Both the position numbers and the translations under genes were made by a program. The notes below the pieces were generated by a model that did no database searches, was not told the origin of the DNA, and worked only from the letters and a program-made list of their open reading frames with translations. From positions 1,674,001 to 1,738,000 of the forward strand of contig NZ_CP025624.1 of the NCBI RefSeq assembly GCF_002874965.1: 64,000 nucleotides of DNA, in the 5' to 3' direction. The DNA is from Pseudomonas sp. NC02 (GTDB taxonomy: Bacteria; Pseudomonadota; Gammaproteobacteria; Pseudomonadales; Pseudomonadaceae). Shown in pieces: positions 1 to 64,000 of this stretch (its first letter is position 1; each line of letters opens with the position of its first letter).

Positions 1-238
1 GGATCTGGAAGAAGTTGGCGGGCGGCGTGCCCTGGGCCAGGTCGATGATGCGGCTCAGGTAGCTGAACAGCGCCACTTCGATCAGCGCGCCGATCAGGCC
101 CACCACCAGCAAGGCGGCAAAGCTTGGCCATACCTGGCGCAGGTAATAGACGTAGAAGGGTAGGACTTTGTCTGGAGGGGCCGCGCTGGGAGGTTCGCGG
201 AAGATGTCGATCAGTTGTTCAAAACGACGATAGAGCAT
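1..238 (-). CDS. ABC transporter (fused permease/ATPase type), N-terminal fragment
   Basis: Only the first 79 codons lie in the window; the gene runs off the left edge. The ATG is at 238. About 27 charged residues precede a hydrophobic helix (WPSFAALLVVGLIGALIEVA) and then a segment LSRIIDLAQGTPP, the pattern of the first membrane helix of ABC exporters in which permease and ATPase are fused. The nucleotide-binding half is outside the window, so the substrate cannot be judged; multidrug or lipid export is only a family guess. It lies downstream of ppiA on the same strand. Confidence 0.6.
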   Translation of the reverse strand, partial: MLYRRFEQLIDIFREPPSAAPPDKVLPFYVYYLRQVWPSFAALLVVGLIGALIEVALFSYLSRIIDLAQGTPPANFFQI

Positions 239-321
239 TAGGTCTGACGCCCGCGCGGCGGGCTCTCCTGTTCAAATGCGCGCGACGCCTTGCGGGCCCC
301 GCGCGAAACTCCCTGTAGCCT

Positions 322-885
322 TCAGTCGATGCGCTTGGCCGACTTGATCAGGACAGGATCGATTGGCACGTTCTGCATGCCCTGTTTGGTGGTGGTCTGC
401 GAGTTGACGATGATGTCGACCACGTCCATGCCCTTGACCACTTTGGCGAACACCGCGTAACCGGCATCACGGCCCGGGTCGAGGAAGGCATTGTCCGCAA
501 CGTTGATGAAGAATTGGCTGGTGGCGGAGTTCGGGTCGTTGGTACGCGCCATCGACAGGGTGCCGCGCACGTTATGCAGGCCGTTGCTGGCTTCGTTCTT
601 GATTGGTGCTTCGGTCGGCTTTTGCGACATTTGCTGGGTAAAACCACCGCCCTGCACCATGAAGCCCGGGATTACCCGGTGAAAAATGGTGTTGGTGTAG
701 AAGCCCTTGTCGACATAGGCCAGGAAGTTCTTGGTACTGATCGGGGCCTTGACCGGGTCCAGTTCGATCTCGATGTCGCCATTGGTGGTGGTGATCAATA
801 CGTGGGGTGCCTTGGCGGGTTCGGCCGCCATCAGGTTGGCAGCGAACAGTACGGAACCGGCAAAGAAGGCGATTTTTTTCAGCAT
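322..885 (-). CDS. ppiA: periplasmic peptidyl-prolyl cis-trans isomerase (cyclophilin A)
   Basis: 187 residues. An N-terminal signal peptide of about 20 residues ([20 protein letters not shown], cut before AEP) sends it to the periplasm. The rest is one cyclophilin domain with the hallmark strings [21 protein letters not shown] and SQFFIN, which line the active site that isomerises Xaa-Pro bonds. Length fits E. coli PpiA (190). The ATG is 4 bp after the stop of the upstream hydrolase gene, with AGGA about 9 bases before it, so the two are probably cotranscribed. Confidence 0.93.
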
Positions 886-888
886 GGG

Positions 889-1692
889 TCAGTGATCCTG
901 GGTTGTGGTTTCGACTGTCTTGAGAAAATCGAGCAGGGTGTTGTTGAAGCGTTCGGGTTGGTCCAGCGGCGTGGCATGGCGGGAATCCTCGATCACCACC
1001 AGCCGCGCATCGGGCAGCAGTTTTACATAGATTTCTTTCTGCGCCACGGGGGTGTAGTCGTGGTCGGCGCTGATGACCAGGGTTGGACAGGATATTTTCG
1101 AAAGTTGTTCCTGTACGCCCCAGCCAACAATCGCATCGAAGCTGGCGAGGTAAGCACGTTTGTCGTTTTTTGCCCAGCGTTCGGCCATCTTGCGCCGCAG
1201 TTCGGCCTGTTCGGGCTTGGGAAACAGCAGGCTGCCCAGGGCTTTGCCGATGGTGGTCAGGCTGAGGATGCGCGCCAGGCTCCAGCGCTTGGCCCACTGC
1301 CAATAGTCGCTGGCGCTGCGAACCTTGACCTGGGGCGCACTGTTGACGATGCACAGGCTCTTGAGCATTTGCGGCTCATCCACTGCCAGTTGAAAGGCGA
1401 TCATGCCACCCATGGACAGGCCGACCACGTGGGCCGGCGGCAAATGCAGGTGTTCGATCAAGGCCACCAGGTCGGCGGTGAAGCCGGCGATGCTGTAGCG
1501 CTCACGGGGTTTGTCGGAGCGGCCGTGACCGCGCACATCCACCACCACCAGGCGATAGTGTTGGGACAGCACGGGCACTTGCAGTTCCCAGTCCAGGCAA
1601 CTGGAGCCCAGGCCGTGGATCAGGATCAGCGGCGCGCCGTGGCCATATTCCTCGTAATGCAGGGTGCAACCTTCATGTTCGAAATAGGCCAC
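889..1692 (-). CDS. alpha/beta-fold hydrolase
   Basis: 267 residues from a GTG start at 1692, chosen because AAGGAG lies 5 bases upstream and because longer versions run into the end of the LysR gene with non-homologous sequence. Oxyanion-hole HGLGSS (26-31), nucleophile elbow GLSMGG with Ser93, acid candidate in SADHDY and histidine in DSRHATP form the expected triad. Closest in style to 3-oxoadipate enol-lactonase or small esterase families; the substrate is unknown. It lies 13 bp behind the LysR gene and 4 bp before ppiA. Confidence 0.85.
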   Translation of the reverse strand: MAYFEHEGCTLHYEEYGHGAPLILIHGLGSSCLDWELQVPVLSQHYRLVVVDVRGHGRSDKPRERYSIAGFTADLVALIEHLHLPPAHVVGLSMGGMIAFQLAVDEPQMLKSLCIVNSAPQVKVRSASDYWQWAKRWSLARILSLTTIGKALGSLLFPKPEQAELRRKMAERWAKNDKRAYLASFDAIVGWGVQEQLSKISCPTLVISADHDYTPVAQKEIYVKLLPDARLVVIEDSRHATPLDQPERFNNTLLDFLKTVETTTQDH

Positions 1693-1705
1693 GTGAACTC
1701 CTTGT

Positions 1706-2629
1706 TCAGGCTTGCTGCGGTGCGGCGAATGGCGCGTCCAATGGTGCAGTGTCGAAGGTGCGCAGCAACTCGACGAGAATCTGCGTGGCCGGGCCCAGGG
1801 GTTTGTCCTTGTTCGAGTAAAGATAGAAGGTCGGGTTGCGGCTGCCACCCCGTTCCAGGGGCAGTAGCTTGAGCAGGCCTTCCTTGAGTTCGCGTTCGAT
1901 CAGGTGTCGCGGCAGCCAGGCGAAGCCCAGGCCGCTGCTGACGAAGGTGGCGGCGGTGGGCAGGCTGCCGACGGTCCAGCGCTGCTCGGCGCCGAGCCAG
2001 CCGACGTCCCGTGGCTGCTGGCGGCCGGAGTCGCGGATCACCACCTGCATGTGGCTTTCCAGATCCTGGAAGCTCAGTTCGCGGTGCAATTGATGCAGCG
2101 GATGTTCGGGGTGGGCCACGGCGACAAATTCGACGTCGCTCATTTCCGTACCGAGGTAACCGGGAATGATGAACCCGCTGATGGCGAGGTCGGCCATGCC
2201 GTCCATCAACAGCTCTTCGACGCCGGACAACACCTCTTCGCGCAAACGCACCCGGCAGCCACGGCTTTGCGGCATAAAGGCAGTGAGGGCGCGCACCAGG
2301 CGGGCGTTGGGGTAGGCCGCGTCGACCACCAGCCGCACCTCGGCTTCCCAGCCTTGTTCCATATGGTGGGCCAGGTCTTCCAGTTGGCTGGCGTTTTTCA
2401 CCAGTTGCCGGGAGCGGCGCAGCAGCACTTCACCGGCTTCGGTGAGCACGGCCTTGCGCCCGTCAATGCGCAGCAGCGGCACGCCGAGCTGATCCTGCAT
2501 GCGGGCCACGGTGTAGCTCACCGAGGATTGCGAGCGGTGCAGCGCTTCGGCCGCCTGGGCGAAGCCGCCATGGTCGACCACGGCTTGCAAGGTGCGCCAT
2601 TGATCAAGGGTAACGCGGGGCGCTTTCAA
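1706..2629 (-). CDS. LysR-family transcriptional regulator
   Basis: 307 residues from a TTG start at 2629, supported by GAGGAG seven bases upstream; homologues usually begin with the same KAPRVTLDQWRTLQ stretch. N-terminal winged helix-turn-helix (VDHGGFAQAAEALHRSQSSV, about 15-40) followed by a periplasmic-binding-protein-like effector domain. The only clear downstream partners on its strand are the hydrolase and ppiA. It is divergent from the small exported protein at 2679, with about 50 bp between the start codons. Target genes cannot be named. Confidence 0.85.
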   Translation of the reverse strand: MKAPRVTLDQWRTLQAVVDHGGFAQAAEALHRSQSSVSYTVARMQDQLGVPLLRIDGRKAVLTEAGEVLLRRSRQLVKNASQLEDLAHHMEQGWEAEVRLVVDAAYPNARLVRALTAFMPQSRGCRVRLREEVLSGVEELLMDGMADLAISGFIIPGYLGTEMSDVEFVAVAHPEHPLHQLHRELSFQDLESHMQVVIRDSGRQQPRDVGWLGAEQRWTVGSLPTAATFVSSGLGFAWLPRHLIERELKEGLLKLLPLERGGSRNPTFYLYSNKDKPLGPATQILVELLRTFDTAPLDAPFAAPQQA

Positions 2630-2678
2630 GATGAGCTCCTCTTGTCCTAAGCTGGCGGTCCTTATTGGAGACTGCCGA

Positions 2679-2993
2679 ATGAGAAAATTCTGTTGTGTGC
2701 TGCTGGCGTTGCTGCCGTTGAGTGCGTTTGCATTCAGTACCGATGTGGCGAAAGACATTCAGGGCGTGAAGATCGATTACAGCGCGTCAGACGTCGACAG
2801 CAATATCAGTTCGATCCAACTCACCAACTACGGCCCCAATGACGCGGAGTGCAAGGTACGCTTTACCAATGGTCCGGAAGCCCCGCGTACGCGCAAGGTC
2901 ACGGTCGCGGCAGGGAAAACCACCAACACCACGGCCAATTTCAGCCGTGCCATCATCAAGATGCGTATCCAGCTGACCTGCGCACCGAAATAA
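2679..2993 (+). CDS. small exported protein of unknown function
   Basis: 104 residues. The ATG at 2679 has TTGGAG eight bases upstream. MRKFCCVLLALLPLSAFAF is a signal peptide, so the mature part (about 85 residues, two cysteines in AECKVRF and QLTCAPK that could form one disulphide) is expected in the periplasm. I recall relatives in Pseudomonas that carry the misleading legacy name '3-phosphoglycerate kinase'; there is no kinase fold at this length. A hairpin AAGCGGAG...CTCCGCTT (2999-3030) follows without a T-run. Confidence 0.7.
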   Translation: MRKFCCVLLALLPLSAFAFSTDVAKDIQGVKIDYSASDVDSNISSIQLTNYGPNDAECKVRFTNGPEAPRTRKVTVAAGKTTNTTANFSRAIIKMRIQLTCAPK

Positions 2994-3144
2994 GGCAAAA
3001 GCGGAGCTTGCGTACAGCAATACTCCGCTTATAAACAAATTTCTAGATGGGTTATAGCAGTTTTTTACGCTTTTTAATCGAACGGACCCTGTCTAACCTT
3101 CACTCCATCGCCTTACAGCATTCACCGATGGAGCTTACATAATC

Positions 3145-3744
3145 ATGGCCCGTGTTCTGATCATCGAAAGCAGCGCCCGTCAGCAGGATTCAATCTCCCG
3201 CCAGATGACCCAACAATTCATCAGCCAATGGAAAGTCGCCCACCCGGCTGATCAGATCACCGTACGAGACCTCGCCATCAACCCGGTTCCGCACCTGGAT
3301 GCCAATCTGTTGGGCGGCTGGATGAAACCTGCCGAGCAGCGCAGCACGGTTGAACAGGCCTCCCTGGACCGCTCCAACGAACTGACCGATGAGTTGCTGG
3401 CCGCCGATGTGTTGGTGATGGCCGCGCCGATGTACAACTTCGCGATTCCCAGCACCCTCAAAGCCTGGCTCGACCATGTGCTGCGTGCCGGTGTGACCTT
3501 CAAGTACACCGCCACCGGCCCCCAGGGCCTGCTGACCGACAAGCGCGCCTTTGTGCTGACCGCCCGCGGCGGCATTCACGCCGGTGGCAGCACCGACCAC
3601 CAGGAACCGTACCTGCGTCAGGTCATGGGCTTTATCGGCATCCATGACGTCACGTTCATTCATGCCGAAGGGGTGAACCTGGGCGGTGATTTCCAGGAGA
3701 AGGGTTTGAACCAGGCCAAGGCGTTGTTGGCCCAAGTGGCATGA
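3145..3744 (+). CDS. azoR: FMN-dependent NADH-azoreductase
   Basis: 199 residues, the usual length of the AzoR/AcpD flavodoxin-fold family. These enzymes use NADH to reduce azo compounds and quinones through bound FMN. Visible family signatures are the N-terminal IIESSARQQDS phosphate loop, AAPMYNFAIPSTLKAWLD (FMN binding) and TARGGIHAGG. It is monocistronic by layout and ends in a terminator about 105 bp downstream (3850-3885). Order with a LysR gene upstream and an EamA transporter downstream recalls PAO1 PA0784-PA0786. Confidence 0.93.
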   Translation: MARVLIIESSARQQDSISRQMTQQFISQWKVAHPADQITVRDLAINPVPHLDANLLGGWMKPAEQRSTVEQASLDRSNELTDELLAADVLVMAAPMYNFAIPSTLKAWLDHVLRAGVTFKYTATGPQGLLTDKRAFVLTARGGIHAGGSTDHQEPYLRQVMGFIGIHDVTFIHAEGVNLGGDFQEKGLNQAKALLAQVA

Positions 3745-3849
3745 GATGTTAATCGTCAGATAATCGCCCGCTGTTTAGATAGCTCCACGCAACCCTTCAA
3801 GTACGCGTATCGAACCTCCCTTTGCACTTTTTGCTCCTGAGTGCTCCCG

Positions 3850-3885
3850 CCCGACTGACGCTTTTAGCGAGGTCGGGTTTTTTTT
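3850..3885 (+). terminator. Rho-independent terminator after azoR
   Basis: CCCGAC (3850-3855) pairs with GTCGGG (3872-3877) and is followed by eight T residues. An inner TGACGC/GCGAG pairing may extend it. It lies about 105 bases past the azoR stop, leaving an unusually long 3' untranslated segment with no open frame. Confidence 0.75.
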
Positions 3886-3947
3886 GCCTTGAGTTTCGTA
3901 ACGCGCGGAAAACCGCTAATGTCGCGCCCATTCAAAATGAGGCGAGC

Positions 3948-4829
3948 ATGGGCTATCTACTTGTTGTGACGCTGATCCAGGCGTTTTCCTTCAGCTTGAT
4001 CGGCGAATACCTGGCCGGTCACGTCGACAGTTATTTCGCGGTGCTGGTGCGTGTACTGTTGGCCGGGCTGGTGTTTATCCCGCTGACCCGCTGGCGCTCG
4101 GTGGAGCCGGCGTTCATGCGCGGCATGCTGTTGATCGGCGCACTGCAGTTCGGCGTGACCTACGTGTGCCTGTACCTGAGCTTTCGCGTACTGACGGTGC
4201 CGGAGGTGTTGCTGTTCACCATCCTGACACCGTTGCACGTGACCTTGATCGAAGACGCCCTGAACCGCCGCTTCAACCCGTGGGCGCTGGTGGCCGCACT
4301 GGTGGCGGTGGCGGGGGCAGCGGTGATTCGCTTCGACCAGATCACCCCGAACTTCTTCATGGGCTTCCTGCTGCTGCAACTGGCCAACTTCACCTACGCC
4401 GCCGGGCAGGTGCTTTATAAGCATCTGGTGGCCCGTCATCCGAGTGATCTGCCGCATTACCGGCGCTTTGGCTACTTCTACCTCGGCGCGTTGGCGGTGG
4501 CGTTGCCGGCGTTCCTGATGTTCGGCAAGGCCAACTACCTGCCGGAAGCGCCGTTGCAGTGGGGCGTTTTGGTGTTCCTCGGTCTGGTCAGCACGGCACT
4601 GGGTATGTACTGGTGGAACAAGGGCGCGTGCATGGTCAACGGTGGCACGTTGGCGGTGATGAACAACCTGCATGTGCCGGTGGGGTTGTTGCTGAACTTG
4701 CTGATCTGGAATCAGCATGAACCGTTGGGCAGGTTGCTGCTGGGCGGTTTGGTGATTCTCGGGGCGGTGTGGATCAGCCGGCTGGGCCTGCGGTCGTCGG
4801 CGCCAATTGCGTCAGCAAAAAATCAATGA
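3948..4829 (+). CDS. EamA/DMT-family inner-membrane transporter
   Basis: 293 residues from ATG 3948 (GAGGCG just upstream); a longer in-frame start at 3822 would lie before and inside the azoR terminator and is rejected. About ten hydrophobic helices in two EamA repeats, e.g. FAVLVRVLLAGLVFIPLTRW and ALVAALVAVAGAAVIRF. The family exports metabolites such as amino acids or drugs; the CarT carboxylate/amine branch is the nearest match I recognise. Its last 56 bp overlap the 3' end of the convergent LysR gene. Confidence 0.85.
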   Translation: MGYLLVVTLIQAFSFSLIGEYLAGHVDSYFAVLVRVLLAGLVFIPLTRWRSVEPAFMRGMLLIGALQFGVTYVCLYLSFRVLTVPEVLLFTILTPLHVTLIEDALNRRFNPWALVAALVAVAGAAVIRFDQITPNFFMGFLLLQLANFTYAAGQVLYKHLVARHPSDLPHYRRFGYFYLGALAVALPAFLMFGKANYLPEAPLQWGVLVFLGLVSTALGMYWWNKGACMVNGGTLAVMNNLHVPVGLLLNLLIWNQHEPLGRLLLGGLVILGAVWISRLGLRSSAPIASAKNQ

Positions 4830-5679
4830 ATGCGCGGGTCTTTTGCGGCACGCGTCGCGCTGACGAATAAACCGCATTGATGGTGATTGCCGGCGCCTGC
4901 CATTCGCAGAGCACCGGCACCAGGCGCCCGGCGCTCAGGGCGTCTTCGACGATAAAGTCCGGCAACAGCGCGATGCCCATCCCGGCCTCTGCCGCCTGGG
5001 CCAGCAGGTCGCCGTTGTTGGCGTGCAGAGGGCCGGTAATGTTGACTCGCTGGGTTTCCTGGCCCTTGCTCAATTGCAGGCTGACGCCGCTTTGCAGATA
5101 CCCATAATTGAGGCATTGGTGGTGGCGCAGGTCTTGCGGGGTCTGCGGTGTGCCCGCGCGTGCCAGGTAGGCTGGCGCAGCCACCATGATCCGTGGCGCA
5201 GGTGCCAACTGGCGGGCGATCATCGTTGAGTCGGGCATGCTGGCGATGCGGATGGTCACGTCGAACCCGCCGCGTACCGGGTCGACCTGTTGGTCGCTGA
5301 GCACCAGTTGCAGCTCGATATGCGGATGCTGTTCATGGAACAGCGGAATCAACCGCCCCAGGCGATGCAGCCCGAACGACATCGGCGCATTGACCCGCAA
5401 CACGCCCCTTAGCTCGCCGATACCATCCCGGGCCCGCTGTTCGGCTTCGTCCAGGGCGGCCAGTACCTCACGTGCTGCTTCAAAATACTCGGCCCCGGCC
5501 TCCGTCAAATGCAGGCTGCGGGTGGTGCGCTGAAGCAGTTGCACGCCTATGGATTCTTCCAGCGCCTGAATCTGTTTGCTGACTTTTGAGCGCGGTACGT
5601 CCATGGCTCGCGCGGCGGCCGCGAAGCCGTTCTCGCCGACCGTGACGACAAACGCCCGCATGCATTCGATACGGTCCAT
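4774..5679 (-). CDS. LysR-family transcriptional regulator
   Basis: 301 residues. The helix-turn-helix is NGFAAAARAMDVPRSKVSKQIQALE (given in part; about 17-41), followed by the substrate-binding domain. The type (single HTH with DRIECMRAF start, C-terminal FIDFLLTQL) is the large group that often controls a divergent oxidoreductase or hydrolase; the YcaC-like gene starts 153 bp away in the opposite direction and is the natural target. Its 3' end overlaps the EamA gene by 56 bp. Confidence 0.88.
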   Translation of the reverse strand: MDRIECMRAFVVTVGENGFAAAARAMDVPRSKVSKQIQALEESIGVQLLQRTTRSLHLTEAGAEYFEAAREVLAALDEAEQRARDGIGELRGVLRVNAPMSFGLHRLGRLIPLFHEQHPHIELQLVLSDQQVDPVRGGFDVTIRIASMPDSTMIARQLAPAPRIMVAAPAYLARAGTPQTPQDLRHHQCLNYGYLQSGVSLQLSKGQETQRVNITGPLHANNGDLLAQAAEAGMGIALLPDFIVEDALSAGRLVPVLCEWQAPAITINAVYSSARRVPQKTRAFIDFLLTQLAPTTAGPAG

Positions 5680-5832
5680 GATTGTCCCTTTTTTAGAATC
5701 AATGATTCTCGATTTTAGGTAATTGTCTCGATTTTATCCATCCCATAAAGTTACTTCCAAGCCGCCAGCCAAGCTTCACAGCGGCGCTGAACGCACCCCT
5801 AACCGAATCGAAACCATTAAAAGGAAGTCACC

Positions 5833-6477
5833 ATGTCTATTCGCGAATTGCTCAACCCAGCCAACTCCACCCTGATCCTGATCGACCACCAGCCGCAGAT
5901 GGCCTTTGGCGTGCAGTCGATCGATCGCCAGACCCTGAAGAACAACACGGTGGCGCTGGCCAAGGCGGCCAGGATCTTCAACGTGCCGACCATCCTGACC
6001 TCGGTTGAGACCAAGAGCTTCAGCGGCTACATCTGGCCGGAACTGCTGGACGTGTTCCCGGACCAGCAGCCAATTGAGCGCACTTCGATGAACTCCTGGG
6101 AAGACAAGGCGCTGGTGGCCGCGGTGAAGGCCACCGGGCGCAAGAAGCTGATCATGGCGGCCCTGTGGACCGAGGTGTGCCTGAACTTCCCGGCCCTGGA
6201 AGCCCTGGCCGAAGGCTACGAGGTGTACATCGTCACCGACGCCTCCGGCGGCACCAGCAAAGAAGCGCATGACATGTCGGTGCAACGGATGATTCAGGCA
6301 GGCGCGGTACCGGTCACCTGGCAGCAAGTGCTGTTGGAATACCAGCGTGACTGGGCTCACAAGGAAACCTACGACGCGGTGATGGGCCTGGTACAGGAGC
6401 ACAGCGGCGCTTACGGCATGGGCGTGGATTACGCCTACACCATGGTTCACGGCGCGCCGCAGCGTCAGGTCAAGTAA
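5833..6477 (+). CDS. isochorismatase-like cysteine hydrolase (YcaC family)
   Basis: 214 residues; AAGGAAG stands six bases before the ATG. The fold is that of isochorismatase-like cysteine hydrolases: Asp in LILIDHQPQM, a central Lys, and the nucleophile Cys in LWTEVCLNFP give the D-K-C set of YcaC-type proteins. The physiological substrate of this branch is not established. Divergent from the LysR gene at 4774-5679, which probably regulates it. A strong bidirectional terminator follows. Confidence 0.85.
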   Translation: MSIRELLNPANSTLILIDHQPQMAFGVQSIDRQTLKNNTVALAKAARIFNVPTILTSVETKSFSGYIWPELLDVFPDQQPIERTSMNSWEDKALVAAVKATGRKKLIMAALWTEVCLNFPALEALAEGYEVYIVTDASGGTSKEAHDMSVQRMIQAGAVPVTWQQVLLEYQRDWAHKETYDAVMGLVQEHSGAYGMGVDYAYTMVHGAPQRQVK

Positions 6478-6491
6478 GGTCCAACGCAAAA

Positions 6492-6523
6492 AAAACGGCA
6501 CAACTCGGGTTGTGCCGTTTTTT
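6492..6523. terminator. bidirectional Rho-independent terminator
   Basis: ACGGCACAAC (6495-6504) and GTTGTGCCGT (6509-6518) form a 10-bp stem with a TCGG loop, flanked by an A-run on the left and a T-run on the right. It ends both the YcaC-like gene (plus) and the mechanosensitive channel gene (minus, stop at 6528). Confidence 0.9.
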
Positions 6524-6527
6524 GTTG

Positions 6528-7826
6528 TTACATCACTGCCTTTTCCGCCGGGGGCAGGTGACTGGCCCCCAGCACCGCCGGTAACATCCCCGCCCGCAAG
6601 TCACCGCCGCTCGGCTGCTGGTACAGGCTCAAACCAAATTCCGGCAGCACCGCCAGCAGGTAGTCGAAGATATCGCCCTGGATCCGCTCGTAGTCGGCCC
6701 ATGCGGTGGTGCGGGTGAAGCAGTAGATCTCCAGCGGAATGCCCTGGGCGGTGGTCTGCATCTGCCGCACCATGCAGGTCATGTTCGGCTGGATCTCCGG
6801 ATGGCTTTTCAGATAGGCCAGGGCATACGCGCGGAAGGTGCCGATATTGGTCATGCGTCGGCGGTTGGCGGACATCGCCGCGACATTGCCCTGGGCTTCG
6901 TTCCAGGCCTTGAGCTCGGCCTTCTTGCGGCTCATGTAGTCGGTCAGCAGGTGTACCTGGGTGAGCTTCAGCTCTTCGTCGTCGCGGATGAAACGCACGC
7001 CGCTGGCGTCGATATACAGGCTGCGCTTGATCCGCCGGCCACCGGAGGCCTGCATGCCGCGCCAGTTCTTGAACGACTCGGACATCAGGCGCCAGGTGGG
7101 AATCGAGACGATGGTCTTGTCGAAGTTCTGCACTTTGACGGTGTGCAGGGTGATGTCGACCACGTCACCGTCGGCGCCGACCTGGGGCATTTCGATCCAG
7201 TCGCCGACCCGCAGCATGTCGTTGCTGGTCAGTTGCACACTGGCGACGAACGACAGCAGGGTGTCCTTGTAGACCAACAGAATCACCGCCGACATTGCAC
7301 CCAGACCGGAAAGCAGCAGCAGTGGCGAGCGGTCGATCAACGTGGCGACGATGATGATTGCGCCAAACACGAACAGCACCATCTTCGCCAACTGCACATA
7401 GCCCTTGATCGAGCGGGTGCGGGCGTGTTCGGTGCGGGCATAGATGTCCAGCAGGGCGTTGAGCAGTGCACTGATCGCCAGCACCATGAACAGAATGGTG
7501 AACGCCAGGGCGACATTGCCGATGAACAGGGTGGCGGTCTTGCTCAGGTCCGGCACCAGGTACAGGCCGAACTGGATCACCAGTGACGGCGTCATCTGTG
7601 CCAGGCGATGGAAGACTTTGTTGTGCCGCAGGTCATTGAGCCAGTGCAGCGCGGGTTGCCGGCCCAGCAGCTTGACGGCGTGCAGGATGAGGTAGCGGGC
7701 CACTCGTCCGAGCAGCAATGCCACTACCAGCAACACCATCAGCGCGAGGCTGGAATGCAGCAGCGGGTGTTCGTCGAGGGTGCCCCAAAGGTCTTTGACG
7801 TTGAGCCAGAGCTGTTTGATATCCAT
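6528..7826 (-). CDS. MscS-family mechanosensitive channel (YbdG-like)
   Basis: 432 residues from ATG 7826. Several N-terminal helices (e.g. LALMVLLVVALLLGRVARYL) precede the pore region LSGLGAMSAVILLVYKDTLL and the MscS beta domain SNDMLRVGDWIEMPQVGADG. Length and the inserted C-terminal cytosolic region (SRKKAELKAWNEAQ) resemble E. coli YbdG (415 aa), a channel of the miniconductance class that responds to osmotic downshock. A longer start exists at 7916 but would give a non-membrane preface of 30 residues. Confidence 0.88.
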   Translation of the reverse strand: MDIKQLWLNVKDLWGTLDEHPLLHSSLALMVLLVVALLLGRVARYLILHAVKLLGRQPALHWLNDLRHNKVFHRLAQMTPSLVIQFGLYLVPDLSKTATLFIGNVALAFTILFMVLAISALLNALLDIYARTEHARTRSIKGYVQLAKMVLFVFGAIIIVATLIDRSPLLLLSGLGAMSAVILLVYKDTLLSFVASVQLTSNDMLRVGDWIEMPQVGADGDVVDITLHTVKVQNFDKTIVSIPTWRLMSESFKNWRGMQASGGRRIKRSLYIDASGVRFIRDDEELKLTQVHLLTDYMSRKKAELKAWNEAQGNVAAMSANRRRMTNIGTFRAYALAYLKSHPEIQPNMTCMVRQMQTTAQGIPLEIYCFTRTTAWADYERIQGDIFDYLLAVLPEFGLSLYQQPSGGDLRAGMLPAVLGASHLPPAEKAVM

Positions 7827-8019
7827 GGGTAAACGCGATTCTTCTGTAAGACGTGACGGGCCGATTAGAGCATTTAAGTAAGTCAAAGTTGTGGTTGTGG
7901 ACAAATCCCCTGACAAAAAAGCGCCTGATTAACCCAGTTCGCGTAAAGAAACTCGGCCTCGGCGCCCGAAACCGTTACCCTATGCAGCTGTTTTTTTGTA
8001 TTTCTTCGAGGTAGCACCC

Positions 8020-9366
8020 GTGTTTTCCCAATTCGCCCTGCACGAACGCCTGCTCAAAGCCGTGGCCGAGCTTAAATTTGTCGAGCCAACGCCTGTGCAA
8101 GCAGCGGCCATCCCGCTCGCGCTCGAAGGGCGTGACCTGCGGGTGACGGCTCAAACCGGGAGTGGCAAGACTGCCGCTTTCGTCCTGCCGATCCTTAACC
8201 GTCTGATCGGCCCGGCGAAAGTCCGTGTCAGCATCAAGACCCTGATCCTGCTGCCGACCCGCGAACTGGCCCAGCAGACCTTGAAGGAAGTGGAGCGCTT
8301 CTCGCAGTTCACTTTCATCAAGTCCGGCCTGATCACCGGCGGCGAAGACTTCAAGGTCCAGGCTGCCATGCTGCGCAAGGTGCCGGACATCCTGATCGGC
8401 ACCCCGGGCCGGATGATCGAACAACTGAACGCCGGCAACCTGGACCTCAAGGAAGTCGAAGTCCTGGTGCTCGACGAAGCCGACCGCATGCTAGACATGG
8501 GCTTTGCCGACGACGTGCAGCGCCTGGTGCAAGAGTGCGTGAACCGCCAGCAGACCATGCTGTTCTCGGCCACCACCGGTGGTTCGACCCTGCGCGACAT
8601 GGTCGCCAAGGTCCTGAACAACCCTGAGCACCTGCAGGTCAACAACGTCAGCGACCTGAACTCGACCACCCGTCAGCAGATCATCACTGCTGACCACAAC
8701 GTGCACAAAGAGCAGATCCTAAACTGGTTGCTGGCCAACGAGACCTATCAGAAGGCTATCGTGTTCACCAACACCCGGGCCATGGCCGACCGCATCTACG
8801 GTCGCCTGGTGGCTCAGGAGTACAAGGCGTTCGTCCTGCACGGTGAGAAAGACCAGAAGGACCGCAAGCTGGCCATCGACCGCCTCAAGCAAGGCGGCGT
8901 GAAGATCCTGGTCGCCACCGACGTTGCCGCCCGCGGCCTGGACGTGGATGGCCTGGACATGGTGATCAACTTTGATATGCCCCGCAGCGGCGACGAATAC
9001 GTACACCGTATCGGTCGTACCGGGCGTGCCGGCAACGATGGCCTGGCGATCTCGCTGATCTGCCATGGCGACTGGAACCTGATGTCGAGCATCGAGCGCT
9101 ACTTGAAGCAGTCGTTCGAGCGCCGCACCATCAAGGAAGTCAAAGGCACCTACGGCGGGCCGAAGAAGGTCAAGGCATCGGGCAAGGCCGTTGGCGTGAA
9201 GAAGAAAAAGGTCGACGCCAAGGGCGACAAGAAGAAGGCCGGTGCCAAGTCGCCGACCAAGCGCAAGATTGCCAACCGTCCAAAGACCGACAACCTGTCG
9301 TTGGTCAGCAAGGACGGCATGGCGCCTCTGAAGCGCCGCAAGCCGGAAGCACCGGCTGCCGAGTAA
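8020..9366 (+). CDS. DEAD-box ATP-dependent RNA helicase
   Basis: 448 residues from GTG 8020 (GAGG eight bases upstream; the protein then begins MFSQFALHERLLKAV, a normal Q-motif start). All core motifs are present: Q motif EPTPVQ, TGSGKT, PTRELA, TPGR, DEAD, SAT, ARGLD and HRIGRTGR. The last 75 residues are strongly lysine-rich (KKKKVDAKGDKKK), a likely RNA-binding tail. Such helicases act in ribosome assembly or mRNA decay; the subgroup (RhlE or SrmB-like) is not decided here. Confidence 0.92.
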   Translation: MFSQFALHERLLKAVAELKFVEPTPVQAAAIPLALEGRDLRVTAQTGSGKTAAFVLPILNRLIGPAKVRVSIKTLILLPTRELAQQTLKEVERFSQFTFIKSGLITGGEDFKVQAAMLRKVPDILIGTPGRMIEQLNAGNLDLKEVEVLVLDEADRMLDMGFADDVQRLVQECVNRQQTMLFSATTGGSTLRDMVAKVLNNPEHLQVNNVSDLNSTTRQQIITADHNVHKEQILNWLLANETYQKAIVFTNTRAMADRIYGRLVAQEYKAFVLHGEKDQKDRKLAIDRLKQGGVKILVATDVAARGLDVDGLDMVINFDMPRSGDEYVHRIGRTGRAGNDGLAISLICHGDWNLMSSIERYLKQSFERRTIKEVKGTYGGPKKVKASGKAVGVKKKKVDAKGDKKKAGAKSPTKRKIANRPKTDNLSLVSKDGMAPLKRRKPEAPAAE

Positions 9367-9378
9367 AGCTTGAGCCAT

Positions 9379-9408
9379 AAAAAAACCGGACAATGTCCGG
9401 TTTTTTTT
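9379..9408. terminator. bidirectional terminator after the DEAD-box gene
   Basis: AACCGGAC and GTCCGGTT enclose an AAT loop, with an A-run before and eight T residues after. It closes the helicase gene and, read on the minus strand, the small exported protein gene that ends at 9413. Confidence 0.9.
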
Positions 9409-9412
9409 CGCC

Positions 9413-9688
9413 TCAGTTTTTAGTTTTGTCGGTCGCCTCATTGAGTTCCGTGAGGCGCTGGTCGATCAGTTGGCACTTGTCGGGCAGGTCTGCGCTGGCG
9501 GTTTCCAGCTTCATGTTCTGCAGTTCTTCGTTGATCTCCTTGGCCTTCTCTGGATTCTGTTGGGTGAGCTCGGTCACCTTCTTGGCCAGTTGCTCACGTT
9601 TGGCGGTGGCTTCTTCCGGCGTGCAGGCCCAGGCGGGCAGGGCGGCAAGCAGCGTGGCGGCGACGGCCATATTCAGCAGGGTTTTCAT
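9413..9688 (-). CDS. small periplasmic protein, helical, unknown function
   Basis: 91 residues from ATG 9688, chosen for GGAGG eight bases upstream. Signal peptide MKTLLNMAVAATLLAALPAWA, then a short, charged, helix-forming domain with two cysteines (ACTPEEA and DKCQLID) able to bridge two antiparallel helices. I do not recognise the family. Confidence 0.7.
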   Translation of the reverse strand: MKTLLNMAVAATLLAALPAWACTPEEATAKREQLAKKVTELTQQNPEKAKEINEELQNMKLETASADLPDKCQLIDQRLTELNEATDKTKN

Positions 9689-9842
9689 GATTCGGACCTC
9701 CATGGCGGTAATGAACGGTTGAGGGCCGTGAGCACTGAAAAGTTCAGCGAAATCGCGTCCGTCCGCTAGGCTGAACGGACGACGGGTCCGGCATGTCACA
9801 CCTTTGAAGGGCCTATTTCGTGTGCCTTCAGGAGGAATCAGG

Positions 9843-10232
9843 ATGACGACTTACGATTGGGATTTGATCGAACGACTGCTGCATGAGGTACAGAACGGTG
9901 GCGCCAGCTTCGCCCCACGCAAATACGCCGAGGAAGAAGCGACTAAAAGGGCCGCCGCCGGAGAGCCCATCGGTAATCTCGATGAATTTAAAAAGCTCGC
10001 GGCGGATTACGAGGCGTTGTTGTTCAAGCACGGCTTTATTGAGTCGCGGTCAGAGGAAGAGTGCGGCAATGGTGAGAACTTCAAATTGACCCAGCGCGGC
10101 TCACAGTTGCTGAGCCTGATCGACAGCTGTATCCCCGGTGATAATCACCCGCGTCAGGTGCTGGACGAGCAGGCGGATGCTCTGGATCCGGCGACGTTTG
10201 ATGAACTGGCTTCCAAACCACAGATTGCCTGA
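9843..10232 (+). CDS. small protein, possible winged-helix (DUF2513-like)
   Basis: 129 residues, cytosolic, ATG 9843 with AGGAGGAATCAGG before it. The opening YDWDLIERLLHEVQNGG, a central KLAADYEALLFKHGFIE helix and KLTQRGSQLLSLI resemble the small DUF2513-type proteins, which are predicted winged helices; this is a pattern guess, not a firm assignment. It is single and converges with the lipoprotein gene only 3 bp beyond its stop. Confidence 0.6.
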   Translation: MTTYDWDLIERLLHEVQNGGASFAPRKYAEEEATKRAAAGEPIGNLDEFKKLAADYEALLFKHGFIESRSEEECGNGENFKLTQRGSQLLSLIDSCIPGDNHPRQVLDEQADALDPATFDELASKPQIA

Positions 10233-10235
10233 TGA

Positions 10236-11102
10236 CTATGGGGTGCCAGCCTTCAGGCATTTAAGGGCCTTGAAGTCGCTGCGCACCTTGTCGATCTTTT
10301 GTGTCAGCTTCTGGCGTTGTTGCACGGTGCTTTCCGCCATCAGGTCGACGATCAGGCTGCGGGCAGCGGCTTCGGTCTGGGCGTAGGCCTGGCGATATTC
10401 CGGCGTCCACAGGCTTTCGCGATTCACCAGCAGTTGCTCGATCTTCTGTGGGAAATCGCTGCTGTGGCGGTCTTTGACGGCTGCGATAAATAGTGTTTGC
10501 CAGTGGGCGCGGTTGCCAATCCATTGTTGGTTCTGCTCACCCAAGGCGATCGACCAGGCGGTGACGCGATTCTGCTGGCTGGCACTTAACGGCCCGAGCC
10601 ACGCATCGAGGCGCTTGTTCATGCGCTCGGCGCGTTCCTTGATCTGCTGCTCGAGGGGCGGTTTCAGGTATTCGTCCTGACGCTTGCGCAGGTCCTTGGC
10701 GAACGCTTGCTCCATATCCTTTACTTGCTGATCGTCCAGCCCCTGCAGTAGCTCGACGGCGGACGGCGTGATCGCCCGGGCGCTCTCGGCAATAGCTTGT
10801 TTGGCTTCGGCGGTACGGGTTTGCAGGGCGGCGTCGGTCACCTGGTTGGTGTCGACCATCTGTTGCAGGCGATCGAGCCAGTCCAGGTAGCCCGGCAGCT
10901 GGGTGGTGCAATGCCAGGCCAGGTGTTCCTTGAGTGTGTCGTTGAACCAGCTCTTCTGCCCGGCGTTCATTTCCAGGTAGTCGCTGAGGGTCCAGGGGAT
11001 GATCACATCCAGATTGCGATAGGCCAGGCCCACCCGATTGCAGCCGGCAAGCACCAGGCTGAGGGTCAGCAACATCACCAGAAATTTTAACCGACGCAGC
11101 AT
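10236..11102 (-). CDS. DUF6279-type lipoprotein
   Basis: 288 residues from ATG 11102 (AAGGA upstream). A lipoprotein signal peptide ends in the lipobox LVLAGC (Cys22 or close). The mature part is all-helical and rich in Gln, Glu and Arg, with the conserved opening NRVGLAYRNLDVIIPWTLSDYL (in part) typical of the DUF6279 family of pseudomonads. Function unknown; expected at the periplasmic face of a membrane. Confidence 0.78.
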   Translation of the reverse strand: MLRRLKFLVMLLTLSLVLAGCNRVGLAYRNLDVIIPWTLSDYLEMNAGQKSWFNDTLKEHLAWHCTTQLPGYLDWLDRLQQMVDTNQVTDAALQTRTAEAKQAIAESARAITPSAVELLQGLDDQQVKDMEQAFAKDLRKRQDEYLKPPLEQQIKERAERMNKRLDAWLGPLSASQQNRVTAWSIALGEQNQQWIGNRAHWQTLFIAAVKDRHSSDFPQKIEQLLVNRESLWTPEYRQAYAQTEAAARSLIVDLMAESTVQQRQKLTQKIDKVRSDFKALKCLKAGTP

Positions 11103-11168
11103 GAGCGAGTCCTTGCGCAGACGAGAGTATTGCATCTGAACCCGTCAGGGCAGCGACAGTTCAGCCCA

Positions 11169-11894
11169 TCAATAAAACGCCCGCTCGGCCTTCAGGGTCA
11201 ACAGCCCGTCGCATTGCGAGTTGTGTCCGGAGTAGGCGGAGCAATCGCCGCCGCTGAGGCTGGAGTCGCTGTAGATCAGGTTCAGGTCGACGCCCATCCA
11301 TGGCCTGGAAAATTGTACCGACCAGTCGCTGAAGCTGCGGATCGAGCTGCCATCGGCCACCGAGACCGGGGTGCCGAGCTGGTGGGTGGTGTATTTCATG
11401 CTGACGCCGATGCCGAACGGCTTGGTGCCGCCGAGGTCGGCGAACAGGGTGCTGTCCTGCCGGTCCGGGTCGTTGCTGAAGGAGGCGCCGAAGCGATTGC
11501 CCAGCAAGGTCAGGCCGCCGTAGAACTCCTGGCTGTCGAGGGGGCTCAGCTTGGGATAGCTGTAGTGAATCATCCCCAGTTCATAACCCAGGGTCTGGTC
11601 GAAGGGGCGTTTGAAACCCAGGTAGGAGTCGACTTCCAGGTTGCTGGTCGGGGAAATGCCCATGCTCGGTGAGAATTGGCCGAGGTACAGGCCGCTGCCG
11701 TGGCTCAGGTCCAGGCCGCCATGGAACGAGTCGCTCCCGGGCGCCGTGGGCTTTACCAGGCCTTGAGCCATGCTTCGGCTGGGTGTCGTACCCAATTTCA
11801 GGTCGAAATCACCCAATTCACGCTGGAAAACCTGCGCTTCGGCGAGGGGGCTGGCCAACAGGGCACCGGCCAGGAATATGCAGGATTTGAGCAT
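11169..11894 (-). CDS. TorF-family putative porin
   Basis: 241 residues. Signal peptide MLKSCIFLAGALLASPLAEA, then alternating polar/hydrophobic strands and a C-terminal aromatic residue (ERAFY), as in outer-membrane barrels. The SYLGFKRPFDQTLGYELGMIH-type segment (in part) and closing LTLKAERAF are features of the small TorF/Gcw_chp barrel family. Solute unknown. It lies 66 bp upstream of the DUF6279 gene on the same strand. Confidence 0.75.
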   Translation of the reverse strand: MLKSCIFLAGALLASPLAEAQVFQRELGDFDLKLGTTPSRSMAQGLVKPTAPGSDSFHGGLDLSHGSGLYLGQFSPSMGISPTSNLEVDSYLGFKRPFDQTLGYELGMIHYSYPKLSPLDSQEFYGGLTLLGNRFGASFSNDPDRQDSTLFADLGGTKPFGIGVSMKYTTHQLGTPVSVADGSSIRSFSDWSVQFSRPWMGVDLNLIYSDSSLSGGDCSAYSGHNSQCDGLLTLKAERAFY

Positions 11895-12102
11895 GCTTCA
11901 CTCCATGAAAAGCGAGGAGCAGTAACGGGAAATATCAGGCAAATGCCCGATCTAGACGTGTGCAAGCATACCGGCGATGGTTCGCAGATGAGGCCCGTTC
12001 GTCGATTGGCGTAATAAAGGGGTGTATCAGGGGGTAGTGCGGGCTCTAGTCCTAGCGCCTTGAAAGGCAAAGCGCATAGGGACCAGGTGTAATGCGCGAG
12101 TC

Positions 12103-12282
12103 TTACTTTTTACCCAGGGTGATCTGCTTGGACGGGCCGAAAGTCTGGCCGCTTACGCCTTTGGCAATCTGCTGGATTTCGCCGCCCTGCTTGAGGAATG
12201 CAGCAATTTGGCTGTTGATCGATTCGCTGGTTTCAACGGCGGGAGCTGGCTTTGCTTTGCTGTTGGATGCTTTTACGCGCAT
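12103..12282 (-). CDS. 59-residue conserved Pseudomonas protein
   Basis: Begins MRVKASNSKAKPAPAVET from ATG 12282 and ends in SGQTFGPSKQITLGKK. A disordered, Lys/Pro/Ala-rich N-terminus precedes one amphipathic helix (INSQIAAFLKQGGEIQQIAK). No membrane segment. The basic ends suggest nucleic-acid binding, and relatives are sometimes named transcriptional regulators, but no role can be shown. A start at 12318 is possible but has no ribosome site. Confidence 0.62.
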   Translation of the reverse strand: MRVKASNSKAKPAPAVETSESINSQIAAFLKQGGEIQQIAKGVSGQTFGPSKQITLGKK

Positions 12283-12605
12283 GGCGGCCACTAACCTGTA
12301 GAAAATTAACTTGGCCATGCATCGTACATGAAATGCTTGACAATTGCTTGGCAAATATCCCCCTGAAATATACTTAGGGTTTATGAATCGCCTGGATTAT
12401 TAAGTGAAATACTCACCTAACTTGCTGTTTTAACTCGAATCCCTCGAGGAAATCCGGCCGTGGGTACTGGCCGGATTCAGCCCGATGACCTGACGAGCGG
12501 GGCGCTTCTCGGCAAACCCATGATTTTTCAGGCCTGTACGCCGGTACGCGGGACCGCCGTCGTCAACTCGGGTAGAATGCCGCCCACGCAATGAGGGTAT
12601 TTGAG
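12283..12605. other. 323-bp intergenic region between divergent genes
   Basis: Divergent promoter region for the 59-residue gene and cvfB. TTGACA at 12337-12342 is visible but has no well-spaced -10; TAGAAT at 12573-12578 is a plausible -10 for cvfB. No open frame of coding character and no clear RNA structure. Confidence 0.5.
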
Positions 12606-13442
12606 ATGGCTTTAGTCGGGCGCTACAACAGCTTGCAAGTGGTTAAACACACTAACTTTGGTTTGTACCTGGATGGTGATCAAGAGGGCGAAATCCTCTT
12701 GCCCAACCGATATATCCCCAAAGATATTCCCAGTGAAGATGAAGACTGGCTCAACGTTTTCATTTATCTGGACAGCGATGACAAACTTATCGCGACCACC
12801 GAAAAACCAAAAGTACAGGTGGGTGAATTTGCCAGTCTGAAAGTGGTTGAAGTCAACAGTATCGGTGTATTCCTCGATTGGGGCCTGCCCAAGGATCTGC
12901 TGCTGCCTTACTCCGAAGAAAAGCGCCAGCTGACCGCCGGTGAGTATTGCGTGGTACACGTCTACCTCGACAAACACACCAAGCGCATCACCGCCACCGC
13001 ACGCCTTGACCGCTACCTGGACAAGACCCCGGCCACCTACAAGGTCGGCCAGGAAGTTGACTTGCTGGTGGCCGAAGCCACCGACATGGGCTTCAAGGCC
13101 ATTATCAACAACAAGCACTGGGGCCTGATCCACAAGAACGAAGTGTTCAAGTTCCTGCGCCCGGGCAAGGAAGAGAAAGGCTTCATCAAGGAAATCCGCG
13201 CCGACGGCAATATCAGCCTGAGCCTGCAGCCTGTGGGTGAAGAAGCGGCCTCCAGCCTGAACTCGAAGATCCTCGCCAAGTTGCGCGACAACAACGGCAC
13301 CTTGCCGGTCAGCGATAAAAGCGACCCGGCACTGATCAGCAGTTTGTTCGGTGTCAGCAAAGGCAACTTCAAGAAGGCCATCGGCGCCCTCTACAAGCAG
13401 GGTCAGATTGTGATCCACGCGGATCGCATTGAACTAAGCTGA
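12606..13442 (+). CDS. CvfB-family S1 RNA-binding protein
   Basis: 278 residues from ATG 12606 (GAGGG upstream). Three S1-like OB domains can be followed (YNSLQVVKHTNFGLYLDG; LKVVEVNSIGVFLDWG; VDLLVAEATDMGFKAIINN) and a C-terminal winged helix (SLFGVSKGNFKKAIGALYKQ). This is the layout of CvfB/YitL, an RNA-binding regulator first described in Staphylococcus. It probably acts after transcription. DUF2177 gene follows after 53 bp. Confidence 0.87.
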   Translation: MALVGRYNSLQVVKHTNFGLYLDGDQEGEILLPNRYIPKDIPSEDEDWLNVFIYLDSDDKLIATTEKPKVQVGEFASLKVVEVNSIGVFLDWGLPKDLLLPYSEEKRQLTAGEYCVVHVYLDKHTKRITATARLDRYLDKTPATYKVGQEVDLLVAEATDMGFKAIINNKHWGLIHKNEVFKFLRPGKEEKGFIKEIRADGNISLSLQPVGEEAASSLNSKILAKLRDNNGTLPVSDKSDPALISSLFGVSKGNFKKAIGALYKQGQIVIHADRIELS

Positions 13443-13458
13443 TCGTGGTTTGCTCTTC

Positions 13459-13486
13459 TGTAGGAGCACGCTTGCTCCTGCAGAAG
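13459..13486. repeat. short degenerate REP hairpin
   Basis: CTGTAGGAGCACGCTTGCTCCTGCAG is a near-perfect palindrome (halves CTGTAGGAGC and GCTCCTGCAG) of REP character between cvfB and the DUF2177 gene. It lies just before the ribosome site AGAAGG of the latter. Confidence 0.55.
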
Positions 13487-13495
13487 GCCGCCTCA

Positions 13496-13903
13496 ATGTC
13501 CAGAAAAACGCTTTTCGCCTACCTCGGTACGTTGCTTGCCTTTCTGATGCTTGACGGCCTGTGGCTCGGTGTCCTCATGGGCCCGACCTACAAAGCGCTG
13601 CTCGGCCCGTTGATGCTTGACCAGCCGCGCCTGTTCCCAGCCGTGGCGTTCTATCTCCTCTATGTATTCGGTTGTGTGGTGCTTGTCGTCCTGCCTGCGT
13701 TGGCGAGCGGCGGCTGGCAGCGTGCCGCGCGGCTTGGTGCACTCCTGGGATTGGTAGCCTACGGCACCTATGACCTGAGCAATTGGGCAACCCTGCAGGG
13801 CTGGTCCGCCGGTTTGGCCTTCATGGACATCGCCTGGGGCACCTTCCTGACTGCCGTTTGCTGCACCGTGGGCTATCAATGTGCGCGCAGGGTGCACAAT
13901 TGA
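13496..13903 (+). CDS. DUF2177 inner-membrane protein
   Basis: 135 residues, four predicted membrane helices (TLFAYLGTLLAFLMLDGLWL, AVAFYLLYVFGCVVLVVLPA, AARLGALLGLVAYGTYDLSN, IAWGTFLTAVCCTVGYQCA, all about 20 long). The motif LDGLWLG near the start and YGTYDLSNWAT are typical of DUF2177. Function unknown. Confidence 0.85.
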   Translation: MSRKTLFAYLGTLLAFLMLDGLWLGVLMGPTYKALLGPLMLDQPRLFPAVAFYLLYVFGCVVLVVLPALASGGWQRAARLGALLGLVAYGTYDLSNWATLQGWSAGLAFMDIAWGTFLTAVCCTVGYQCARRVHN

Positions 13904-14014
13904 TTGTGTACAGGATTGCCCTGCACCATCGCTGAGCGAATCACCACCGTTCAATCGTCTCTACGCCGCCTGAAGAGCCAAGCTCCACGGGGGATTGTGC
14001 CGAGTTTTATTGCA

Positions 14015-14031
14015 TTGGCACGCATTCTGCT
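14015..14031 (+). promoter_or_regulatory. sigma-54 (RpoN) promoter of the NCS1 gene
   Basis: TTGGCACGCATTCTGCT matches the -24/-12 consensus YTGGCACG-N4-TTGCW at all but one informative base, with GG (14017-14018) and GC (14029-14030) 12 bp apart. Transcription would begin near 14042, about 73 bases before the ATG at 14115. Half-site GCACC near 13922 could belong to an NtrC-type activator site, but that part is weak. Confidence 0.72.
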
Positions 14032-14114
14032 CATCAACTCGTATACAAACCATGCCGCCTCCCGTACGCACTCCCGTCGCGGGTGGCAGGCCGGTATTTA
14101 CGAGGAGCCCTGCG

Positions 14115-15557
14115 ATGACCGAACAATTGCCCAAAGGCTACAGCCCGCGCCTGTACAACCAGGACCTGGGACCGCTGCCGCAAAAATGGAACTGGTACAA
14201 CATCTTCGCCTTCTGGATGAGCGACGTGCACAGCGTCGGCGGCTACGTATTCGCCGCCAGCCTGTTCGCCCTGGGGCTGGCCAGTTGGCAGGTATTGATC
14301 GCCTTGCTCGCCGGGATTTGCATTGTGCAATTGATCGCCAACCTGGTGGCCAAGCCGAGCCAGCAGGCGGCAGTGCCGTACCCGGTAATCTGCCGGTTGG
14401 CCTTTGGGGTATTCGGGGCGAATATCCCGGCGGTGATTCGTGGCTTGATCGCAGTGGCCTGGTACGGGATCCAGACATACCTGGCGTCCAGTGCATTGAT
14501 CATCGTGGTGCTGCGCTTTTTCCCACAGATGGCGGTATACGCAGAACCGCACTTTGCCGGCCTGTCGTACCTGGGCTGGTTCGGTTTCCTCAGCCTGTGG
14601 ACGCTCCAGGCGCTGGTGTTCTGGGCGGGCATGGAGTCCATCCGTCGTTTCATCGACTGGGCGGGGCCTGTGGTCTATGCGGTGATGTTTGCCCTGGCAG
14701 GCTGGATCGTCTGGAAGGCTGGCTGGGCCAATATCAGCTTCACCCTGGCGGAAAAATCCCTCTCAGGCTGGCAGGCGTTTGGCCAAATCATCGTGGCAAC
14801 CGCGTTGGTGGTGTCGTACTTTTCCGGGCCGACCTTGAACTTCGGTGATTTCAGCCGCTACTGCCGCACGATGAAAGACGTGCGTCGCGGAAATTTCTGG
14901 GGCTTGCCGGTAAATTTCCTGGCGTTCTCCCTGGTCACCGTGGTGATCGTCTCGGGCACCTTGCCGGTGTTCGGCGAAATGCTCCACGACCCGATTGCCA
15001 CCGTTTCGCGCATCGACAATGACATGGCTGTGTTGCTGGGGGCGTTCGCCTTTGTCACTGCGACTATCGGCATCAACATCGTCGCCAACTTCGTCTCGCC
15101 GGCCTTTGACTTCGCCAACGTGGCACCGAGCAAAATCAGCTGGCGTGCCGGTGGAATGATTGCGGCGGTGGCCTCGATCTTCATCACCCCATGGAACCTG
15201 TTCAACAACCCGCTGATGATCCACTACACCCTCGATATCCTCGCCGCGTTTATCGGGCCGTTGTTCGGGATTCTGCTGGTGGATTTCTACCTGATCAAAA
15301 AACAGAAGATCGACGTGGATGCGCTGTTCGATGACAGCCCGAGCGGGCGCTACTACTTTGACGGCGGCGTGAACTGGACGGCGGTCAAGGCACTGGTGCC
15401 CGCGACGCTGGTAGGCGTCGCGATCACCTTCACCCCGGTGCTGCAGGGCATGGCCAATTTCGCCTGGTTTACCGGCTGCTTCCTGGGTGGGCTGTTTTTC
15501 CTGGTGTTGGCGCGGCGTGAACAGGTTCGCGCGCCTGTGTCGATGGTTGCCGGCTGA
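14115..15557 (+). CDS. NCS1-family nucleobase/hydantoin:cation symporter
   Basis: 480 residues from ATG 14115, with GAGGAG 8 to 12 bases upstream. Twelve membrane helices; the N-terminal signature SPRLYNQDLGPLPQKWNWYN and DFSRYCRT in the middle are characteristic of the Mhp1/PucI branch of NCS1 (hydantoin, uracil, allantoin). The sigma-54 promoter implies use as a nitrogen-source importer. The last 89 bp overlap the 3' end of the convergent MFS gene. Confidence 0.87.
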   Translation: MTEQLPKGYSPRLYNQDLGPLPQKWNWYNIFAFWMSDVHSVGGYVFAASLFALGLASWQVLIALLAGICIVQLIANLVAKPSQQAAVPYPVICRLAFGVFGANIPAVIRGLIAVAWYGIQTYLASSALIIVVLRFFPQMAVYAEPHFAGLSYLGWFGFLSLWTLQALVFWAGMESIRRFIDWAGPVVYAVMFALAGWIVWKAGWANISFTLAEKSLSGWQAFGQIIVATALVVSYFSGPTLNFGDFSRYCRTMKDVRRGNFWGLPVNFLAFSLVTVVIVSGTLPVFGEMLHDPIATVSRIDNDMAVLLGAFAFVTATIGINIVANFVSPAFDFANVAPSKISWRAGGMIAAVASIFITPWNLFNNPLMIHYTLDILAAFIGPLFGILLVDFYLIKKQKIDVDALFDDSPSGRYYFDGGVNWTAVKALVPATLVGVAITFTPVLQGMANFAWFTGCFLGGLFFLVLARREQVRAPVSMVAG

Positions 15558-16677
15558 CCAGCACCGATCCGGCCACCAACAAACCGGCGCCTGCTACCAC
15601 CAGCGCCGGTTGCAGGCCGCCGCTGAGGTGGCTGCTCACCGACGCCAGCAACGGACCGCTCAATTGGCCGATCGCAAAGCTGGCGGTCAGCAACCCGGTG
15701 CTGCGCTGGTAGCCGTGGGGGGCGACCTCACGCAAGCGCGCCATCACCAGTTGCATGCACGCCAGGAATGGCCCACCGCACAGCAACACCCCCAGCGCCA
15801 GCCCCCAACCGTTGCCCAGCAGGCAGGCAAACACGCCGGCCGCTTGCAGCCAAAGGGTTGTCATCAGCCAGCGACGGGTAGTGTCCGGGTCCTTGCGGCG
15901 CAAACTTGCCGCCACCACGCCAATCGCGGCAGCCAGGCCAAAGCAGGGCCAGAACAGGTCTGCTTGCCATGCGCCCTTGAATTGCGCGCTGGCCATCTGT
16001 GACAGGAATGTCGCCGGGATGATGTAGCCAAGGCCATACAACACGTAGATCCAGCACAGGTGTGTGATGCTGCCGTTGCTGGCCACGTCGGTGTGGCTGG
16101 CAGCGGGCGAGTCGGCAGCAGAAGGCTTGGGCAGGAACGGCAGGATTGCCAGCAGCATGACCAGGGCGACTACCCCATACACCAGCCACAAGGTTGCAGA
16201 GTCTTGCCCCAACAGGTTGGAGCCCAGCGCCAGCAACCCGGTCAACAGAATTCCCAGCCCCGGCCCCGCAAATACCAGCGCACCCAGGCGTGGGCGCCCG
16301 GCCGCAATGGCCAGCGGCTGGCTCAGGCTGGTAATCATCACCAGCGCCCAGGCACTGGCTACACCGGTACCAAAGCGCAACAACAGATGCGGCCAGAACC
16401 CGTGGGCCCAGTACGACGCCAGGGTCAGCAGCACACACAGCCACAGCCCACCGTACAAACGCCCGCGTACATGGTGATGGCTGCGGGCAAAGATCGAATC
16501 CACCGCGCCGACGAAATAACCCAGGTAGTTGGCCGCCGCAATCAGGCCGGCGCCGGTCAGGTCGATCTGCCCTTCACTGAGCAAATGCGGCATTTGCGGG
16601 GTGAGTGCGAATCGACCTATGCCCATGGCCATCATCAGGGCGATAAAGCTGGCGAGTAAGCGGATCAGCGGTGACAT
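15469..16677 (-). CDS. YbfB/YjiJ-family MFS transporter
   Basis: 402 residues, 12 predicted helices, starting MSPLIRLLASFIALMMAMGI with the GRFALTPQMPHL string typical of the YbfB/YjiJ group of major-facilitator permeases. Substrate unknown. It is divergent from a LysR gene (start 16782) with 104 bp between, so that regulator is the likely controller. The C-terminal 30 residues are polar and lie opposite the end of the NCS1 gene. Confidence 0.85.
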   Translation of the reverse strand: MSPLIRLLASFIALMMAMGIGRFALTPQMPHLLSEGQIDLTGAGLIAAANYLGYFVGAVDSIFARSHHHVRGRLYGGLWLCVLLTLASYWAHGFWPHLLLRFGTGVASAWALVMITSLSQPLAIAAGRPRLGALVFAGPGLGILLTGLLALGSNLLGQDSATLWLVYGVVALVMLLAILPFLPKPSAADSPAASHTDVASNGSITHLCWIYVLYGLGYIIPATFLSQMASAQFKGAWQADLFWPCFGLAAAIGVVAASLRRKDPDTTRRWLMTTLWLQAAGVFACLLGNGWGLALGVLLCGGPFLACMQLVMARLREVAPHGYQRSTGLLTASFAIGQLSGPLLASVSSHLSGGLQPALVVAGAGLLVAGSVLVSRQPSTQAREPVHAAPTPGKTAHPGSSR

Positions 16678-16781
16678 GGTGGGTTTTCCTGGGAGCAGCG
16701 AGTGACCATCAGGCTAAAGCGGATTGACTTTCTTTAAAAATGAATAATAGTGAGTAACTTGTTCAGTTTTGGAGAATGGTG

Positions 16782-17675
16782 ATGGAGTTCAGTCAATTGC
16801 GGATTTTCCAGGCCGTGGCCGAGGAAGGCTCCATCACCCGTGCCGCTGAGCGCTTGCACCGGGTGCCGTCCAACCTGTCGACCCGGCTTAAACAGATGGA
16901 AGAACAACTGGGCGTCGAGCTGTTCGTGCGCGAGCGCCAGCGCTTGCAGCTTTCTCCTGCAGGCAAAGTGCTGCTGGACTACAGTGCGCGCCTGCTGGCC
17001 CTGCATGACGAAGCCCATGGCGCGGTGCAGGGCGGGCAACCGGCTGGAGACTTTGTGCTCGGCAGCATGTACAGCACGGCGGCGATTCATTTGCCCAAGC
17101 TGCTGGCGCGTTACCACAAGGCGTATCCGATGGTGAACCTGCAGGTGCAGTCAGCTCCCAGCGGTGAACTGCTGGAAGGCTTGATCACCGGGCGCCTGGA
17201 CGCCGCATTGGTGGATGGGCCGTTGACCCTGGCCACCCTCGACGGCGTGCCGCTGTGCGAAGAGCGCCTGTTGCTGATCTGCGAGGCGGATCATCCGCCG
17301 GTGCGTGGGCCGCAGGATGTTGCCGGCCGTTCGGTGTTCACGTTCCGACGCAGTTGTTCTTATCGGGCGCGCCTGGAAGCCTGGTTTTCCCACGATCGCG
17401 TGGCCATGGGCCGGGCCATCGAGATCGAGTCCTACCAGGGCATGCTGGCCTGTGTAATCGCCGGTTCCGGCGTGGCGTTGATGTCGGAATCGATGCTCGA
17501 CAGCCTGCCGGGCAAGGACAGCGTGTCCATTCATCCGCTGGCCGAGCCTTTTGCCAGCGCCACCACCTGGTTGATGTGGCGCAAGGGCATGCTCGGCGCT
17601 AACCTCAACGCGTGGATTGACCTGCAGCAGGAGGGCAAGGTGCTACCGGAAACCGAAACCCGAGCGATTGCTTGA
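16782..17675 (+). CDS. LysR-family regulator (PtrR/YneJ-like)
   Basis: 297 residues. ATG 16782 is preferred over ATG 16776, because GGAG at 16771-16774 sits seven bases before the former and only one before the latter. Helix-turn-helix EGSITRAAERLHRVPSNLST (about 18-37), then effector domain. The HRVPSNLSTRLKQ wording is typical of the PtrR group (putrescine-linked in enterics), but the divergent MFS gene is the only supported target here. Confidence 0.85.
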   Translation: MEFSQLRIFQAVAEEGSITRAAERLHRVPSNLSTRLKQMEEQLGVELFVRERQRLQLSPAGKVLLDYSARLLALHDEAHGAVQGGQPAGDFVLGSMYSTAAIHLPKLLARYHKAYPMVNLQVQSAPSGELLEGLITGRLDAALVDGPLTLATLDGVPLCEERLLLICEADHPPVRGPQDVAGRSVFTFRRSCSYRARLEAWFSHDRVAMGRAIEIESYQGMLACVIAGSGVALMSESMLDSLPGKDSVSIHPLAEPFASATTWLMWRKGMLGANLNAWIDLQQEGKVLPETETRAIA

Positions 17676-17812
17676 ACGATCCGTCAGGATTTTGATCAAT
17701 TCAGTAATAGTTCGTTGTGGTTTCGTTCAAGCAATACGTAAGACTTAAGACTACTATCTGTAGGAAGCGGCCACAGAATTCCAGCCGCTCGGCATTACCC
17801 CAAGGGGGCACC

Positions 17813-17935
17813 ATGAAAGAGAAACTGCAAAACTGGCTGCACGACCTCGGCGTCGCACTCGGCTTGATCGAGCCACCGCTGCAACCGGTGCCAATCCGCA
17901 CCGATGACGAGCAGCGTCGCCCGCGTCGCAGGTAA
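17813..17935 (+). CDS. PA1414-family small protein
   Basis: 40 residues: MKEKLQNWLHDLGVALGLIE then a Pro/Arg-rich tail ending RRPRRR. ATG 17813 follows AAGGGGG. An amphipathic N-terminal helix and a basic tail are all that can be seen. I recall PAO1 PA1414 as a very abundant oxygen-limitation transcript of the same form; position beside the gbu cluster (PA1418-PA1422) fits. No convincing Anr box was found upstream. Function unknown. Confidence 0.72.
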   Translation: MKEKLQNWLHDLGVALGLIEPPLQPVPIRTDDEQRRPRRR

Positions 17936-18376
17936 GTCCTGGAAAGCGCTCAAGCATGTTTGTTTGGGCGCGGCCAGGTGGTTTGCCTATGTATTGGAGT
18001 CATGATTGATCATGACCCGTTGCTGTGTACTTCAATTCTTCGTCTGGCTTTGGCCGGACGTTTTCATTTCCGGGGTTTGGTGATTTTCTCAAGACACCTG
18101 CTTTCGGAATAATCCTTCAATTATTTAATTTAACAATGCCACGGTAATACCGATTGGTAGTCCGGACGTGTGCGCGTCAGTCGAGTTTTGCCATTAAGTA
18201 TCGGAATTGGACTACCTGTTTGTCAGAGTCGACGGGCTTATTTGATTAATAGGATAGGCGTAGGTTGAGTTTCATCACGAAAAGATTTGTAGCGTTTGCA
18301 GTTCTTGCAAGCCCCCAACTTCATTGAGTTGCGCTCTCCGGAGTAGGAGCCAGTCAGAACTGTTGGAGACAAAACC
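17936..18376. other. 441-bp AT-rich intergenic region
   Basis: Contains a terminator (18041-18067) and then about 300 bp of unusually AT-rich DNA (e.g. around 18120-18135) leading to the fusion oxidoreductase. GGTAGTCC (18156-18163) and GGACTACC (18209-18216) form a perfect 8-bp inverted repeat 45 bp apart. No open frame. Confidence 0.6.
18041..18067 (+). terminator. Rho-independent terminator downstream of the PA1414-family gene
   Basis: CGTCTGGC and GCCGGACG (one T-G pair) enclose TTTG, followed by TTTTCATTT. It is about 105 bases past the stop codon. Confidence 0.7.
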
Positions 18377-20476
18377 ATGATGTTCTCTTCCGTTCCGCCA
18401 GTCGCCGCGTCACTTATTGCCACCACCGAAAACATCTTGCATATCGCCCGTGCATCGCGTGGCTGGAAAGCTGATGCACCCGGCAACGTGGTGTTTTTCC
18501 CGCCGACGTTAACCAAGCAGGCTCTGCTTATACAGATTGCACTGCTGCGCCCATCAACGCTCGTTGTCGCAGACCAGGTTATTGATGCCGACGTCATCAA
18601 CCAATGGCGTATATCCCACCCATTTGGCGAACTCTATTTGGTCCGCAGAGGTACAAGTCTGGATAAGATCCGATTGGATCTGTGCGAGCGCAACAATGTT
18701 CGAGTGATTAACACGCCAGGGGTCAATGCGCCGCATGTTGCTGCCTATATTGCGCACTGGCTGACGCTGGCCGATGGCTCCTTGCCCCATGACATCTGTG
18801 TACTGGGATACGGCAATGTAGGGAAAGAGCTTGTTAAGTTGTTGCTTGCTCGAGATCCGGATGTTCGGATTAAGGTGTTGGATCGACGCGATCGAGTGTC
18901 GGACAGTTTCGGGAAAGCCTCTTCCGATTGTAGGGTTTCATTGGTTGACGACTGGCTTGAGGCGCTCGAGGGGGCCAATGCAGTCGCCCTATGCTTATCC
19001 CTGAATGATGAATCCATTTATCGCATTGATCGGACCCTCATTCAGTGCCTGCACAGAAAGGCTCGCCTTGTCTGTGTCGCCAAGCCGGATGTCTTTAGCG
19101 ACGATGCGTTGCAGACCCTGGCAGTCTCCGAAGATATCCAGCTCATATTGGACTACGGCCCCAGGACACTGGATGCGTTTCGGGTGCACACACAAGCGCT
19201 CGGCTGCAGTGTCTCCACATGGTACAAGCCGGCGACGCTGACCACACAGGCGGCCACCACCGAAGCCTGCCATTGCGACCTCGACTATGTGGTCTCGGTG
19301 CAACTGAGCTTGATGGCCTTGCGCGGCCTTGTCCGGCGCAAACTCGCACACTCTTTGGCGATCCCCTCTCGGCAAGCCGATGCCGGTGCGCCGCGTGTGT
19401 CGATCATCGGCAGAGGTATCAACGGGCTGCTCCAAGCCGTGATGTTCCGCCTGGCAAATTATCAGGTCACGGTTTACGGAGGAAATCAGCAGCGCGATGG
19501 TGCCAGTCACAAGCAGGTGAACATGCGTCATCTGTCGGCAACGGAGACGACTGCAAAACCGCTGCCTAACGATTACCTGACTCCCGCAAATCAGTACCTG
19601 GCCATTGAGTGCAATCGCGCAGGCATCGAGCTGTTTGAAAAATTCCTGGCCGACAACCCATCGCTGGCACGATTTGCACGGTCGCGAATTGTACGAGCCT
19701 ATGTGGACGACTCCAGTGGCACGGAGGCCGCGATCCGCGAGCAACGGGATATCGAAAACAGGCCTTGGCCGAGTGGCAAGCCGGGGCGAGAGCTTGCAGA
19801 GATCAGTCAGCTGCAATTTCAGGCAATGTATGGAGTTCCCGAGGTCGGGCGGGCGATTGAGGTGTCGGGCTACGATCTGGAATTTATCCATTTAATGGAT
19901 GAGATGGTGACGCTTTTGCAGCGCTCAGGGGTTGAGTTCCTGCCACGGCACCTGAGTCCGGTCCAAATTGCCGATCTGAGTAGAGAGCACTTTGTCGTCA
20001 CGGCCATGGGGGTGGACGAACCAGAGGTCATCCCGATCATTGGCTGGTTTTTCAAGCTGCGCGCCGTTGATGATGAAGGTGTCGACATGCGCGGACTCAA
20101 GCTGCAGTACGACCGGCCAATCGGCGTCATGAATTGCCGCCTGGACGGGAACTGCATCCTTGTCTCCGCCGGGCAGGTGCCGCCCGATTCGACGCCGCAG
20201 TACAAGGAACAGATACGGGCGGCGTGCCTGGCTGCCGTTTCTCGACACTTTCCAAAGTCCTGCAGCCGCGCAATCGAACGTGGCGACTTGCAACAAATCG
20301 AATGTGTCAGGCCCGGCACCGCAGATGGACTTTCAATCGTGCATTGGTCCGCCTACAACCGCATTGTCGCGGGGGCAACTTATGCCGGGGGCACCACGCA
20401 GGGATTGGTATGGGCGTCTTTGGTCCAGGAAGTCATCCAGGCCAGAGCGCCGGCGGTTTCGGCAATGTGGGAATAA
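18377..20476 (+). CDS. fusion: 2-hydroxyacid-dehydrogenase-like NAD domain + DAO-type FAD oxidoreductase
   Basis: 699 residues; ATG 18377 with TTGGAG eight bases upstream. Residues about 50-290 follow the D-2-hydroxyacid dehydrogenase plan: VRVINTPGVNAPHVA, nucleotide loop LGYGNVGKEL (GYGNVG 144-149), VALCLSLNDESIYRID. The catalytic Arg of the usual NTARG motif is replaced (VAKPD, Lys236) and no HxxW histidine is seen. Residues about 339-690 are a DAO/DadA-like flavoprotein: dinucleotide loop IIGRGINGLL (345-350), C-terminal RPGTADGL (645) and ATYAGGTTQG (667). Each half is the usual length of a free domain, so this is a true fusion. GC is lower than in neighbours. Monocistronic. Substrate unknown. 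Confidence 0.72.
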   Translation: MMFSSVPPVAASLIATTENILHIARASRGWKADAPGNVVFFPPTLTKQALLIQIALLRPSTLVVADQVIDADVINQWRISHPFGELYLVRRGTSLDKIRLDLCERNNVRVINTPGVNAPHVAAYIAHWLTLADGSLPHDICVLGYGNVGKELVKLLLARDPDVRIKVLDRRDRVSDSFGKASSDCRVSLVDDWLEALEGANAVALCLSLNDESIYRIDRTLIQCLHRKARLVCVAKPDVFSDDALQTLAVSEDIQLILDYGPRTLDAFRVHTQALGCSVSTWYKPATLTTQAATTEACHCDLDYVVSVQLSLMALRGLVRRKLAHSLAIPSRQADAGAPRVSIIGRGINGLLQAVMFRLANYQVTVYGGNQQRDGASHKQVNMRHLSATETTAKPLPNDYLTPANQYLAIECNRAGIELFEKFLADNPSLARFARSRIVRAYVDDSSGTEAAIREQRDIENRPWPSGKPGRELAEISQLQFQAMYGVPEVGRAIEVSGYDLEFIHLMDEMVTLLQRSGVEFLPRHLSPVQIADLSREHFVVTAMGVDEPEVIPIIGWFFKLRAVDDEGVDMRGLKLQYDRPIGVMNCRLDGNCILVSAGQVPPDSTPQYKEQIRAACLAAVSRHFPKSCSRAIERGDLQQIECVRPGTADGLSIVHWSAYNRIVAGATYAGGTTQGLVWASLVQEVIQARAPAVSAMWE

Positions 20477-20510
20477 AAAAAACGGGTGCGACATCCGACG
20501 TCGCACCCGC
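20475..20510 (-). terminator. terminator of the gbu-linked transporter operon
   Basis: CGGGTGCGAC (20483-20492) pairs with GTCGCACCCG (20500-20509). The A-run 20475-20482 is a T-run on the minus strand, so it ends the operon whose last gene stops at 20538. The TAA of the fusion gene lies inside the A-run. Confidence 0.88.
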
Positions 20511-20537
20511 TGAAGAAAGCTTCTTTCAACTGTTTTT

Positions 20538-21920
20538 TCAGATCGCCCGAGCCGCAACAGCCTCCGGACGACGGGACAGCAAACTCACCAGCACAAAACT
20601 CACCAGGCCCACGCCCAGGCTGTAGTAGATCGGTGTATTGGCGTCCAAACCATCCTTGATCATGAACACCAACGCGGTCACAAAACCCAGGGTCATGGAG
20701 GTGATCGCCCCGGAAGTCGTCGCACGCTTCCAGAAAATCGCCCCGATCAGCGGGATCAACATGCCGCCCACCAACAGGTTGTACGCCAGGGTCAGTGCGC
20801 TGATCACATCACTCACCACCAGCGCGATACCCAACACAGCGATACCGGTCAGCAAGGTAAACAGACGGTTGATCTTCAAGCTTGACTGCTTGCCACCACG
20901 CAGGCGCGGCAGCAGGTCTTCGGTCAATACGGTGGAAGCGGCGAGCAAGCCGGCGCTGGCGGTGGACATCATCGCGGCCAGTGCAGCGGCGATCACCAGG
21001 CCGCGGATACCGTCGGGCAGCGAGACTTTGACGATGGCGGCGAACGCATTGTTGACGTTGTCCAGGTCCGGGATCAGTACGTGGGCGGCCATGCCGATCA
21101 GCGCACAGGCCAGGCCGTAGAGAATGCAGTAGAAACCGGCGAAGGTGCCTGCGTACTGGGCGACCTTTTCGTCACGGGCGGTGAACACCCGTTGCCAGAT
21201 GTCCTGGCCGATCAGGATGCCGAAGAAGTAGATCATGAAGTAGGTGATGATGGTGTCCCAGCCGATTTCAGTGAAGCTGAAATTCGACGCGGGCAGCTTG
21301 GCCACCAATTCATCCCAACCGCCGACGCGGTACAGACAGATTGGCAGCAGGATAAACATCAGGCCGACCGTCTTGATCACGAACTGCACGATGTCGGTCA
21401 GGGTCAGCGACCACATGCCGCCAATGGTCGAGTACACCACCACCACGCCACCGCCTACCAATACCGACATCCAGAACGGCAGGTCGAACAACACTTGCAG
21501 CACGGTGCCGATGGCCAGGATCGAGGTCACGCCGATCATCAGCGCGTAGGCCAGCATGATCACCGCACTGGCCTGGCGGGCCATGGGGTTGTAGCGTTTC
21601 TCCAGGACCTGGGTCACGGTGAAGATTTTCAGCTTCAGCAGCGGCTTGGCCAGGAACAGGTTCAGCGCAATGATCCCCGCGCCCAGCGCGGCGCACAGCC
21701 AGAAACCGGAAATACCATGTACATAGCCAAGGCGCACGGTGCCGACGGTGGACGCACCGCCCAGCACCGTGGCAGCCATGGTGCCCATGTACAGCGTCGG
21801 GCCGAGGTTGCGGCCGGCCACCAGGTAGTCTTCATGGGTCTTGGCGCGGCGCATGCCGTAGTAGCCGAGCACCAGCATGCCGGCGGCGTAGATGAGGACG
21901 ACGAATAGATCTAAGGCCAT
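20538..21920 (-). CDS. SSS-family sodium:solute symporter
   Basis: 460 residues from ATG 21920; a longer frame to 22013 enters the REPIN and is rejected. Thirteen predicted helices with SSS signatures YYGMRRAKTHEDYLVAGRNL and the sodium-site region VIAAALAAMMSTASAGLLAA. It corresponds by position to PAO1 PA1418, in the guanidinobutyrate cluster, and is the last gene of the operon gbuA - NTF2-like - NCS1 - SSS. Likely imports 4-guanidinobutyrate or a related guanidine compound; this is inferred from context only. Confidence 0.87.
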   Translation of the reverse strand: MALDLFVVLIYAAGMLVLGYYGMRRAKTHEDYLVAGRNLGPTLYMGTMAATVLGGASTVGTVRLGYVHGISGFWLCAALGAGIIALNLFLAKPLLKLKIFTVTQVLEKRYNPMARQASAVIMLAYALMIGVTSILAIGTVLQVLFDLPFWMSVLVGGGVVVVYSTIGGMWSLTLTDIVQFVIKTVGLMFILLPICLYRVGGWDELVAKLPASNFSFTEIGWDTIITYFMIYFFGILIGQDIWQRVFTARDEKVAQYAGTFAGFYCILYGLACALIGMAAHVLIPDLDNVNNAFAAIVKVSLPDGIRGLVIAAALAAMMSTASAGLLAASTVLTEDLLPRLRGGKQSSLKINRLFTLLTGIAVLGIALVVSDVISALTLAYNLLVGGMLIPLIGAIFWKRATTSGAITSMTLGFVTALVFMIKDGLDANTPIYYSLGVGLVSFVLVSLLSRRPEAVAARAI

Positions 21921-21967
21921 GACGGCGAGTCTCCGATTATCTTTTTTATGTGGGGCTAAAGGGGGCT

Positions 21968-22087
21968 GTGTGGCGAGGGAGCTTGCTCCCGCTGGGCTGC
22001 GCGGCAGCCCCAATCCATTCCATGCAATTCATCAGGCGGCCTCGCGACTGCTGCGCAGTCGAACGGGAGCAGGCTCCCTCGCCACAG
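21968..22087. repeat. REPIN (GGCGAGGGAGC class)
   Basis: Two inverted REP copies, TGTGGCGAGGGAGCTTGCTC (from 21969) and its complement ending GGCTCCCTCGCCACA (about 22072-22086), with about 80 bp between. It sits between the SSS and NCS1 genes and its right arm is translated as the end of the NCS1 protein. Confidence 0.85.
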
Positions 22088-23537
22088 TCGGCCCGTAGAC
22101 GGCAGCCGGTTCAGGGAACACGCGAAGCAGTGTCAGGTACACCAGCGAGGCCAGGCCCAGGGTCACCGGCAAGCTGATGTCGATGCCGTCGGCGAGGTTG
22201 CCCAGCGGCCCGACAAACTGCCCCGGCAGGTTGACGAAGCACAGGCCCACCAGCGCACTCGGGATCCAGGCCCCCAGGCCGCGCCAGTTCCAGCCATGGC
22301 TGAACCAGTAGCGCCCGCCGGTTTCGCCGCGAGTGAACACTTGCAGGTCATCCGGGCAGTAGTAACCCCGGCGCACGATCAGGCCGATGATCATCATCAC
22401 CATCCACGGCGTGGTGCAGGTGATGATCAGCACGGCGAAGGTCGACACGCTCTGCACCAGGTTAGCGGCGAAACGTCCGATAAAGATGAAGGCAATCGAC
22501 ATCACCCCGATCAGCAGCGTCGCCTTGACCCGGGACAGCAGGCGCGGGAACACGCTGGACATGTCCAGGCCGGTGCCATACAGCGAGGTGGTGCCGGTGG
22601 ACATGCCGCCGATCACCGCGATCAGGCACACCGGCAGGAAGAACCAGCTCGGTGCCACCGCCAGCAGGCCGCCGACATAGTTGTTGGCCGCGATATAGTC
22701 CGGTGCCTTGACCGCCACAATGGTCGCGGTGGCCAGGCCGAACAGGAACGGGATCAAGGTGGCGATCTGCGCAAACACCACCGCCAGCATGATCCGCATC
22801 TTCGAGGTTTCCCGCGGGATGTAGCGCGACCAGTCACCGAGGAACGCGCCGAAGGAAATCGGGTTGCTCATGGCCACCAGTGCTGCACCGATAAACGCCG
22901 CCCAGAAGCCGGTCTGGCCGAGGGCAACGGTGCCGGCGAAGTGGCTGTCGAAGGCCGGCGCGAAGGCGAAGATCCCCAGCAGGAACAGCAGGCTCGCCGC
23001 CCACACTGCGATGCGGTTGACCCACAGCATGAAGCGAAAGCCGTAGATGCACACCGTCAGTACCAGAATGGCGAACACGCCGTAGGCCAGGCCCAGGGTC
23101 AGGTCGGTTTCCGGCAAGCCCACCAGACGTTTCGCACCGCCCACCAGTGCATCGCCTGAACTCCACACCGACAGTGAAAAGAACGCGATAGCGGTCAGCA
23201 GCGACAGGAACGAGCCGACAATCCGCCCGTGCACACCAAAATGCGCACCGGAAGACACGGCGTTGTTGGTGCCATTGATCGGGCCGAACAGGCCCATGGG
23301 GGCGAGGATCACTGCACCCACCAGCACGCCCAGCACAATCGCCCAGACGCCGGCCTGGAACGACAAGCCAAACAGCACCGGAAAGCTCCCCAGCACGGCG
23401 GTGGCGAAGGTGTTGGCACCGCCGAAAATCAGGCGAAACAAATCCTTCGGCCCGGCGGTACGTTCGTGGTCCGGGATCTGTTCGACGCCGTTGGTTTCTA
23501 TGTTGCGAATACTGTTTTCGTTGTTTTTATTATTCAT
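22032..23537 (-). CDS. NCS1-family permease of the guanidinobutyrate cluster
   Basis: 501 residues, 12 helices, cytosine-permease branch of NCS1: FGGANTFATAVLGSFPVLFG, NAVSSGAHFGVHGR and the SNPISFGAFLGDWSRYIP segment. Matches PAO1 PA1419 by position. The C-terminal residues after LRVFPEPAAVYGP (TVAREPAPVRLRSSREAA) are encoded by a REP palindrome and so are not ancestral. It starts 21 bp after the NTF2-like gene. Substrate unproven; a guanidine or nucleobase-like compound is plausible. Confidence 0.86.
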   Translation of the reverse strand: MNNKNNENSIRNIETNGVEQIPDHERTAGPKDLFRLIFGGANTFATAVLGSFPVLFGLSFQAGVWAIVLGVLVGAVILAPMGLFGPINGTNNAVSSGAHFGVHGRIVGSFLSLLTAIAFFSLSVWSSGDALVGGAKRLVGLPETDLTLGLAYGVFAILVLTVCIYGFRFMLWVNRIAVWAASLLFLLGIFAFAPAFDSHFAGTVALGQTGFWAAFIGAALVAMSNPISFGAFLGDWSRYIPRETSKMRIMLAVVFAQIATLIPFLFGLATATIVAVKAPDYIAANNYVGGLLAVAPSWFFLPVCLIAVIGGMSTGTTSLYGTGLDMSSVFPRLLSRVKATLLIGVMSIAFIFIGRFAANLVQSVSTFAVLIITCTTPWMVMMIIGLIVRRGYYCPDDLQVFTRGETGGRYWFSHGWNWRGLGAWIPSALVGLCFVNLPGQFVGPLGNLADGIDISLPVTLGLASLVYLTLLRVFPEPAAVYGPTVAREPAPVRLRSSREAA

Positions 23538-23558
23538 GATCTGCTCCGATCACATTGG

Positions 23559-23984
23559 CTAATGGGGCGGCAGCCCTTCCGGCATAGCGGACAAATGTTC
23601 GTGACAGGCCAGCCACAGGCCTTCTTTTTGTTGTGTGCGAACCCCTTGCCGCTTGAAGACAATGGTCTCGCGTTCCTGGCTAAAGAATTGCTCCCCGTTC
23701 ATGCGCAGCTCGGTGGCCACGTCATGCACAAATACCGCGACGTCACCGTGCAGGCTGACGAAAGCGTTGCTTGAGGTGCAGGAAAGCACCTCAAATCCCT
23801 CGTCCCGGCGCCAGCTGTCCCACAACACCTGGTAGGCATCGCGACTCAGCAGCGGCTGGGGGAGGGTGTAGAACACGAAGCTGGCGTCGGCACTGAACGC
23901 ACCGAAGTAGGCGTCGCGATCATTGCGGGCGAAGGCCGACACCAGGTCGGCCGCGGCTTTTAATACCTCGGCCTGGGCGCTCAT
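23559..23984 (-). CDS. NTF2-like (SnoaL-type) protein
   Basis: 141 residues, no signal peptide. ATG 23984 overlaps the TGA of gbuA by one base (TGATG), which implies translational coupling. The pattern LVSAFARNDRDAYFGAFSAD, FYTLPQPLLSRDAYQVLWD and HDVATELRMNG...RETIVFKRQ is the NTF2/SnoaL cone fold with DUF4440-like features. PAO1 PA1420 holds the same place. No enzymatic role is known; a helper in guanidinobutyrate breakdown is a guess from coupling. Confidence 0.8.
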   Translation of the reverse strand: MSAQAEVLKAAADLVSAFARNDRDAYFGAFSADASFVFYTLPQPLLSRDAYQVLWDSWRRDEGFEVLSCTSSNAFVSLHGDVAVFVHDVATELRMNGEQFFSQERETIVFKRQGVRTQQKEGLWLACHEHLSAMPEGLPPH

Positions 23985-24934
23985 CAGCGGTGCGCCACGC
24001 CCGGCAATACGCAGAGCATTTCGTACAGCAGGTTGGCGCCCAGCAGCGAGGTGTTGCCGGTGGTGTCGTACGGCGGCGAAACTTCTACCAGGTCGCAACC
24101 AATCAGATCCAGGCCTTGGCAGCCGCGGATGATTTCAATCGCCTGGATCGTGGTCAAGCCACCGATTTCCGGGGTGCCGGTGCCGGGCGCCCAGGCTGGG
24201 TCGATGCCGTCGATATCGAAGCTCAGGTACACCGGGCCACCGCCGACTTTCTCGCGCACTTCAGCCATCAGGGGCGCCAGCGAGTGATGCCAGCATTCTT
24301 CGGCCTGGACCACGCGGAAGCCCTGTTTGCGGCTCCAGTTGAAGTCTTCGGCGGTGTAGCCCTGGGCGCGCAGGCCGATTTGCACCACGCGGTCGCAATC
24401 CAGCAAGCCTTCTTCCACCGCGCGGCGGAAGGTGGTGCCGTGGGCGATTTTCTCACCGAACATGTGGTCGTTGACGTCGGCGTGGGCATCGATGTGCACC
24501 AGCCCGACCTTGCCGTGTTTCTTGTGGATCGCCCGCAGGATCGGCAGGGTGATGGTGTGGTCACCGCCCAGGGTCATCGGGATCACATTGTGTTCGAGGA
24601 TCTCGTCGTAGGCTTCTTCGATGATGCGCACAGCGTCCAGCAGGTTGAAGGTGTTGATCGCCACGTCGCCGATGTCGGCAACCGACAGCGAGTCAAACGG
24701 CGCGGCGCCGGTGGCCATGTTGTAAGGGCGGATCATCACCGATTCGGCGCGAATTTCCCGCGGCCCGAAACGGGTGCCGGCACGCAGGGAGGTGCCGATG
24801 TCCAGGGGCACGCCGACGAAGGCGGCATCCAGGCCCTTGGCCGATTGCAGATGGGGAAGACGCATCATGGTGGCGATGCCGGCGAAGCGCGGCATTTCGT
24901 TGCCGCCCAGTGGTTGGTGGAAAATCTTGTCCAC
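23984..24934 (-). CDS. gbuA: guanidinobutyrase (ureohydrolase)
   Basis: 316 residues. Ureohydrolase family with both manganese sites intact: GGDHT, DAHADVND and SFDIDGIDP. Agmatinase, guanidinobutyrase and guanidinopropionase share this frame; the neighbours (LysR divergent, NTF2-like, NCS1, SSS in PA1418-PA1422 order) point to guanidinobutyrase, which splits 4-guanidinobutyrate into GABA and urea in the arginine decarboxylase/transaminase routes. Cytosolic. Probably switched on by GbuR through the palindrome at 25015-25038. Confidence 0.86.
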   Translation of the reverse strand: MDKIFHQPLGGNEMPRFAGIATMMRLPHLQSAKGLDAAFVGVPLDIGTSLRAGTRFGPREIRAESVMIRPYNMATGAAPFDSLSVADIGDVAINTFNLLDAVRIIEEAYDEILEHNVIPMTLGGDHTITLPILRAIHKKHGKVGLVHIDAHADVNDHMFGEKIAHGTTFRRAVEEGLLDCDRVVQIGLRAQGYTAEDFNWSRKQGFRVVQAEECWHHSLAPLMAEVREKVGGGPVYLSFDIDGIDPAWAPGTGTPEIGGLTTIQAIEIIRGCQGLDLIGCDLVEVSPPYDTTGNTSLLGANLLYEMLCVLPGVAHR

Positions 24935-25014
24935 GGGATTGCCTCATCGTTTTGTTTATTAGAAGCCGATTCTGCGAAATGCATGGGAAGGGAAGAATCG
25001 GCAGGGGCAAATAC

Positions 25015-25038
25015 TTAGTTCAGATTTTTCTAAACTAA
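25015..25038. promoter_or_regulatory. LysR-type operator between gbuA and gbuR
   Basis: TTAGTT (25015-25020) and AACTAA (25033-25038) are perfect inverted half-sites, and AGA (25022-25024) and TCT (25029-25031) extend the symmetry. It lies about 80 bp before the gbuA start and about 140 bp before gbuR, the normal place for a GbuR site. Confidence 0.65.
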
Positions 25039-25062
25039 TGCCTGAGGTAAACTCGGTTCAAA

Positions 25063-25151
25063 TGTGGGAGCGGGCTTGCTCGCGAATACGGTGTGTCAGT
25101 CACGGAGGGTTCGATTGATCCACCGCATTCGCGAGCAAGCTCGCTCCCACA
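25063..25151. repeat. REPIN (GGGAGCGGGC class)
   Basis: TGTGGGAGCGGGCTTGCTCG at the left and CGAGCAAGCTCGCTCCCACA at the right face each other across about 50 bp. It lies in the gbuA-gbuR divergent region on the gbuR side of the operator. Confidence 0.9.
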
Positions 25152-25178
25152 GGTTTTATGTTTGCCTCTGGAGAGCCC

Positions 25179-26072
25179 ATGGCCAACGCCTTGCCCGACC
25201 TGAAACTCCTGCGCATCTTCGTCAGCGTCGTGCGGCACCAGGGTTTCGCCAATGCCCAGCACGAACTCAACCTGTCGACCTCGGCCATCAGCACTTACAT
25301 GAGCCAGCTGGAAGCCGCGTTGGGCCTGGTGCTGTGCCATCGCGGGCGGGGCGGGTTCAGCCTCACCAGCAAGGGCGAGTTGTTCCATCAGGAAACCCTG
25401 CGCCTGCTGGGCGAGCTGGAAGGCTTCGAGCAATACGCCGCCGCGCTCAAAGGCGAACTGCGCGGCACCCTGAAACTCGGCGTACTCGACTCCACCGTCA
25501 GCGACAAGGCCTTGCCGTTTGCCGAAGTGATCGGCGCCTACAGTCAGGAACACCCGGCGGTGCATTTGCACCTGTCGGTGATGAGTCCTTACGAGTTGCA
25601 ACTCGGCGTCCAGGATAATCGCCTGGACCTGGCCATCGGTGCGTTTTCCAACCGGATGAGCGGGCTGATCTATATGCCGCTGTACCGCGAACAGCACTGG
25701 CTGTATTGCAGCACCCGTCACCCATTGTTCAACGAGCGGCGCATTCCCGAACAAGTCATCACCCAGCAACGCATGGTCGGTCGTGGTTACTGGAGCCAGG
25801 CCGAACTGGCGCGTCACGGCTTCAAGCACAGCGCCGCCACGGTGGAAAGTATGGAGGCGCAATTGATCCTGGTGCTGTCCGGCGCCTACATCGGCTACCT
25901 CCCGGAGCACTACGCCCAGGCCTGGGCCGACAAAGGGGATTTGCGGGTACTGCTGCCGGCAACCTTTGGTTACCAGGCGCCGTTCTCGATGATCATGCGC
26001 CGGGGCCGCAGCCGCGAACCCCTGATCCAGACCTTCCGCGATTTACTCAAAGCCCAGCTCAACCAGGCCTGA
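25179..26072 (+). CDS. gbuR: LysR-family regulator of gbuA
   Basis: 297 residues; ATG 25179 with GGAG five bases upstream is preferred over a start at 25158 that abuts the REPIN. Helix-turn-helix QGFANAQHELNLSTSAISTY (about 21-40), then effector domain with VMSPYELQLGVQDNRLDLAI. Divergent from gbuA, as gbuR (PA1422) is in PAO1, so it should activate guanidinobutyrase when guanidinobutyrate is present. Six bp before tapT. Confidence 0.82.
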   Translation: MANALPDLKLLRIFVSVVRHQGFANAQHELNLSTSAISTYMSQLEAALGLVLCHRGRGGFSLTSKGELFHQETLRLLGELEGFEQYAAALKGELRGTLKLGVLDSTVSDKALPFAEVIGAYSQEHPAVHLHLSVMSPYELQLGVQDNRLDLAIGAFSNRMSGLIYMPLYREQHWLYCSTRHPLFNERRIPEQVITQQRMVGRGYWSQAELARHGFKHSAATVESMEAQLILVLSGAYIGYLPEHYAQAWADKGDLRVLLPATFGYQAPFSMIMRRGRSREPLIQTFRDLLKAQLNQA

Positions 26073-26078
26073 AAACCC

Positions 26079-26675
26079 ATGTCCAGACCCCAATGCTCCC
26101 GCTGCCTGCGGCCCACCACTCACTGCCTGTGCGCGCTGATTCCCCGGCTGGATAGCCGAACCCGGGTGTTGCTGTTGCAGCACCCAAGTGAGGTCAATCA
26201 CGCCTTGAATACCGCGCGGTTGGCGGCGCTGGGCTTGGTGAATGCGCAGCTGGTGGTGGGGGAGGTGTTTGAGGATTTGCAGGCGTTGTTGAATCCGCCG
26301 GGTTATCAGGCGCGTCTGTTGTTTCCGGACGAAAATGCCCAACCCTTGCAGGCCTACACGCCATCCGACGAACCGTTGCTGTTGGTGGTGCCGGACGGTA
26401 CCTGGCGCAAGGCGCGCAAGTTGCTGCACCTCAATCCTTTATTGGCGGCGCTGCCTCGGGTGACGCTGGCGGAAGGCGCCGTGTCCCGTTATCGGCTGCG
26501 CAAGGCACCGGGGCCCGGGGCGTTGTCGACGGTGGAGGCCATCGTGCAGGCGTTGCAGGTGCTTGAAGCGCCCACCTCATTTGAGCCGCTGCTGAAACCG
26601 TTCGAGGCATTGATCGAAGGACAGATTGCCGCGATGGGCGATGAAGTGTTCCAGAGAAACCACGGCCCCGCCTGA
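26079..26675 (+). CDS. tapT: DTW-domain tRNA-uridine aminocarboxypropyltransferase
   Basis: 198 residues. Four-cysteine N-terminal cluster CSRCLRPTTHCLC (zinc-like), then the DTW fold with LLLQHPSEVNHALNTARL and the name-giving motif as PDGTWRKARKLL, and the end motif RYRLRKAPGPGALSTVEA. The family makes acp3U in tRNA from S-adenosylmethionine (E. coli TapT acts at position 47). Only 6 bp after gbuR, though the functions are unrelated. Confidence 0.88.
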   Translation: MSRPQCSRCLRPTTHCLCALIPRLDSRTRVLLLQHPSEVNHALNTARLAALGLVNAQLVVGEVFEDLQALLNPPGYQARLLFPDENAQPLQAYTPSDEPLLLVVPDGTWRKARKLLHLNPLLAALPRVTLAEGAVSRYRLRKAPGPGALSTVEAIVQALQVLEAPTSFEPLLKPFEALIEGQIAAMGDEVFQRNHGPA

Positions 26676-26775
26676 CTTATTCCATTAAGCGATAAGCACC
26701 ACACTTTGCGTGATATGGCCCGCCAGCCTTTCCCGGTATGATGGTCGCCCCCGCAGTCTGGATTGCGAATACGCC

Positions 26776-27678
26776 ATGACCTTGCAGTACCCCACCATCG
26801 CCGATTGCGTCGGCAACACCCCGCTGGTCCGCTTGCAGCGCCTGCCGGGCAACACCAGCAATACCTTGTTGCTCAAGCTCGAAGGGAACAACCCGGCCGG
26901 CTCGGTCAAGGACCGCCCGGCGTTGTCGATGATCACCCGCGCCGAGTTGCGTGGGCAGATCAAGCCCGGCGACACCCTGATCGAAGCCACCTCCGGTAAC
27001 ACCGGGATTGCCCTGGCCATGGCCGCGGCGATCAAGGGCTACAAGATGGTCCTGATCATGCCCGACAACGGCAGCGCCGAGCGCAAGGCGGCGATGACCG
27101 CCTACGGCGCCGAGTTGATCCTGGTCACCCAGGAAGAAGGCATGGAAGGCGCCCGCGACCTCGCCGAGCGTATGGCTGCCGAAGGCCGTGGCCTGGTGCT
27201 GGACCAGTTCGCCAACGGCGACAACCCCGAGGCGCACTACACCACCACTGGCCCGGAAATCTGGCGCCAGACCCAGGGCACCATCACTCACTTCGTGAGT
27301 TCGATGGGCACCACCGGCACCATCATGGGCAATTCGCGCTACCTCAAGGAGCAGAATCCCGAGATCCAGATCGTCGGCCTGCAACCGATGGAAGGCGCAG
27401 CGATCCCGGGGATCCGTCGTTGGCCCGAAGAGTACTTGCCGAAGATCTACAACGCGGCTCGCGTCGATCGCATCATCGACATGGCCCAGCGTGAAGCCGA
27501 AGACACCACCCGCCGCCTGGCCCGTGAAGAAGGGATCTTCTGCGGCGTGTCGTCCGGTGGCGCGGTGGCCGGGATGTTGCGCTTGTCCCAGGAGTTGGAA
27601 AACGCGGTGATCGTCGCGATCATCTGTGACCGTGGCGACCGTTACCTGTCGACCGGCATTTTCGACGCGCCCAACTGA
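26776..27678 (+). CDS. cysM: cysteine synthase B (O-acetylserine sulfhydrylase)
   Basis: 300 residues from ATG 26776. PLP-binding lysine in the [13 protein letters not shown] string, substrate loop [12 protein letters not shown], and the glycine loop [12 protein letters not shown] hold the cofactor. CysM makes cysteine (or S-sulfocysteine from thiosulfate) in the cytosol. Gene order cysM-rlmD-relA-mazG is the standard pseudomonad arrangement. Its TGA overlaps the rlmD ATG by one base. Confidence 0.95.
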
Positions 27679-29030
27679 TGGCCAAGCACGAGAGAGGCCT
27701 GCGCTTCCAACCGACGGGCGGCAGCCGGGCCCCACAGATTCCCGTAGGCAAGAAGCAGCGCCTGACCATCGAGCGCCTGGCCAACGACGGCCGCGGCATT
27801 GTGTTCTTTGAAGGCCGCACCTGGTTTGTCGTGGGTGCGCTGGCCGGTGAAGAGGTGGAAGCGCGGGTGTTGGGCGCCCACGGCAAAGTGGTCGAGGCGC
27901 GCACCGAGCGCGTATTTACCGCCAGCGAACTGCGCCGTCCGGCACCCTGTGTGCACGCCGGCCGCTGTGGCGGTTGCAGCCTGCAACACTTGCCCCATGA
28001 CGAACAACTCGCCCTGAAACAGCGCATGCTCGCCGAGCAATTATCCCGTGTGGCAGGTGTCGAACCCCAGGAGTGGGCCGCGCCTTTGAGCGGGCCGGAA
28101 TTCGGCTATCGTCGCCGCGCCCGCGTGGCCGTGCGCTGGGATGCCAAGGCGAAGAAACTTGAAGTCGGCTTTCGTGCCGTGGCCAGCCAGGACATCGTCG
28201 CCATTGACGATTGCCCGGTGCTGGTACAGGCCTTGCAACCGATCATGCAGCGTTTGCCCAACATGCTGCGGCGCTTGAGCAAGCCTCAGGCGTTGGGGCA
28301 TGTGGAATTATTCAGTGGTTCGTCGATTGCCGTGTTGTTGCGACACATGGCGCCCTTGTCCGAAGCGGACCTGACGATCCTGCAGGAATTTTGCACGTTC
28401 CATGAAGCCCAACTGTGGCTGCATGGCGAGGGCCAGCCGCAACCGGTCGAACCAGGCCAGGCCTTGGGCTATCGTCTGGAACCGTGGGATTTGCAGTTGG
28501 CGTACCGCCCGGGAGACTTTGTGCAGGTCAACGCCGGGGTCAACCAGGCGATGGTCGCCCAGGCGCTGGATTGGCTGGCGCCGAAGCCCGACGAGCGGGT
28601 GCTGGATTTGTTTTGTGGCTTGGGCAACTTCGCCTTGCCGCTGGCCCGCCAAGTGCGGGAAGTGGTGGCGGTGGAAGGGGTGCAGGCCATGGTGGACCGG
28701 GCGGCACAGAATGCCGTCAGCAATAATTTGCATAATGTTCAGGTTTTTCAGGCCGATTTGTCCCAGCCTTTGACCGACGCGGAATGGGCCAAACAGGGCT
28801 TTTCTGCGGTACTCTTGGACCCACCCCGCGATGGTGCCCTGGAGGTTGTGCGCAAGCTCGCTACCCTGGGGGCTGATCGCCTGGTGTATGTGTCCTGCAA
28901 TCCGGCAACGCTGGCGCGGGACACGGTCGAGTTGGTCAAGCAAGGCTACCGGCTAAAACGTGCCGGGATCCTCGACATGTTTCCCCAGACGGCCCATGTC
29001 GAGGCCATGGCGTTATTTGAAGCGGGCTAG
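27678..29030 (+). CDS. rlmD: 23S rRNA (uracil(1939)-C5)-methyltransferase
   Basis: 450 residues. TRAM domain at the N-terminus ([19 protein letters not shown]), iron-sulphur cysteines in [15 protein letters not shown] plus DDCPVL, SAM site [15 protein letters not shown] and catalytic [10 protein letters not shown]. It methylates U1939 of 23S rRNA. Starts on the cysM stop codon (TGATG), so translation is coupled. Confidence 0.95.
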
Positions 29031-29166
29031 GATGCCCGTTTAATCCGACTGGCCTGCATCTCCTGGGCCTGTGACCTGCCAGGGAGCGTGCACAAGCTTT
29101 TTTTGTAAAGCAGGTCAGCGATGATTTTGACGCACTAAAAGGTGCGTCGTAGGGAAGGTAAGCAAG

Positions 29167-31410
29167 ATGGTACAGGTGAGAGCACACCAGCCGATCAACA
29201 CCGACGGCAGTATCAATCTCGAGGCATGGCTGGATCATGCCATCAGTGTCGACCCGGCACTGGACCGTGAAGCCTTGAAAGCAGCCTGCGAGTTCGCTCG
29301 TGAGTCTGAACAGCAAGACAATGCGGCGAAGAACCTGTGGGCCGAAGGCACTTCAAGCTTTCGCACCGGGTTGGAAATCGCCGAGATCCTCGCCGATCTC
29401 AAGCTCGATCAGGATTCGCTGATCGCGGCGGTGCTGTATCGCGGCGTGCGCGAAGGGCACATTCAGTTGCCCACCATCAGCCAGCGTTTCGGCACCGTGG
29501 TGGCCAAGCTGATCGACGGCGTGCTGCGCATGGCGGCGATCAGTGCCAGCCTCAGCCCGCGCCAGTCGATGGTGCTGGGCACCCAGGGCCAGGTGGAAAA
29601 CCTGCGCAAGATGCTGGTGGCGATGGTCGACGACGTGCGCGTCGCCTTGATCAAGCTGGCCGAGCGTACCTGCGCGATTCGGGCGGTGAAAACCGCCGAC
29701 GACGAAAAGCGCAACCGCGTCGCCCGCGAGGTGTTCGACATCTACGCGCCGCTGGCCCACCGCCTGGGCATCGGCCATATCAAGTGGGAACTGGAGGACC
29801 TGTCCTTCCGTTACCTCGAACCCGATCAATACAAACAGATTGCCACGCTGCTCCATGAGCGGCGGCTGGACCGTGAGCGCTTTATCGCCGACGTGATGAG
29901 CCAGTTACGCACGGAATTGCAGGCCACCGGCGTTGAAGCCGACATCAGCGGCCGGGCCAAACACATCTATTCCATCTGGCGCAAAATGCAGCGCAAGGGC
30001 CTGGCCTTCAGCCAGATCTACGACGTGCGCGCCGTGCGTGTGCTGGTGCCGGAAATGCGCGACTGCTACACCGCGCTGGGTATCGTGCACACGCTGTGGC
30101 GGCACATCCCCAAGGAATTCGACGACTACATCGCCAACCCCAAGGAAAACGGTTACCGCTCACTGCACACGGCAGTGATCGGCCCCGAGGGCAAGGTGCT
30201 GGAAGTACAGATCCGCACCCACGCGATGCACGAAGAGGCGGAGCTGGGCGTATGCGCTCACTGGCGCTACAAGGGCACCGACGTCAAGGCCGGGTCGAAC
30301 CAGTACGAAGAGAAAATCTCCTGGTTGCGCCAGGTGCTGGAGTGGCACGAAGAGCTGGGCGACATCGGCGGTTTGGCCGACCAGCTGCGGGTAGATATCG
30401 AACCTGACCGGGTCTACATCTTCACCCCCGACGGCCACGCGATCGACCTGCCCAAGGGCGCCACACCGCTGGATTTTGCGTACCGGGTGCACACCGAGAT
30501 CGGCCACAACTGCCGTGGCGCCAAGATCAACGGGCGCATCGTGCCGCTCAACTACAGCCTGCAGACCGGTGAACAGGTCGAGATCATTACCAGCAAGCAC
30601 GGTACGCCGAGCCGCGACTGGCTGAACCCGAACCTGGGCTACATCACCACGTCCAGGGCGCGGGCGAAGATCGTCCACTGGTTCAAATTGCAGGCGCGCG
30701 ACCAGAACGTCGCCGCCGGCAAGACCTTGCTCGAGCGCGAATTGGCACGCCTGGGCCTGCCGCAGGTGGACTTCGACAAGCTGGCCGAAAAGGCCAACAT
30801 GAAGATCGCCGAAGACATGTTCGCCGCCCTCGGTGCCGGCGATCTGCGCCTGGCGCAGTTGGTCAACCTGGCCCAGCAACTGGTTGAGCCGGAGCGGGGC
30901 AGCGAGCAGCTGGAACTGATTCCACGCAAGGCCACCGGCTACAAGCCGGGCAAGCGCGGCGATATCCAGATCCAGGGCGTCGGCAACCTGATGACGCAAA
31001 TGGCCGGCTGCTGCCAGCCATTGCCGGGCGACGCCATCGTCGGTTACATCACTCAGGGCCGCGGGGTGAGCATTCACCGCCAGGACTGTGCCTCGGTGTT
31101 GCAACTGGGCGGGCGCGAGCCGGAGCGGATCATCCAGGTCAGTTGGGGCCCGGTGCCGGTGTTGACCTATCCGGTGGACATCATCATTCGTGCCTACGAC
31201 CGTTCCGGGCTGCTGCGTGATGTGTCGCAGGTGCTGCTCAATGAGCGGATCAACGTGCTGGCGGTCAACACCCGCTCGAACAAAGAGGACAACACGGCGC
31301 TGATGTCCCTGACCATCGAGATTCCGGGGCTGGACGCGTTGGGTCGGTTGCTGGGGCGTATTTCCCAGTTGCCGAACATCATTGAGACCCGGCGTAATCG
31401 CACGCCATGA
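29167..31410 (+). CDS. relA: (p)ppGpp synthetase RelA
   Basis: 747 residues. Order: degenerate HD domain (the hydrolase HD pair is missing; LYRGVREGHI stands there), synthetase domain with NPKENGYRSLHTAV, TGS domain (YIFTPDGHAIDLPKGATPLD), zinc-finger region with AGCCQPLPGD, and C-terminal ACT domain (IIIRAYDRSGLLRDVSQVLL). Ribosome-bound RelA makes pppGpp when uncharged tRNA accumulates. ATG 29167 with AAGG upstream; a REPIN follows the stop. Confidence 0.96.
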   Translation: MVQVRAHQPINTDGSINLEAWLDHAISVDPALDREALKAACEFARESEQQDNAAKNLWAEGTSSFRTGLEIAEILADLKLDQDSLIAAVLYRGVREGHIQLPTISQRFGTVVAKLIDGVLRMAAISASLSPRQSMVLGTQGQVENLRKMLVAMVDDVRVALIKLAERTCAIRAVKTADDEKRNRVAREVFDIYAPLAHRLGIGHIKWELEDLSFRYLEPDQYKQIATLLHERRLDRERFIADVMSQLRTELQATGVEADISGRAKHIYSIWRKMQRKGLAFSQIYDVRAVRVLVPEMRDCYTALGIVHTLWRHIPKEFDDYIANPKENGYRSLHTAVIGPEGKVLEVQIRTHAMHEEAELGVCAHWRYKGTDVKAGSNQYEEKISWLRQVLEWHEELGDIGGLADQLRVDIEPDRVYIFTPDGHAIDLPKGATPLDFAYRVHTEIGHNCRGAKINGRIVPLNYSLQTGEQVEIITSKHGTPSRDWLNPNLGYITTSRARAKIVHWFKLQARDQNVAAGKTLLERELARLGLPQVDFDKLAEKANMKIAEDMFAALGAGDLRLAQLVNLAQQLVEPERGSEQLELIPRKATGYKPGKRGDIQIQGVGNLMTQMAGCCQPLPGDAIVGYITQGRGVSIHRQDCASVLQLGGREPERIIQVSWGPVPVLTYPVDIIIRAYDRSGLLRDVSQVLLNERINVLAVNTRSNKEDNTALMSLTIEIPGLDALGRLLGRISQLPNIIETRRNRTP

Positions 31411-31433
31411 GTAGCTGGATGAGCGCGGACTGA

Positions 31434-31527
31434 AATGTGGGAGCGGGCTTGCTCGCGAAGGCGATGTGTCTGTCAAATATCAGGCAACTGACACGACGCC
31501 TTCGCGAGCAAGCCCGCTCCCACATTT
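31434..31527. repeat. REPIN (GGGAGCGGGC class)
   Basis: AATGTGGGAGCGGGCTTGCT and AGCAAGCCCGCTCCCACATT are exact mirror copies at the two ends; the inner part GGCG...CGCC is also paired. Located between relA and mazG. Confidence 0.93.
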
Positions 31528-31563
31528 GATCCTCAGCGTTCCCACTTCTGCGGAAAGAGACTG

Positions 31564-32397
31564 ATGTATTCACTTGAAGACCTGCTGCACCTGATGAACC
31601 GCCTGCGCGACCCGCAATACGGTTGCCCGTGGGACATCAAGCAAACCTACGCCACCATCGTCCCCCACACCCTGGAAGAAGCCTACGAAGTCGCCGATGC
31701 GATCGAGCGCGGGGATTTTGATCACCTGCAAGGTGAGCTGGGCGACCTGTTGTTCCAGGTGGTGTATTACAGCCAGCTGGCGCGGGAAGAAGGGCGCTTC
31801 GAATTCGCTGGGGTGATCGACAGCATTACCCGCAAGTTGATTCGCCGTCACCCGCATGTGTTTCCCACGGGAGACTTGTACGCGCCGCTGGATATTCCGC
31901 AGCTGAGCGAAGAGCAGGTCAAGCAGCGTTGGGAAGAAATAAAGGCCGAGGAGCGTGCGGAAAAGTCCGACGTCCCACAGCAGTTATCCCTGCTGGATGA
32001 TGTGCCCACGGCCTTGCCGGCGCTTTCCCGCGCCGCCAAATTGCAAAAGCGCGCCGGGCAGGTGGGTTTCGACTGGCCGGCCGCGTTGCCCGTGGTGGAT
32101 AACGTGCGCGAAGAGCTGGATGAAGTGCTCGAAGCCATGGCCGATAACGACCCGGCAGCCATCGCCGATGAAGTAGGTGACCTGCTGTTTGCGGCGGTCA
32201 ACCTGGCCCGTCACCTCCAGGTCGACCCGGAAGCAGCCTTGCGTTTAGCCAACGCTAAATTCGAACGACGTTTCCGATTTATCGAACAGGCATTGCGCGA
32301 GACCCACCGTCCCATAGAAGATTGCACCCTCGAAGAGTTGGACGCCCTGTGGGGCGAAGCCAAACGCCAGGAAAAGAATCTGTCCAGCTGCGGCTGA
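31564..32397 (+). CDS. mazG: nucleoside triphosphate pyrophosphohydrolase MazG
   Basis: 277 residues with two MazG all-alpha NTPase repeats: LEEAYEVADAIE with GELGDLLFQVVYYS and REELDEVLEAM with ADEVGDLLFAAVNLA. The EExxE/ExxD acids bind magnesium. It hydrolyses NTPs to NMPs and lowers ppGpp in E. coli; the place behind relA is conserved. Length close to E. coli MazG (263). Confidence 0.94.
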   Translation: MYSLEDLLHLMNRLRDPQYGCPWDIKQTYATIVPHTLEEAYEVADAIERGDFDHLQGELGDLLFQVVYYSQLAREEGRFEFAGVIDSITRKLIRRHPHVFPTGDLYAPLDIPQLSEEQVKQRWEEIKAEERAEKSDVPQQLSLLDDVPTALPALSRAAKLQKRAGQVGFDWPAALPVVDNVREELDEVLEAMADNDPAAIADEVGDLLFAAVNLARHLQVDPEAALRLANAKFERRFRFIEQALRETHRPIEDCTLEELDALWGEAKRQEKNLSSCG

Positions 32398-32422
32398 GCC
32401 GTTGCCCAAGTGAGTAAGCACC

Positions 32423-32968
32423 ATGAGCATTTCCCTTCGCGACCAGTTGCTCAAAGCAGGCCTGGTCAACCAAAAGCAGGCCAAGCAGGTCGGCAAAGAG
32501 AAACAGAAACAGCAGCGCCTGGTGCATAAAGGCCAGGCCGAAGCGGACGACAGCCAGGCGCGCCTGGCCATCCAGGCGCATGCCGAAAAGGTCAAGCGCG
32601 ACCAGGAGCTGAACCGTCAGCAGCAGGAAAAAGCCGAGGCCAAGGCCCGCGTTGCGCAGGTCAAGCAATTGATCGAAACCTCGCGCCTGCCCAAGCTGAC
32701 CACCGAGGACTACTACAACTTCGTGGATGACAAGAAGGTCAAGCGCCTGTCGGTCAACACGCTGATGCGTAACAAGCTGAGCAACGGCTCCCTGGCGATC
32801 GTGCATCACGGTGGCGGTTACGAGGTGATCCCGCGCGAAGCCGCGCTGAAGATCCAGGAGCGGGCGCCAGAGCGCATCGTCCAGATGAACGTCCTGACCG
32901 AAAGCCAGGTGCCGGATGAGGATGATCCGTACGCCGCCTACCAGATCCCTGACGACCTGATGTGGTAA
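32423..32968 (+). CDS. DUF2058 nucleoid/polynucleotide-associated protein (YaiL-like)
   Basis: 181 residues, soluble. Opening MSISLRDQLLKAGLVNQKQA, long Lys/Gln-rich helix (about 20-90), then a compact domain with TTEDYYNFVDDKKVKRL and HHGGGYEVIP. This is the DUF2058/YaiL family; role unknown, nucleic-acid binding suggested by charge. 25 bp after mazG, probably the last gene of that operon. Confidence 0.87.
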   Translation: MSISLRDQLLKAGLVNQKQAKQVGKEKQKQQRLVHKGQAEADDSQARLAIQAHAEKVKRDQELNRQQQEKAEAKARVAQVKQLIETSRLPKLTTEDYYNFVDDKKVKRLSVNTLMRNKLSNGSLAIVHHGGGYEVIPREAALKIQERAPERIVQMNVLTESQVPDEDDPYAAYQIPDDLMW

Positions 32969-33003
32969 TGCGTTAGAAACACACATTGTGGCGAGACGGC
33001 TTG

Positions 33004-33047
33004 TTGTGGCGAGGGAGCTTGCTCCCGCTGGGGCGCGAAGCGCCCCC
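33004..33047. repeat. single REP element (GGCGAGGGAGC class)
   Basis: TGTGGCGAGGGAGCTTGCTC, then a second small hairpin GGGGCGC-GAA-GCGCCCC. There is no mirror copy nearby, so this is a REP singlet rather than a REPIN. A truncated REP-like stretch TTGTGGCGAGACGGCTTG lies just before it (32986-33003). Confidence 0.75.
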
Positions 33048-33070
33048 AAAATCCCAACCCCCAACCCCCA

Positions 33071-33107
33071 AAACACAAACCCCGCTCAAAAGGCGGGGTT
33101 TGTGTTT
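33071..33107. terminator. bidirectional terminator after the mazG operon
   Basis: AAACACAAACCCCGC (33071-33085) and GCGGGGTTTGTGTTT (33093-33107) form a 15-bp stem. It is strong in both directions but has only short T-runs inside the stem. Confidence 0.82.
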
Positions 33108-33156
33108 ATAGACACTCCAGCTGCGTGGGGCTGGTTATCTACAGGATTTCAGAGTT

Positions 33157-33345
33157 TCAGGAGCTTTGCGCCTGGCGTTTCATCTCAAGGGTCTCGAGCT
33201 CGTTTTTATAATTATGAGCTTCGGTCTCGTCGTGAAACATGCCGACCAGCAGGTCTTGCTGGTGTACATCCCAGATGTGAATCCCGTGGGCTACTGCTTC
33301 ATGGGACATATGTTCATCGTCGCGTTCAGTTACTTTTACAGTCAT
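33157..33345 (-). CDS. 62-residue conserved hypothetical protein
   Basis: Starts MTVKVTERDDEHMSHEAVAH at 33345 with GGAG seven bases upstream and ends LEMKRQAQSS. Soluble, acidic and helical in the second half. The clear ribosome site and Pseudomonas codon use support a real gene. Function not recognised. Confidence 0.65.
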   Translation of the reverse strand: MTVKVTERDDEHMSHEAVAHGIHIWDVHQQDLLVGMFHDETEAHNYKNELETLEMKRQAQSS

Positions 33346-33552
33346 CTGCTTGCTCCAATCTCTGGTTGATCTGCGGCAAGGCGTCGCAGGCCTTTGTTAT
33401 ATGATTTGTTAGCTTGCTAAGTAAATAACCAGGAATTGCAACACACCTTTACAGAAACTGGAGTAATCCCGCGAGCCCACGGAAACCGCGACATTGCGTC
33501 GCAGGGCGCTGAGTTTTATGACAAAAGTTTCATGTTGGCGTCAGGCGACAGG

Positions 33553-33583
33553 CGAAAAAAAGCCCCGCGTACGCGAGGCTCTT
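33553..33583 (-). terminator. terminator of the purM-purN-DUF3108 operon
   Basis: AGCCCCGCGT and ACGCGAGGCT pair (33561-33580, one mismatch); the A-run 33555-33561 reads as a T-run on the minus strand, right after the DUF3108 stop. Confidence 0.8.
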
Positions 33584-33598
33584 TCATTGCGCAGAGGA

Positions 33599-34312
33599 TC
33601 AGCTGCCTTTGACAGCCTTGCCGTCAACGGTACCGTCTTGCAGCATGATGTTGTATTCCTTGCCGTCAGTCTCGACCTGGCGCAGGGCAACCAGGATGCC
33701 GCCCCAGTCCTTGGCAAACCACATTTGGGTAATGCGCTTGCTTTGAGTCGGGTCACGCACGCGCTCGACCTTGATCGCATCGATGGAGCCGGCTTTGGTC
33801 TGGACCTTTTCCGGGCCGATCACGCGGAAGTCGTAGGTATCGACATCAGTGCCTTCGACGACGTTGTAGCTCATGCTTTTCTTGCCGGCTGCCACATCGC
33901 GCTGCAATGCCAACTGGTAGGTCGACTTGTCGAGCATGCCGCTTTGAAGGGCCACGTTGACCGGGTCCTTGTTTTCAAAGCCGGTGACTTTCTTGGCCGT
34001 CTGATCGAAGTCGAGGTTGATCTTCTTCGTCTTGCCCAGGCCACCGCGTTCGAAGGTGTAGCTCACCGGTTGCAGGGCGTCTTTGTCGAAGCGGATCACG
34101 CTGGTTTCAGTCAGGCTGGCGATCATCATGGAAGCCTTGAAATTCAAGGTCCAGCTGCCGTTGTCATTCTTGGTCAGGCTGCGTTCTGCCGAACCACTCA
34201 TGGGCAACTGTTTCCAGTCGGCGGTGTAGCTGGCGGAGAAAGGGTGAAGGTCTGCCGCTTGCACGGCAGGCAAGGCGAACAGCGCAAAAGCGAAGAGCAG
34301 GGCGCGACGCAT
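33599..34312 (-). CDS. DUF3108 periplasmic protein
   Basis: 237 residues. Signal peptide MRRALLFAFALFALPAVQA, then beta-rich DUF3108 domain (FSASYTADWKQLPMSGSAER; GLGKTKKINLDFDQ; DVDTYDFRVIG). Proteins of this family are outer-envelope or periplasmic and of unknown role. It begins 8 bp after purN and shares its operon, a common arrangement in pseudomonads. Confidence 0.87.
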   Translation of the reverse strand: MRRALLFAFALFALPAVQAADLHPFSASYTADWKQLPMSGSAERSLTKNDNGSWTLNFKASMMIASLTETSVIRFDKDALQPVSYTFERGGLGKTKKINLDFDQTAKKVTGFENKDPVNVALQSGMLDKSTYQLALQRDVAAGKKSMSYNVVEGTDVDTYDFRVIGPEKVQTKAGSIDAIKVERVRDPTQSKRITQMWFAKDWGGILVALRQVETDGKEYNIMLQDGTVDGKAVKGS

Positions 34313-34320
34313 AAAGTCTC

Positions 34321-34971
34321 CTAGGTTCGAATCAAGTGGCCGCTGGCCGCAAGTAACTGACCGTCCAATAATGCACCGTGGTCGCCAAGAATCAACCGCC
34401 CCTCAGCGAACCAGCGAACAGCCAGCGGGTAAATCCTGTGTTCCTGGGTGTGAACCCGTTGCGCAAGCGTCTGCGCAGAGTCCGCAGACTCTACCGGAAC
34501 TACTGCCTGTACGACCAGAGGCCCGCCATCGAGTTCCTCGGTGACAAAGTGCACGCTGCAGCCGTGCTCGGTGTCGCCGGCCTCCAGGGCACGCTGATGG
34601 GTGTGTAACCCTTTGTATTTTGGCAGCAGGGACGGGTGGATATTCAGCAGACGCCCGTTGTAGTGACGCACGAAGTCAGCGCTGAGAATGCGCATGAAGC
34701 CGGCCAGTACCACGAGTTTGGGGTTGAAGGCGTCGATCAGTTCGATCAAGGCGCTGTCGAAGGCCTCGCGGCCTTCAAAAGCCTTGTGATCCAGGGAGCG
34801 GGTGTCGATACCTGCGTCCCTGGCGCGTTGCAGGCCGTAGGCGTCGCTGCGGTTGGAAATCACCGCAGCGATGCGCACCGGGCTGTCGCCGGCGCGCGTG
34901 CTGTCGATCAGGGCCTGCAAGTTACTGCCGGTGCCGGAGAGCAGCACCACGACATCACAGGTTGCAGGCAT
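34321..34971 (-). CDS. purN: phosphoribosylglycinamide formyltransferase
   Basis: 216 residues. LLSGTGSNLQALID binds the phosphoribosyl group, and the formyl-transfer set is seen as NGRLLNIHPSLLPKYKG plus HFVTEELDGGP. PurN uses 10-formyl-tetrahydrofolate in the third step of purine synthesis. Its ATG overlaps the purM stop by one base (TGATG). Confidence 0.96.
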   Translation of the reverse strand: MPATCDVVVLLSGTGSNLQALIDSTRAGDSPVRIAAVISNRSDAYGLQRARDAGIDTRSLDHKAFEGREAFDSALIELIDAFNPKLVVLAGFMRILSADFVRHYNGRLLNIHPSLLPKYKGLHTHQRALEAGDTEHGCSVHFVTEELDGGPLVVQAVVPVESADSAQTLAQRVHTQEHRIYPLAVRWFAEGRLILGDHGALLDGQLLAASGHLIRT

Positions 34972-36029
34972 CAGTGCGCCTTAAGGTTCTTCAGTTCAAC
35001 CTGAGCCGCGCCTTCAGGGGCGGTAGCGATCTGGCCGATGACCCAAGGCTGTTCGCCGGCTTCACGCAATACGTTCAGCGCGCTTTCAACGTGCTCTTGA
35101 GCCACGCAGATGACCATGCCCACGCCGCAGTTCAGCACGCGGTGCATCTCGGTTTCGTTGACGTTGCCTTTCTCTTGCAGCCAGTCGAAGACTGCCGGGC
35201 GCTGCCAGCTGGCCACGTCGACAATCGCCTGGGCGCCTTCAGGCAGTACGCGCGGGATGTTGTCCAGCAGGCCGCCACCGGTGATGTGGGCCATGGCCTT
35301 GACCGCGCCGGTGTCCTTGATCAGCTTGAGCAACGGCTTCACGTAGATGCGGGTCGGGGCCATCAGCAGGTCGGTCAAGGGCTTGCCGTCGAGCTGGATG
35401 GTTTCGATGTCGGCGCCGGACACTTCGATGATCTTGCGGATCAGCGAGTAGCCGTTGGAGTGCGGGCCGGACGATGGCAGGGCCAGCAGGGCGTCACCGG
35501 CAGCCACCTTGGAACCGTCGATGATTTCGGATTTTTCGACAACGCCGACGCAGAAACCGGCCAGGTCGTAGTCTTCGCCTTCGTACATGCCTGGCATTTC
35601 AGCGGTTTCGCCGCCGACCAGGGAGCAGCCGGACAGTTCGCAGCCAGCGCCAATGCCGGTGACCACCTGGGTAGCGGTCTCGACGTTGAGCTTGCCGGTG
35701 GCGTAGTAGTCAAGGAAGAACAGCGGTTCGGCGCCGCACACCACCAGGTCGTTCACGCACATGGCAACCAGGTCGATGCCGATGCTGTCGTGCTTGTTCA
35801 GGTTCAGTGCCAGGCGCAGCTTGGTGCCCACACCGTCGGTGCCGGAGACCAATACAGGCTGCTTGTAGCCGGCCGGGATCTCGCAGAGGGCGCCAAAACC
35901 GCCCAGGCCGCCCATGACTTCGGGGCGCGCAGTGCGCTTGGCGACGCTCTTGATGCGTTCGACCAATGCTTCACCGGCGTCGATGTCTACACCGGCGTCC
36001 TTGTAGCTCAGGGAGGGTTGCTTGCTCAT
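34971..36029 (-). CDS. purM: phosphoribosylformylglycinamidine cyclo-ligase
   Basis: 352 residues from ATG 36029. Family strings [48 protein letters not shown] and [15 protein letters not shown] are all intact. It closes the imidazole ring to give AIR. First gene of purM-purN-DUF3108. In-frame codons upstream to 36104 do not resemble the family. Confidence 0.96.
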
Positions 36030-36388
36030 GATCCAGGCCTTTAGGGGGGATTCAGGGGTAACGACCGAATGCGGCGGGTGTACCGAAACCTGAAGTTTCA
36101 GCACGGCCTGCCATTGACGGTCTGCGAAGGCGCGCGATTTTATCAGGCTTGAGGGGCAGCGGCCATCCTCGGGCCGACGGGCAGGGGCAATAGCTGTTAA
36201 AAAAATCGCTAATCGAGTCGGTCACAGGCCCTATTAAGGTATAGCCTTTAACTCGCTATCGTTATGACAGTACAAAAACTTGCCGAGACCCTGTGAATGT
36301 TTTGCCGGTCGCTGTGGTCACAGCCTTGCTCAACAGTGTTCACGCGGTCTGTTCCAACCGCTTATTTGCCGTTCGGGAATCTTCTTTC
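36030..36388. other. 359-bp divergent intergenic region
   Basis: Separates purM and the DUF2066 gene. A possible -10 for purM (TAAAAT on the minus strand, near 36136-36143) and for the DUF2066 gene (TATAGCCT near 36241) are visible. An in-frame GTG at 36293 could extend the DUF2066 protein by 32 residues, but that stretch spoils its signal peptide. Nothing else seen. Confidence 0.45.
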
Positions 36389-37429
36389 ATGGGTCTGAGT
36401 AAATATTTTTTTGTGGGCTGCTTGTCGTTGGTCAGCCTGGCGAGTCATGCCGAAACCCTCAATGGTCTCTATCAAGTGCTGGAGCCGGTCAGCAGTCAGT
36501 CTCCCCAGGAGCGCGACCAGGCGACCCAGCGTGCCCTGCAAACCCTGGTGATCCGCCTGACCGGCGACGCCAAGGCCGCCGATGGCCCGGGCCTGGCGGC
36601 GATCCGCAAAGACCCGCAACAAATCATCAGTCAGTATGGCTACGACGCCGGCCCGCCGGAAAGCCTGCAGGTGGATTTCGACCCGGTCAGCACCGACCGC
36701 GCGTTGCGTGGCGCGGGCCTGGCGCTGTGGGGCAGCAATCGGCCATCGATCCTCGGTTGGTGGCTGAACGATTCCGTGGAAGGCAGCAGCCTGGTCGGTG
36801 ATGGCCAGGCCGTCGCCCAACCGCTGCGTCGCGCGGCCCAGCACCGTGGTTTGCCTTTGCGCCTGCCGCTGGGTGACCTGGACGAACAGATCGTCGCCAC
36901 TGCCCCGAATCTTGAAAGCCCCGACGCCACGCCGCTGCGTGCCGCGTCCGAACGTTACGGCGCCGATGCCTTGCTGGCGGTGCATGCTCGCGAAGACGGC
37001 GGCCAATGGTCGGCCAAATGGCGCCTGTGGCTGGGGGATAAAAGCGAGCAGGGCACCGCCACCGGCACTGATACTGCCGCATTGGCTGACGCCGTGCTGC
37101 TGGCCGTCAGCGAACGCCTGGCACCACGCTTTGCGGTCAAGGCCGGCGCTGCCACCAGTGATCAGTTGCTGGAAGTGCAGGGCATGACTCTCGAGCATTA
37201 CGCCGCCCTCGGCCATCTGCTGGAACCGTTCGGTGCCCAGCCGGTGCGCGTGGACGGCACTCGCATCGTTTATCGGGTGAATGGCAGCGCCGAGCAGCTG
37301 CGCACCCAGTTGAGCCTGGCCAAGTTGCAGGAAATCCCGGCAGGTGAAGCTCCGGCTCCGCAGCCGGTGGTAGAAGGCGCGCAACCGGCACCGGTCGAGC
37401 CGACGCCGCAGCTACGTTTTCATTGGTAA
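36389..37429 (+). CDS. DUF2066 exported protein
   Basis: 346 residues from ATG 36389, chosen because it gives a proper signal peptide (MGLSKYFFVGCLSLVSLASHA, cut before ETLN). DUF2066 core: ERDQATQRALQTLVIRLTGD, LWGSNRPSILGWWL and later VSERLAPRFAV. C-terminal 35 residues are Pro/Ala-rich. Periplasmic, unknown function; DUF2066 next to perM and hda is a stable pseudomonad arrangement. Confidence 0.85.
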   Translation: MGLSKYFFVGCLSLVSLASHAETLNGLYQVLEPVSSQSPQERDQATQRALQTLVIRLTGDAKAADGPGLAAIRKDPQQIISQYGYDAGPPESLQVDFDPVSTDRALRGAGLALWGSNRPSILGWWLNDSVEGSSLVGDGQAVAQPLRRAAQHRGLPLRLPLGDLDEQIVATAPNLESPDATPLRAASERYGADALLAVHAREDGGQWSAKWRLWLGDKSEQGTATGTDTAALADAVLLAVSERLAPRFAVKAGAATSDQLLEVQGMTLEHYAALGHLLEPFGAQPVRVDGTRIVYRVNGSAEQLRTQLSLAKLQEIPAGEAPAPQPVVEGAQPAPVEPTPQLRFHW

Positions 37430-37482
37430 GTGTTCTTCCTTCTTATATAGAAGCAGGAAGCAAATAACAGAGGGAGTGGTTT

Positions 37483-38556
37483 ATGGCGGATACGCGTCGT
37501 TGGGTGTGGCTTGGCGGGATTGTCCTGCTGTGCGTTTTTGTGTTCCTGCTGCATTCGATCCTGACGCCGTTCCTGGTCGCGTTACTGCTGGCCTACCTGT
37601 TCGATCCGGTGGTGGATCGCCTGGAAAAGATCGGCCTGTCACGTACCTGGGGCGTGGTGGCGGTGTTTGCGTTGTTCACCTTGATCATCACCGCGCTGGT
37701 CCTGGTGCTGGTGCCGATGTTGGCCAAGCAGCTGTTCAAGCTCTATGAGCTGGCGCCGCAGATGCTCGACTGGCTGCAACACACGGCCATGCCGTGGGCG
37801 CAGGCCAAGCTGGGGCTGGCAGACGGCTTCTGGAAGTTCGATAAGGTCAAGGCGGCCATCAGCGAGCACATGGGCCAGACCACCGACATTGTCGGCGTGG
37901 TGCTGAGCCAGGCGACGGCGTCGAGCCTGGCACTGATTGGCTGGCTGACCAACCTGGTGCTGATCCCGGTCGTGGCGTTCTACCTGCTGCGGGACTGGGA
38001 CATCATGATGGCCAAGATCCGCGGCCTGCTGCCGCGCGACCGTGAGGAGCGCATTGTCTCCCTGGCCGAGGAGTGTCATGAGGTGCTCGGCGCCTTCGTC
38101 CGTGGCCAGTTGCTGGTGATGCTGGCGCTGGGGATCATCTACGCGGCGGGGTTGATGGCGATCGGCCTGGAACTGGGGCTGTTGATCGGCCTGATCGCCG
38201 GCCTGGCAGCCATCGTGCCTTATATGGGCTTTGTGATTGGTATCGGTGCGGCGCTGGTGGCCGGGTTGTTCCAGTTCCACGGCGACCTGTACCCGATGCT
38301 CGGGATTGTCGCGGTGTTCATGGTCGGCCAGGCCCTGGAAGGCATGGTGCTGACGCCATTGCTGGTGGGCGACCGGATCGGCCTGCACCCGGTGGCGGTG
38401 ATCTTTGCGATCCTGGCGGGCGGCGAGCTGTTCGGCTTTACCGGCATCCTGCTGGCGCTGCCGGTGGCGGCGGTGATCATGGTGCTGGTGCGCCATGTGC
38501 ACGACTTGTACAAGGACTCGGACATGTACGCCGGAACCGACGAACCGGAGTTATAA
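37483..38556 (+). CDS. AI-2E family permease (PerM-like)
   Basis: 357 residues; ATG 37483 after AGAGGGAG. About eight membrane helices with the AI-2E family strings LLLAYLFDPVVDRLEKIG, GLIAGLAAIVPYMGFVIG and ALEGMVLTPLLVGDRIGLHP. The family includes TqsA and sodium/proton antiporters, so the substrate is open. It is 53 bp after DUF2066 and ends at a terminator. Confidence 0.88.
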   Translation: MADTRRWVWLGGIVLLCVFVFLLHSILTPFLVALLLAYLFDPVVDRLEKIGLSRTWGVVAVFALFTLIITALVLVLVPMLAKQLFKLYELAPQMLDWLQHTAMPWAQAKLGLADGFWKFDKVKAAISEHMGQTTDIVGVVLSQATASSLALIGWLTNLVLIPVVAFYLLRDWDIMMAKIRGLLPRDREERIVSLAEECHEVLGAFVRGQLLVMLALGIIYAAGLMAIGLELGLLIGLIAGLAAIVPYMGFVIGIGAALVAGLFQFHGDLYPMLGIVAVFMVGQALEGMVLTPLLVGDRIGLHPVAVIFAILAGGELFGFTGILLALPVAAVIMVLVRHVHDLYKDSDMYAGTDEPEL

Positions 38557-38566
38557 CCGCAGCATC

Positions 38567-38600
38567 ACAAACCCGGCTCAAGGCCGGGTTTGTCATTTAT
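38567..38600 (+). terminator. terminator after the AI-2E permease gene
   Basis: CAAACCCGGC (38568-38577) and GCCGGGTTTG (38583-38592) enclose TCAAG, followed by TCATTT. Confidence 0.8.
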
Positions 38601-38744
38601 CGGCTCTGGCGTTTCGCCATTGCGTCAAACATTCCTCACCAAATCCAACAAGTTAACGCAAACCTTTGATTTTGCTTGTGGTCTGCTGCATTGTGCGCCC
38701 GGCGTCACGGGTATAAACTTTGCAAACTTTACACAGAGGTCACT

Positions 38745-38765
38745 AACGGTTCGATTGGAACCGTT
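38745..38765 (+). promoter_or_regulatory. hairpin in the hda leader
   Basis: AACGGTTC (38745-38752) and GAACCGTT (38758-38765) are exact complements around a 5-base loop, ending 8 bases before the hda ATG, where no usual Shine-Dalgarno is visible. Could limit translation or be an operator. Confidence 0.45.
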
Positions 38766-38773
38766 CAGTCAGC

Positions 38774-39478
38774 ATGAAACCGATTCAGCTGCCCCTAGGT
38801 GTGCGTCTGCGTGACGACGCCACCTTTATCAATTACTACCCAGGCGCCAATGCCGCTGCACTCGGCTATGTCGAGCGGCTCTGCGAAGCCGACGCCGGGT
38901 GGACCGAAAGCTTGATCTACCTCTGGGGCAAGCACGGCGTGGGGCGTACCCACTTGTTACAGGCCGCTTGCCTGCGCTTCGAACAGATGGGGGAACCGGC
39001 GGTGTACCTGCCGCTGGCGGAGCTGCTGGACCGCGGTATCGAGATCCTCGACAACCTTGAACAATACGAACTGGTCTGCCTGGACGATTTGCAGGCAGTG
39101 GCGGGGCGGGCAGATTGGGAAGAGGCACTGTTCCATCTGTTCAACCGATTGCGTGACAGCGGCCGGCGTTTGTTGATTGCCGCCTCCACCTCGCCACGTG
39201 AGCTGCCGGTGAAGCTGGCGGACTTGAAGTCGAGGCTGACCCTGGCGCTGATTTTCCAGATGCGCCCGTTGTCCGACGAAGACAAACTGCGGGCCCTGCA
39301 ACTGCGTGCTTCGCGCCGCGGGTTGCACCTGACCGATGAAGTCGGGCATTTTATTCTCACTCGCGGTACACGCAGCATGAGCGCACTGTTCGACTTGCTC
39401 GAACAGCTCGACCAGGCTTCCTTGCAAGCCCAGCGCAAGCTGACTATTCCCTTCCTCAAAGAAACCCTGGGCTGGTAG
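38774..39478 (+). CDS. hda: DnaA regulatory inactivator Hda
   Basis: 234 residues. Begins MKPIQLPLGVRL, where QLPLGV is the sliding-clamp-binding motif, followed by one AAA+ domain: WGKHGVGRTHLLQAA (Walker A with Arg in place of Lys, normal for Hda), LVCLDDLQAVAG, and sensor-II end LTIPFLKETLGW. With DNA-loaded clamp it triggers ATP hydrolysis by DnaA and so stops re-initiation. Confidence 0.93.
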   Translation: MKPIQLPLGVRLRDDATFINYYPGANAAALGYVERLCEADAGWTESLIYLWGKHGVGRTHLLQAACLRFEQMGEPAVYLPLAELLDRGIEILDNLEQYELVCLDDLQAVAGRADWEEALFHLFNRLRDSGRRLLIAASTSPRELPVKLADLKSRLTLALIFQMRPLSDEDKLRALQLRASRRGLHLTDEVGHFILTRGTRSMSALFDLLEQLDQASLQAQRKLTIPFLKETLGW

Positions 39479-39691
39479 CCAGCCCTTTAAAACCGGGGCT
39501 TTCGGCAAATTACAGGCGCCAGAAAACCTGCGTTTGGGCCGTTTTGGCCACGCAAATGGCTGGCATAGGGTGTTAAGGGCTTAGATGTCATAGTCCAAAC
39601 AAGAAGTCACATAGATCACGATTGAATTTGCAAATCGATGTGATAGAAGGCATAGTCTCGGCTTCTTTACACATCAGCCACGGTCGTGCCC

Positions 39692-40321
39692 ATGCTAAAT
39701 CGCTTCGCACCCCTCGTGCCTCTCGCACTCGTTACCCTGTTGTTTGGTTGCGCCACCCACACTCAAAACGTGGCTGAGCAGCAAAAACCAGTACAGCAGT
39801 CTCAGGCAAAATTCGTTGCGTCGCAGTCTTCCACTGTTTATCAGGAAGAGATCGCAACTGAAAAAGAACTCGCCGACTTCACCGGCGCCAAGCCTTACCA
39901 GCTTCCAGTTCTGGCCGACAGCATTCTCGAACGCGGCATGTCCCTGATCGGAACCCGTTACCGTTTCGGCGGTACCTCTGAAGCCGGTTTCGACTGCAGC
40001 GGTTTCATCGGCTACCTGTTCCGCGAGGAAGCCGGCATGAACCTGCCGCGTTCCACCCGCGAAATGATCAACGTGGATGCACCGTTGGTCGCGCGGAACA
40101 ACCTCAAGCCCGGTGATCTGCTTTTCTTTAGTACGGCTGGCCGTGGTCGTGTCAGCCACGCCGGTATCTACCTGGGCGACAACCAGTTTATCCACTCCAG
40201 CAGCCGCCGCAGCGGTGGTGTGCGAGTCGACAACCTGGGTGACAGCTACTGGAGCAAAACCTTCATCGAAGCCAAGCGCGCCCTGGCGATGGCCCCGACT
40301 ACCGTTACCGCCAGCAAGTAA
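39692..40321 (+). CDS. NlpC/P60 (C40) peptidoglycan endopeptidase lipoprotein, copy 1
   Basis: 209 residues from ATG 39692. Lipoprotein signal MLNRFAPLVPLALVTLLFGC, then a Gln/Ser-rich linker and an NlpC/P60 domain: catalytic Cys in EAGFDCSGFIGYLF, His in GRVSHAGIYLGD and a polar third residue in FIHSSSR. Such outer-membrane enzymes cut peptide cross-links of the wall (Spr/MepS type). A terminator follows and a second, related copy starts 144 bp later. Confidence 0.9.
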   Translation: MLNRFAPLVPLALVTLLFGCATHTQNVAEQQKPVQQSQAKFVASQSSTVYQEEIATEKELADFTGAKPYQLPVLADSILERGMSLIGTRYRFGGTSEAGFDCSGFIGYLFREEAGMNLPRSTREMINVDAPLVARNNLKPGDLLFFSTAGRGRVSHAGIYLGDNQFIHSSSRRSGGVRVDNLGDSYWSKTFIEAKRALAMAPTTVTASK

Positions 40322-40387
40322 AGTTAAAGTGATACTTGAAGTTTGACGTGTAAGCGCTAGAATCCCTGGACATTGTTGTAAATTGAT

Positions 40388-40418
40388 CGCGCGAGCTTTG
40401 CTTGCGCGTTCTGTTTTT
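40388..40418 (+). terminator. terminator between the two NlpC/P60 genes
   Basis: CGCGCGAGC and GCTTGCGCG form a 9-bp stem (two G-T or A-T pairs inside) with a TTT loop, then TTCTGTTTTT. Suggests the second gene has its own promoter or is reached by read-through. Confidence 0.72.
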
Positions 40419-40465
40419 CAACGTTCGGCAGCGAAAGCCGCATCCAGATCAGGATTGTTCTGCCC

Positions 40466-41008
40466 ATGTCGACCTCGGCCCGCCTAATTCTTCTCGTTTG
40501 CGCCGCGCTGCTCAGCGCCTGCGCAAGTCGTCCTCCGCCTGCTCCCGTGGCCGTCAAGCCCAAGCCGGTGTTCAACACCTATGCCACCCAAAGTTTCTCG
40601 CCTGCGGCCGAAGACGTGCTTTTTCGTGCACTGGGCCTGGTCGGCACGCCTTATCGTTGGGGCGGCAACACGCCGGACTCGGGGTTTGATTGCAGTGGCT
40701 TGATCGGTTTCGTCTACCGTGACGCGGCGGGCATCTCCTTGCCACGTACCACTCGCGAGCTGATCGTGATGCGCGCCCAGGACGTGAGCGAAAACAACCT
40801 GCAGACCGGTGACCTGATCTTCTTCGCCACGGGTGGCGGCTCGCAGGTCAGCCACGCCGGGATCTACGTGGGAGAAGGGCGCTTTGTGCATGCGCCGCAA
40901 ACCGGCGGTACGGTGAAGCTGGACACGCTGTCCAAAGCCTATTGGCAAAACGCCTACCTGAGCGCCAAGCGTGTGTTGCCAGCCGAGCACCTGGCACGAA
41001 ACCCATAG
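40466..41008 (+). CDS. NlpC/P60 (C40) peptidoglycan endopeptidase lipoprotein, copy 2
   Basis: 180 residues. Lipoprotein signal MSTSARLILLVCAALLSACA, Pro-rich linker, then the same catalytic fold as copy 1: PDSGFDCSGLIGFVY and SQVSHAGIYVGEGRFVHAPQ. Copy 2 lacks the long Gln-rich linker of copy 1. The two probably arose by tandem duplication and differ in reach from the outer membrane. Confidence 0.9.
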   Translation: MSTSARLILLVCAALLSACASRPPPAPVAVKPKPVFNTYATQSFSPAAEDVLFRALGLVGTPYRWGGNTPDSGFDCSGLIGFVYRDAAGISLPRTTRELIVMRAQDVSENNLQTGDLIFFATGGGSQVSHAGIYVGEGRFVHAPQTGGTVKLDTLSKAYWQNAYLSAKRVLPAEHLARNP

Positions 41009-41022
41009 GAAAACACGAAACC

Positions 41023-41117
41023 AAATGTGGGAGCGGGCTTGCTCGCGAATGCGGTGGATCAGTCGACAACAAGCTGACTGACACACTGCATTCGCGAGCA
41101 AGCCCGCTCCCATATTT
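41023..41117. repeat. REPIN (GGGAGCGGGC class)
   Basis: AAATGTGGGAGCGGGCTTGC and GCAAGCCCGCTCCCATATTT face each other between the second NlpC gene and the convergent sugar dehydrogenase gene. One mismatch (CACA to CATA) in the right outer end. Confidence 0.9.
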
Positions 41118-41141
41118 GTTTTGCGGTGTTTGCGAAGCTGG

Positions 41142-42455
41142 CTATTTAGCCGCCGACACTCGCCACACCTTGTTCCCCACGTCATCCGCCACCAGCAAAT
41201 CCCCCTGCTTGTCGATCACCACGCCGACCGGGCGGCCCATGGCTTTCTCATCGCTATTGAGGAACCCGGTCAGCACATCCACCGGCTGGCCTTTGGGTTT
41301 GCCGCCTTCAAACGGCACGAAGATCACCTTGTAGCCACTGTGGGGCTTGCGGTTCCAAGAACCATGCTGGCCGATAAACGCGCCATTGCTGAATTGTGCC
41401 GGTAGCTTGCTGCCCTCGGCAAAGGTCAGTCCCAGGGAGGCTGTGTGCGGGCCCACCGCGTAGTCCGGGGCAATCGCCTTGGCTACCAGTTCCGGGTTCT
41501 GCGGACTCACCCGCACATCCACGTGCTGCCCGTAGTAACTGAAGGGCCAGCCATAGAACGCGCCATCCTTGACCGAGGTGATGTAGTCCGGCACCAGGTC
41601 GCTGCCGATTTCATCGCGCTCATTGACCGCCGTCCACAGCTTGCCGCTTTGCGGTTCCCAAGCCATGCCGTTGGGGTTGCGCAGGCCGGAGGCGAAGATG
41701 CGGTGCTGGCCGGTGGCGCGGTCCACTTCCCAGATCGCGGCGCGGCCTTGTTCGGCTTCCAGGCCGTTTTCCGCGACGTTGCTGTTGGAGCCCACGCTGA
41801 CGTACAACTTGCTGCCGTCCTGGCTCGCGACCACGTTCTTGGTCCAGTGATGGTTGATGCTGCCGCCCGGCAAGTCGGTCACCGTGGTGCCGGCTTCCTT
41901 GATCGAGGTTTCGCCTGGCTGATAGGGGAAGCGCAGCAGCTTGTCCGAATCGGCCACATACAGGTCGCTGCCCACCAGTGTCATGCCGAACGGCGAGTTC
42001 AGGTTCTCCAGGAACACCGTGCGGGTTTCGGCTATGCCGTCGTGGTCGGCGTCCCGCAGCAGGGTGATGCGGTTGGGGCTCGGCACGGCGGCCCCGGCGC
42101 GGCCCATGACTTTCTCCATCACCCAGCCACGAATACCCTTGGAATCGTCCGGTTTGGGCGGCGCATTGGTTTCTGCCACCAGCACATCGCCATTGGGCAG
42201 CACATACAGCCAGCGCGGATGGTCCAGGCCTTCGGCAAACGCCGCTACTTGAGTGCCTGCCGCCGCCGTTGGCTTGGTGCCTTCGGGCCAGCCGATGGCC
42301 GGGGCGATATTCACCGTGGGGATCAGGGTTTTATTCGGTTCCGGCAGTTTGGGCGAGGGCCCGGTGCCGTCGGACACTTGCAGGGTAGAGCTTTCGCCGC
42401 AGGCGGCGAGGGTGCCGGCGAGCATGATCAGTAGGGCAAGTCGGGTCTTGTGCAT
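41142..42455 (-). CDS. sorbosone dehydrogenase-family lipoprotein (PQQ-type beta propeller)
   Basis: 437 residues. Signal [20 protein letters not shown] with a lipobox Cys, so it is anchored on the periplasmic side. The remainder is a six-bladed quinoprotein-glucose-dehydrogenase-like propeller: [56 protein letters not shown]. Family members oxidise L-sorbosone or other sugars with PQQ, but the substrate here is open. Confidence 0.84.
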
Positions 42456-42565
42456 GGTTTTCTCCTTAATACCTGTAGCGGTAGAGGCACGCAGCGGCCC
42501 GATGGTTCACGCGCATGTCCGGCTTTAATTGACGCTCCACCCCCAACCCACTAACCTTCGCGGCT

Positions 42566-42776
42566 TGTTTCAGGTGCTCTGTGGCGTACGCGCCGACTGA
42601 GTGAAACAGGGAAGCCGGTGAGTGAGCGCATTTTTCTACAGTGCTGCCACGATCCCGGAGCTGCCCCCGCAACGGTAAATGAGTCAAGACGGTGCCTTAA
42701 GCCACTGTATCGCCCGCGATATGGGAAGGCGCACCTTCGGCATCCAATGCCACTCATGAGCCCGGAGACCGGCCTG
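42566..42776 (+). ncRNA. cobalamin (AdoCbl) riboswitch
   Basis: In order: CAGGTGCTCTGTGGCGTACG, GTGAAACAGGGAAGCCGGTG, the B12-box core GCCACTGTATCGCCCGCGAT with GGGAAGGCGC, and GAGCCCGGAGACCGGCC near the 3' end (42758-42775). These are the conserved blocks of the cobalamin riboswitch in the expected order and spacing. It ends about 100 bases before cobO and should shut the operon when adenosylcobalamin is abundant, by hiding the cobO ribosome site or by termination. Confidence 0.93.
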
Positions 42777-42871
42777 ATCCATCCAACAGCATCACGGTGG
42801 GCGATGCTTGGCTGTCTGTATGTGTCTTTTTCCTGCCCGCCGTTTTTGTCCAGCCCCAACGGAGAGCTGCC

Positions 42872-43483
42872 ATGACTGAATCCCCCGATCGTGACGAACG
42901 CCACCTGGCGCGCATGCTGCGCAAAAAAGCCGTGATTGACGAGCGCATTGCCAATTCACCGAACGAGTGCGGGTTGCTGCTGGTGCTTACCGGCAATGGC
43001 AAAGGCAAGAGCAGCTCGGCCTTTGGCATGCTCGCCCGGGCCATGGGCCACGGCATGCAGTGTGGCGTGGTGCAGTTCATCAAGGGCCGCAACAGCACTG
43101 GCGAAGAACTGTTCTTCCGCCGTTTCCCCGAGCAGGTGCGCTTCCACGTGATGGGCGAAGGTTTTACCTGGGAAACCCAGGACCGCGCCCGCGACATCGT
43201 GGCCGCCGAAGCCGCCTGGGCGGTCTCCCGGGAAATGCTGCAGAACCCGGCCATCGGCCTGGTGGTGCTGGATGAACTGAACATCGCCCTCAAGCACGGC
43301 TACCTCGACCTGGACCAGGTACTCAGCGACCTGCAGGCCCGCCCGCCGATGCAACACGTGCTCGTCACCGGCCGTGGCGCGAAACCCGAATTGATCGAAA
43401 TGGCCGACACCGTAACTGAAATGGGCATGCTCAAGCATGCGTTCCAGGCGGGTATCAAGGCGCAGAAAGGCATCGAACTTTGA
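42872..43483 (+). CDS. cobO: cob(I)yrinic acid a,c-diamide adenosyltransferase
   Basis: 203 residues from ATG 42872 (GGAGAG upstream). Walker A is LTGNGKGKSSSAFGML; VVQFIKGRNSTGEE and LVVLDELNIALKHGY are hallmarks of the CobA/CobO/BtuR family, which puts the adenosyl group on cobalt. First gene behind the riboswitch. Its TGA overlaps the cobB start by 3 bases. Confidence 0.95.
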   Translation: MTESPDRDERHLARMLRKKAVIDERIANSPNECGLLLVLTGNGKGKSSSAFGMLARAMGHGMQCGVVQFIKGRNSTGEELFFRRFPEQVRFHVMGEGFTWETQDRARDIVAAEAAWAVSREMLQNPAIGLVVLDELNIALKHGYLDLDQVLSDLQARPPMQHVLVTGRGAKPELIEMADTVTEMGMLKHAFQAGIKAQKGIEL

Positions 43484-44871
43484 ATCAGCCCCGTCACTGT
43501 CCTGCTGTGCTGATCGCCGCACCGGCGTCCGGCCAGGGCAAAACCACCGTCACCGCCGCGCTCGCCCGTTTGCACCGCAACCTGGGGCGCAAGGTGCGAG
43601 TGTTCAAATGCGGCCCGGACTTTCTCGACCCGATGATCCACGAGCGCGCCAGTGGTGCGCCGGTCTATCAATTGGACATGTGGATGGTCGGCGAGCAGGA
43701 AAGTCGCCGATTGCTGTGGGAAGCGGCGGGGGAAGCCGACCTGATCCTGATCGAAGGCGTGATGGGCCTGTTCGACGGCACGCCGTCCAGCGCCGACCTG
43801 GCGCGGCATTTTGGCGTGCCGGTACTGGCGGTCATCGATGGCACGGCCATGGCCCAGACGTTCGGTGCCCTGGCATTGGGCTTGGCGCGTTACCAGGCGG
43901 ACCTGCCGTTTGCCGGCGTGCTGGCCAACCGCGTCGGCACGCTGCGCCATGCGCAACTGCTTGAAGGCAGCCTGACCGAAGGCCTGCGTTGGTACGGCGC
44001 ACTGTCCCGGGAAACCGGGATCGAATTGCCCAGCCGCCACCTTGGCCTGGTGCAGGCCAGCGAATTGAACGACCTCGACCTGCGCCTCGACGCCGCCGCC
44101 CAGGCCCTGGGCAGCAGCTGTGAGGTAGCGCTGCCACCGCCGGTGGAATTCGCTGCGCCCGAGGTGATCGAGGCCCAACCGTTGCTGGCCGGCGTGCGCA
44201 TCGCCGTGGCCCGCGACGAAGCCTTCGCGTTTACCTACGGCGCCAGCCTCGACCTGTTGCGAGCGATGGGCGCCGAGCTGCGCTTCTTCTCGCCGATTCG
44301 TGACCGCGCATTGCCCGAAGCTGACAGCCTCTACCTGCCCGGCGGTTATCCGGAATTGCATCACCAGGCGCTGTCGGAAAATACCGCGATGCTCGACGCC
44401 ATCCGCGCCCACCACACTGCTGGCAAGCCACTGCTGGCCGAATGCGGCGGCATGCTCTATCTGCTGGACTCACTCACCGATGTCGACGGCACCCGTGCCG
44501 AACTGGTCGGCCTGCTCCAGGGCGACGCCGTGATGCAAAAGCGTCTGGCGGCACTGGCCCTGCAAAACGTCGAACTGCCCGAAGGCCTCTTGCGCGGTCA
44601 CACCTACCATCACTCGCTGACCAGCACCGAGTGGCAGCCGATTGCCCGGGGCCTGAGCCCGAATGGCGGGCGCGGTGCCGAGGCGGTTTATCGTCAGGGC
44701 CGGATGACGGCTTCCTACGTGCACTTTTATTTCCCGTCCAACCCGATGGCGGTGGCTGCCTTGTTTGCGCCAAGCCTTGAGACCGCCATCGCAGGCAAGC
44801 CAGCTCCCACACTTGACCGAGTTGAAACGCAATCCAATGTGGGAGCGGGCTTGCTCGCGAAGAGGCCATGA
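43480..44871 (+). CDS. cobB: cobyrinate a,c-diamide synthase
   Basis: 463 residues from a TTG start at 43480 that overlaps the cobO stop (TTGA). ATPase domain with AAPASGQGKTTVTAAL, glutamine amidotransferase domain with Cys in LLAECGGMLYLLDSL and histidine near GHTYHHSLTS. It amidates cobyrinate at positions a and c. Family proteins end near SNPMAVAALFAPSL; the last 28 residues ([19 protein letters not shown]) are translated REP sequence, giving a foreign tail. Its TGA overlaps the bluB ATG (ATGA). Confidence 0.92.
   Translation: MNQPRHCPAVLIAAPASGQGKTTVTAALARLHRNLGRKVRVFKCGPDFLDPMIHERASGAPVYQLDMWMVGEQESRRLLWEAAGEADLILIEGVMGLFDGTPSSADLARHFGVPVLAVIDGTAMAQTFGALALGLARYQADLPFAGVLANRVGTLRHAQLLEGSLTEGLRWYGALSRETGIELPSRHLGLVQASELNDLDLRLDAAAQALGSSCEVALPPPVEFAAPEVIEAQPLLAGVRIAVARDEAFAFTYGASLDLLRAMGAELRFFSPIRDRALPEADSLYLPGGYPELHHQALSENTAMLDAIRAHHTAGKPLLAECGGMLYLLDSLTDVDGTRAELVGLLQGDAVMQKRLAALALQNVELPEGLLRGHTYHHSLTSTEWQPIARGLSPNGGRGAEAVYRQGRMTASYVHFYFPSNPMAVAALFAPSLETAIAGKPAPTLDRVETQSNVGAGLLAKRP
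44784..44863. repeat. tail-to-tail REP pair inside the end of cobB
   Basis: ATCGCAGGCAAGCCAGCTCC (class GGGAGCTGGC, minus orientation) followed after about 26 bp by TGTGGGAGCGGGCTTGCTCG (class GGGAGCGGGC). The orientation is opposite to a normal REPIN, and the two halves come from two different REP classes. The pair forms the last codons of cobB and the leader of bluB. Confidence 0.85.
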
Positions 44872-45518
44872 CTGACAACGCCTTTCCGGAAGCCGACCGC
44901 GAAGCCGTCTACCGCGCTATCGCCGAACGCCGCGACATGCGGCACTTCAGCGGTGGCAGCGTGGCGCCGCAATTGCTCCATCGCCTGCTGCAAGCCGCGC
45001 ACCAGGCGCCGAGCGTCGGCTTGATGCAGCCCTGGCGTTTTATCCGCATCAGCGACCGCAACCTGCGCGGCCAGATCCAGCAGCTAGTGGAAGAAGAACG
45101 CGTACGCACCGCCGAGGCTCTCGGCGAGCGCTCCGACCAGTTCATGAAGCTCAAGGTCGAAGGCATCAACGATTGCGCCGAAGTGCTGGTGGCTGCCTTG
45201 ATGGACGACCGCGAGCGGCATATCTTCGGGCGCCGCACCTTGCCGGAAATGGACATGGCATCGTTGTCCTGTGCGATTCAGAATCTATGGCTGGCGGCTC
45301 GTGTCGAAGGGCTGGGCATGGGCTGGGTCTCGCTGTTCGAGCCCCAGGCCCTGGCCGATCTGCTGGGCCTGCCGCCCGGTGCCAAGCCGTTGGCCGTGTT
45401 GTGCCTGGGCCCGGTGGCCGAGTTCTACCCGGCACCGATGTTGCAGCTCGAAGGCTGGACCGAACCACGGCCGCTGAGTGACATGTTGTACGAGAATGTT
45501 TGGGGAGTGAGTCAATGA
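44868..45518 (+). CDS. bluB: 5,6-dimethylbenzimidazole synthase
   Basis: 216 residues, nitroreductase fold. [20 protein letters not shown] opens the FMN site; [13 protein letters not shown] and [14 protein letters not shown] continue it. BluB cleaves reduced FMN with oxygen to make the lower ligand of B12, so synthesis here is aerobic. ATG overlaps the cobB stop (ATGA); its leader lies in a REP sequence. Confidence 0.94.
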
Positions 45519-46423
45519 GTGTGGCCTTGCTGAGTGTCGCTGCCGTGGCGCTGGATGCGCTGCTGGGCGAGCCCAGGCGCTGGCATCCGCTGGTGGCGTT
45601 CGGTAATTTTGCCGGGCGTATCGAGCAGCGTTTCAACTCCGGCGGCCGTGGCTGGCGCAGCCATGGCGTTACCGCCTGGGTGATCGCGGTGGTGCCGCTG
45701 ACCCTGCTGGCCACGGCCCTCTCGTGGGCGCCCTACATCGGCTGGGTCCTGGAAATCCTCGCATTGTATTGCGCCCTCGGCATGCGCAGCCTCGGCGAAC
45801 ACGTGCTGCCGGTGGCGCAAGCGTTACGCAGTGATGATCTGGACGAGGCCCGCAAGCGTGTCAGCTATCTGGTGAGCCGCCAGACCAGCGAGCTGGATCG
45901 CACCGAAGTCGCCCGTGCAGCCACCGAATCGGTGCTGGAAAACGGCAGCGACGCGGTATTTGCCGCCTTGTTCTGGTTTGTGGTCGCTGGCGTGCCCGGC
46001 GTGGTGCTCTATCGCCTGAGCAACACCCTGGATGCCATGTGGGGCTATCGCAATGAACGCTTTGAGCGTTTCGGCTGGGCCGCAGCAAAGATCGATGACG
46101 TGCTCAACTACATTCCGGCGCGCCTGGTGGCGTTGACCTACGCGCTGCTGGGCAAAACCCGCCTGGCTCTCAAATGCTGGCGCACCCAGGGCCCGACCTG
46201 GGACAGCCCCAACGCCGGCCCGGTGATGGCTGCGGGTGCCGGTGCCCTTGGCGTGGAGTTGGGCGGTGCAGCGATTTATCACGGTGAGCTGCACCAGCGC
46301 CCGCCACTGGGCGAAGGCCCGCCGGCGGATGCGGATTCCATCGAGCGTGGCTGGCAACTGGTGCAACGCGGCGTGTGGCTGTGGTTGCTGATCCTGTGTG
46401 TGGGGGCTGAGTTTTATGCTTGA
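45515..46423 (+). CDS. cbiB: adenosylcobinamide-phosphate synthase
   Basis: 302 residues from ATG 45515, overlapping the bluB stop by 4 bases (ATGA), GGGGAG upstream. Membrane protein with [19 protein letters not shown] and [20 protein letters not shown]. CbiB (CobD in the Pseudomonas denitrificans naming) attaches (R)-1-amino-2-propanol phosphate to adenosylcobyric acid at the inner membrane. Confidence 0.93.
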
Positions 46424-47405
46424 GCACGGTGGCCGCTTGCGCAAGGCGGCGATGCAGTACGGCATTCCAGAAGCAGACTGGCTGGACCTGTCCAGCGGCC
46501 TGGCGCCATGGCCGTTTCCGATTCCGGAAATCCCGCTGCGGGCCTGGGCGCGCCTGCCTGAAAACGACGACGGCCTGGAGCAGGCTGCCTGTGAATATTA
46601 CGGCACGCCCCATGTATTGCCGGTGGCCGGCTCCCAGGCCGCGATCCAGTTATTGCCGCGCCTGCGCCGGGCCGGCAAGGTCGGTGTGCTGTCGCCGTGT
46701 TACGCCGAACACGCAGAAGCCTGGCGTCGCGCCGGCTACATCGTGCGCGAAGTGCTGGAGCAGGAAGTCGACTTCTTCCTCGACAGCCTCGACGTGCTGG
46801 TGGTGGTCAACCCCAACAACCCCACCGGCCTGAGCCTGACGCCGCAACGCCTGCTGGACTGGCATGCTCGCCTGGCCCAACGCGGCGGCTGGCTGGTGGT
46901 GGATGAAGCCTTCATGGACATCACCCCGCAACTGAGCCTGGCGGGCCAGGCCCATCAAGTCGGCCTGATCGTGCTGCGCTCGTTCGGCAAATTCTTCGGC
47001 CTGGCCGGAGTGCGGCTGGGGTTCGTGCTGGCCGAGCGCAAGCTGCTCAAGCTGCTCGCCGAACAGGTGGGGCCGTGGGCCGTCAGCGGGCCGACGCGGG
47101 TGCTTGGGCAAGTATGCCTGCGCGATACGGCCGGCCATGCGCAACAGCGGCTGCGTTGCGAATCGGCCAGCCAGCGCCTGTTTGATGTGCTTGAACGCCA
47201 CGACTTGCGGCCCCAGGGCGGCTGCGCGTTGTTCCAGTGGATGATCACGGACCGGGCTGAGCAGCTGCATGAATTCATGGCCCAGCGCGGCATTCTGCTG
47301 CGCTTGTTTGTCGACAACAGCAGCCTGCGTTTCGGCCTGCCGGATACCGAGGCCGACTGGTTGCGGCTGGAACAGGCACTGAAGACCTACAAGGAAGCCT
47401 CATGA
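46416..47405 (+). CDS. cobD: L-threonine-O-3-phosphate decarboxylase
   Basis: 329 residues from ATG 46416; overlaps cbiB by 8 bp. Type-I PLP enzyme: ligand strings [18 protein letters not shown] and the Schiff-base lysine in [16 protein letters not shown]. It makes aminopropanol phosphate for the arm built in by CbiB. Called CobC in the P. denitrificans scheme; the two names are easily mixed up with the phosphatase below. Confidence 0.92.
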
Positions 47406-48853
47406 GTACCTTGATGGTGCAGGGCACCACCTCTGACGCCGGCAAAAGCACGCTGGTGACCGCACTCTGCCGCTGGCTGGTGCGCCAGGGCATCCCGGTG
47501 GTGCCCTTCAAGCCGCAGAACATGGCGCTCAACAGCGCCGTGACCGCCGAAGGTGGCGAGATCGGACGGGCCCAGGCGGTGCAGGCCCAGGCCGCGAACC
47601 TGGCGCCCCATACCGACATGAACCCGGTATTGCTCAAGCCCAACAGTGACACGGGCTCCCAGGTGATTATCCATGGGCGCGCCGTGACCACCATGAATGC
47701 GGTGGCCTACCACGATTACAAAGCCATCGCGATGCAGGCGGTGCTGGCCTCCCACGCGCGCTTGAGTGCGGCGTATCCGGTGGTGATGGTCGAGGGTGCG
47801 GGTTCACCGGCCGAGATCAACCTGCGGGCGAATGATATTGCCAACATGGGCTTTGCCGAGGCGGTGGACTGCCCGGTACTGCTGATTGCCGACATCAATC
47901 GTGGCGGGGTGTTTGCGCACCTGGTGGGTACGCTGGAATTGTTGTCGCCGACCGAACAGGCGCGGGTCAAAGGCTTCATCATCAACCGGTTTCGCGGGGA
48001 TATTGCGCTGTTGCAGCCGGGGCTGGATTGGCTGGAAGCGCGCACGGGCAAGCCGGTGGTGGGGGTGTTGCCGTATGTGATGGATTTGCACCTGGAGGCC
48101 GAGGACGGCATCGACCAGCGCCAGATTGACAAGGCGGCGCAGGTGCTCAAGGTGGTGGTGCCGGTGTTGCCGCGGATCAGTAATCACACGGATTTTGATC
48201 CGTTGCGCTTGCACCCGCAGGTGGATTTGCAGTTTGTGGGGCCGGGGCAGGCGATTCCTGCGGCGGACCTGATTGTTTTGCCGGGCTCGAAGAGTGTGCG
48301 CAGTGATTTGGCGTATTTGCGGGCCAATGGGTGGGACACGGCGGTGGCGCGGCACCTGCGTTATGGCGGGAAGGTGCTGGGGATTTGTGGTGGGTTGCAG
48401 ATGCTCGGCGAGCAGGTGCACGACCCGCTGGGGTTGGAAGGGCCTTGTGGTTCTAGCGCTGGGCTGGGGTTGTTGGCGTTCAGTACGACCCTGGAGGAGG
48501 AGAAGCAGCTGCGTAACGTGCGGGGGCGGTTGTTGCTGGAGGATACCGAGGTGAGTGGGTATGAGATCCACGCGGGTGTAACCAGTGGCGCTGGCTTGGT
48601 GCGGGCTGCGGTGCAGTTGGACGATGGGCGCCTGGATGGGGCTCAGAGTGAGGATGGGCAGGTTCTCGGGACCTATCTGCACGGGGTGTTTGAGACGCCG
48701 GCTGCATGTAGTGCGTTGTTGCGGTGGGCGGGGTTGGAGGATGTGCAGGAGGTGGATTATCACGGGTTGCGGGAGCGGGATATTGAGCGGTTGGCGGACT
48801 TGGTAGAGCGGCATCTGGATACCGGGTTGCTGCGTTCGTTGTGTGGGGTTTGA
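47402..48853 (+). CDS. cobQ: adenosylcobyric acid synthase (glutamine-hydrolysing)
   Basis: 483 residues; ATGA overlap with cobD. ATPase part [31 protein letters not shown], and amidotransferase Cys in [13 protein letters not shown]. It amidates positions b, d, e and g. The last third of the gene (about 48.1-48.85 kb) is markedly rich in G and T at third positions compared with the C-rich first half, although the protein stays typical. Last gene before the large inverted repeat. Confidence 0.94.
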
Positions 48854-48861
48854 GTTGGTTG

Positions 48862-49690
48862 TAATGGACCGTGTACATATCCGTTGCTGCGGTAACGGCC
48901 GCTTATGGTTCCGCTCTTACAGCGGGTCACTTTTGGCAAACGCCCCAAAAGTAACCAAAAGGTCTTTGCCCCACCACTCGGTGCCTCGCCTAGGCTCGGC
49001 ATGCCCGCACTCCGGCCCGGTTCCGCGGGCCGCCGCGACGGGCCATCCATGGCCCGGCGCGGCTAAATCGGCATCCTTGCCGATTTACCCGCTCCACCGT
49101 GCCTACTTGCGGCCATCGTGGTTGACGGGGCCCGCAGATCAAAATCAAAAGCAGATCAAGATCAAAGGCACGCAGCCTCGCTGGCGCTCGACAACTGCTA
49201 CGGGCGGTGTGGCTCTGCTTTTCTGTAGGAGCTGGCTTGCCGGCGATGCAGACAACTCGGTGCATCAGGTACACCCAGTTGATGCTATCGCAGGCAAGCC
49301 AGCTCCCACATTTGACCGTGCCCGATTCTGATCTTGCTGTTGCTGTTGCTTCACCACACTCAAGCCGGCCGGTAGGCCGCTGTGCTCTTGATCTGCTTTT
49401 GATCTTGATCTTGGGCGCCCCGTTAAACCACGCTGGCCGAACGCAGGCTTTGGAGCGTGGGTAACCCGGCAGGACGCCGGGTTAGCCGTCATGGGCCAGG
49501 GATGGCCCATGACGGCGGCCCACGGTCCAAAGCCGGAGTGAGGGCACACCGAGCCTAGGCGAGGTGCCGAGTGGTGGGGCAAGAGCGTTTTGCTTACTTT
49601 TGCGCTTTTCAAAAGTGAGCCGCTGTAAGAGCGGAACCATAAGCCGCCGTTACCGAAATAACGGATATACACACCGTCAAAAACAGAGGC
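48862..49690. repeat. about 830-bp imperfect inverted repeat with a REPIN at its centre
   Basis: The left arm (about 48862-49222) and the right arm (about 49311-49690) are mirror copies: GGTTCCGCTCTTACAGCGG / its complement, CCCACCACTCGG, CTCGCCTAGGCTCGG, CACTCCGG, and an inner AGCAGATCAAGATCAA block all recur in reverse order. By eye the arms are roughly 75-80% identical. The loop holds a complete REPIN. No transposase or credible coding frame is inside. Elements sharing the GGTTCCGCTCTTACAGCGG string are, as far as I recall, common intergenic repeats of fluorescent pseudomonads. Confidence 0.82.
49223..49310. repeat. REPIN (GGGAGCTGGC class) in the loop of the large repeat
   Basis: TGTAGGAGCTGGCTTGCCGG and GCAGGCAAGCCAGCTCCCAC enclose about 45 bp. 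The left outer end is TGTAGG instead of TGTGGG. Confidence 0.88.
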
Positions 49691-49697
49691 ACACCCC

Positions 49698-50219
49698 ATG
49701 CTCCAGTTGATCCTCGGCGGCGCCCGCTCCGGCAAAAGCCGCCTGGCTGAAAAACTCGCCACCGACAGCGGCCTAAGCGTCACCTACATAGCGACCAGCC
49801 AACCCCTGGACGGCGAAATGACCGCACGCGTCGCCCACCACCGCGAGCGGCGCCCGACCGAATGGGGCCTGATCGAAGAGCCCATCGAACTGGCCCGTGT
49901 CCTCAAGGAAAACGCCACCCCGAACCATTGCCTGCTGGTTGACTGCCTGACCCTATGGCTCACCAACCTGCTGATGCTCGAAGACCCCGACCGTCTCAAA
50001 GAAGAGCGTGAGGCCTTGCTCCAAACCCTGGCCACCCTCCCAGGAGAAATCATTTTTGTCAGCAACGAGACCGGAATGGGTGTCGTGCCGCTGGGCGAAT
50101 TGACTCGCCGCTATGTCGATGAAGCCGGTTGGCTGCATCAAGCCTTGGCCGAACGTTGTCAGCGCGTTGTCCTGACCGTCGCCGGCCTGCCCCTGACTTT
50201 GAAAGGTACTGCGTTATGA
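49698..50219 (+). CDS. cobU: bifunctional adenosylcobinamide kinase / adenosylcobinamide-phosphate guanylyltransferase
   Basis: 173 residues. Walker [17 protein letters not shown], guanylylated histidine region [18 protein letters not shown] and [12 protein letters not shown] are diagnostic. It phosphorylates and then GDP-activates the cobinamide. CobP in the P. denitrificans scheme. The ATG has GAGG nine bases upstream, just outside the right arm of the large repeat; no second riboswitch is present, so it needs read-through or its own promoter. Confidence 0.94.
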
Positions 50220-51271
50220 CCGACACCTGGTGGCTCAACCCCTGCAAGGCGATCGACCCCCAAGCCCACGAACAAGCCCTGGCCCGTCAGCAGCAACTGA
50301 CCAAACCCGCCGGCTCCCTCGGCCAGCTGGAAGCCGTGGCCGTCCAACTGGCCGGCCTCCAGGGCCAGGTCAAACCCAGCGTCGACCACCTGTGGATCGC
50401 GATCTTCGCCGGCGACCACGGCGTCGTCGCCGAAGGTGTCTCCGCCTTCCCCCAGGAAGTCACCGGCCAGATGCTTCACAACTTCGTCACCGGTGGCGCC
50501 GCCATCAGCGTGCTTGCGCGCCAACTCGACGCCAAGCTGGAAGTGGTCGATCTCGGCACCATCACCCCGACGTTGAACCTACCGGGCGTCCGCCACCTGA
50601 ATATCGGTCTCGGCACCGCCAACTTCGTCAACGGCCCGGCAATGACCGAAGCCCAGGGCCAACTGGCCCTGCAAGCCGGCCGCGACAGCGTGCACCGCGC
50701 TATCACCAGCGGTGCGCAACTGTTTATCGGCGGCGAAATGGGCATTGGCAACACCACCGCCGCCAGTGCCCTGGCCTGCGCGCTGCTGGATTGCCAGGTC
50801 AGTGACTTGACCGGCCCCGGCACCGGCCTGAACGCCCAGGGTGTCAGCCATAAGGTCGCCGTCATCGAGCGCGCCCTTGCGCTGCACGCCAGCGACCGCG
50901 ACGACGCACTGAAAACCCTGTTCAACCTCGGCGGCTTTGAGATTGCCGCACTGGTCGGTGCCTATCTGGCCTGTGCCCAAGAAGGTGTCGTGGTGCTGGT
51001 GGACGGTTTTATATGCACCGTCGCCGCCTTGGTCGCGACGCGCCTGAACCCCGGCTGTCGTGAATGGCTGCTGTTCGGCCACCGCGGTGCCGAGCCCGGC
51101 CATCGTCACGTGCTGCAAAGCCTCAACGCCGAGCCTTTGCTGGAACTCGGGCTGCGCCTGGGTGAAGGCAGTGGCGCCGCGCTCGCTGTGCCGTTGCTGC
51201 GCCTGGCCTGCGCGCTGCACGGGCAGATGGCGACCTTCGCCGAAGCAGCCGTAGCGGATCGCCCGGCATGA
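50216..51271 (+). CDS. cobT: nicotinate-nucleotide-dimethylbenzimidazole phosphoribosyltransferase
   Basis: 351 residues from ATG 50216; ATGA overlap with cobU. Strings [50 protein letters not shown] and [14 protein letters not shown] are typical. It turns dimethylbenzimidazole and nicotinate mononucleotide into alpha-ribazole phosphate. Named CobU in P. denitrificans. Confidence 0.95.
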
Positions 51272-51843
51272 CTTTGCGCCTGGACCTGCTGCGCCACGGC
51301 GAAACCGAACTGGGCGGCGGCTTGCGCGGCAGCCTGGACGATGCGCTCACGGCCAAGGGCTGGGAGCAGATGCGTGAGGCGGTGGTGGCGCAGGGCCCTT
51401 GGGAGCGTCTGGTCAGTTCGCCGCTGCAACGTTGTGCGCGGTTTGCCGAGGAGTTGGGCACGCGCCTGAACCTGCCGGTCACCCTCGAAAAGGATCTGCA
51501 GGAACTGCACTTCGGCGCCTGGGAAGGGCAGAGCGCTGCAGCCTTGATGGAAACCGACGCCGACGCGCTGGGCCTGTTCTGGGCTGATCCCTACAGTTTC
51601 ACGCCGCCGCAGGGCGAGCCGGTTTCACAGTTTTCCGCGCGTGTTTTGGGGGCTGTCGGCCGCTTGTATCAAGCTTATGCCGGCCAGCGAGTGCTGCTGA
51701 TCAGCCATGGTGGAGTCATGCGTTTGCTGCTGGCCCAGGCGCGAGGCCTGCCGCGTGAGCAACTGTTGAATGTCGAAGTCGGCCATGGTGGCCTGTTCAG
51801 CCTGCAGGTCGAGGCGGATGGCGTATTAAGGGAAGGACGCTGA
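51268..51843 (+). CDS. cobC: alpha-ribazole-5'-phosphate phosphatase (histidine phosphatase fold)
   Basis: 191 residues; ATGA overlap with cobT. Histidine-phosphatase motif [15 protein letters not shown] at the start, second histidine in [15 protein letters not shown]. In this operon it should remove phosphate from alpha-ribazole phosphate or from adenosylcobalamin phosphate. It is the Salmonella-type CobC, not the PLP enzyme. Confidence 0.9.
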
Positions 51844-51845
51844 GC

Positions 51846-52574
51846 ATGTTGCCGTTCTGGATCGCCTTGCAGTTTCTCAGCAGCCTGCCGATTCGCTTGC
51901 CGGGCATGCCGCAGCCCCAGGAACTGGGGCGTTCGTTGCTGTTTTATCCGGTGGTGGGGCTGCTGTTCGGGCTACTGCTGTGGGGCTTGAACGCCGTGTT
52001 GATGGGCGCGCCATTGCTGCTGCACGCCGCGCTGCTGTTGACCGCATGGGTGCTGCTCAGTGGCGGCCTGCACCTGGACGGCCTGGCCGACAGCGCCGAC
52101 GCCTGGCTCGGTGGCTTCGGTGACCGCGAGCGCACCCTGACCATCATGAAAGACCCGCGCAGCGGCCCGATCGCGGTGGTCACCCTGGGCCTGGTGTTGC
52201 TGCTCAAATTCACCGCGCTGGTGGCATTGATCGAGCAGCACAACGGCGCCGCGCTGATCCTCGCACCGTTGATTGGCCGCGCTTCGATGCTGGCGCTGTT
52301 TCTCACCACGCGCTATGTGCGCGCCGGTGGCCTGGGGCAGGCCCTGGCGGATCATTTGCCACGGATCGTCGGCCAACAGGTGCTGATCCTCAGCGGCCTG
52401 GCGTGTATCTTGATCGGCGGTTTCAGTGGCGGGATTGCCGTGCTGGTGGCTGCCCTTTGTTTTATCGGCTTGCGCCAATTGATGGTCAATCGCCTCGGCG
52501 GCACCACCGGCGACACCGCCGGCGCGCTGTTGGAGCTGCTGGAAGTGGCGGTGTTGATCAGTCTGGTGCTGTAA
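51846..52574 (+). CDS. cobS: adenosylcobinamide-GDP ribazoletransferase (cobalamin synthase)
   Basis: 242 residues; GGAAGGA before ATG 51846, two bases after the cobC stop. Polytopic membrane protein with the family motif GGLHLDGLADSADAWLGG and MKDPRSGPIAVV. It joins adenosylcobinamide-GDP and alpha-ribazole at the membrane, the last step. CobV in the P. denitrificans scheme. Confidence 0.94.
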   Translation: MLPFWIALQFLSSLPIRLPGMPQPQELGRSLLFYPVVGLLFGLLLWGLNAVLMGAPLLLHAALLLTAWVLLSGGLHLDGLADSADAWLGGFGDRERTLTIMKDPRSGPIAVVTLGLVLLLKFTALVALIEQHNGAALILAPLIGRASMLALFLTTRYVRAGGLGQALADHLPRIVGQQVLILSGLACILIGGFSGGIAVLVAALCFIGLRQLMVNRLGGTTGDTAGALLELLEVAVLISLVL

Positions 52575-52581
52575 CACTTTC

Positions 52582-52610
52582 TTGCATTTCATTAATCCCG
52601 GGTATATACA
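52582..52610 (+). promoter_or_regulatory. predicted sigma-70 promoter of the marR-like gene
   Basis: TTGCAT (52582-52587) and TATACA (52605-52610) are separated by 17 bp. Transcription would start 6-8 bases later, at or next to the ATG at 52617. The -10 lies inside the operator at 52599-52612. Confidence 0.55.
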
Positions 52611-52612
52611 CG
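52599..52612. promoter_or_regulatory. MarR operator 1 (upstream of marR-like gene)
   Basis: CGGGTATATACACG, an imperfect copy of the perfect palindrome at 53043-53058. It covers the -10 region, so binding would block RNA polymerase. Confidence 0.7.
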
Positions 52613-52616
52613 CTCC

Positions 52617-53021
52617 ATGCTTGCCTCCCAATGTTTATGCACAAACCTGCGTCGCGCCGCTCGTGGCGTCAGCAGGCATTACGACGGCGCTCTCGACGGC
52701 TTCGGGATCAACGTTGCCCAGTATTCTTTGCTGTGTAATCTGCAGCGCCTCGATCAACCGAGCATTTCCAGCCTGGCCGACGCCATGGGCCTGGATCGCA
52801 GCACACTGGGGCGCAACCTGCGGGTGCTGGAAGGCGAGGGCCTGGTGCAGTTGGTGGAGGGCGATGACTTGCGCAACCGCCTGGTCTTGCTGACCGAGGC
52901 GGGTATCGAACGGCTCGCCGCCGCATTGCCGGCCTGGGAAGCGGCGCAGCAGAAATTGATTGATAAGTTGGGCGCCGAAAAGCGCGAAACCCTGTTGGCC
53001 TTGCTGGATGAACTCGCTTGA
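52617..53021 (+). CDS. MarR-family transcriptional regulator
   Basis: 134 residues. Typical MarR order: CLCTNLRRAARGVSRHYDGA dimer helix, NVAQYSLLCNLQRLDQPSIS, recognition helix LADAMGLDRSTLGRNLRVLE and wing LVQLVEGDDLRNRLVLLTEA. A cysteine pair near the N-terminus (CLC) might sense oxidation. No Shine-Dalgarno precedes the ATG. The same GGGTATATAC box stands before it and before the MFS gene 53 bp downstream, so it should repress both. Confidence 0.88.
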   Translation: MLASQCLCTNLRRAARGVSRHYDGALDGFGINVAQYSLLCNLQRLDQPSISSLADAMGLDRSTLGRNLRVLEGEGLVQLVEGDDLRNRLVLLTEAGIERLAAALPAWEAAQQKLIDKLGAEKRETLLALLDELA

Positions 53022-53042
53022 CGCGAGTTTGTTCGATGATAA

Positions 53043-53058
53043 GCGGGTATATACCCGC
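53043..53058. promoter_or_regulatory. MarR operator 2 (before the MFS gene)
   Basis: GCGGGTATATACCCGC is a perfect 16-bp palindrome 17 bases before the MFS start codon, in the 53-bp gap after the regulator gene. Confidence 0.82.
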
Positions 53059-53074
53059 GAACGGAGAATAAGAA

Positions 53075-54283
53075 ATGACCTCGATGTGGCGCACCAGCGG
53101 CTGGATTCTTGTGGGGAGTGCGCTGATCCTCGCGTTGTCCCTCGGCGTGCGACATGGCTTCGGCCTGTTCCTGGCGCCCATGAGTGCCGAATTCGGCTGG
53201 GGCCGTGAAACCTTTGCCTTTGCCATCGCCCTGCAAAACCTGATCTGGGGCCTGGCACAGCCATTTACCGGCGCCCTGGCCGACCGCTTCGGTGCGGCCA
53301 AGGTGGTGATGATCGGTGGCGTGCTCTACGCGCTGGGCCTGGTGTTCATGGGCCTTTCGGATTCAGCGTGGTCGCTGTCCCTGAGTGCCGGGTTGCTGAT
53401 CGGCATTGGCCTGTCGGGTACTTCGTTCTCGGTGATCCTCGGGGTGGTGGGGCGTGCCGTGGCGCCGGAAAAACGCAGCATGGCCATGGGTATCGCCAGC
53501 GCCGCCGGCTCGTTCGGCCAGTTCGCCATGTTGCCGGGCACCCTCGGTTTGATCGGCTGGCTTGGCTGGTCCGCCGCGTTGCTGGTGCTGGGCCTGATGG
53601 TGGCGCTGATCGTGCCGTTGGTGACCATGCTCAAGGACCGACCGTTGCCTGCGGTGGCTGGCCAGCAGACCTTGCGCGAAGCCTTGGGTGAGGCCTGCTC
53701 CCATTCAGGGTTCTGGCTGCTGGCGTTCGGCTTTTTTGTCTGCGGTTTCCAGGTGGTGTTTATCGGCGTGCACTTGCCATCGTACCTGGTGGACCAGCAC
53801 TTGCCGGCCTCGGTGGGGACGACCGTGCTGGCATTGATCGGCCTGTTTAATATCTTTGGCACCTATACCGCCGGATGGCTCGGCGGGCGCATGTCCAAAC
53901 CCCGTTTGTTGACCGGTTTGTACTTGCTGCGGGCGGTGGTGATCGTGATCTTCCTGTGGGCGCCGGTGACGCAGACCAGCGCCTACCTGTTCGGCATGGC
54001 GATGGGCTTCTTGTGGCTGTCCACGGTGCCACTGACCAACGGCACGGTCGCGACCTTGTTTGGTGTCAGAAACCTTTCCATGCTCGGTGGGATAGTGTTC
54101 CTGTTCCATCAACTGGGCTCGTTCCTCGGCGGCTGGTTGGGCGGGGTGGTTTATGATCGAACCGGCAGCTACGATTTGATCTGGCAGGTGGCAATCGTCC
54201 TGAGCCTGGTGGCAGCGGCGCTGAACTGGCCGGTGCGCGAGCGCCCGGTGGCACGTTTGCAGGCGCAAATGGGGGTGGCATGA
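53075..54283 (+). CDS. MFS transporter under MarR control
   Basis: 402 residues; GGAG eight bases before ATG 53075. Twelve helices in two halves; GVRHGFGLFLAPMSAEFGWG and NGTVATLFGVRNLSMLGGIV are strings seen in the monocarboxylate/oxalate-formate-like (OFA) MFS group. PAO1 has an MFS gene (PA1282) and regulator (PA1283) in the same place behind cobV. Substrate unknown; control by MarR would fit efflux or uptake of an aromatic acid. Confidence 0.86.
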   Translation: MTSMWRTSGWILVGSALILALSLGVRHGFGLFLAPMSAEFGWGRETFAFAIALQNLIWGLAQPFTGALADRFGAAKVVMIGGVLYALGLVFMGLSDSAWSLSLSAGLLIGIGLSGTSFSVILGVVGRAVAPEKRSMAMGIASAAGSFGQFAMLPGTLGLIGWLGWSAALLVLGLMVALIVPLVTMLKDRPLPAVAGQQTLREALGEACSHSGFWLLAFGFFVCGFQVVFIGVHLPSYLVDQHLPASVGTTVLALIGLFNIFGTYTAGWLGGRMSKPRLLTGLYLLRAVVIVIFLWAPVTQTSAYLFGMAMGFLWLSTVPLTNGTVATLFGVRNLSMLGGIVFLFHQLGSFLGGWLGGVVYDRTGSYDLIWQVAIVLSLVAAALNWPVRERPVARLQAQMGVA

Positions 54284-54399
54284 ATTCGACCTGGCATTGG
54301 CTCGGCGCAGCAGGAGCAGGACTCTTGCTGCTGCTGGCGTGGTGGGGCTGGCAACAGGGCGGCCTGGCATTGATGCAGTTGGGCATGGCGATCTGTTAA
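54280..54399 (+). CDS. 39-residue single-pass membrane protein
   Basis: MNSTWHWLGAAGAGLLLLLA, then WWGWQQGGLALMQLGMAIC. ATG 54280 overlaps the MFS stop by 4 bases (ATGA), so translation should be coupled. One membrane helix of about 18 residues, tryptophans at its edge. Too short for normal gene callers. A subunit or helper of the MFS transporter is an inference from coupling only. Confidence 0.6.
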   Translation: MNSTWHWLGAAGAGLLLLLAWWGWQQGGLALMQLGMAIC

Positions 54400-54433
54400 G
54401 TTCTGTGTCTGAGACTTTTCAAGGACACCTCAC

Positions 54434-54985
54434 ATGCAGATGCGCTGGTTCGCAGTACCCGCTCTGATGGTGGCTTTTGGCGGTGTCGCCATGGCTGCCG
54501 ATTGCCCGCCGTTGCTTGAAGGCCAGTTGCCCAAGCTGCGCGCCAAGGAATCCATCGACCTGTGCCAGCGCTTTGCCGGCAAGCCGCTGCTGATCGTCAA
54601 CACCGCCAGCTTCTGCGGGTTTGCGCCGCAGTTCAAAGGGCTTGAAGCGTTGTACCAGCGCTACAAGGGCCAGGGGCTGGAAGTGATTGGCGTGCCGTCC
54701 GATGACTTCAAGCAGGAAGCCAAGACCGGGGAGGAAACTGCCAAGGTTTGTTACGTTAATTACGGCGTGACCTTCACCATGACCGAACCACAGAAGGTCA
54801 AGGGCCCGGACGCGGTGCATCTGTTCAAGATCCTGGCGCAGCAGAGCAGTGCGCCGAAGTGGAATTTCTACAAGTACGTGGTGGACCGCCAGGGCAAGGT
54901 GATCGCCAACTTCTCCAGCCTGACCAAGCCGGATAGCCCGGACCTGGTCAAGGCAGTGGAAGAGGCGCTGGCTTCGAAACCCTGA
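54434..54985 (+). CDS. glutathione peroxidase, exported
   Basis: 183 residues. Signal peptide [21 protein letters not shown], then GPx thioredoxin fold: peroxidatic Cys61 in [20 protein letters not shown], resolving Cys candidate in [11 protein letters not shown], and the Trp/Asn pair in [13 protein letters not shown]. The usual Gln of the tetrad after VPS is not obvious ([11 protein letters not shown]). Periplasmic peroxide reduction with thiols is expected. PAO1 PA1287 has the same place. Confidence 0.9.
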
Positions 54986-54996
54986 TGGGCACCCAC

Positions 54997-55037
54997 TAAA
55001 AAGCCCCGCCTCTTTTGCTAGAGTGCGGGGCTTTTTT
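54997..55037. terminator. bidirectional terminator between gpx and fadL-like gene
   Basis: AAAGCCCCGC (55000-55009) and GCGGGGCTTT (55025-55034), with an inner CTC/GAG, A-run before and T-run after. Ends the peroxidase gene (plus) and the porin gene (minus, stop at 55051). Confidence 0.9.
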
Positions 55038-55050
55038 GTGCCGCTTTACA

Positions 55051-56325
55051 TCAGAACTTGTACGTCACGCCCAGGCCGAAACCGTTGGCGCTGTTTTCGT
55101 ACTTGGCGCTGTAGGAACCCAGTGCGTTGGACTTGTTAACTTTTACCGGCTCTTCCTTCAGGTAGGAATAAGCCAGGTCAACAGTCATGTTATCCATCAC
55201 GGCATAACCCAGGCCCACACTGAAGATGGTCCGGTCGCCAGTAGGAATACGTGGGGAACGGTCAGTGTTGTTGGTTGGCGACTGGTCGAAAGTCAGGCCG
55301 GTACGCAGTACCACTTGCTTGGTGACCTGGTACGAAGTACCAAGGGCGTAGGCCCAGGTGTCGTGCCAGTTCTGAGGTTCAGTGATAGTGCCGATGACCG
55401 ACGGTGCGAGGAAGCCGTTGGCGCCCGTTACACCCTGGTTCTTGACAGTGATGTCTTTCAGGCGGCTCCAGCGGGTCCAGGTAGCACCGCCATAGAGTTT
55501 CCAGGCGTCAGTCAGGTCCTGGGTTACCGACAGGTCGTAAGACTCTGGCGTGTCGATGCTCAGCGAGGCGTCGTAGCGGCCACTGCCAATGGCACCGGCA
55601 GTCGGGGCAGGCGCTGTCACCTCGGTGTGGCCGTCAAGCTTGTAGCTGACCTTGGAGTGGTAGGTCAGGCCGACGCGCGTGGTATCGGTGGCCTGTACCA
55701 GTACGCCGACGTTGAAACCAATGGCGGTATCGTCGCCCTTGATCGTGACGTTGGTCGAAGGCACGGCAGGGTTCAGGGTCAGTTCGGACTCCAGCTTGCC
55801 GGAGATCCGGTTGATGGTAGGACCGAAACCGATGGAAACCCGGTCGTTGAATGCGTAGCTGACCGTTGGCTGCAGAGTGATTACAGATACTTTGCTGTAG
55901 CTGCCGAACCCGCTGCCCTGGAAGCCGCGTTCGTAATCAGTCACCAGGCCGAACGGTGCGTAAACACCAAAGCCGACAGCCCACTGATCGTTGAGTTTGT
56001 TGGTGTAGAAGCCGAACGGTACGCCGGTGAAGGGCACCATGTCGCCTTTGTTGGTGCCCCTGGAACGGCCGCCGGCATCTTTGATGTCGGTCGAGGCATC
56101 GATGGCTGCAACACCACCCGTGATTTGCTGGCCTTCAAGGCGAGCCATACCGGCAGGGTTGCCATAAACAGTGCTTGCGTTATCGGCAGATGAAGAACGT
56201 CCCGCAAAACCGGTACCCATCCCGGCAACGTCTTGTTCGTTGAGGGCGAAGCCGCTCGCGAACACGTGGGAGGATGCCATTGCAACGGCGAGGCTAAGTG
56301 TCGTCTTGAGCATTACTTTTTTCAT
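55051..56325 (-). CDS. OmpP1/FadL-family outer-membrane long-chain fatty acid transporter
   Basis: 424 residues. Signal peptide MKKVMLKTTLSLAVAMASSHVFA; hatch-domain start SGFALNEQDVAGMGTGFAGR with ASTVYGNPAGMARL; 14-strand barrel ending GLGVTYKF, an aromatic last residue. Moves hydrophobic compounds such as fatty acids across the outer membrane. GGAG lies about 8 bases before ATG 56325. Matches PA1288 by place. Confidence 0.93.
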   Translation of the reverse strand: MKKVMLKTTLSLAVAMASSHVFASGFALNEQDVAGMGTGFAGRSSSADNASTVYGNPAGMARLEGQQITGGVAAIDASTDIKDAGGRSRGTNKGDMVPFTGVPFGFYTNKLNDQWAVGFGVYAPFGLVTDYERGFQGSGFGSYSKVSVITLQPTVSYAFNDRVSIGFGPTINRISGKLESELTLNPAVPSTNVTIKGDDTAIGFNVGVLVQATDTTRVGLTYHSKVSYKLDGHTEVTAPAPTAGAIGSGRYDASLSIDTPESYDLSVTQDLTDAWKLYGGATWTRWSRLKDITVKNQGVTGANGFLAPSVIGTITEPQNWHDTWAYALGTSYQVTKQVVLRTGLTFDQSPTNNTDRSPRIPTGDRTIFSVGLGYAVMDNMTVDLAYSYLKEEPVKVNKSNALGSYSAKYENSANGFGLGVTYKF

Positions 56326-56471
56326 TATTAGAACTCCGTGGTGATCACCGCTGCGGAAAGTAACAATAAATTTATGTTTGCGCTATAGGCTCAAACACAG
56401 GAGATAGAGCGGTTTTGTAGGACAATCCGACCAAAATCAACGTTTTTAGCCGAATCTTGCAAATCGCCCGG

Positions 56472-56954
56472 TCAACAGGCGACGTGATTCATGGGTGAAA
56501 CACAGGTTTGCCAGGCCTGGGTGAAATCCCGGAGCCGGCCTTGAGGGTGAAATATTTCTTTCCAGATACGTGCCATCGCCAATACGTCGTCGGCCGGTGG
56601 CAGGTTTGGGCGGTGTTGTTCCACCAGCAGCCAGGCGATGGCGGTGGCGTAACGCAGGTTGACCGTCAGCTCAAGCTGCGGCCCGCTGAGGAAGGCATGC
56701 TGGCTGGCGAGTCCGCGTACCAGGCTGGCGCGCTCGGGGTCCAGCGCCAGATAGTTATCCCACAGCGCGCGATGGCGCGGCTCGGTGATGCTGTAGAGGC
56801 CATGGCCGCGGCGGTCGTGCAGGGCTGAGCCGAGCGCCGACTGGCTGGCGGCGATGCCCAGCAGCAGGGATTCAGCCGTCTGGTTATGGCGACCCAGGTA
56901 AAGCAGGGTGGGCCGGATCACATAACGACACAATTCGCTGGCGGCGATGCCCAT
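56472..56954 (-). CDS. phage-derived lysozyme-like-fold protein, probably inactive
   Basis: 160 residues, no signal peptide. LYLGRHNQTAESLLLGIAAS, GLYSITEPRHRALWDNYLAL and NLRYATAIAWLLVEQHRPNL followed by the ADDVLAMARIWKEIF end match a family I know from tailed phages, whose members read LLLGTAxxES and ALGxxQMEPATHxDIWxNYL. The phage glutamate (ES) is replaced by Gln38 (AASQS), so a glycan-cutting role is doubtful. It stands alone, with 517 bp of its flanks otherwise unremarkable. Confidence in the family is moderate, in inactivity lower. Confidence 0.6.
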   Translation of the reverse strand: MGIAASELCRYVIRPTLLYLGRHNQTAESLLLGIAASQSALGSALHDRRGHGLYSITEPRHRALWDNYLALDPERASLVRGLASQHAFLSGPQLELTVNLRYATAIAWLLVEQHRPNLPPADDVLAMARIWKEIFHPQGRLRDFTQAWQTCVSPMNHVAC

Positions 56955-57165
56955 AAATGCCTCAATCCATGAAATTAATCGGCGATACCTGAGCGAGGGC
57001 TTGGCAGCGGTGAATCGGATCTCAGGTCCGCCGGAAGCGGATCATGCCGCTTGAGTTGAAGTGTAGTGTCATATTTACGATGTAAAGGACTGTTTTTAAA
57101 ATATTTTCATCATTTAGTTATATCGTTTATATCAATTTAAACTTAGCGCGCCTGAATTTCAGGCA

Positions 57166-57197
57166 ATAAAAAACCCCGGGTTTTAACCGGGGTTTTT
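57166..57197. terminator. terminator after the 74-residue gene
   Basis: ACCCCGG (57173-57179) and CCGGGGT (57187-57193) around a GTTTTAA loop, with A- and T-runs on the two sides. Serves the minus-strand gene that ends at 57220. Confidence 0.85.
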
Positions 57198-57219
57198 GTG
57201 TTTCAGCGATTCGGGTCGA

Positions 57220-57444
57220 TCAGGCAACCAGTGCCTGGCGAGTACGATCGATCACGGCCTGCAGCGGTTCTGCGCTGGAGTATTGATCGGGGTACAGGCG
57301 TTCGCTGTGACGAGCGATGCCGTGTTCGTTGACCAGGGTAAAGCTGAAGCAGCCTTTGCGAGCGGCCATGATCAGGCAGTTCATTGGTGCAAAAGCGTTG
57401 GTGAGGGTGCGAATGGCATCCTGAGTGTGGATTTGAGTGGACAT
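57220..57444 (-). CDS. 74-residue conserved hypothetical protein
   Basis: MSTQIHTQDAIRTLTNAFAP at the start, PMNCLIMAARKGCFSFTLVN in the middle with two cysteines, and a helical end (AEPLQAVIDRTRQALVA). Soluble, compact alpha/beta. Good codon use, a ribosome site (AGGAA) and a strong terminator make it a real gene, though I cannot name its family. Confidence 0.7.
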   Translation of the reverse strand: MSTQIHTQDAIRTLTNAFAPMNCLIMAARKGCFSFTLVNEHGIARHSERLYPDQYSSAEPLQAVIDRTRQALVA

Positions 57445-58290
57445 ATTATTGGTGTTCCTACAAATGACACGGTTAAGAACCGTGCAACGTTAAAACGTTC
57501 CAGTGACGTTGATCACCATTGATCGAACGAAGAACCCGACTGGAACAAAGCAGCCAGTTTGAAGCGCTATTAAGTTGGCGCGCTTGGGCTGGCAGGTAGG
57601 TACTTAGGAGGGCAGGCAACACAACAGGGGCAAAGGTTCTGGGCCCGGGGTGAAGATCCTGATCAATTTGCAGGTTGGTTCTTTCAGAGTATGGAAACTT
57701 CGCGACACCCTTTGCATTGTTCAAAGGCCGTGTCGTCGCAAGTGATACCTGGAAACCATCGAGGTGGTCGATCCCTTTTTGTCGGCGGTGCCGTGAGGGA
57801 GTTGTTCGACCAGAATTGACTTTCAGCTTGGTACTAACGCCGCGGATAGTAACGGATTGAAACGATGAAAGGAAGTGTGCTAGGCAAAAAACTTTTCGTG
57901 CCCTGGGCCTGCGGTAACATTCCTCAGCCGCTGTCTGAGCAAAAAACCCGGTTGATATAACCGGCAAGTGGGTAGTTGTGCACATTGGTGGCGCCCTGTG
58001 TAACTGAACTGACATACGCCCCGCAAAGCGCCCGGGTGCCTGCAACTAAAATTTAAGTCAATGAAAAATCGAGCTTTTTTTTATTGGTGAAAAAATCGTC
58101 AGTTTGACTGCGGCCCCCGTTCCATGGGCCTTTGCGGGACTTACAGAACGGTTGTCCACTGAGTTATCCACAGCTTCTGTGGATTGTCCCAAGCGCTTGC
58201 TCTAGAACGGGCGTGCAGGCTTTTTTCAGCTTTACCTGTACGAAAAAAAGAGTAGAGTGGCGCGCCTTCCGTTCTGTCCCACAGTGCTTT
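57445..58290. other. 846-bp intergenic region
   Basis: Between the divergent 74-residue gene and the Sel1 gene. It holds a frame of 190 codons on the minus strand (57473-58045) that has no coding character. At 58152-58186 lie a perfect DnaA box TTATCCACA (58164-58172) and a small inverted repeat ATCCACAG/CTGTGGAT. The part 57900-58100 is AT-rich with a run of eight T residues near 58075. Long enough for an sRNA gene, but none could be recognised. Confidence 0.5.
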
Positions 58291-58614
58291 ATGAAGTTTC
58301 GCTCAGTATCACCTTCTGTTACCGACAGCCCTCAGGTTGTTACCGCACCCAAGCGTTTTTCCCTGAAAGTTGCCTTGTGGTTGCTCGACAGCCCGCGCCT
58401 GGGCCACAGCCCCAACGTCAAACATTTTGCAGGGCATTTGCTCAAGCAACCGGCTCGTGCTGGCGTGGTGGTGGCGCAAAGCCGTCTGGGCCAGTTGATG
58501 TGCCGCGAGTGCGGCAATGCCCGCGACCGCCGTATCGGCCACGAACTGCTGCGCCAGGCCGCCCGCGCCGGTGACCGCATCGCCCAGCGTGAACTGGGCC
58601 AGATCGAAGACTGA
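58291..58614 (+). CDS. Sel1-repeat protein
   Basis: 107 residues from ATG 58291, with no clear ribosome site. Basic N-terminal 45 residues, then two tetratricopeptide-like Sel1 units of the form ARAGVVVAQSRLGQLMC and AARAGDRIAQRELGQ. No signal peptide. Likely a small adaptor that binds another protein; partner unknown. Confidence 0.72.
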   Translation: MKFRSVSPSVTDSPQVVTAPKRFSLKVALWLLDSPRLGHSPNVKHFAGHLLKQPARAGVVVAQSRLGQLMCRECGNARDRRIGHELLRQAARAGDRIAQRELGQIED

Positions 58615-58675
58615 GCTGTCCTCAATGCGCTGGCTTGGTTAACCTTCTTCTTTTCGGGTGACGGCAGGAATCGCT

Positions 58676-60154
58676 ATGGCTTTTGACTGGACCAGTGTTG
58701 TGCTGGGTCTCGCCGCTGCTGGGTTGCCGCTGTTGGGGCTGTGCTGGCAGATTCAGCGCCGACTGAGCGCGCGAATGGCCGGCTGGGAATTGCTCGAAGA
58801 GCGCCTGGCCACCGCACAACTGGCCCAGGAAGGGCTCGCCGCGCAGTTGGACGCCAGCCGTGACGAAATCAGCGACCTGAGCCAGGCCAACGCTGCCAAA
58901 CAGGCTGATCTGGCCGCCGTGCGCCGGGAAGTCGAACTGCTGCAGATCGACCGTGACAACGCCCGCGACGCCGCCCACGCCTGGAACCTCGACCGTTCCG
59001 CCAAGGAAACCGAACTACGCCGCCTGGATGCCTTGTCCGCGTCCCTGCGCGCCGAATTGCGCGAGCAACAGGAAAGCCATCAGCAACGCCTCAGTGACCT
59101 GCAAGGTTCCCGTGATGAGCTGCGCGCGCAGTTCGCTGAACTCGCCGGGAAGATCTTCGACGAGCGCGAGCAACGCTTCGCCGAAACCAGCCAGCAGCGC
59201 CTCGGCCAATTGCTCGACCCGCTCAAGGAGCGCATCCAGTCGTTCGAAAAGCGCGTCGAAGAAAGCTACCAGAGCGAAGCCCGCGAGCGGTTCTCCCTGG
59301 CCAAGGAGCTGGAGCGCCTGCAACAGCTGAACCTGCGCCTGTCCGATGAAGCCACCAACCTGACCCGCGCCCTCAAGGGCCAGAAAACCCAGGGCAACTG
59401 GGGCGAGTTGATCCTGGAGCGGGTGCTGGAACATGCCGGTCTGGAAAAGGGCCGCGAGTACCAGACCCAGGTCAACCTCAAGGGCCCGGACGGCGAACGC
59501 TTCCAGCCCGACGTGTTGATCATGCTGCCGGGGGACAAGCAGGTAGTGGTGGACTCCAAGGTCAGCCTGACCGCCTATCAACAGTACGTCGCCGAGGACG
59601 ACCAGGCGATCGGCCAGGCAGCCCTCAAGCAGCACGTACTGTCCTTGCGCAACCACGTCAAAGGCCTGGCCGGCAAGGACTACAAACGTCTGGAAGGCCT
59701 GCACAGCCTGGATTTCGTGCTGCTGTTCGTGCCCATTGAAGCCGCATTTTCGGCGGCGCTTCAAGCCGAGCCGAACCTGTTCCAGGAAGCCTTCGACCGC
59801 AACATCGTGATTGTCAGCCCGACCACGTTGTTGGCCACCTTGCGGGTGATCGACAGCCTGTGGAAACAGGAACGGCAAAGCCAGAACGCCCGGGAAATTG
59901 CCGAGCGCGCCGGTTGGCTGTACGACAAGTTCGTGCTGTTTATCCAGGACCTGGACGAGGTAGGCAACCGCCTGCAGCAGCTGGATAAAGCCTACAGTGC
60001 AGCGCGCAACAAGCTGACCGACGGACGCGGAAACCTGGTGAGCCGTACCGAGCAACTGAAGCTGCTCGGCGCCCGCGCCAGCAAAAGCCTGCCGGCCGAC
60101 TTGCTGGAACGGGCGATGACCGATGAAGACGGCGTGGCGCAGTTGCCAGAATAG
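58676..60154 (+). CDS. rmuC: DNA recombination protein RmuC
   Basis: 492 residues from ATG 58676 (AGGA upstream). N-terminal membrane helix (SVVLGLAAAGLPLLGLCWQI), long coiled coil (about 35-200), then RmuC domain with TQGNWGELILERVLEHAGLE, PDVLIMLPGDKQVVVDSKVS and IVIVSPTTLLATLRVIDSLW. The VDSK-type core is nuclease-like. RmuC limits rearrangement of short inverted repeats in E. coli. Confidence 0.94.
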   Translation: MAFDWTSVVLGLAAAGLPLLGLCWQIQRRLSARMAGWELLEERLATAQLAQEGLAAQLDASRDEISDLSQANAAKQADLAAVRREVELLQIDRDNARDAAHAWNLDRSAKETELRRLDALSASLRAELREQQESHQQRLSDLQGSRDELRAQFAELAGKIFDEREQRFAETSQQRLGQLLDPLKERIQSFEKRVEESYQSEARERFSLAKELERLQQLNLRLSDEATNLTRALKGQKTQGNWGELILERVLEHAGLEKGREYQTQVNLKGPDGERFQPDVLIMLPGDKQVVVDSKVSLTAYQQYVAEDDQAIGQAALKQHVLSLRNHVKGLAGKDYKRLEGLHSLDFVLLFVPIEAAFSAALQAEPNLFQEAFDRNIVIVSPTTLLATLRVIDSLWKQERQSQNAREIAERAGWLYDKFVLFIQDLDEVGNRLQQLDKAYSAARNKLTDGRGNLVSRTEQLKLLGARASKSLPADLLERAMTDEDGVAQLPE

Positions 60155-60165
60155 TCACCGGTCTC

Positions 60166-60252
60166 TGTGGGAGCTGGCTTGCCTGCGATGCAGACACCTC
60201 GTTCCTCCAGATACACCGAGGCGATGCCATCGCAGGCAAGCCAGCTCCCACA
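60166..60252. repeat. REPIN (GGGAGCTGGC class)
   Basis: TGTGGGAGCTGGCTTGCCTG and GCAGGCAAGCCAGCTCCCAC mirror each other across about 45 bp between convergent rmuC and the kinase gene, ending 4 bp before the kinase stop. Confidence 0.92.
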
Positions 60253-60256
60253 TGGG

Positions 60257-63200
60257 CTAAAGCGGCAGGTGCCGGCTCAACAAGGCCCGCAACGCCGCCG
60301 GCTTCACCGGCTTGGCCAGGTAATCCAACCCTGCCGCATGCACCTGGGCCACCATCTCCGGCCGCCCGTCGGCACTGATCACCACACCCGGAATCGGCTC
60401 TGCCAGTTGTGCCCGCAGCCAGCCCATCAACTCGGTGCCGGTCTCGCCGTGGTCGAGGTGGTAATCCACCAGGGCCAGTTGCGGCCGCACACCCTCGGCC
60501 AGCAACGCGGCACATTGCGCCTGGTCGCGGGCGGTCCAGACTTCACAGCCCCAGCGCGTGAGCAAACTGCGCATGCCGATCAGGATGCTTTCTTCGTTAT
60601 CCACACACAGCACCTGTGCACCGCTCAACGGCTGGCCGCTTTCCTGCGCCGGCTTGGCAGGCGCGCTGACCTGAGTGCGCGCCAACGGCACACGCACGCT
60701 GAACACGCTGCCTTTGCCCGGCCATGAACGCACGCTCAAGCGGTGCCCGAGCACGCGGCACAGGCCATCGGCAATCGCCAGGCCCAGTCCCAGGCCTTTC
60801 TCGGCACGGGTCTGGTGACTGTCCAGGCGTTTGAATTCCTCGAAGATGACTTTTTGCTTGTCCTGGGGAATCCCGGGACCACGGTCCCATACTTCCAGGC
60901 ACAACTCGCCGCGACGGCGCCGCGCACCCAATAGCACCGGCCCGTCGGCGTACCGGAATGCGTTGGTGAGGAAATTCTGCAACACCCGCCGCAGCAACTT
61001 GATGTCGCTGTCGACCCGCAAACGGCTGCCCCGCAGGCGGAAGCGCAAACCCTGCTCCTGAGCCAGAGCCTTGAACTCGGCGCCTAGCGTATCGAACAGT
61101 TCATTGAGCACGAAGGGCTGGCGCTGCGGATTGATCTTGCCGTTTTCCAGGCGCGAAATATCCAGCAGGTCGCTGATCAGGTCTTCCGCCGAACGCAACG
61201 AGCTGTCCAGATGCTGCACCAACTGCCGGGCATCCGGCGACATGCCGTCGTTCTGGTGGGAGAGGGCGGCAGAGAACAGCCTTGCGGCGTTCAACGGTTG
61301 CATCAAGTCGTGACTGACCGCTGCGAGGAACCGGGTTTTCGACTGGCTGGCGGTCTCGGCCACGCCCTTGGCATCGGTCAGCGCGACGTTGAGTTGCGAC
61401 AGTTCGTGGGTTCGCTCGGTCACCCGCTGTTCCAGGCCTTCATTGGCCTCGGTCAACGCCTGCTCGGCTTCGCGGAACGCGGTGATGTCGGTGAAGCTCA
61501 TCACAAACCCGCCACCCGGCATCGGGTTGCCGATCAGCTCGATCACCCGGCCATTGGGAAACAGCCGCTCGGAGGTATGCGCACGGCCCTGGCGCATCCA
61601 GTGCAGGCGGCGCGCCACGTGTACTTCCGCCTCGCCCGGGCCGCACAGCCCGCGCTCGGCGTTGTAGCGAATGATGTCGGCAATCGGCCGGCCCACGCTG
61701 ATCAGGCCCTCGGGGTAATTGAACAGCTCCAGGTACCGCCGGTTCCACGCCACCAGCCGCAGGGACTGGTCGACCACGCTGATGCCCTGGGTGATGTTTT
61801 CGATGGCGCCTTGCAGCAGTGCCCGGTTGAACTGCAGTACTTCCGACGCTTCGTCGGCGATGCGAACTACGTCCTCCAACTGCATTTCCCGGCCTTCAAT
61901 GGCGGCTTTCACCACCGCCCGGGTCGACGACGCACCGAGCACGCCGGCCAACAGGCGTTCGGTGTGGGCAATCCAGTCATTGTCGGCGTTCTGGTTGGGG
62001 TTAAACCCTTTGCCTTGGCGATAGGCGAAGCGCACAAAACTCTGGTGAGCCCGTTCTTCACCGACAAACCGCGCTGCGAGGCTGAGCAAATCATTGATCT
62101 GCACCGAAAGCATTGAGCGGGCGCTGGCCCGCTGGCTGATTTCCTGGCCAATAAAACGCCCGGCCTGCCAATGCTCCGACACCCGCGTGCGGGACAGCAT
62201 CGAGACCCACACGAACAACGTGAAGTTACCCGCCAGGGAAAATACGGTGCCCAGCGTCAGAGAAGTTACAGACAAGCCCAGCGGGTGCGAATGCAGCCAC
62301 GTCATGCCCGGGAAAAGGCTGAACGACCAGCCCAGACTTTTCGCGGTGACCGGCAGGACCAAGGTGTAGAACCACAGGAACGTACCCGCCGCCAATCCGG
62401 CAAACACGCCGCGCCGGTTGGCCTGTTTCCAGTACAGCGCACCCAGCATCGCCGGTGCCAGCTGGGTCACGGCGGCGAACGCAATCTGGCCAATGGTTGC
62501 AAGGCTGGCGGAGGACCCCAGCAGCCGGTAACTGACGTAAGCCAGCAGCAGGATGATGACAATGCTCACCCGGCGTACCGACAGCATCCAGTGACGGAAC
62601 ACTTCGAACGGCCGCTCGGCACTGGAACGGCGCAGCAGCCAGGGCAGCAGCATGTCGTTGGAGACCATGGTCGACAGGGCGATGCTTGCGACGATCACCA
62701 TGCCCGTAGCCGCCGAGGCGCCGCCGATAAACGCCAGCACGGCGAGCGCCGGATGGGCTTCGGCCAACGGCAGGCTGATCACGTAGGAATCCGGCAATAC
62801 CGAACCCGGCAGCAGCATCTTCCCGCCGAGGGCAATCGGGATCACAAACAGGGCGGCCAGGATCAGATAGGCCGGGAACACCCACTTGGCCAGCCGCAGG
62901 TCCTGGGGGTCGATATTTTCCACCACGGTGACATGGAACTGCCGGGGCAGGCAGATGATCGCCATCATCGCGACGCCGGTCTGCACCACCATCGAGGGCC
63001 AGTTGACGGTCTCTTTCCAGTATTCCTCCAGCCGTGGCGCGAGCATCGCCTGGCTGAACAAATCGTCGAAACCGTCGTACAGGCCGTAGGTCACAAACGC
63101 ACCGACGGCGAGAAACGCGAACAGCTTGACCAACGATTCAAAGGCAATCGCCAGCACCATGCCGCGGTGGTGTTCCGTGGCGTCCAGGTTGCGGGTACCG

Positions 63201-63727
63201 AACACAATGGTGAACAACGCCAATACCAGCGACACGATCAGCGCCGTGTCCTGGGAGCGGGTGCCGGTGGTGTCGGCGCTGGCGCCGATCAGCAGGTTCA
63301 CCCCCAGCACGATGCCTTTGAGTTGCAAGGCAATATAAGGCAGGACGCCCACCAGGCAGATCAGCGCCACCACCACCGCGAGGGATTGGGATTTGCCGTA
63401 CCGGGCGGCGATAAAGTCGGCGATGGAGGTGATGTTTTCCTGTTTGCTGATCAGCACCATCTTCTGCAGGACCCACGGCGCGAGCACCAACAGCAGCACC
63501 GGTCCCAGGTAGATCGGTAAAAACGCCCACAACTGTTCGGCCGCCTGGCCTACGGCACCAAAGAATGTCCAGCTGGTGCAATACACCGCCAGCGACAGGC
63601 TATACACCCAGGCACGCATCCGCGGCGGCAGCGGCGCATGGCGACGGTCACCGTAAAAGGCGATGGCAAACATAATGGCCATATAGGCCAGGGCAACGGC
63701 GGCGATCAGCCCGCTGGACAGCGTCAT
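60257..63727 (-). CDS. mxtR: transporter-linked hybrid sensor kinase (MxtR/CrbS type)
   Basis: 1156 residues from ATG 63727 (GGAG six bases upstream; the ATG at 63742 has none). Order: about 13 SSS-type helices (1-500), PAS region (about 610-740; ENITQGISVVDQSLRLVAWN), HisKA with phospho-acceptor His near 806 (AAVSHDLMQPLNAARL), HATPase (NFLTNAFRYADGP, GLGLGLAIADG), and C-terminal receiver with Asp near 1088 (ALVDYHLDHGETG). The same layout is MxtR (PA3271) and CrbS, which with ErdR/CrbR switch on acetate use. The partner regulator is not in the window. Confidence 0.85.
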   Translation of the reverse strand: MTLSSGLIAAVALAYMAIMFAIAFYGDRRHAPLPPRMRAWVYSLSLAVYCTSWTFFGAVGQAAEQLWAFLPIYLGPVLLLVLAPWVLQKMVLISKQENITSIADFIAARYGKSQSLAVVVALICLVGVLPYIALQLKGIVLGVNLLIGASADTTGTRSQDTALIVSLVLALFTIVFGTRNLDATEHHRGMVLAIAFESLVKLFAFLAVGAFVTYGLYDGFDDLFSQAMLAPRLEEYWKETVNWPSMVVQTGVAMMAIICLPRQFHVTVVENIDPQDLRLAKWVFPAYLILAALFVIPIALGGKMLLPGSVLPDSYVISLPLAEAHPALAVLAFIGGASAATGMVIVASIALSTMVSNDMLLPWLLRRSSAERPFEVFRHWMLSVRRVSIVIILLLAYVSYRLLGSSASLATIGQIAFAAVTQLAPAMLGALYWKQANRRGVFAGLAAGTFLWFYTLVLPVTAKSLGWSFSLFPGMTWLHSHPLGLSVTSLTLGTVFSLAGNFTLFVWVSMLSRTRVSEHWQAGRFIGQEISQRASARSMLSVQINDLLSLAARFVGEERAHQSFVRFAYRQGKGFNPNQNADNDWIAHTERLLAGVLGASSTRAVVKAAIEGREMQLEDVVRIADEASEVLQFNRALLQGAIENITQGISVVDQSLRLVAWNRRYLELFNYPEGLISVGRPIADIIRYNAERGLCGPGEAEVHVARRLHWMRQGRAHTSERLFPNGRVIELIGNPMPGGGFVMSFTDITAFREAEQALTEANEGLEQRVTERTHELSQLNVALTDAKGVAETASQSKTRFLAAVSHDLMQPLNAARLFSAALSHQNDGMSPDARQLVQHLDSSLRSAEDLISDLLDISRLENGKINPQRQPFVLNELFDTLGAEFKALAQEQGLRFRLRGSRLRVDSDIKLLRRVLQNFLTNAFRYADGPVLLGARRRRGELCLEVWDRGPGIPQDKQKVIFEEFKRLDSHQTRAEKGLGLGLAIADGLCRVLGHRLSVRSWPGKGSVFSVRVPLARTQVSAPAKPAQESGQPLSGAQVLCVDNEESILIGMRSLLTRWGCEVWTARDQAQCAALLAEGVRPQLALVDYHLDHGETGTELMGWLRAQLAEPIPGVVISADGRPEMVAQVHAAGLDYLAKPVKPAALRALLSRHLPL

Positions 63728-63847
63728 GAGAACTCCAGACATAAGAACGCCCGGGCATTCCCGGCCCGGGCGAACAGTCTCGCATGATGCTTGGCGTTAG
63801 TCAGTGTCGACCAAGGTCGGAGCGTGGTGTGATGTCGCAGCGTTGGT

Positions 63848-64000
63848 TCAGGCGCCGAAACCGCCGTCGATGGTCAGGCTGGCGCCGGTGATGTAGCCGG
63901 CCTCAGGGCCTGCCAGATAGGCGACGAAACTAGCGATCTCTTCTACATGGCCATAACGGCCCACGGCCATGAAGCCGATCAGGCTTTCGGCGAAATCACC
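63848..64000 (-). CDS. short-chain dehydrogenase/reductase, C-terminal fragment
   Basis: The last 50 codons of an SDR gene that runs off the right edge: GRYGHVEEIASFVAYLAGPE, then AGYITGASLTIDGGFGA and TGA. This is the standard end of 3-oxoacyl-ACP-reductase-like SDR enzymes (xxITGxxLxIDGG). The catalytic Tyr-Lys part is outside, so the substrate cannot be told. Confidence 0.85.
   Translation of the reverse strand, partial: GDFAESLIGFMAVGRYGHVEEIASFVAYLAGPEAGYITGASLTIDGGFGA

Follow-up and report, generated by a model that had tools for sequence, protein, structure and literature searches.

A single gene of Pseudomonas sp. NC02 encodes a 699-residue protein in which an NAD(P)-binding half with the fold of 2-hydroxyacid dehydrogenases (2HADH) is joined to an FAD half with a DAO/glycine-oxidase-like fold. 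In related bacteria the same gene also occurs without the substrate domain of its FAD half, and the constraint on the NAD half is there unchanged. We propose, with a rough probability of 0.38, that the full protein joins an amine oxidase to an imine (or keto) reductase, and that the short form would be the reductase part alone.

Architecture and Distribution of the Fusion

The gene lies at positions 18377..20476 (+ strand, stop codon included) of the window, the 64,000-nucleotide stretch of DNA analysed here, and was defined from its ORF, its translation and the 114 relatives retrieved by a database search with the fusion protein. An earlier interpretation of the letters without database searches (the sequence-only reading) had described one unbroken frame of 699 codons holding a 2HADH-like and a flavoprotein domain, and both statements were confirmed. 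The NAD(P) half spans residues 1-330 (18377..19366, +) and the FAD half residues 334-699 (19376..20473, +). By Pfam, DAO (PF01266) covers residues 341-681 with 42.5 bits (cut-off 27.9) and 2-Hacid_dh_C (PF02826) residues 140-255 with 28.6 bits (cut-off 25.1); 2-Hacid_dh scored 20.3 bits, under its cut-off of 24.6, and no NCBIfam model reached its cut-off against the protein. A full-length AlphaFold2 model built from a 22-sequence alignment is confident (mean pLDDT 91.5, pTM 0.89), and its high pTM suggests that the two halves may be held in a fixed arrangement. Both folds are known, and we found no family name for their fusion; the literature searched, which took in few subscription papers, holds no description of the fused architecture, the remodelled pocket or the series of forms lacking the substrate domain. 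The gene is present as a single copy in its own genome. Its GC content is lower than that of the window (0.569 vs. 0.608), as had been remarked, though the gap is modest and a second low-GC stretch lies at approximately 12000-13000. The Rfam comparison returned one match only, far under the family threshold.

The same domain order is found in 69 long relatives with at least 70% identity, whose named members are all Pseudomonas, in ten further fusions at 39-49% identity (Variovorax and Ramlibacter included), and in six Frankia loci at 26-29% identity, the one Frankia locus scanned showing both domains by Pfam. The unusual two-domain architecture noted from the sequence is borne out, and long, distant and Frankia relatives share it. 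Three more relatives, Solwaraspora included, stand at 26-28% identity. In the alignment of long and short relatives, "long" denotes 630 aa or more, and P0002, P0074, P0076, P0088, P0099, P0100, P0104 and P0106-P0115 were left out. Searched by itself, the NAD half had 38 matches and the FAD half 46, many of them forms already known; among the matches read, seven new ones included, there was no complete free-standing relative of either half, in a search that requires shared exact 5-residue words and may let distant single-domain relatives escape. Several irregular copies were also seen: NAD halves that turn unrelated and end near residue 275-320 (P0116, P0117, P0118), short-type copies that start late within the NAD half (P0121-P0123), and an FAD half with an unrelated end (P0128).

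Within the genus, 23 of 398 Pseudomonas genomes carry the gene, with one match each: 13 full forms, 8 short forms whose frame is open from its normal start, in 7 cases through to the usual end, and 2 broken copies. A phylum-wide sample of 398 genomes, queried with the Variovorax protein, yielded two matches, the window's own and one more, both in Pseudomonas. A viral origin was tried as well and rejected, none of 17 pattern matches in viral contigs encoding a relative.

The Genomic Site

Upstream of the fusion gene lie a LysR-type gene and a 40-residue ORF (17813-17935) ending 441 bases before it, and downstream a convergent sodium:solute-symporter-like gene, the names of these neighbors being our reading of their sequences. 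This arrangement gives no sign of an operon. The small ORF, which we take to be PA1414 of P. aeruginosa, is conserved at this place in many Pseudomonas, whether they have the fusion gene or not; the PA1414 locus of P. aeruginosa carries an oxygen-responsive small RNA. A terminator-like hairpin between the small ORF and the fusion gene (18041..18060, +) is a weak signal, four such sites occurring in the region against 3.2 expected. Another, on the strand of the symporter gene (20481..20511, -), starts 5 bases past the fusion-gene stop.

In our named collection the symporter gene adjoins the fusion gene at 21 of 24 Pseudomonas loci, and the LysR gene is on the other side in 20 of those 21, the sequence of L040 ending short of it. 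L022, L024 and L026 have the fusion gene at other sites. As read from sequence, L022 has an M28-peptidase-like gene upstream and, downstream, the gene for the binding protein of an amino-acid ABC transporter along with the remaining transporter genes; L024 has an Lrp-like gene upstream and again such a binding protein gene downstream. Twenty-six relatives possess the symporter gene and no adjoining fusion gene; there the gap between the small ORF or LysR gene and the symporter gene measures 82-637 bases (15 relatives) or 932-1386 bases (11 relatives). That some Pseudomonas genomes have the gene at this place and others lack it there supports, in general, the acquisition suggested by the sequence-only reading, and the pattern fits a putative gain at this site followed by mostly vertical descent.

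Across the genera compared, no constant neighbor or partner gene hinting at a substrate was found. The convergent symporter gene is what the fusion gene faces in the P. fluorescens group, and glutathione-synthesis-like genes lie near it in Ramlibacter. In Frankia, Pfam identifies a BTAD/NB-ARC regulator upstream of the fusion gene (L051), and downstream of it GNAT and Caroten_synth genes (L049) or genes for a glycosyltransferase and an amine-oxidase-type FAD enzyme (L047); taken together, these surroundings may be called a carotenoid-like cluster.

The FAD Half and the Loss of Its Substrate Domain

In the full protein, the FAD half presents both the FAD-binding and the substrate-binding domain fold of the DAO family. 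Its best fold matches are CmiS2, iminodiacetate oxidase, and glycine and sarcosine oxidases, with D-arginine dehydrogenase lower; the earlier description as a "DadA-like" flavoprotein was therefore too specific. The FAD loop GRGING occupies residues 345-350 (19409..19426, +), and RHLSATET at residues 384-391 (19526..19549, +) is a signature of this half that most short forms have lost or changed. An acidic residue closes the FAD beta-2 strand in the DAO family. Because this position (residue 368, window 19478-19480) is instead Gly in all 69 long Pseudomonas-type forms, FAD binding by the full protein is not certain; the residue is Asp in P0113 and four Frankia rows. In 8 of 28 short forms it was seen to be Glu, of the canonical type. 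Cys643, invariant in alignments A1 and A4, may correspond, going by motif, to the flavin-carrying cysteine of MSOX, which with NikD and FsqB belongs to the covalent-FAD sarcosine-oxidase type.

The P. fluorescens group has two versions of the locus, full (~700 aa) and short (495-589 aa). Two stretches account for the difference: residues ~436-495 (19682..19861, +), absent in 27 of 28 short relatives, and residues ~548-649 (20018..20323, +), which contain C643 and are absent in all 28; the loop at ~373-402 is also reduced in 19 of the 28. P0072 (589 aa) has the second deletion only and may be an intermediate. In DAO enzymes, FsqB among them, the substrate domain is made of two sequence segments. 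By this topology and the secondary structure of the model, the missing stretches are those segments, so that the short forms have shed a discontinuous domain and retain an FAD-type Rossmann core. The model of a short form is confident across the NAD half, and its remainder is Rossmann-like, while Pfam finds DAO under cut-off or absent in all five short forms scanned. Across 29 short rows, G345 and G347 are kept in every one, G350 in 27, H385 in 12 and R384 in 10 (P0069, an N-truncated long form, is counted as short in 29-row counts and not in 28-row counts). Going by the names on records, both forms may occur within P. lurida and within P. cedrina.

The short state appears to have arisen, or moved, more than once. 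On the NAD-half tree, 10 short forms imply 9 state changes, at least 7 of them forced by well-supported branches, and the short label is no more clustered than when shuffled (357 of 500 shuffles as low). On the tree of the remaining FAD part, 9 short forms imply 7 changes, 3 of them forced. A single short clade was rejected for the NAD half (p-AU 1.5e-58, from a bootstrap that had not settled) and, more weakly, for the remaining FAD part (p-AU 0.009). Six short forms each pair, on starred branches, with a different full form (L009-L035, L039-L025, L061-L031, L044-L037, L041-L005 and L010-L006). The deletion junctions are mostly lineage-specific, with one common to L039, L008 and L064, and two pairs have 61-78% identity in the stretch that separates the deletions, with about 90% or more in its flanks. 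Because the junctions mostly differ and the piece between them is oddly divergent, repeated deletion and recombinational exchange of short segments are both likely.

Pocket and Constraint of the NAD Half

The dinucleotide loop GYGNVG (residues 144-149; 18806..18823, +) and the motif VAKPD (residues 234-238; 19076..19090, +) are at the residues first reported, as is GRGING in the other half. VAKPD, with its Lys236-Pro237, takes the place of the 2HADH Arg motif: the Arg site is Lys236 in 68 of 69 long relatives and Glu in all six Frankia loci. At the site of the catalytic His (Gln291, placed by motif reading), 58 of the same 69 have Gln and 5 have His, so the noted loss of the classical Arg and His was borne out. 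What stands in their stead is itself conserved. R90, R91, G92 and S94 of the RRGTS signature (residues 90-94; 18644..18658, +) are invariant in alignment A1, as are C298, D301 and D303 of LTTQ..C..DLD (residues 288-303; 19238..19285, +). Across nine motif-scored loci (six Frankia, Ramlibacter and two Pseudomonas), RRGTS, [VI][AS][KE]P, C-x-x-[DE]-[LM]-D and C-x-R-P occur in 9/9, and R-x-LS-x-TET in 7/9. From Pseudomonas to Burkholderiales the pocket has its own (near-)invariant set of residues, with the main motifs also in Frankia; judged from these alignments, it is not merely degraded and is a distinct conserved site. The beta-2 strand of this half has no conserved acid at its end (169-170), where R170 is present, an NADP-like state which, from these two positions only, suggests a preference for NADPH.

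We estimated omega with IQ-TREE codon models on a DNA set of 25 full and 10 short forms. Dropped from it were L011, L033, L040, L045 and L065 (broken, out-of-frame or unclear ORF, L033 being a full form whose start is out of frame), the duplicate pieces L012-L020, L052 and L053, the non-Pseudomonas L038 and L046-L051, and seven identical sequences; L063, which has lost its C-terminal end, was left out of the omega estimates and of the FAD-part tree. The NAD half of 9 short forms gave 0.231 (bootstrap 5-95% 0.198-0.270), and 40 random sets of 9 full forms a median of 0.230 (0.209-0.244). For the retained FAD segments the values were 0.286 (0.226-0.365) in short versus 0.185 (0.155-0.206) in full forms, the short estimates being drawn towards the full ones by the inclusion of inner branches possibly older than the deletions. 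The sole short-short sister pair with DNA, L008-L064, has an omega of 0.21 in the NAD half and 0.50 in the FAD part. At the protein level, the FAD/NAD divergence ratio of 17 close short pairs ranges from 0.21 to 2.88. In 13 of them it lies above 1.18, the 95% point for 991 full pairs, whose median is 0.95; four short pairs of the P0081-P0087 group go in the opposite direction. Since constraint is undiminished where the substrate domain is gone, the NAD half probably has a role for which its chain need not contain an oxidase active site. This suggests a function of its own, whether or not it is catalytic being a separate matter.

The most credible alternative to our proposal, although an improbable one, takes the NAD half as a non-catalytic, CtBP-like sensor of ligand or redox state, which would control or scaffold the oxidase and persist by itself in short forms as a sensor or binding protein. 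The absence of the classical Arg and His is in its favor, as are the equal constraint with and without the substrate domain and the presence of CtBP proteins among the profile matches. Yet Pseudomonas and Burkholderiales share a (near-)invariant dinucleotide loop and many (near-)invariant polar residues of the pocket, with the main motifs reaching Frankia, a degree of conservation that exceeds the usual needs of a mere binding site, and a sensor would moreover have to act here with no constant partner or target gene.

A different and unlikely account sees in the short forms decaying copies of the oxidase, under relaxed selection and with no function of their own. Among the ten non-full copies in the 398 genomes, two are indeed wrecks or out of frame and a third stops early; elsewhere, copies stop inside the NAD half (P0117, P0118). 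The leftover FAD part evolves faster, and a few conserved pocket residues are changed (K236 in 3/28, D259 in 2/28, N117 in 3/29 short forms), so that the NAD half may be non-catalytic in some of them. However, two or more large deletions have left the frame of seven of the ten open all the way between the normal start and the usual C-terminal region, and the NAD half of short forms, the L008-L064 pair included, is as constrained as that of full forms.

Proposed Mechanism and Comparison with Known Systems

For the reading that we prefer, an amine oxidase fused to a reductase, we infer each chemical step of a two-site redox scheme. From its glycine/sarcosine-oxidase fold and conserved residues, the FAD half would take two hydrogens from a small amine, likeliest an alpha-amino acid or an N-substituted glycine, and leave an imine. 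The NAD half, to judge by its loop and fold, likely binds NAD(P)H, with NADPH the better candidate, and would use a pocket remodelled around R90, R91, S94, N117, H120, Lys236, D259, C298, D301 and D303 to reduce that imine or the keto acid derived from it. The net outcome would be a stereo-inversion or an exchange of the amine substituent, the unstable imine never being released. Acyclic imines are unstable in water, and we know of few enzymes that catch them. In short forms, the reductase would sit on a reduced FAD-type Rossmann domain and be fed by some other oxidase.

The nearest documented chemistry that we can point to is that of Bsp5, an acyclic imino acid reductase (PDB 6p2i) whose 2HADH fold matches the NAD half in a tie with many 2HADHs, and which is likened to it by fold alone. 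A 2HADH-fold imino acid reductase was reportedly described by Guo and coworkers in 2019 as working with a partner oxidase. That partner is not known to be of the DAO fold, and Bsp5 is a protein separate from it, whereas the two folds of the fusion share one chain. Bsp5 is, to our knowledge, the sole 2HADH-fold precedent for work with an amine oxidase. Imine reduction is favored because this precedent does so, and because ordinary keto-acid reduction is made less likely by the loss of Arg and His. D-3-phosphoglycerate dehydrogenase and other D-2-hydroxyacid dehydrogenases share with the NAD half the fold, G-x-G-x-x-G, R-x-G and N-x-x-x-V-A, but here the Arg has become Lys (Glu in Frankia), the His is not conserved, and an oxidase is attached. 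On the FAD side, CmiS2 and amine oxidases of the glycine/sarcosine type (PDB 6j38, 6pxs, 4ysh, MSOX, NikD) have a similar fold; compared with the CmiS2-type oxidases, the fusion adds the 2HADH-fold half and a RHLSATET loop of its own, and its Cys643 stands at the position of a Gly in CmiS2. MnmC also contains a DAO fold in a chain of similar length, with matches of about 700 columns at an rmsd of about 20, but its first half is a methyltransferase and not of the 2HADH fold.

These comparisons also bear on a channelled amine-to-hydroxyacid enzyme, in which the imine made by the FAD half would hydrolyze to a keto acid and the NAD half would turn this into a D-2-hydroxyacid. We give it the lowest standing of the functional accounts and think it improbable: the union of a 2HADH fold with an amine-oxidase fold is what it would call for, but nearly all members seen have other residues in place of the Arg and His with which 2HADH enzymes act on keto acids, and a two-site channel fails to explain an NAD half kept without the oxidase substrate domain. 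The two functions put forward by the sequence-only reading, this channel and the sensor, thus both survive as possibilities, with the amine oxidase and imine reductase ranked ahead of them. The artificial joining of two neighboring genes by a sequencing or assembly error, which that reading had also raised, is refuted by the 69 long fusions, the ten more distant ones and those of Frankia, from many sources.

The preferred reading of an oxidase fused to a reductase can be extended to its history, tentatively and with less assurance than we attach to the reading itself. One chain would combine FAD-dependent amine oxidation with NADPH-dependent imine reduction into a self-contained amine inverter or exchanger; several Pseudomonas lineages would have converted it, at the same locus, to a reductase-only protein by removal of the substrate domain; and full and short forms would be alternative alleles that exchange segments between lineages. 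If both sites act, the imine-making one and the possibly imine-reducing one, the protein would be a natural one-pot catalyst for the inversion or exchange of amines. Whatever the chemistry, the locus is a natural experiment, the same gene occurring with and without its substrate domain and the other half being equally constrained in both, and because the two forms occur in related bacteria, the function of the NAD half can be tested directly by comparing full with short proteins.
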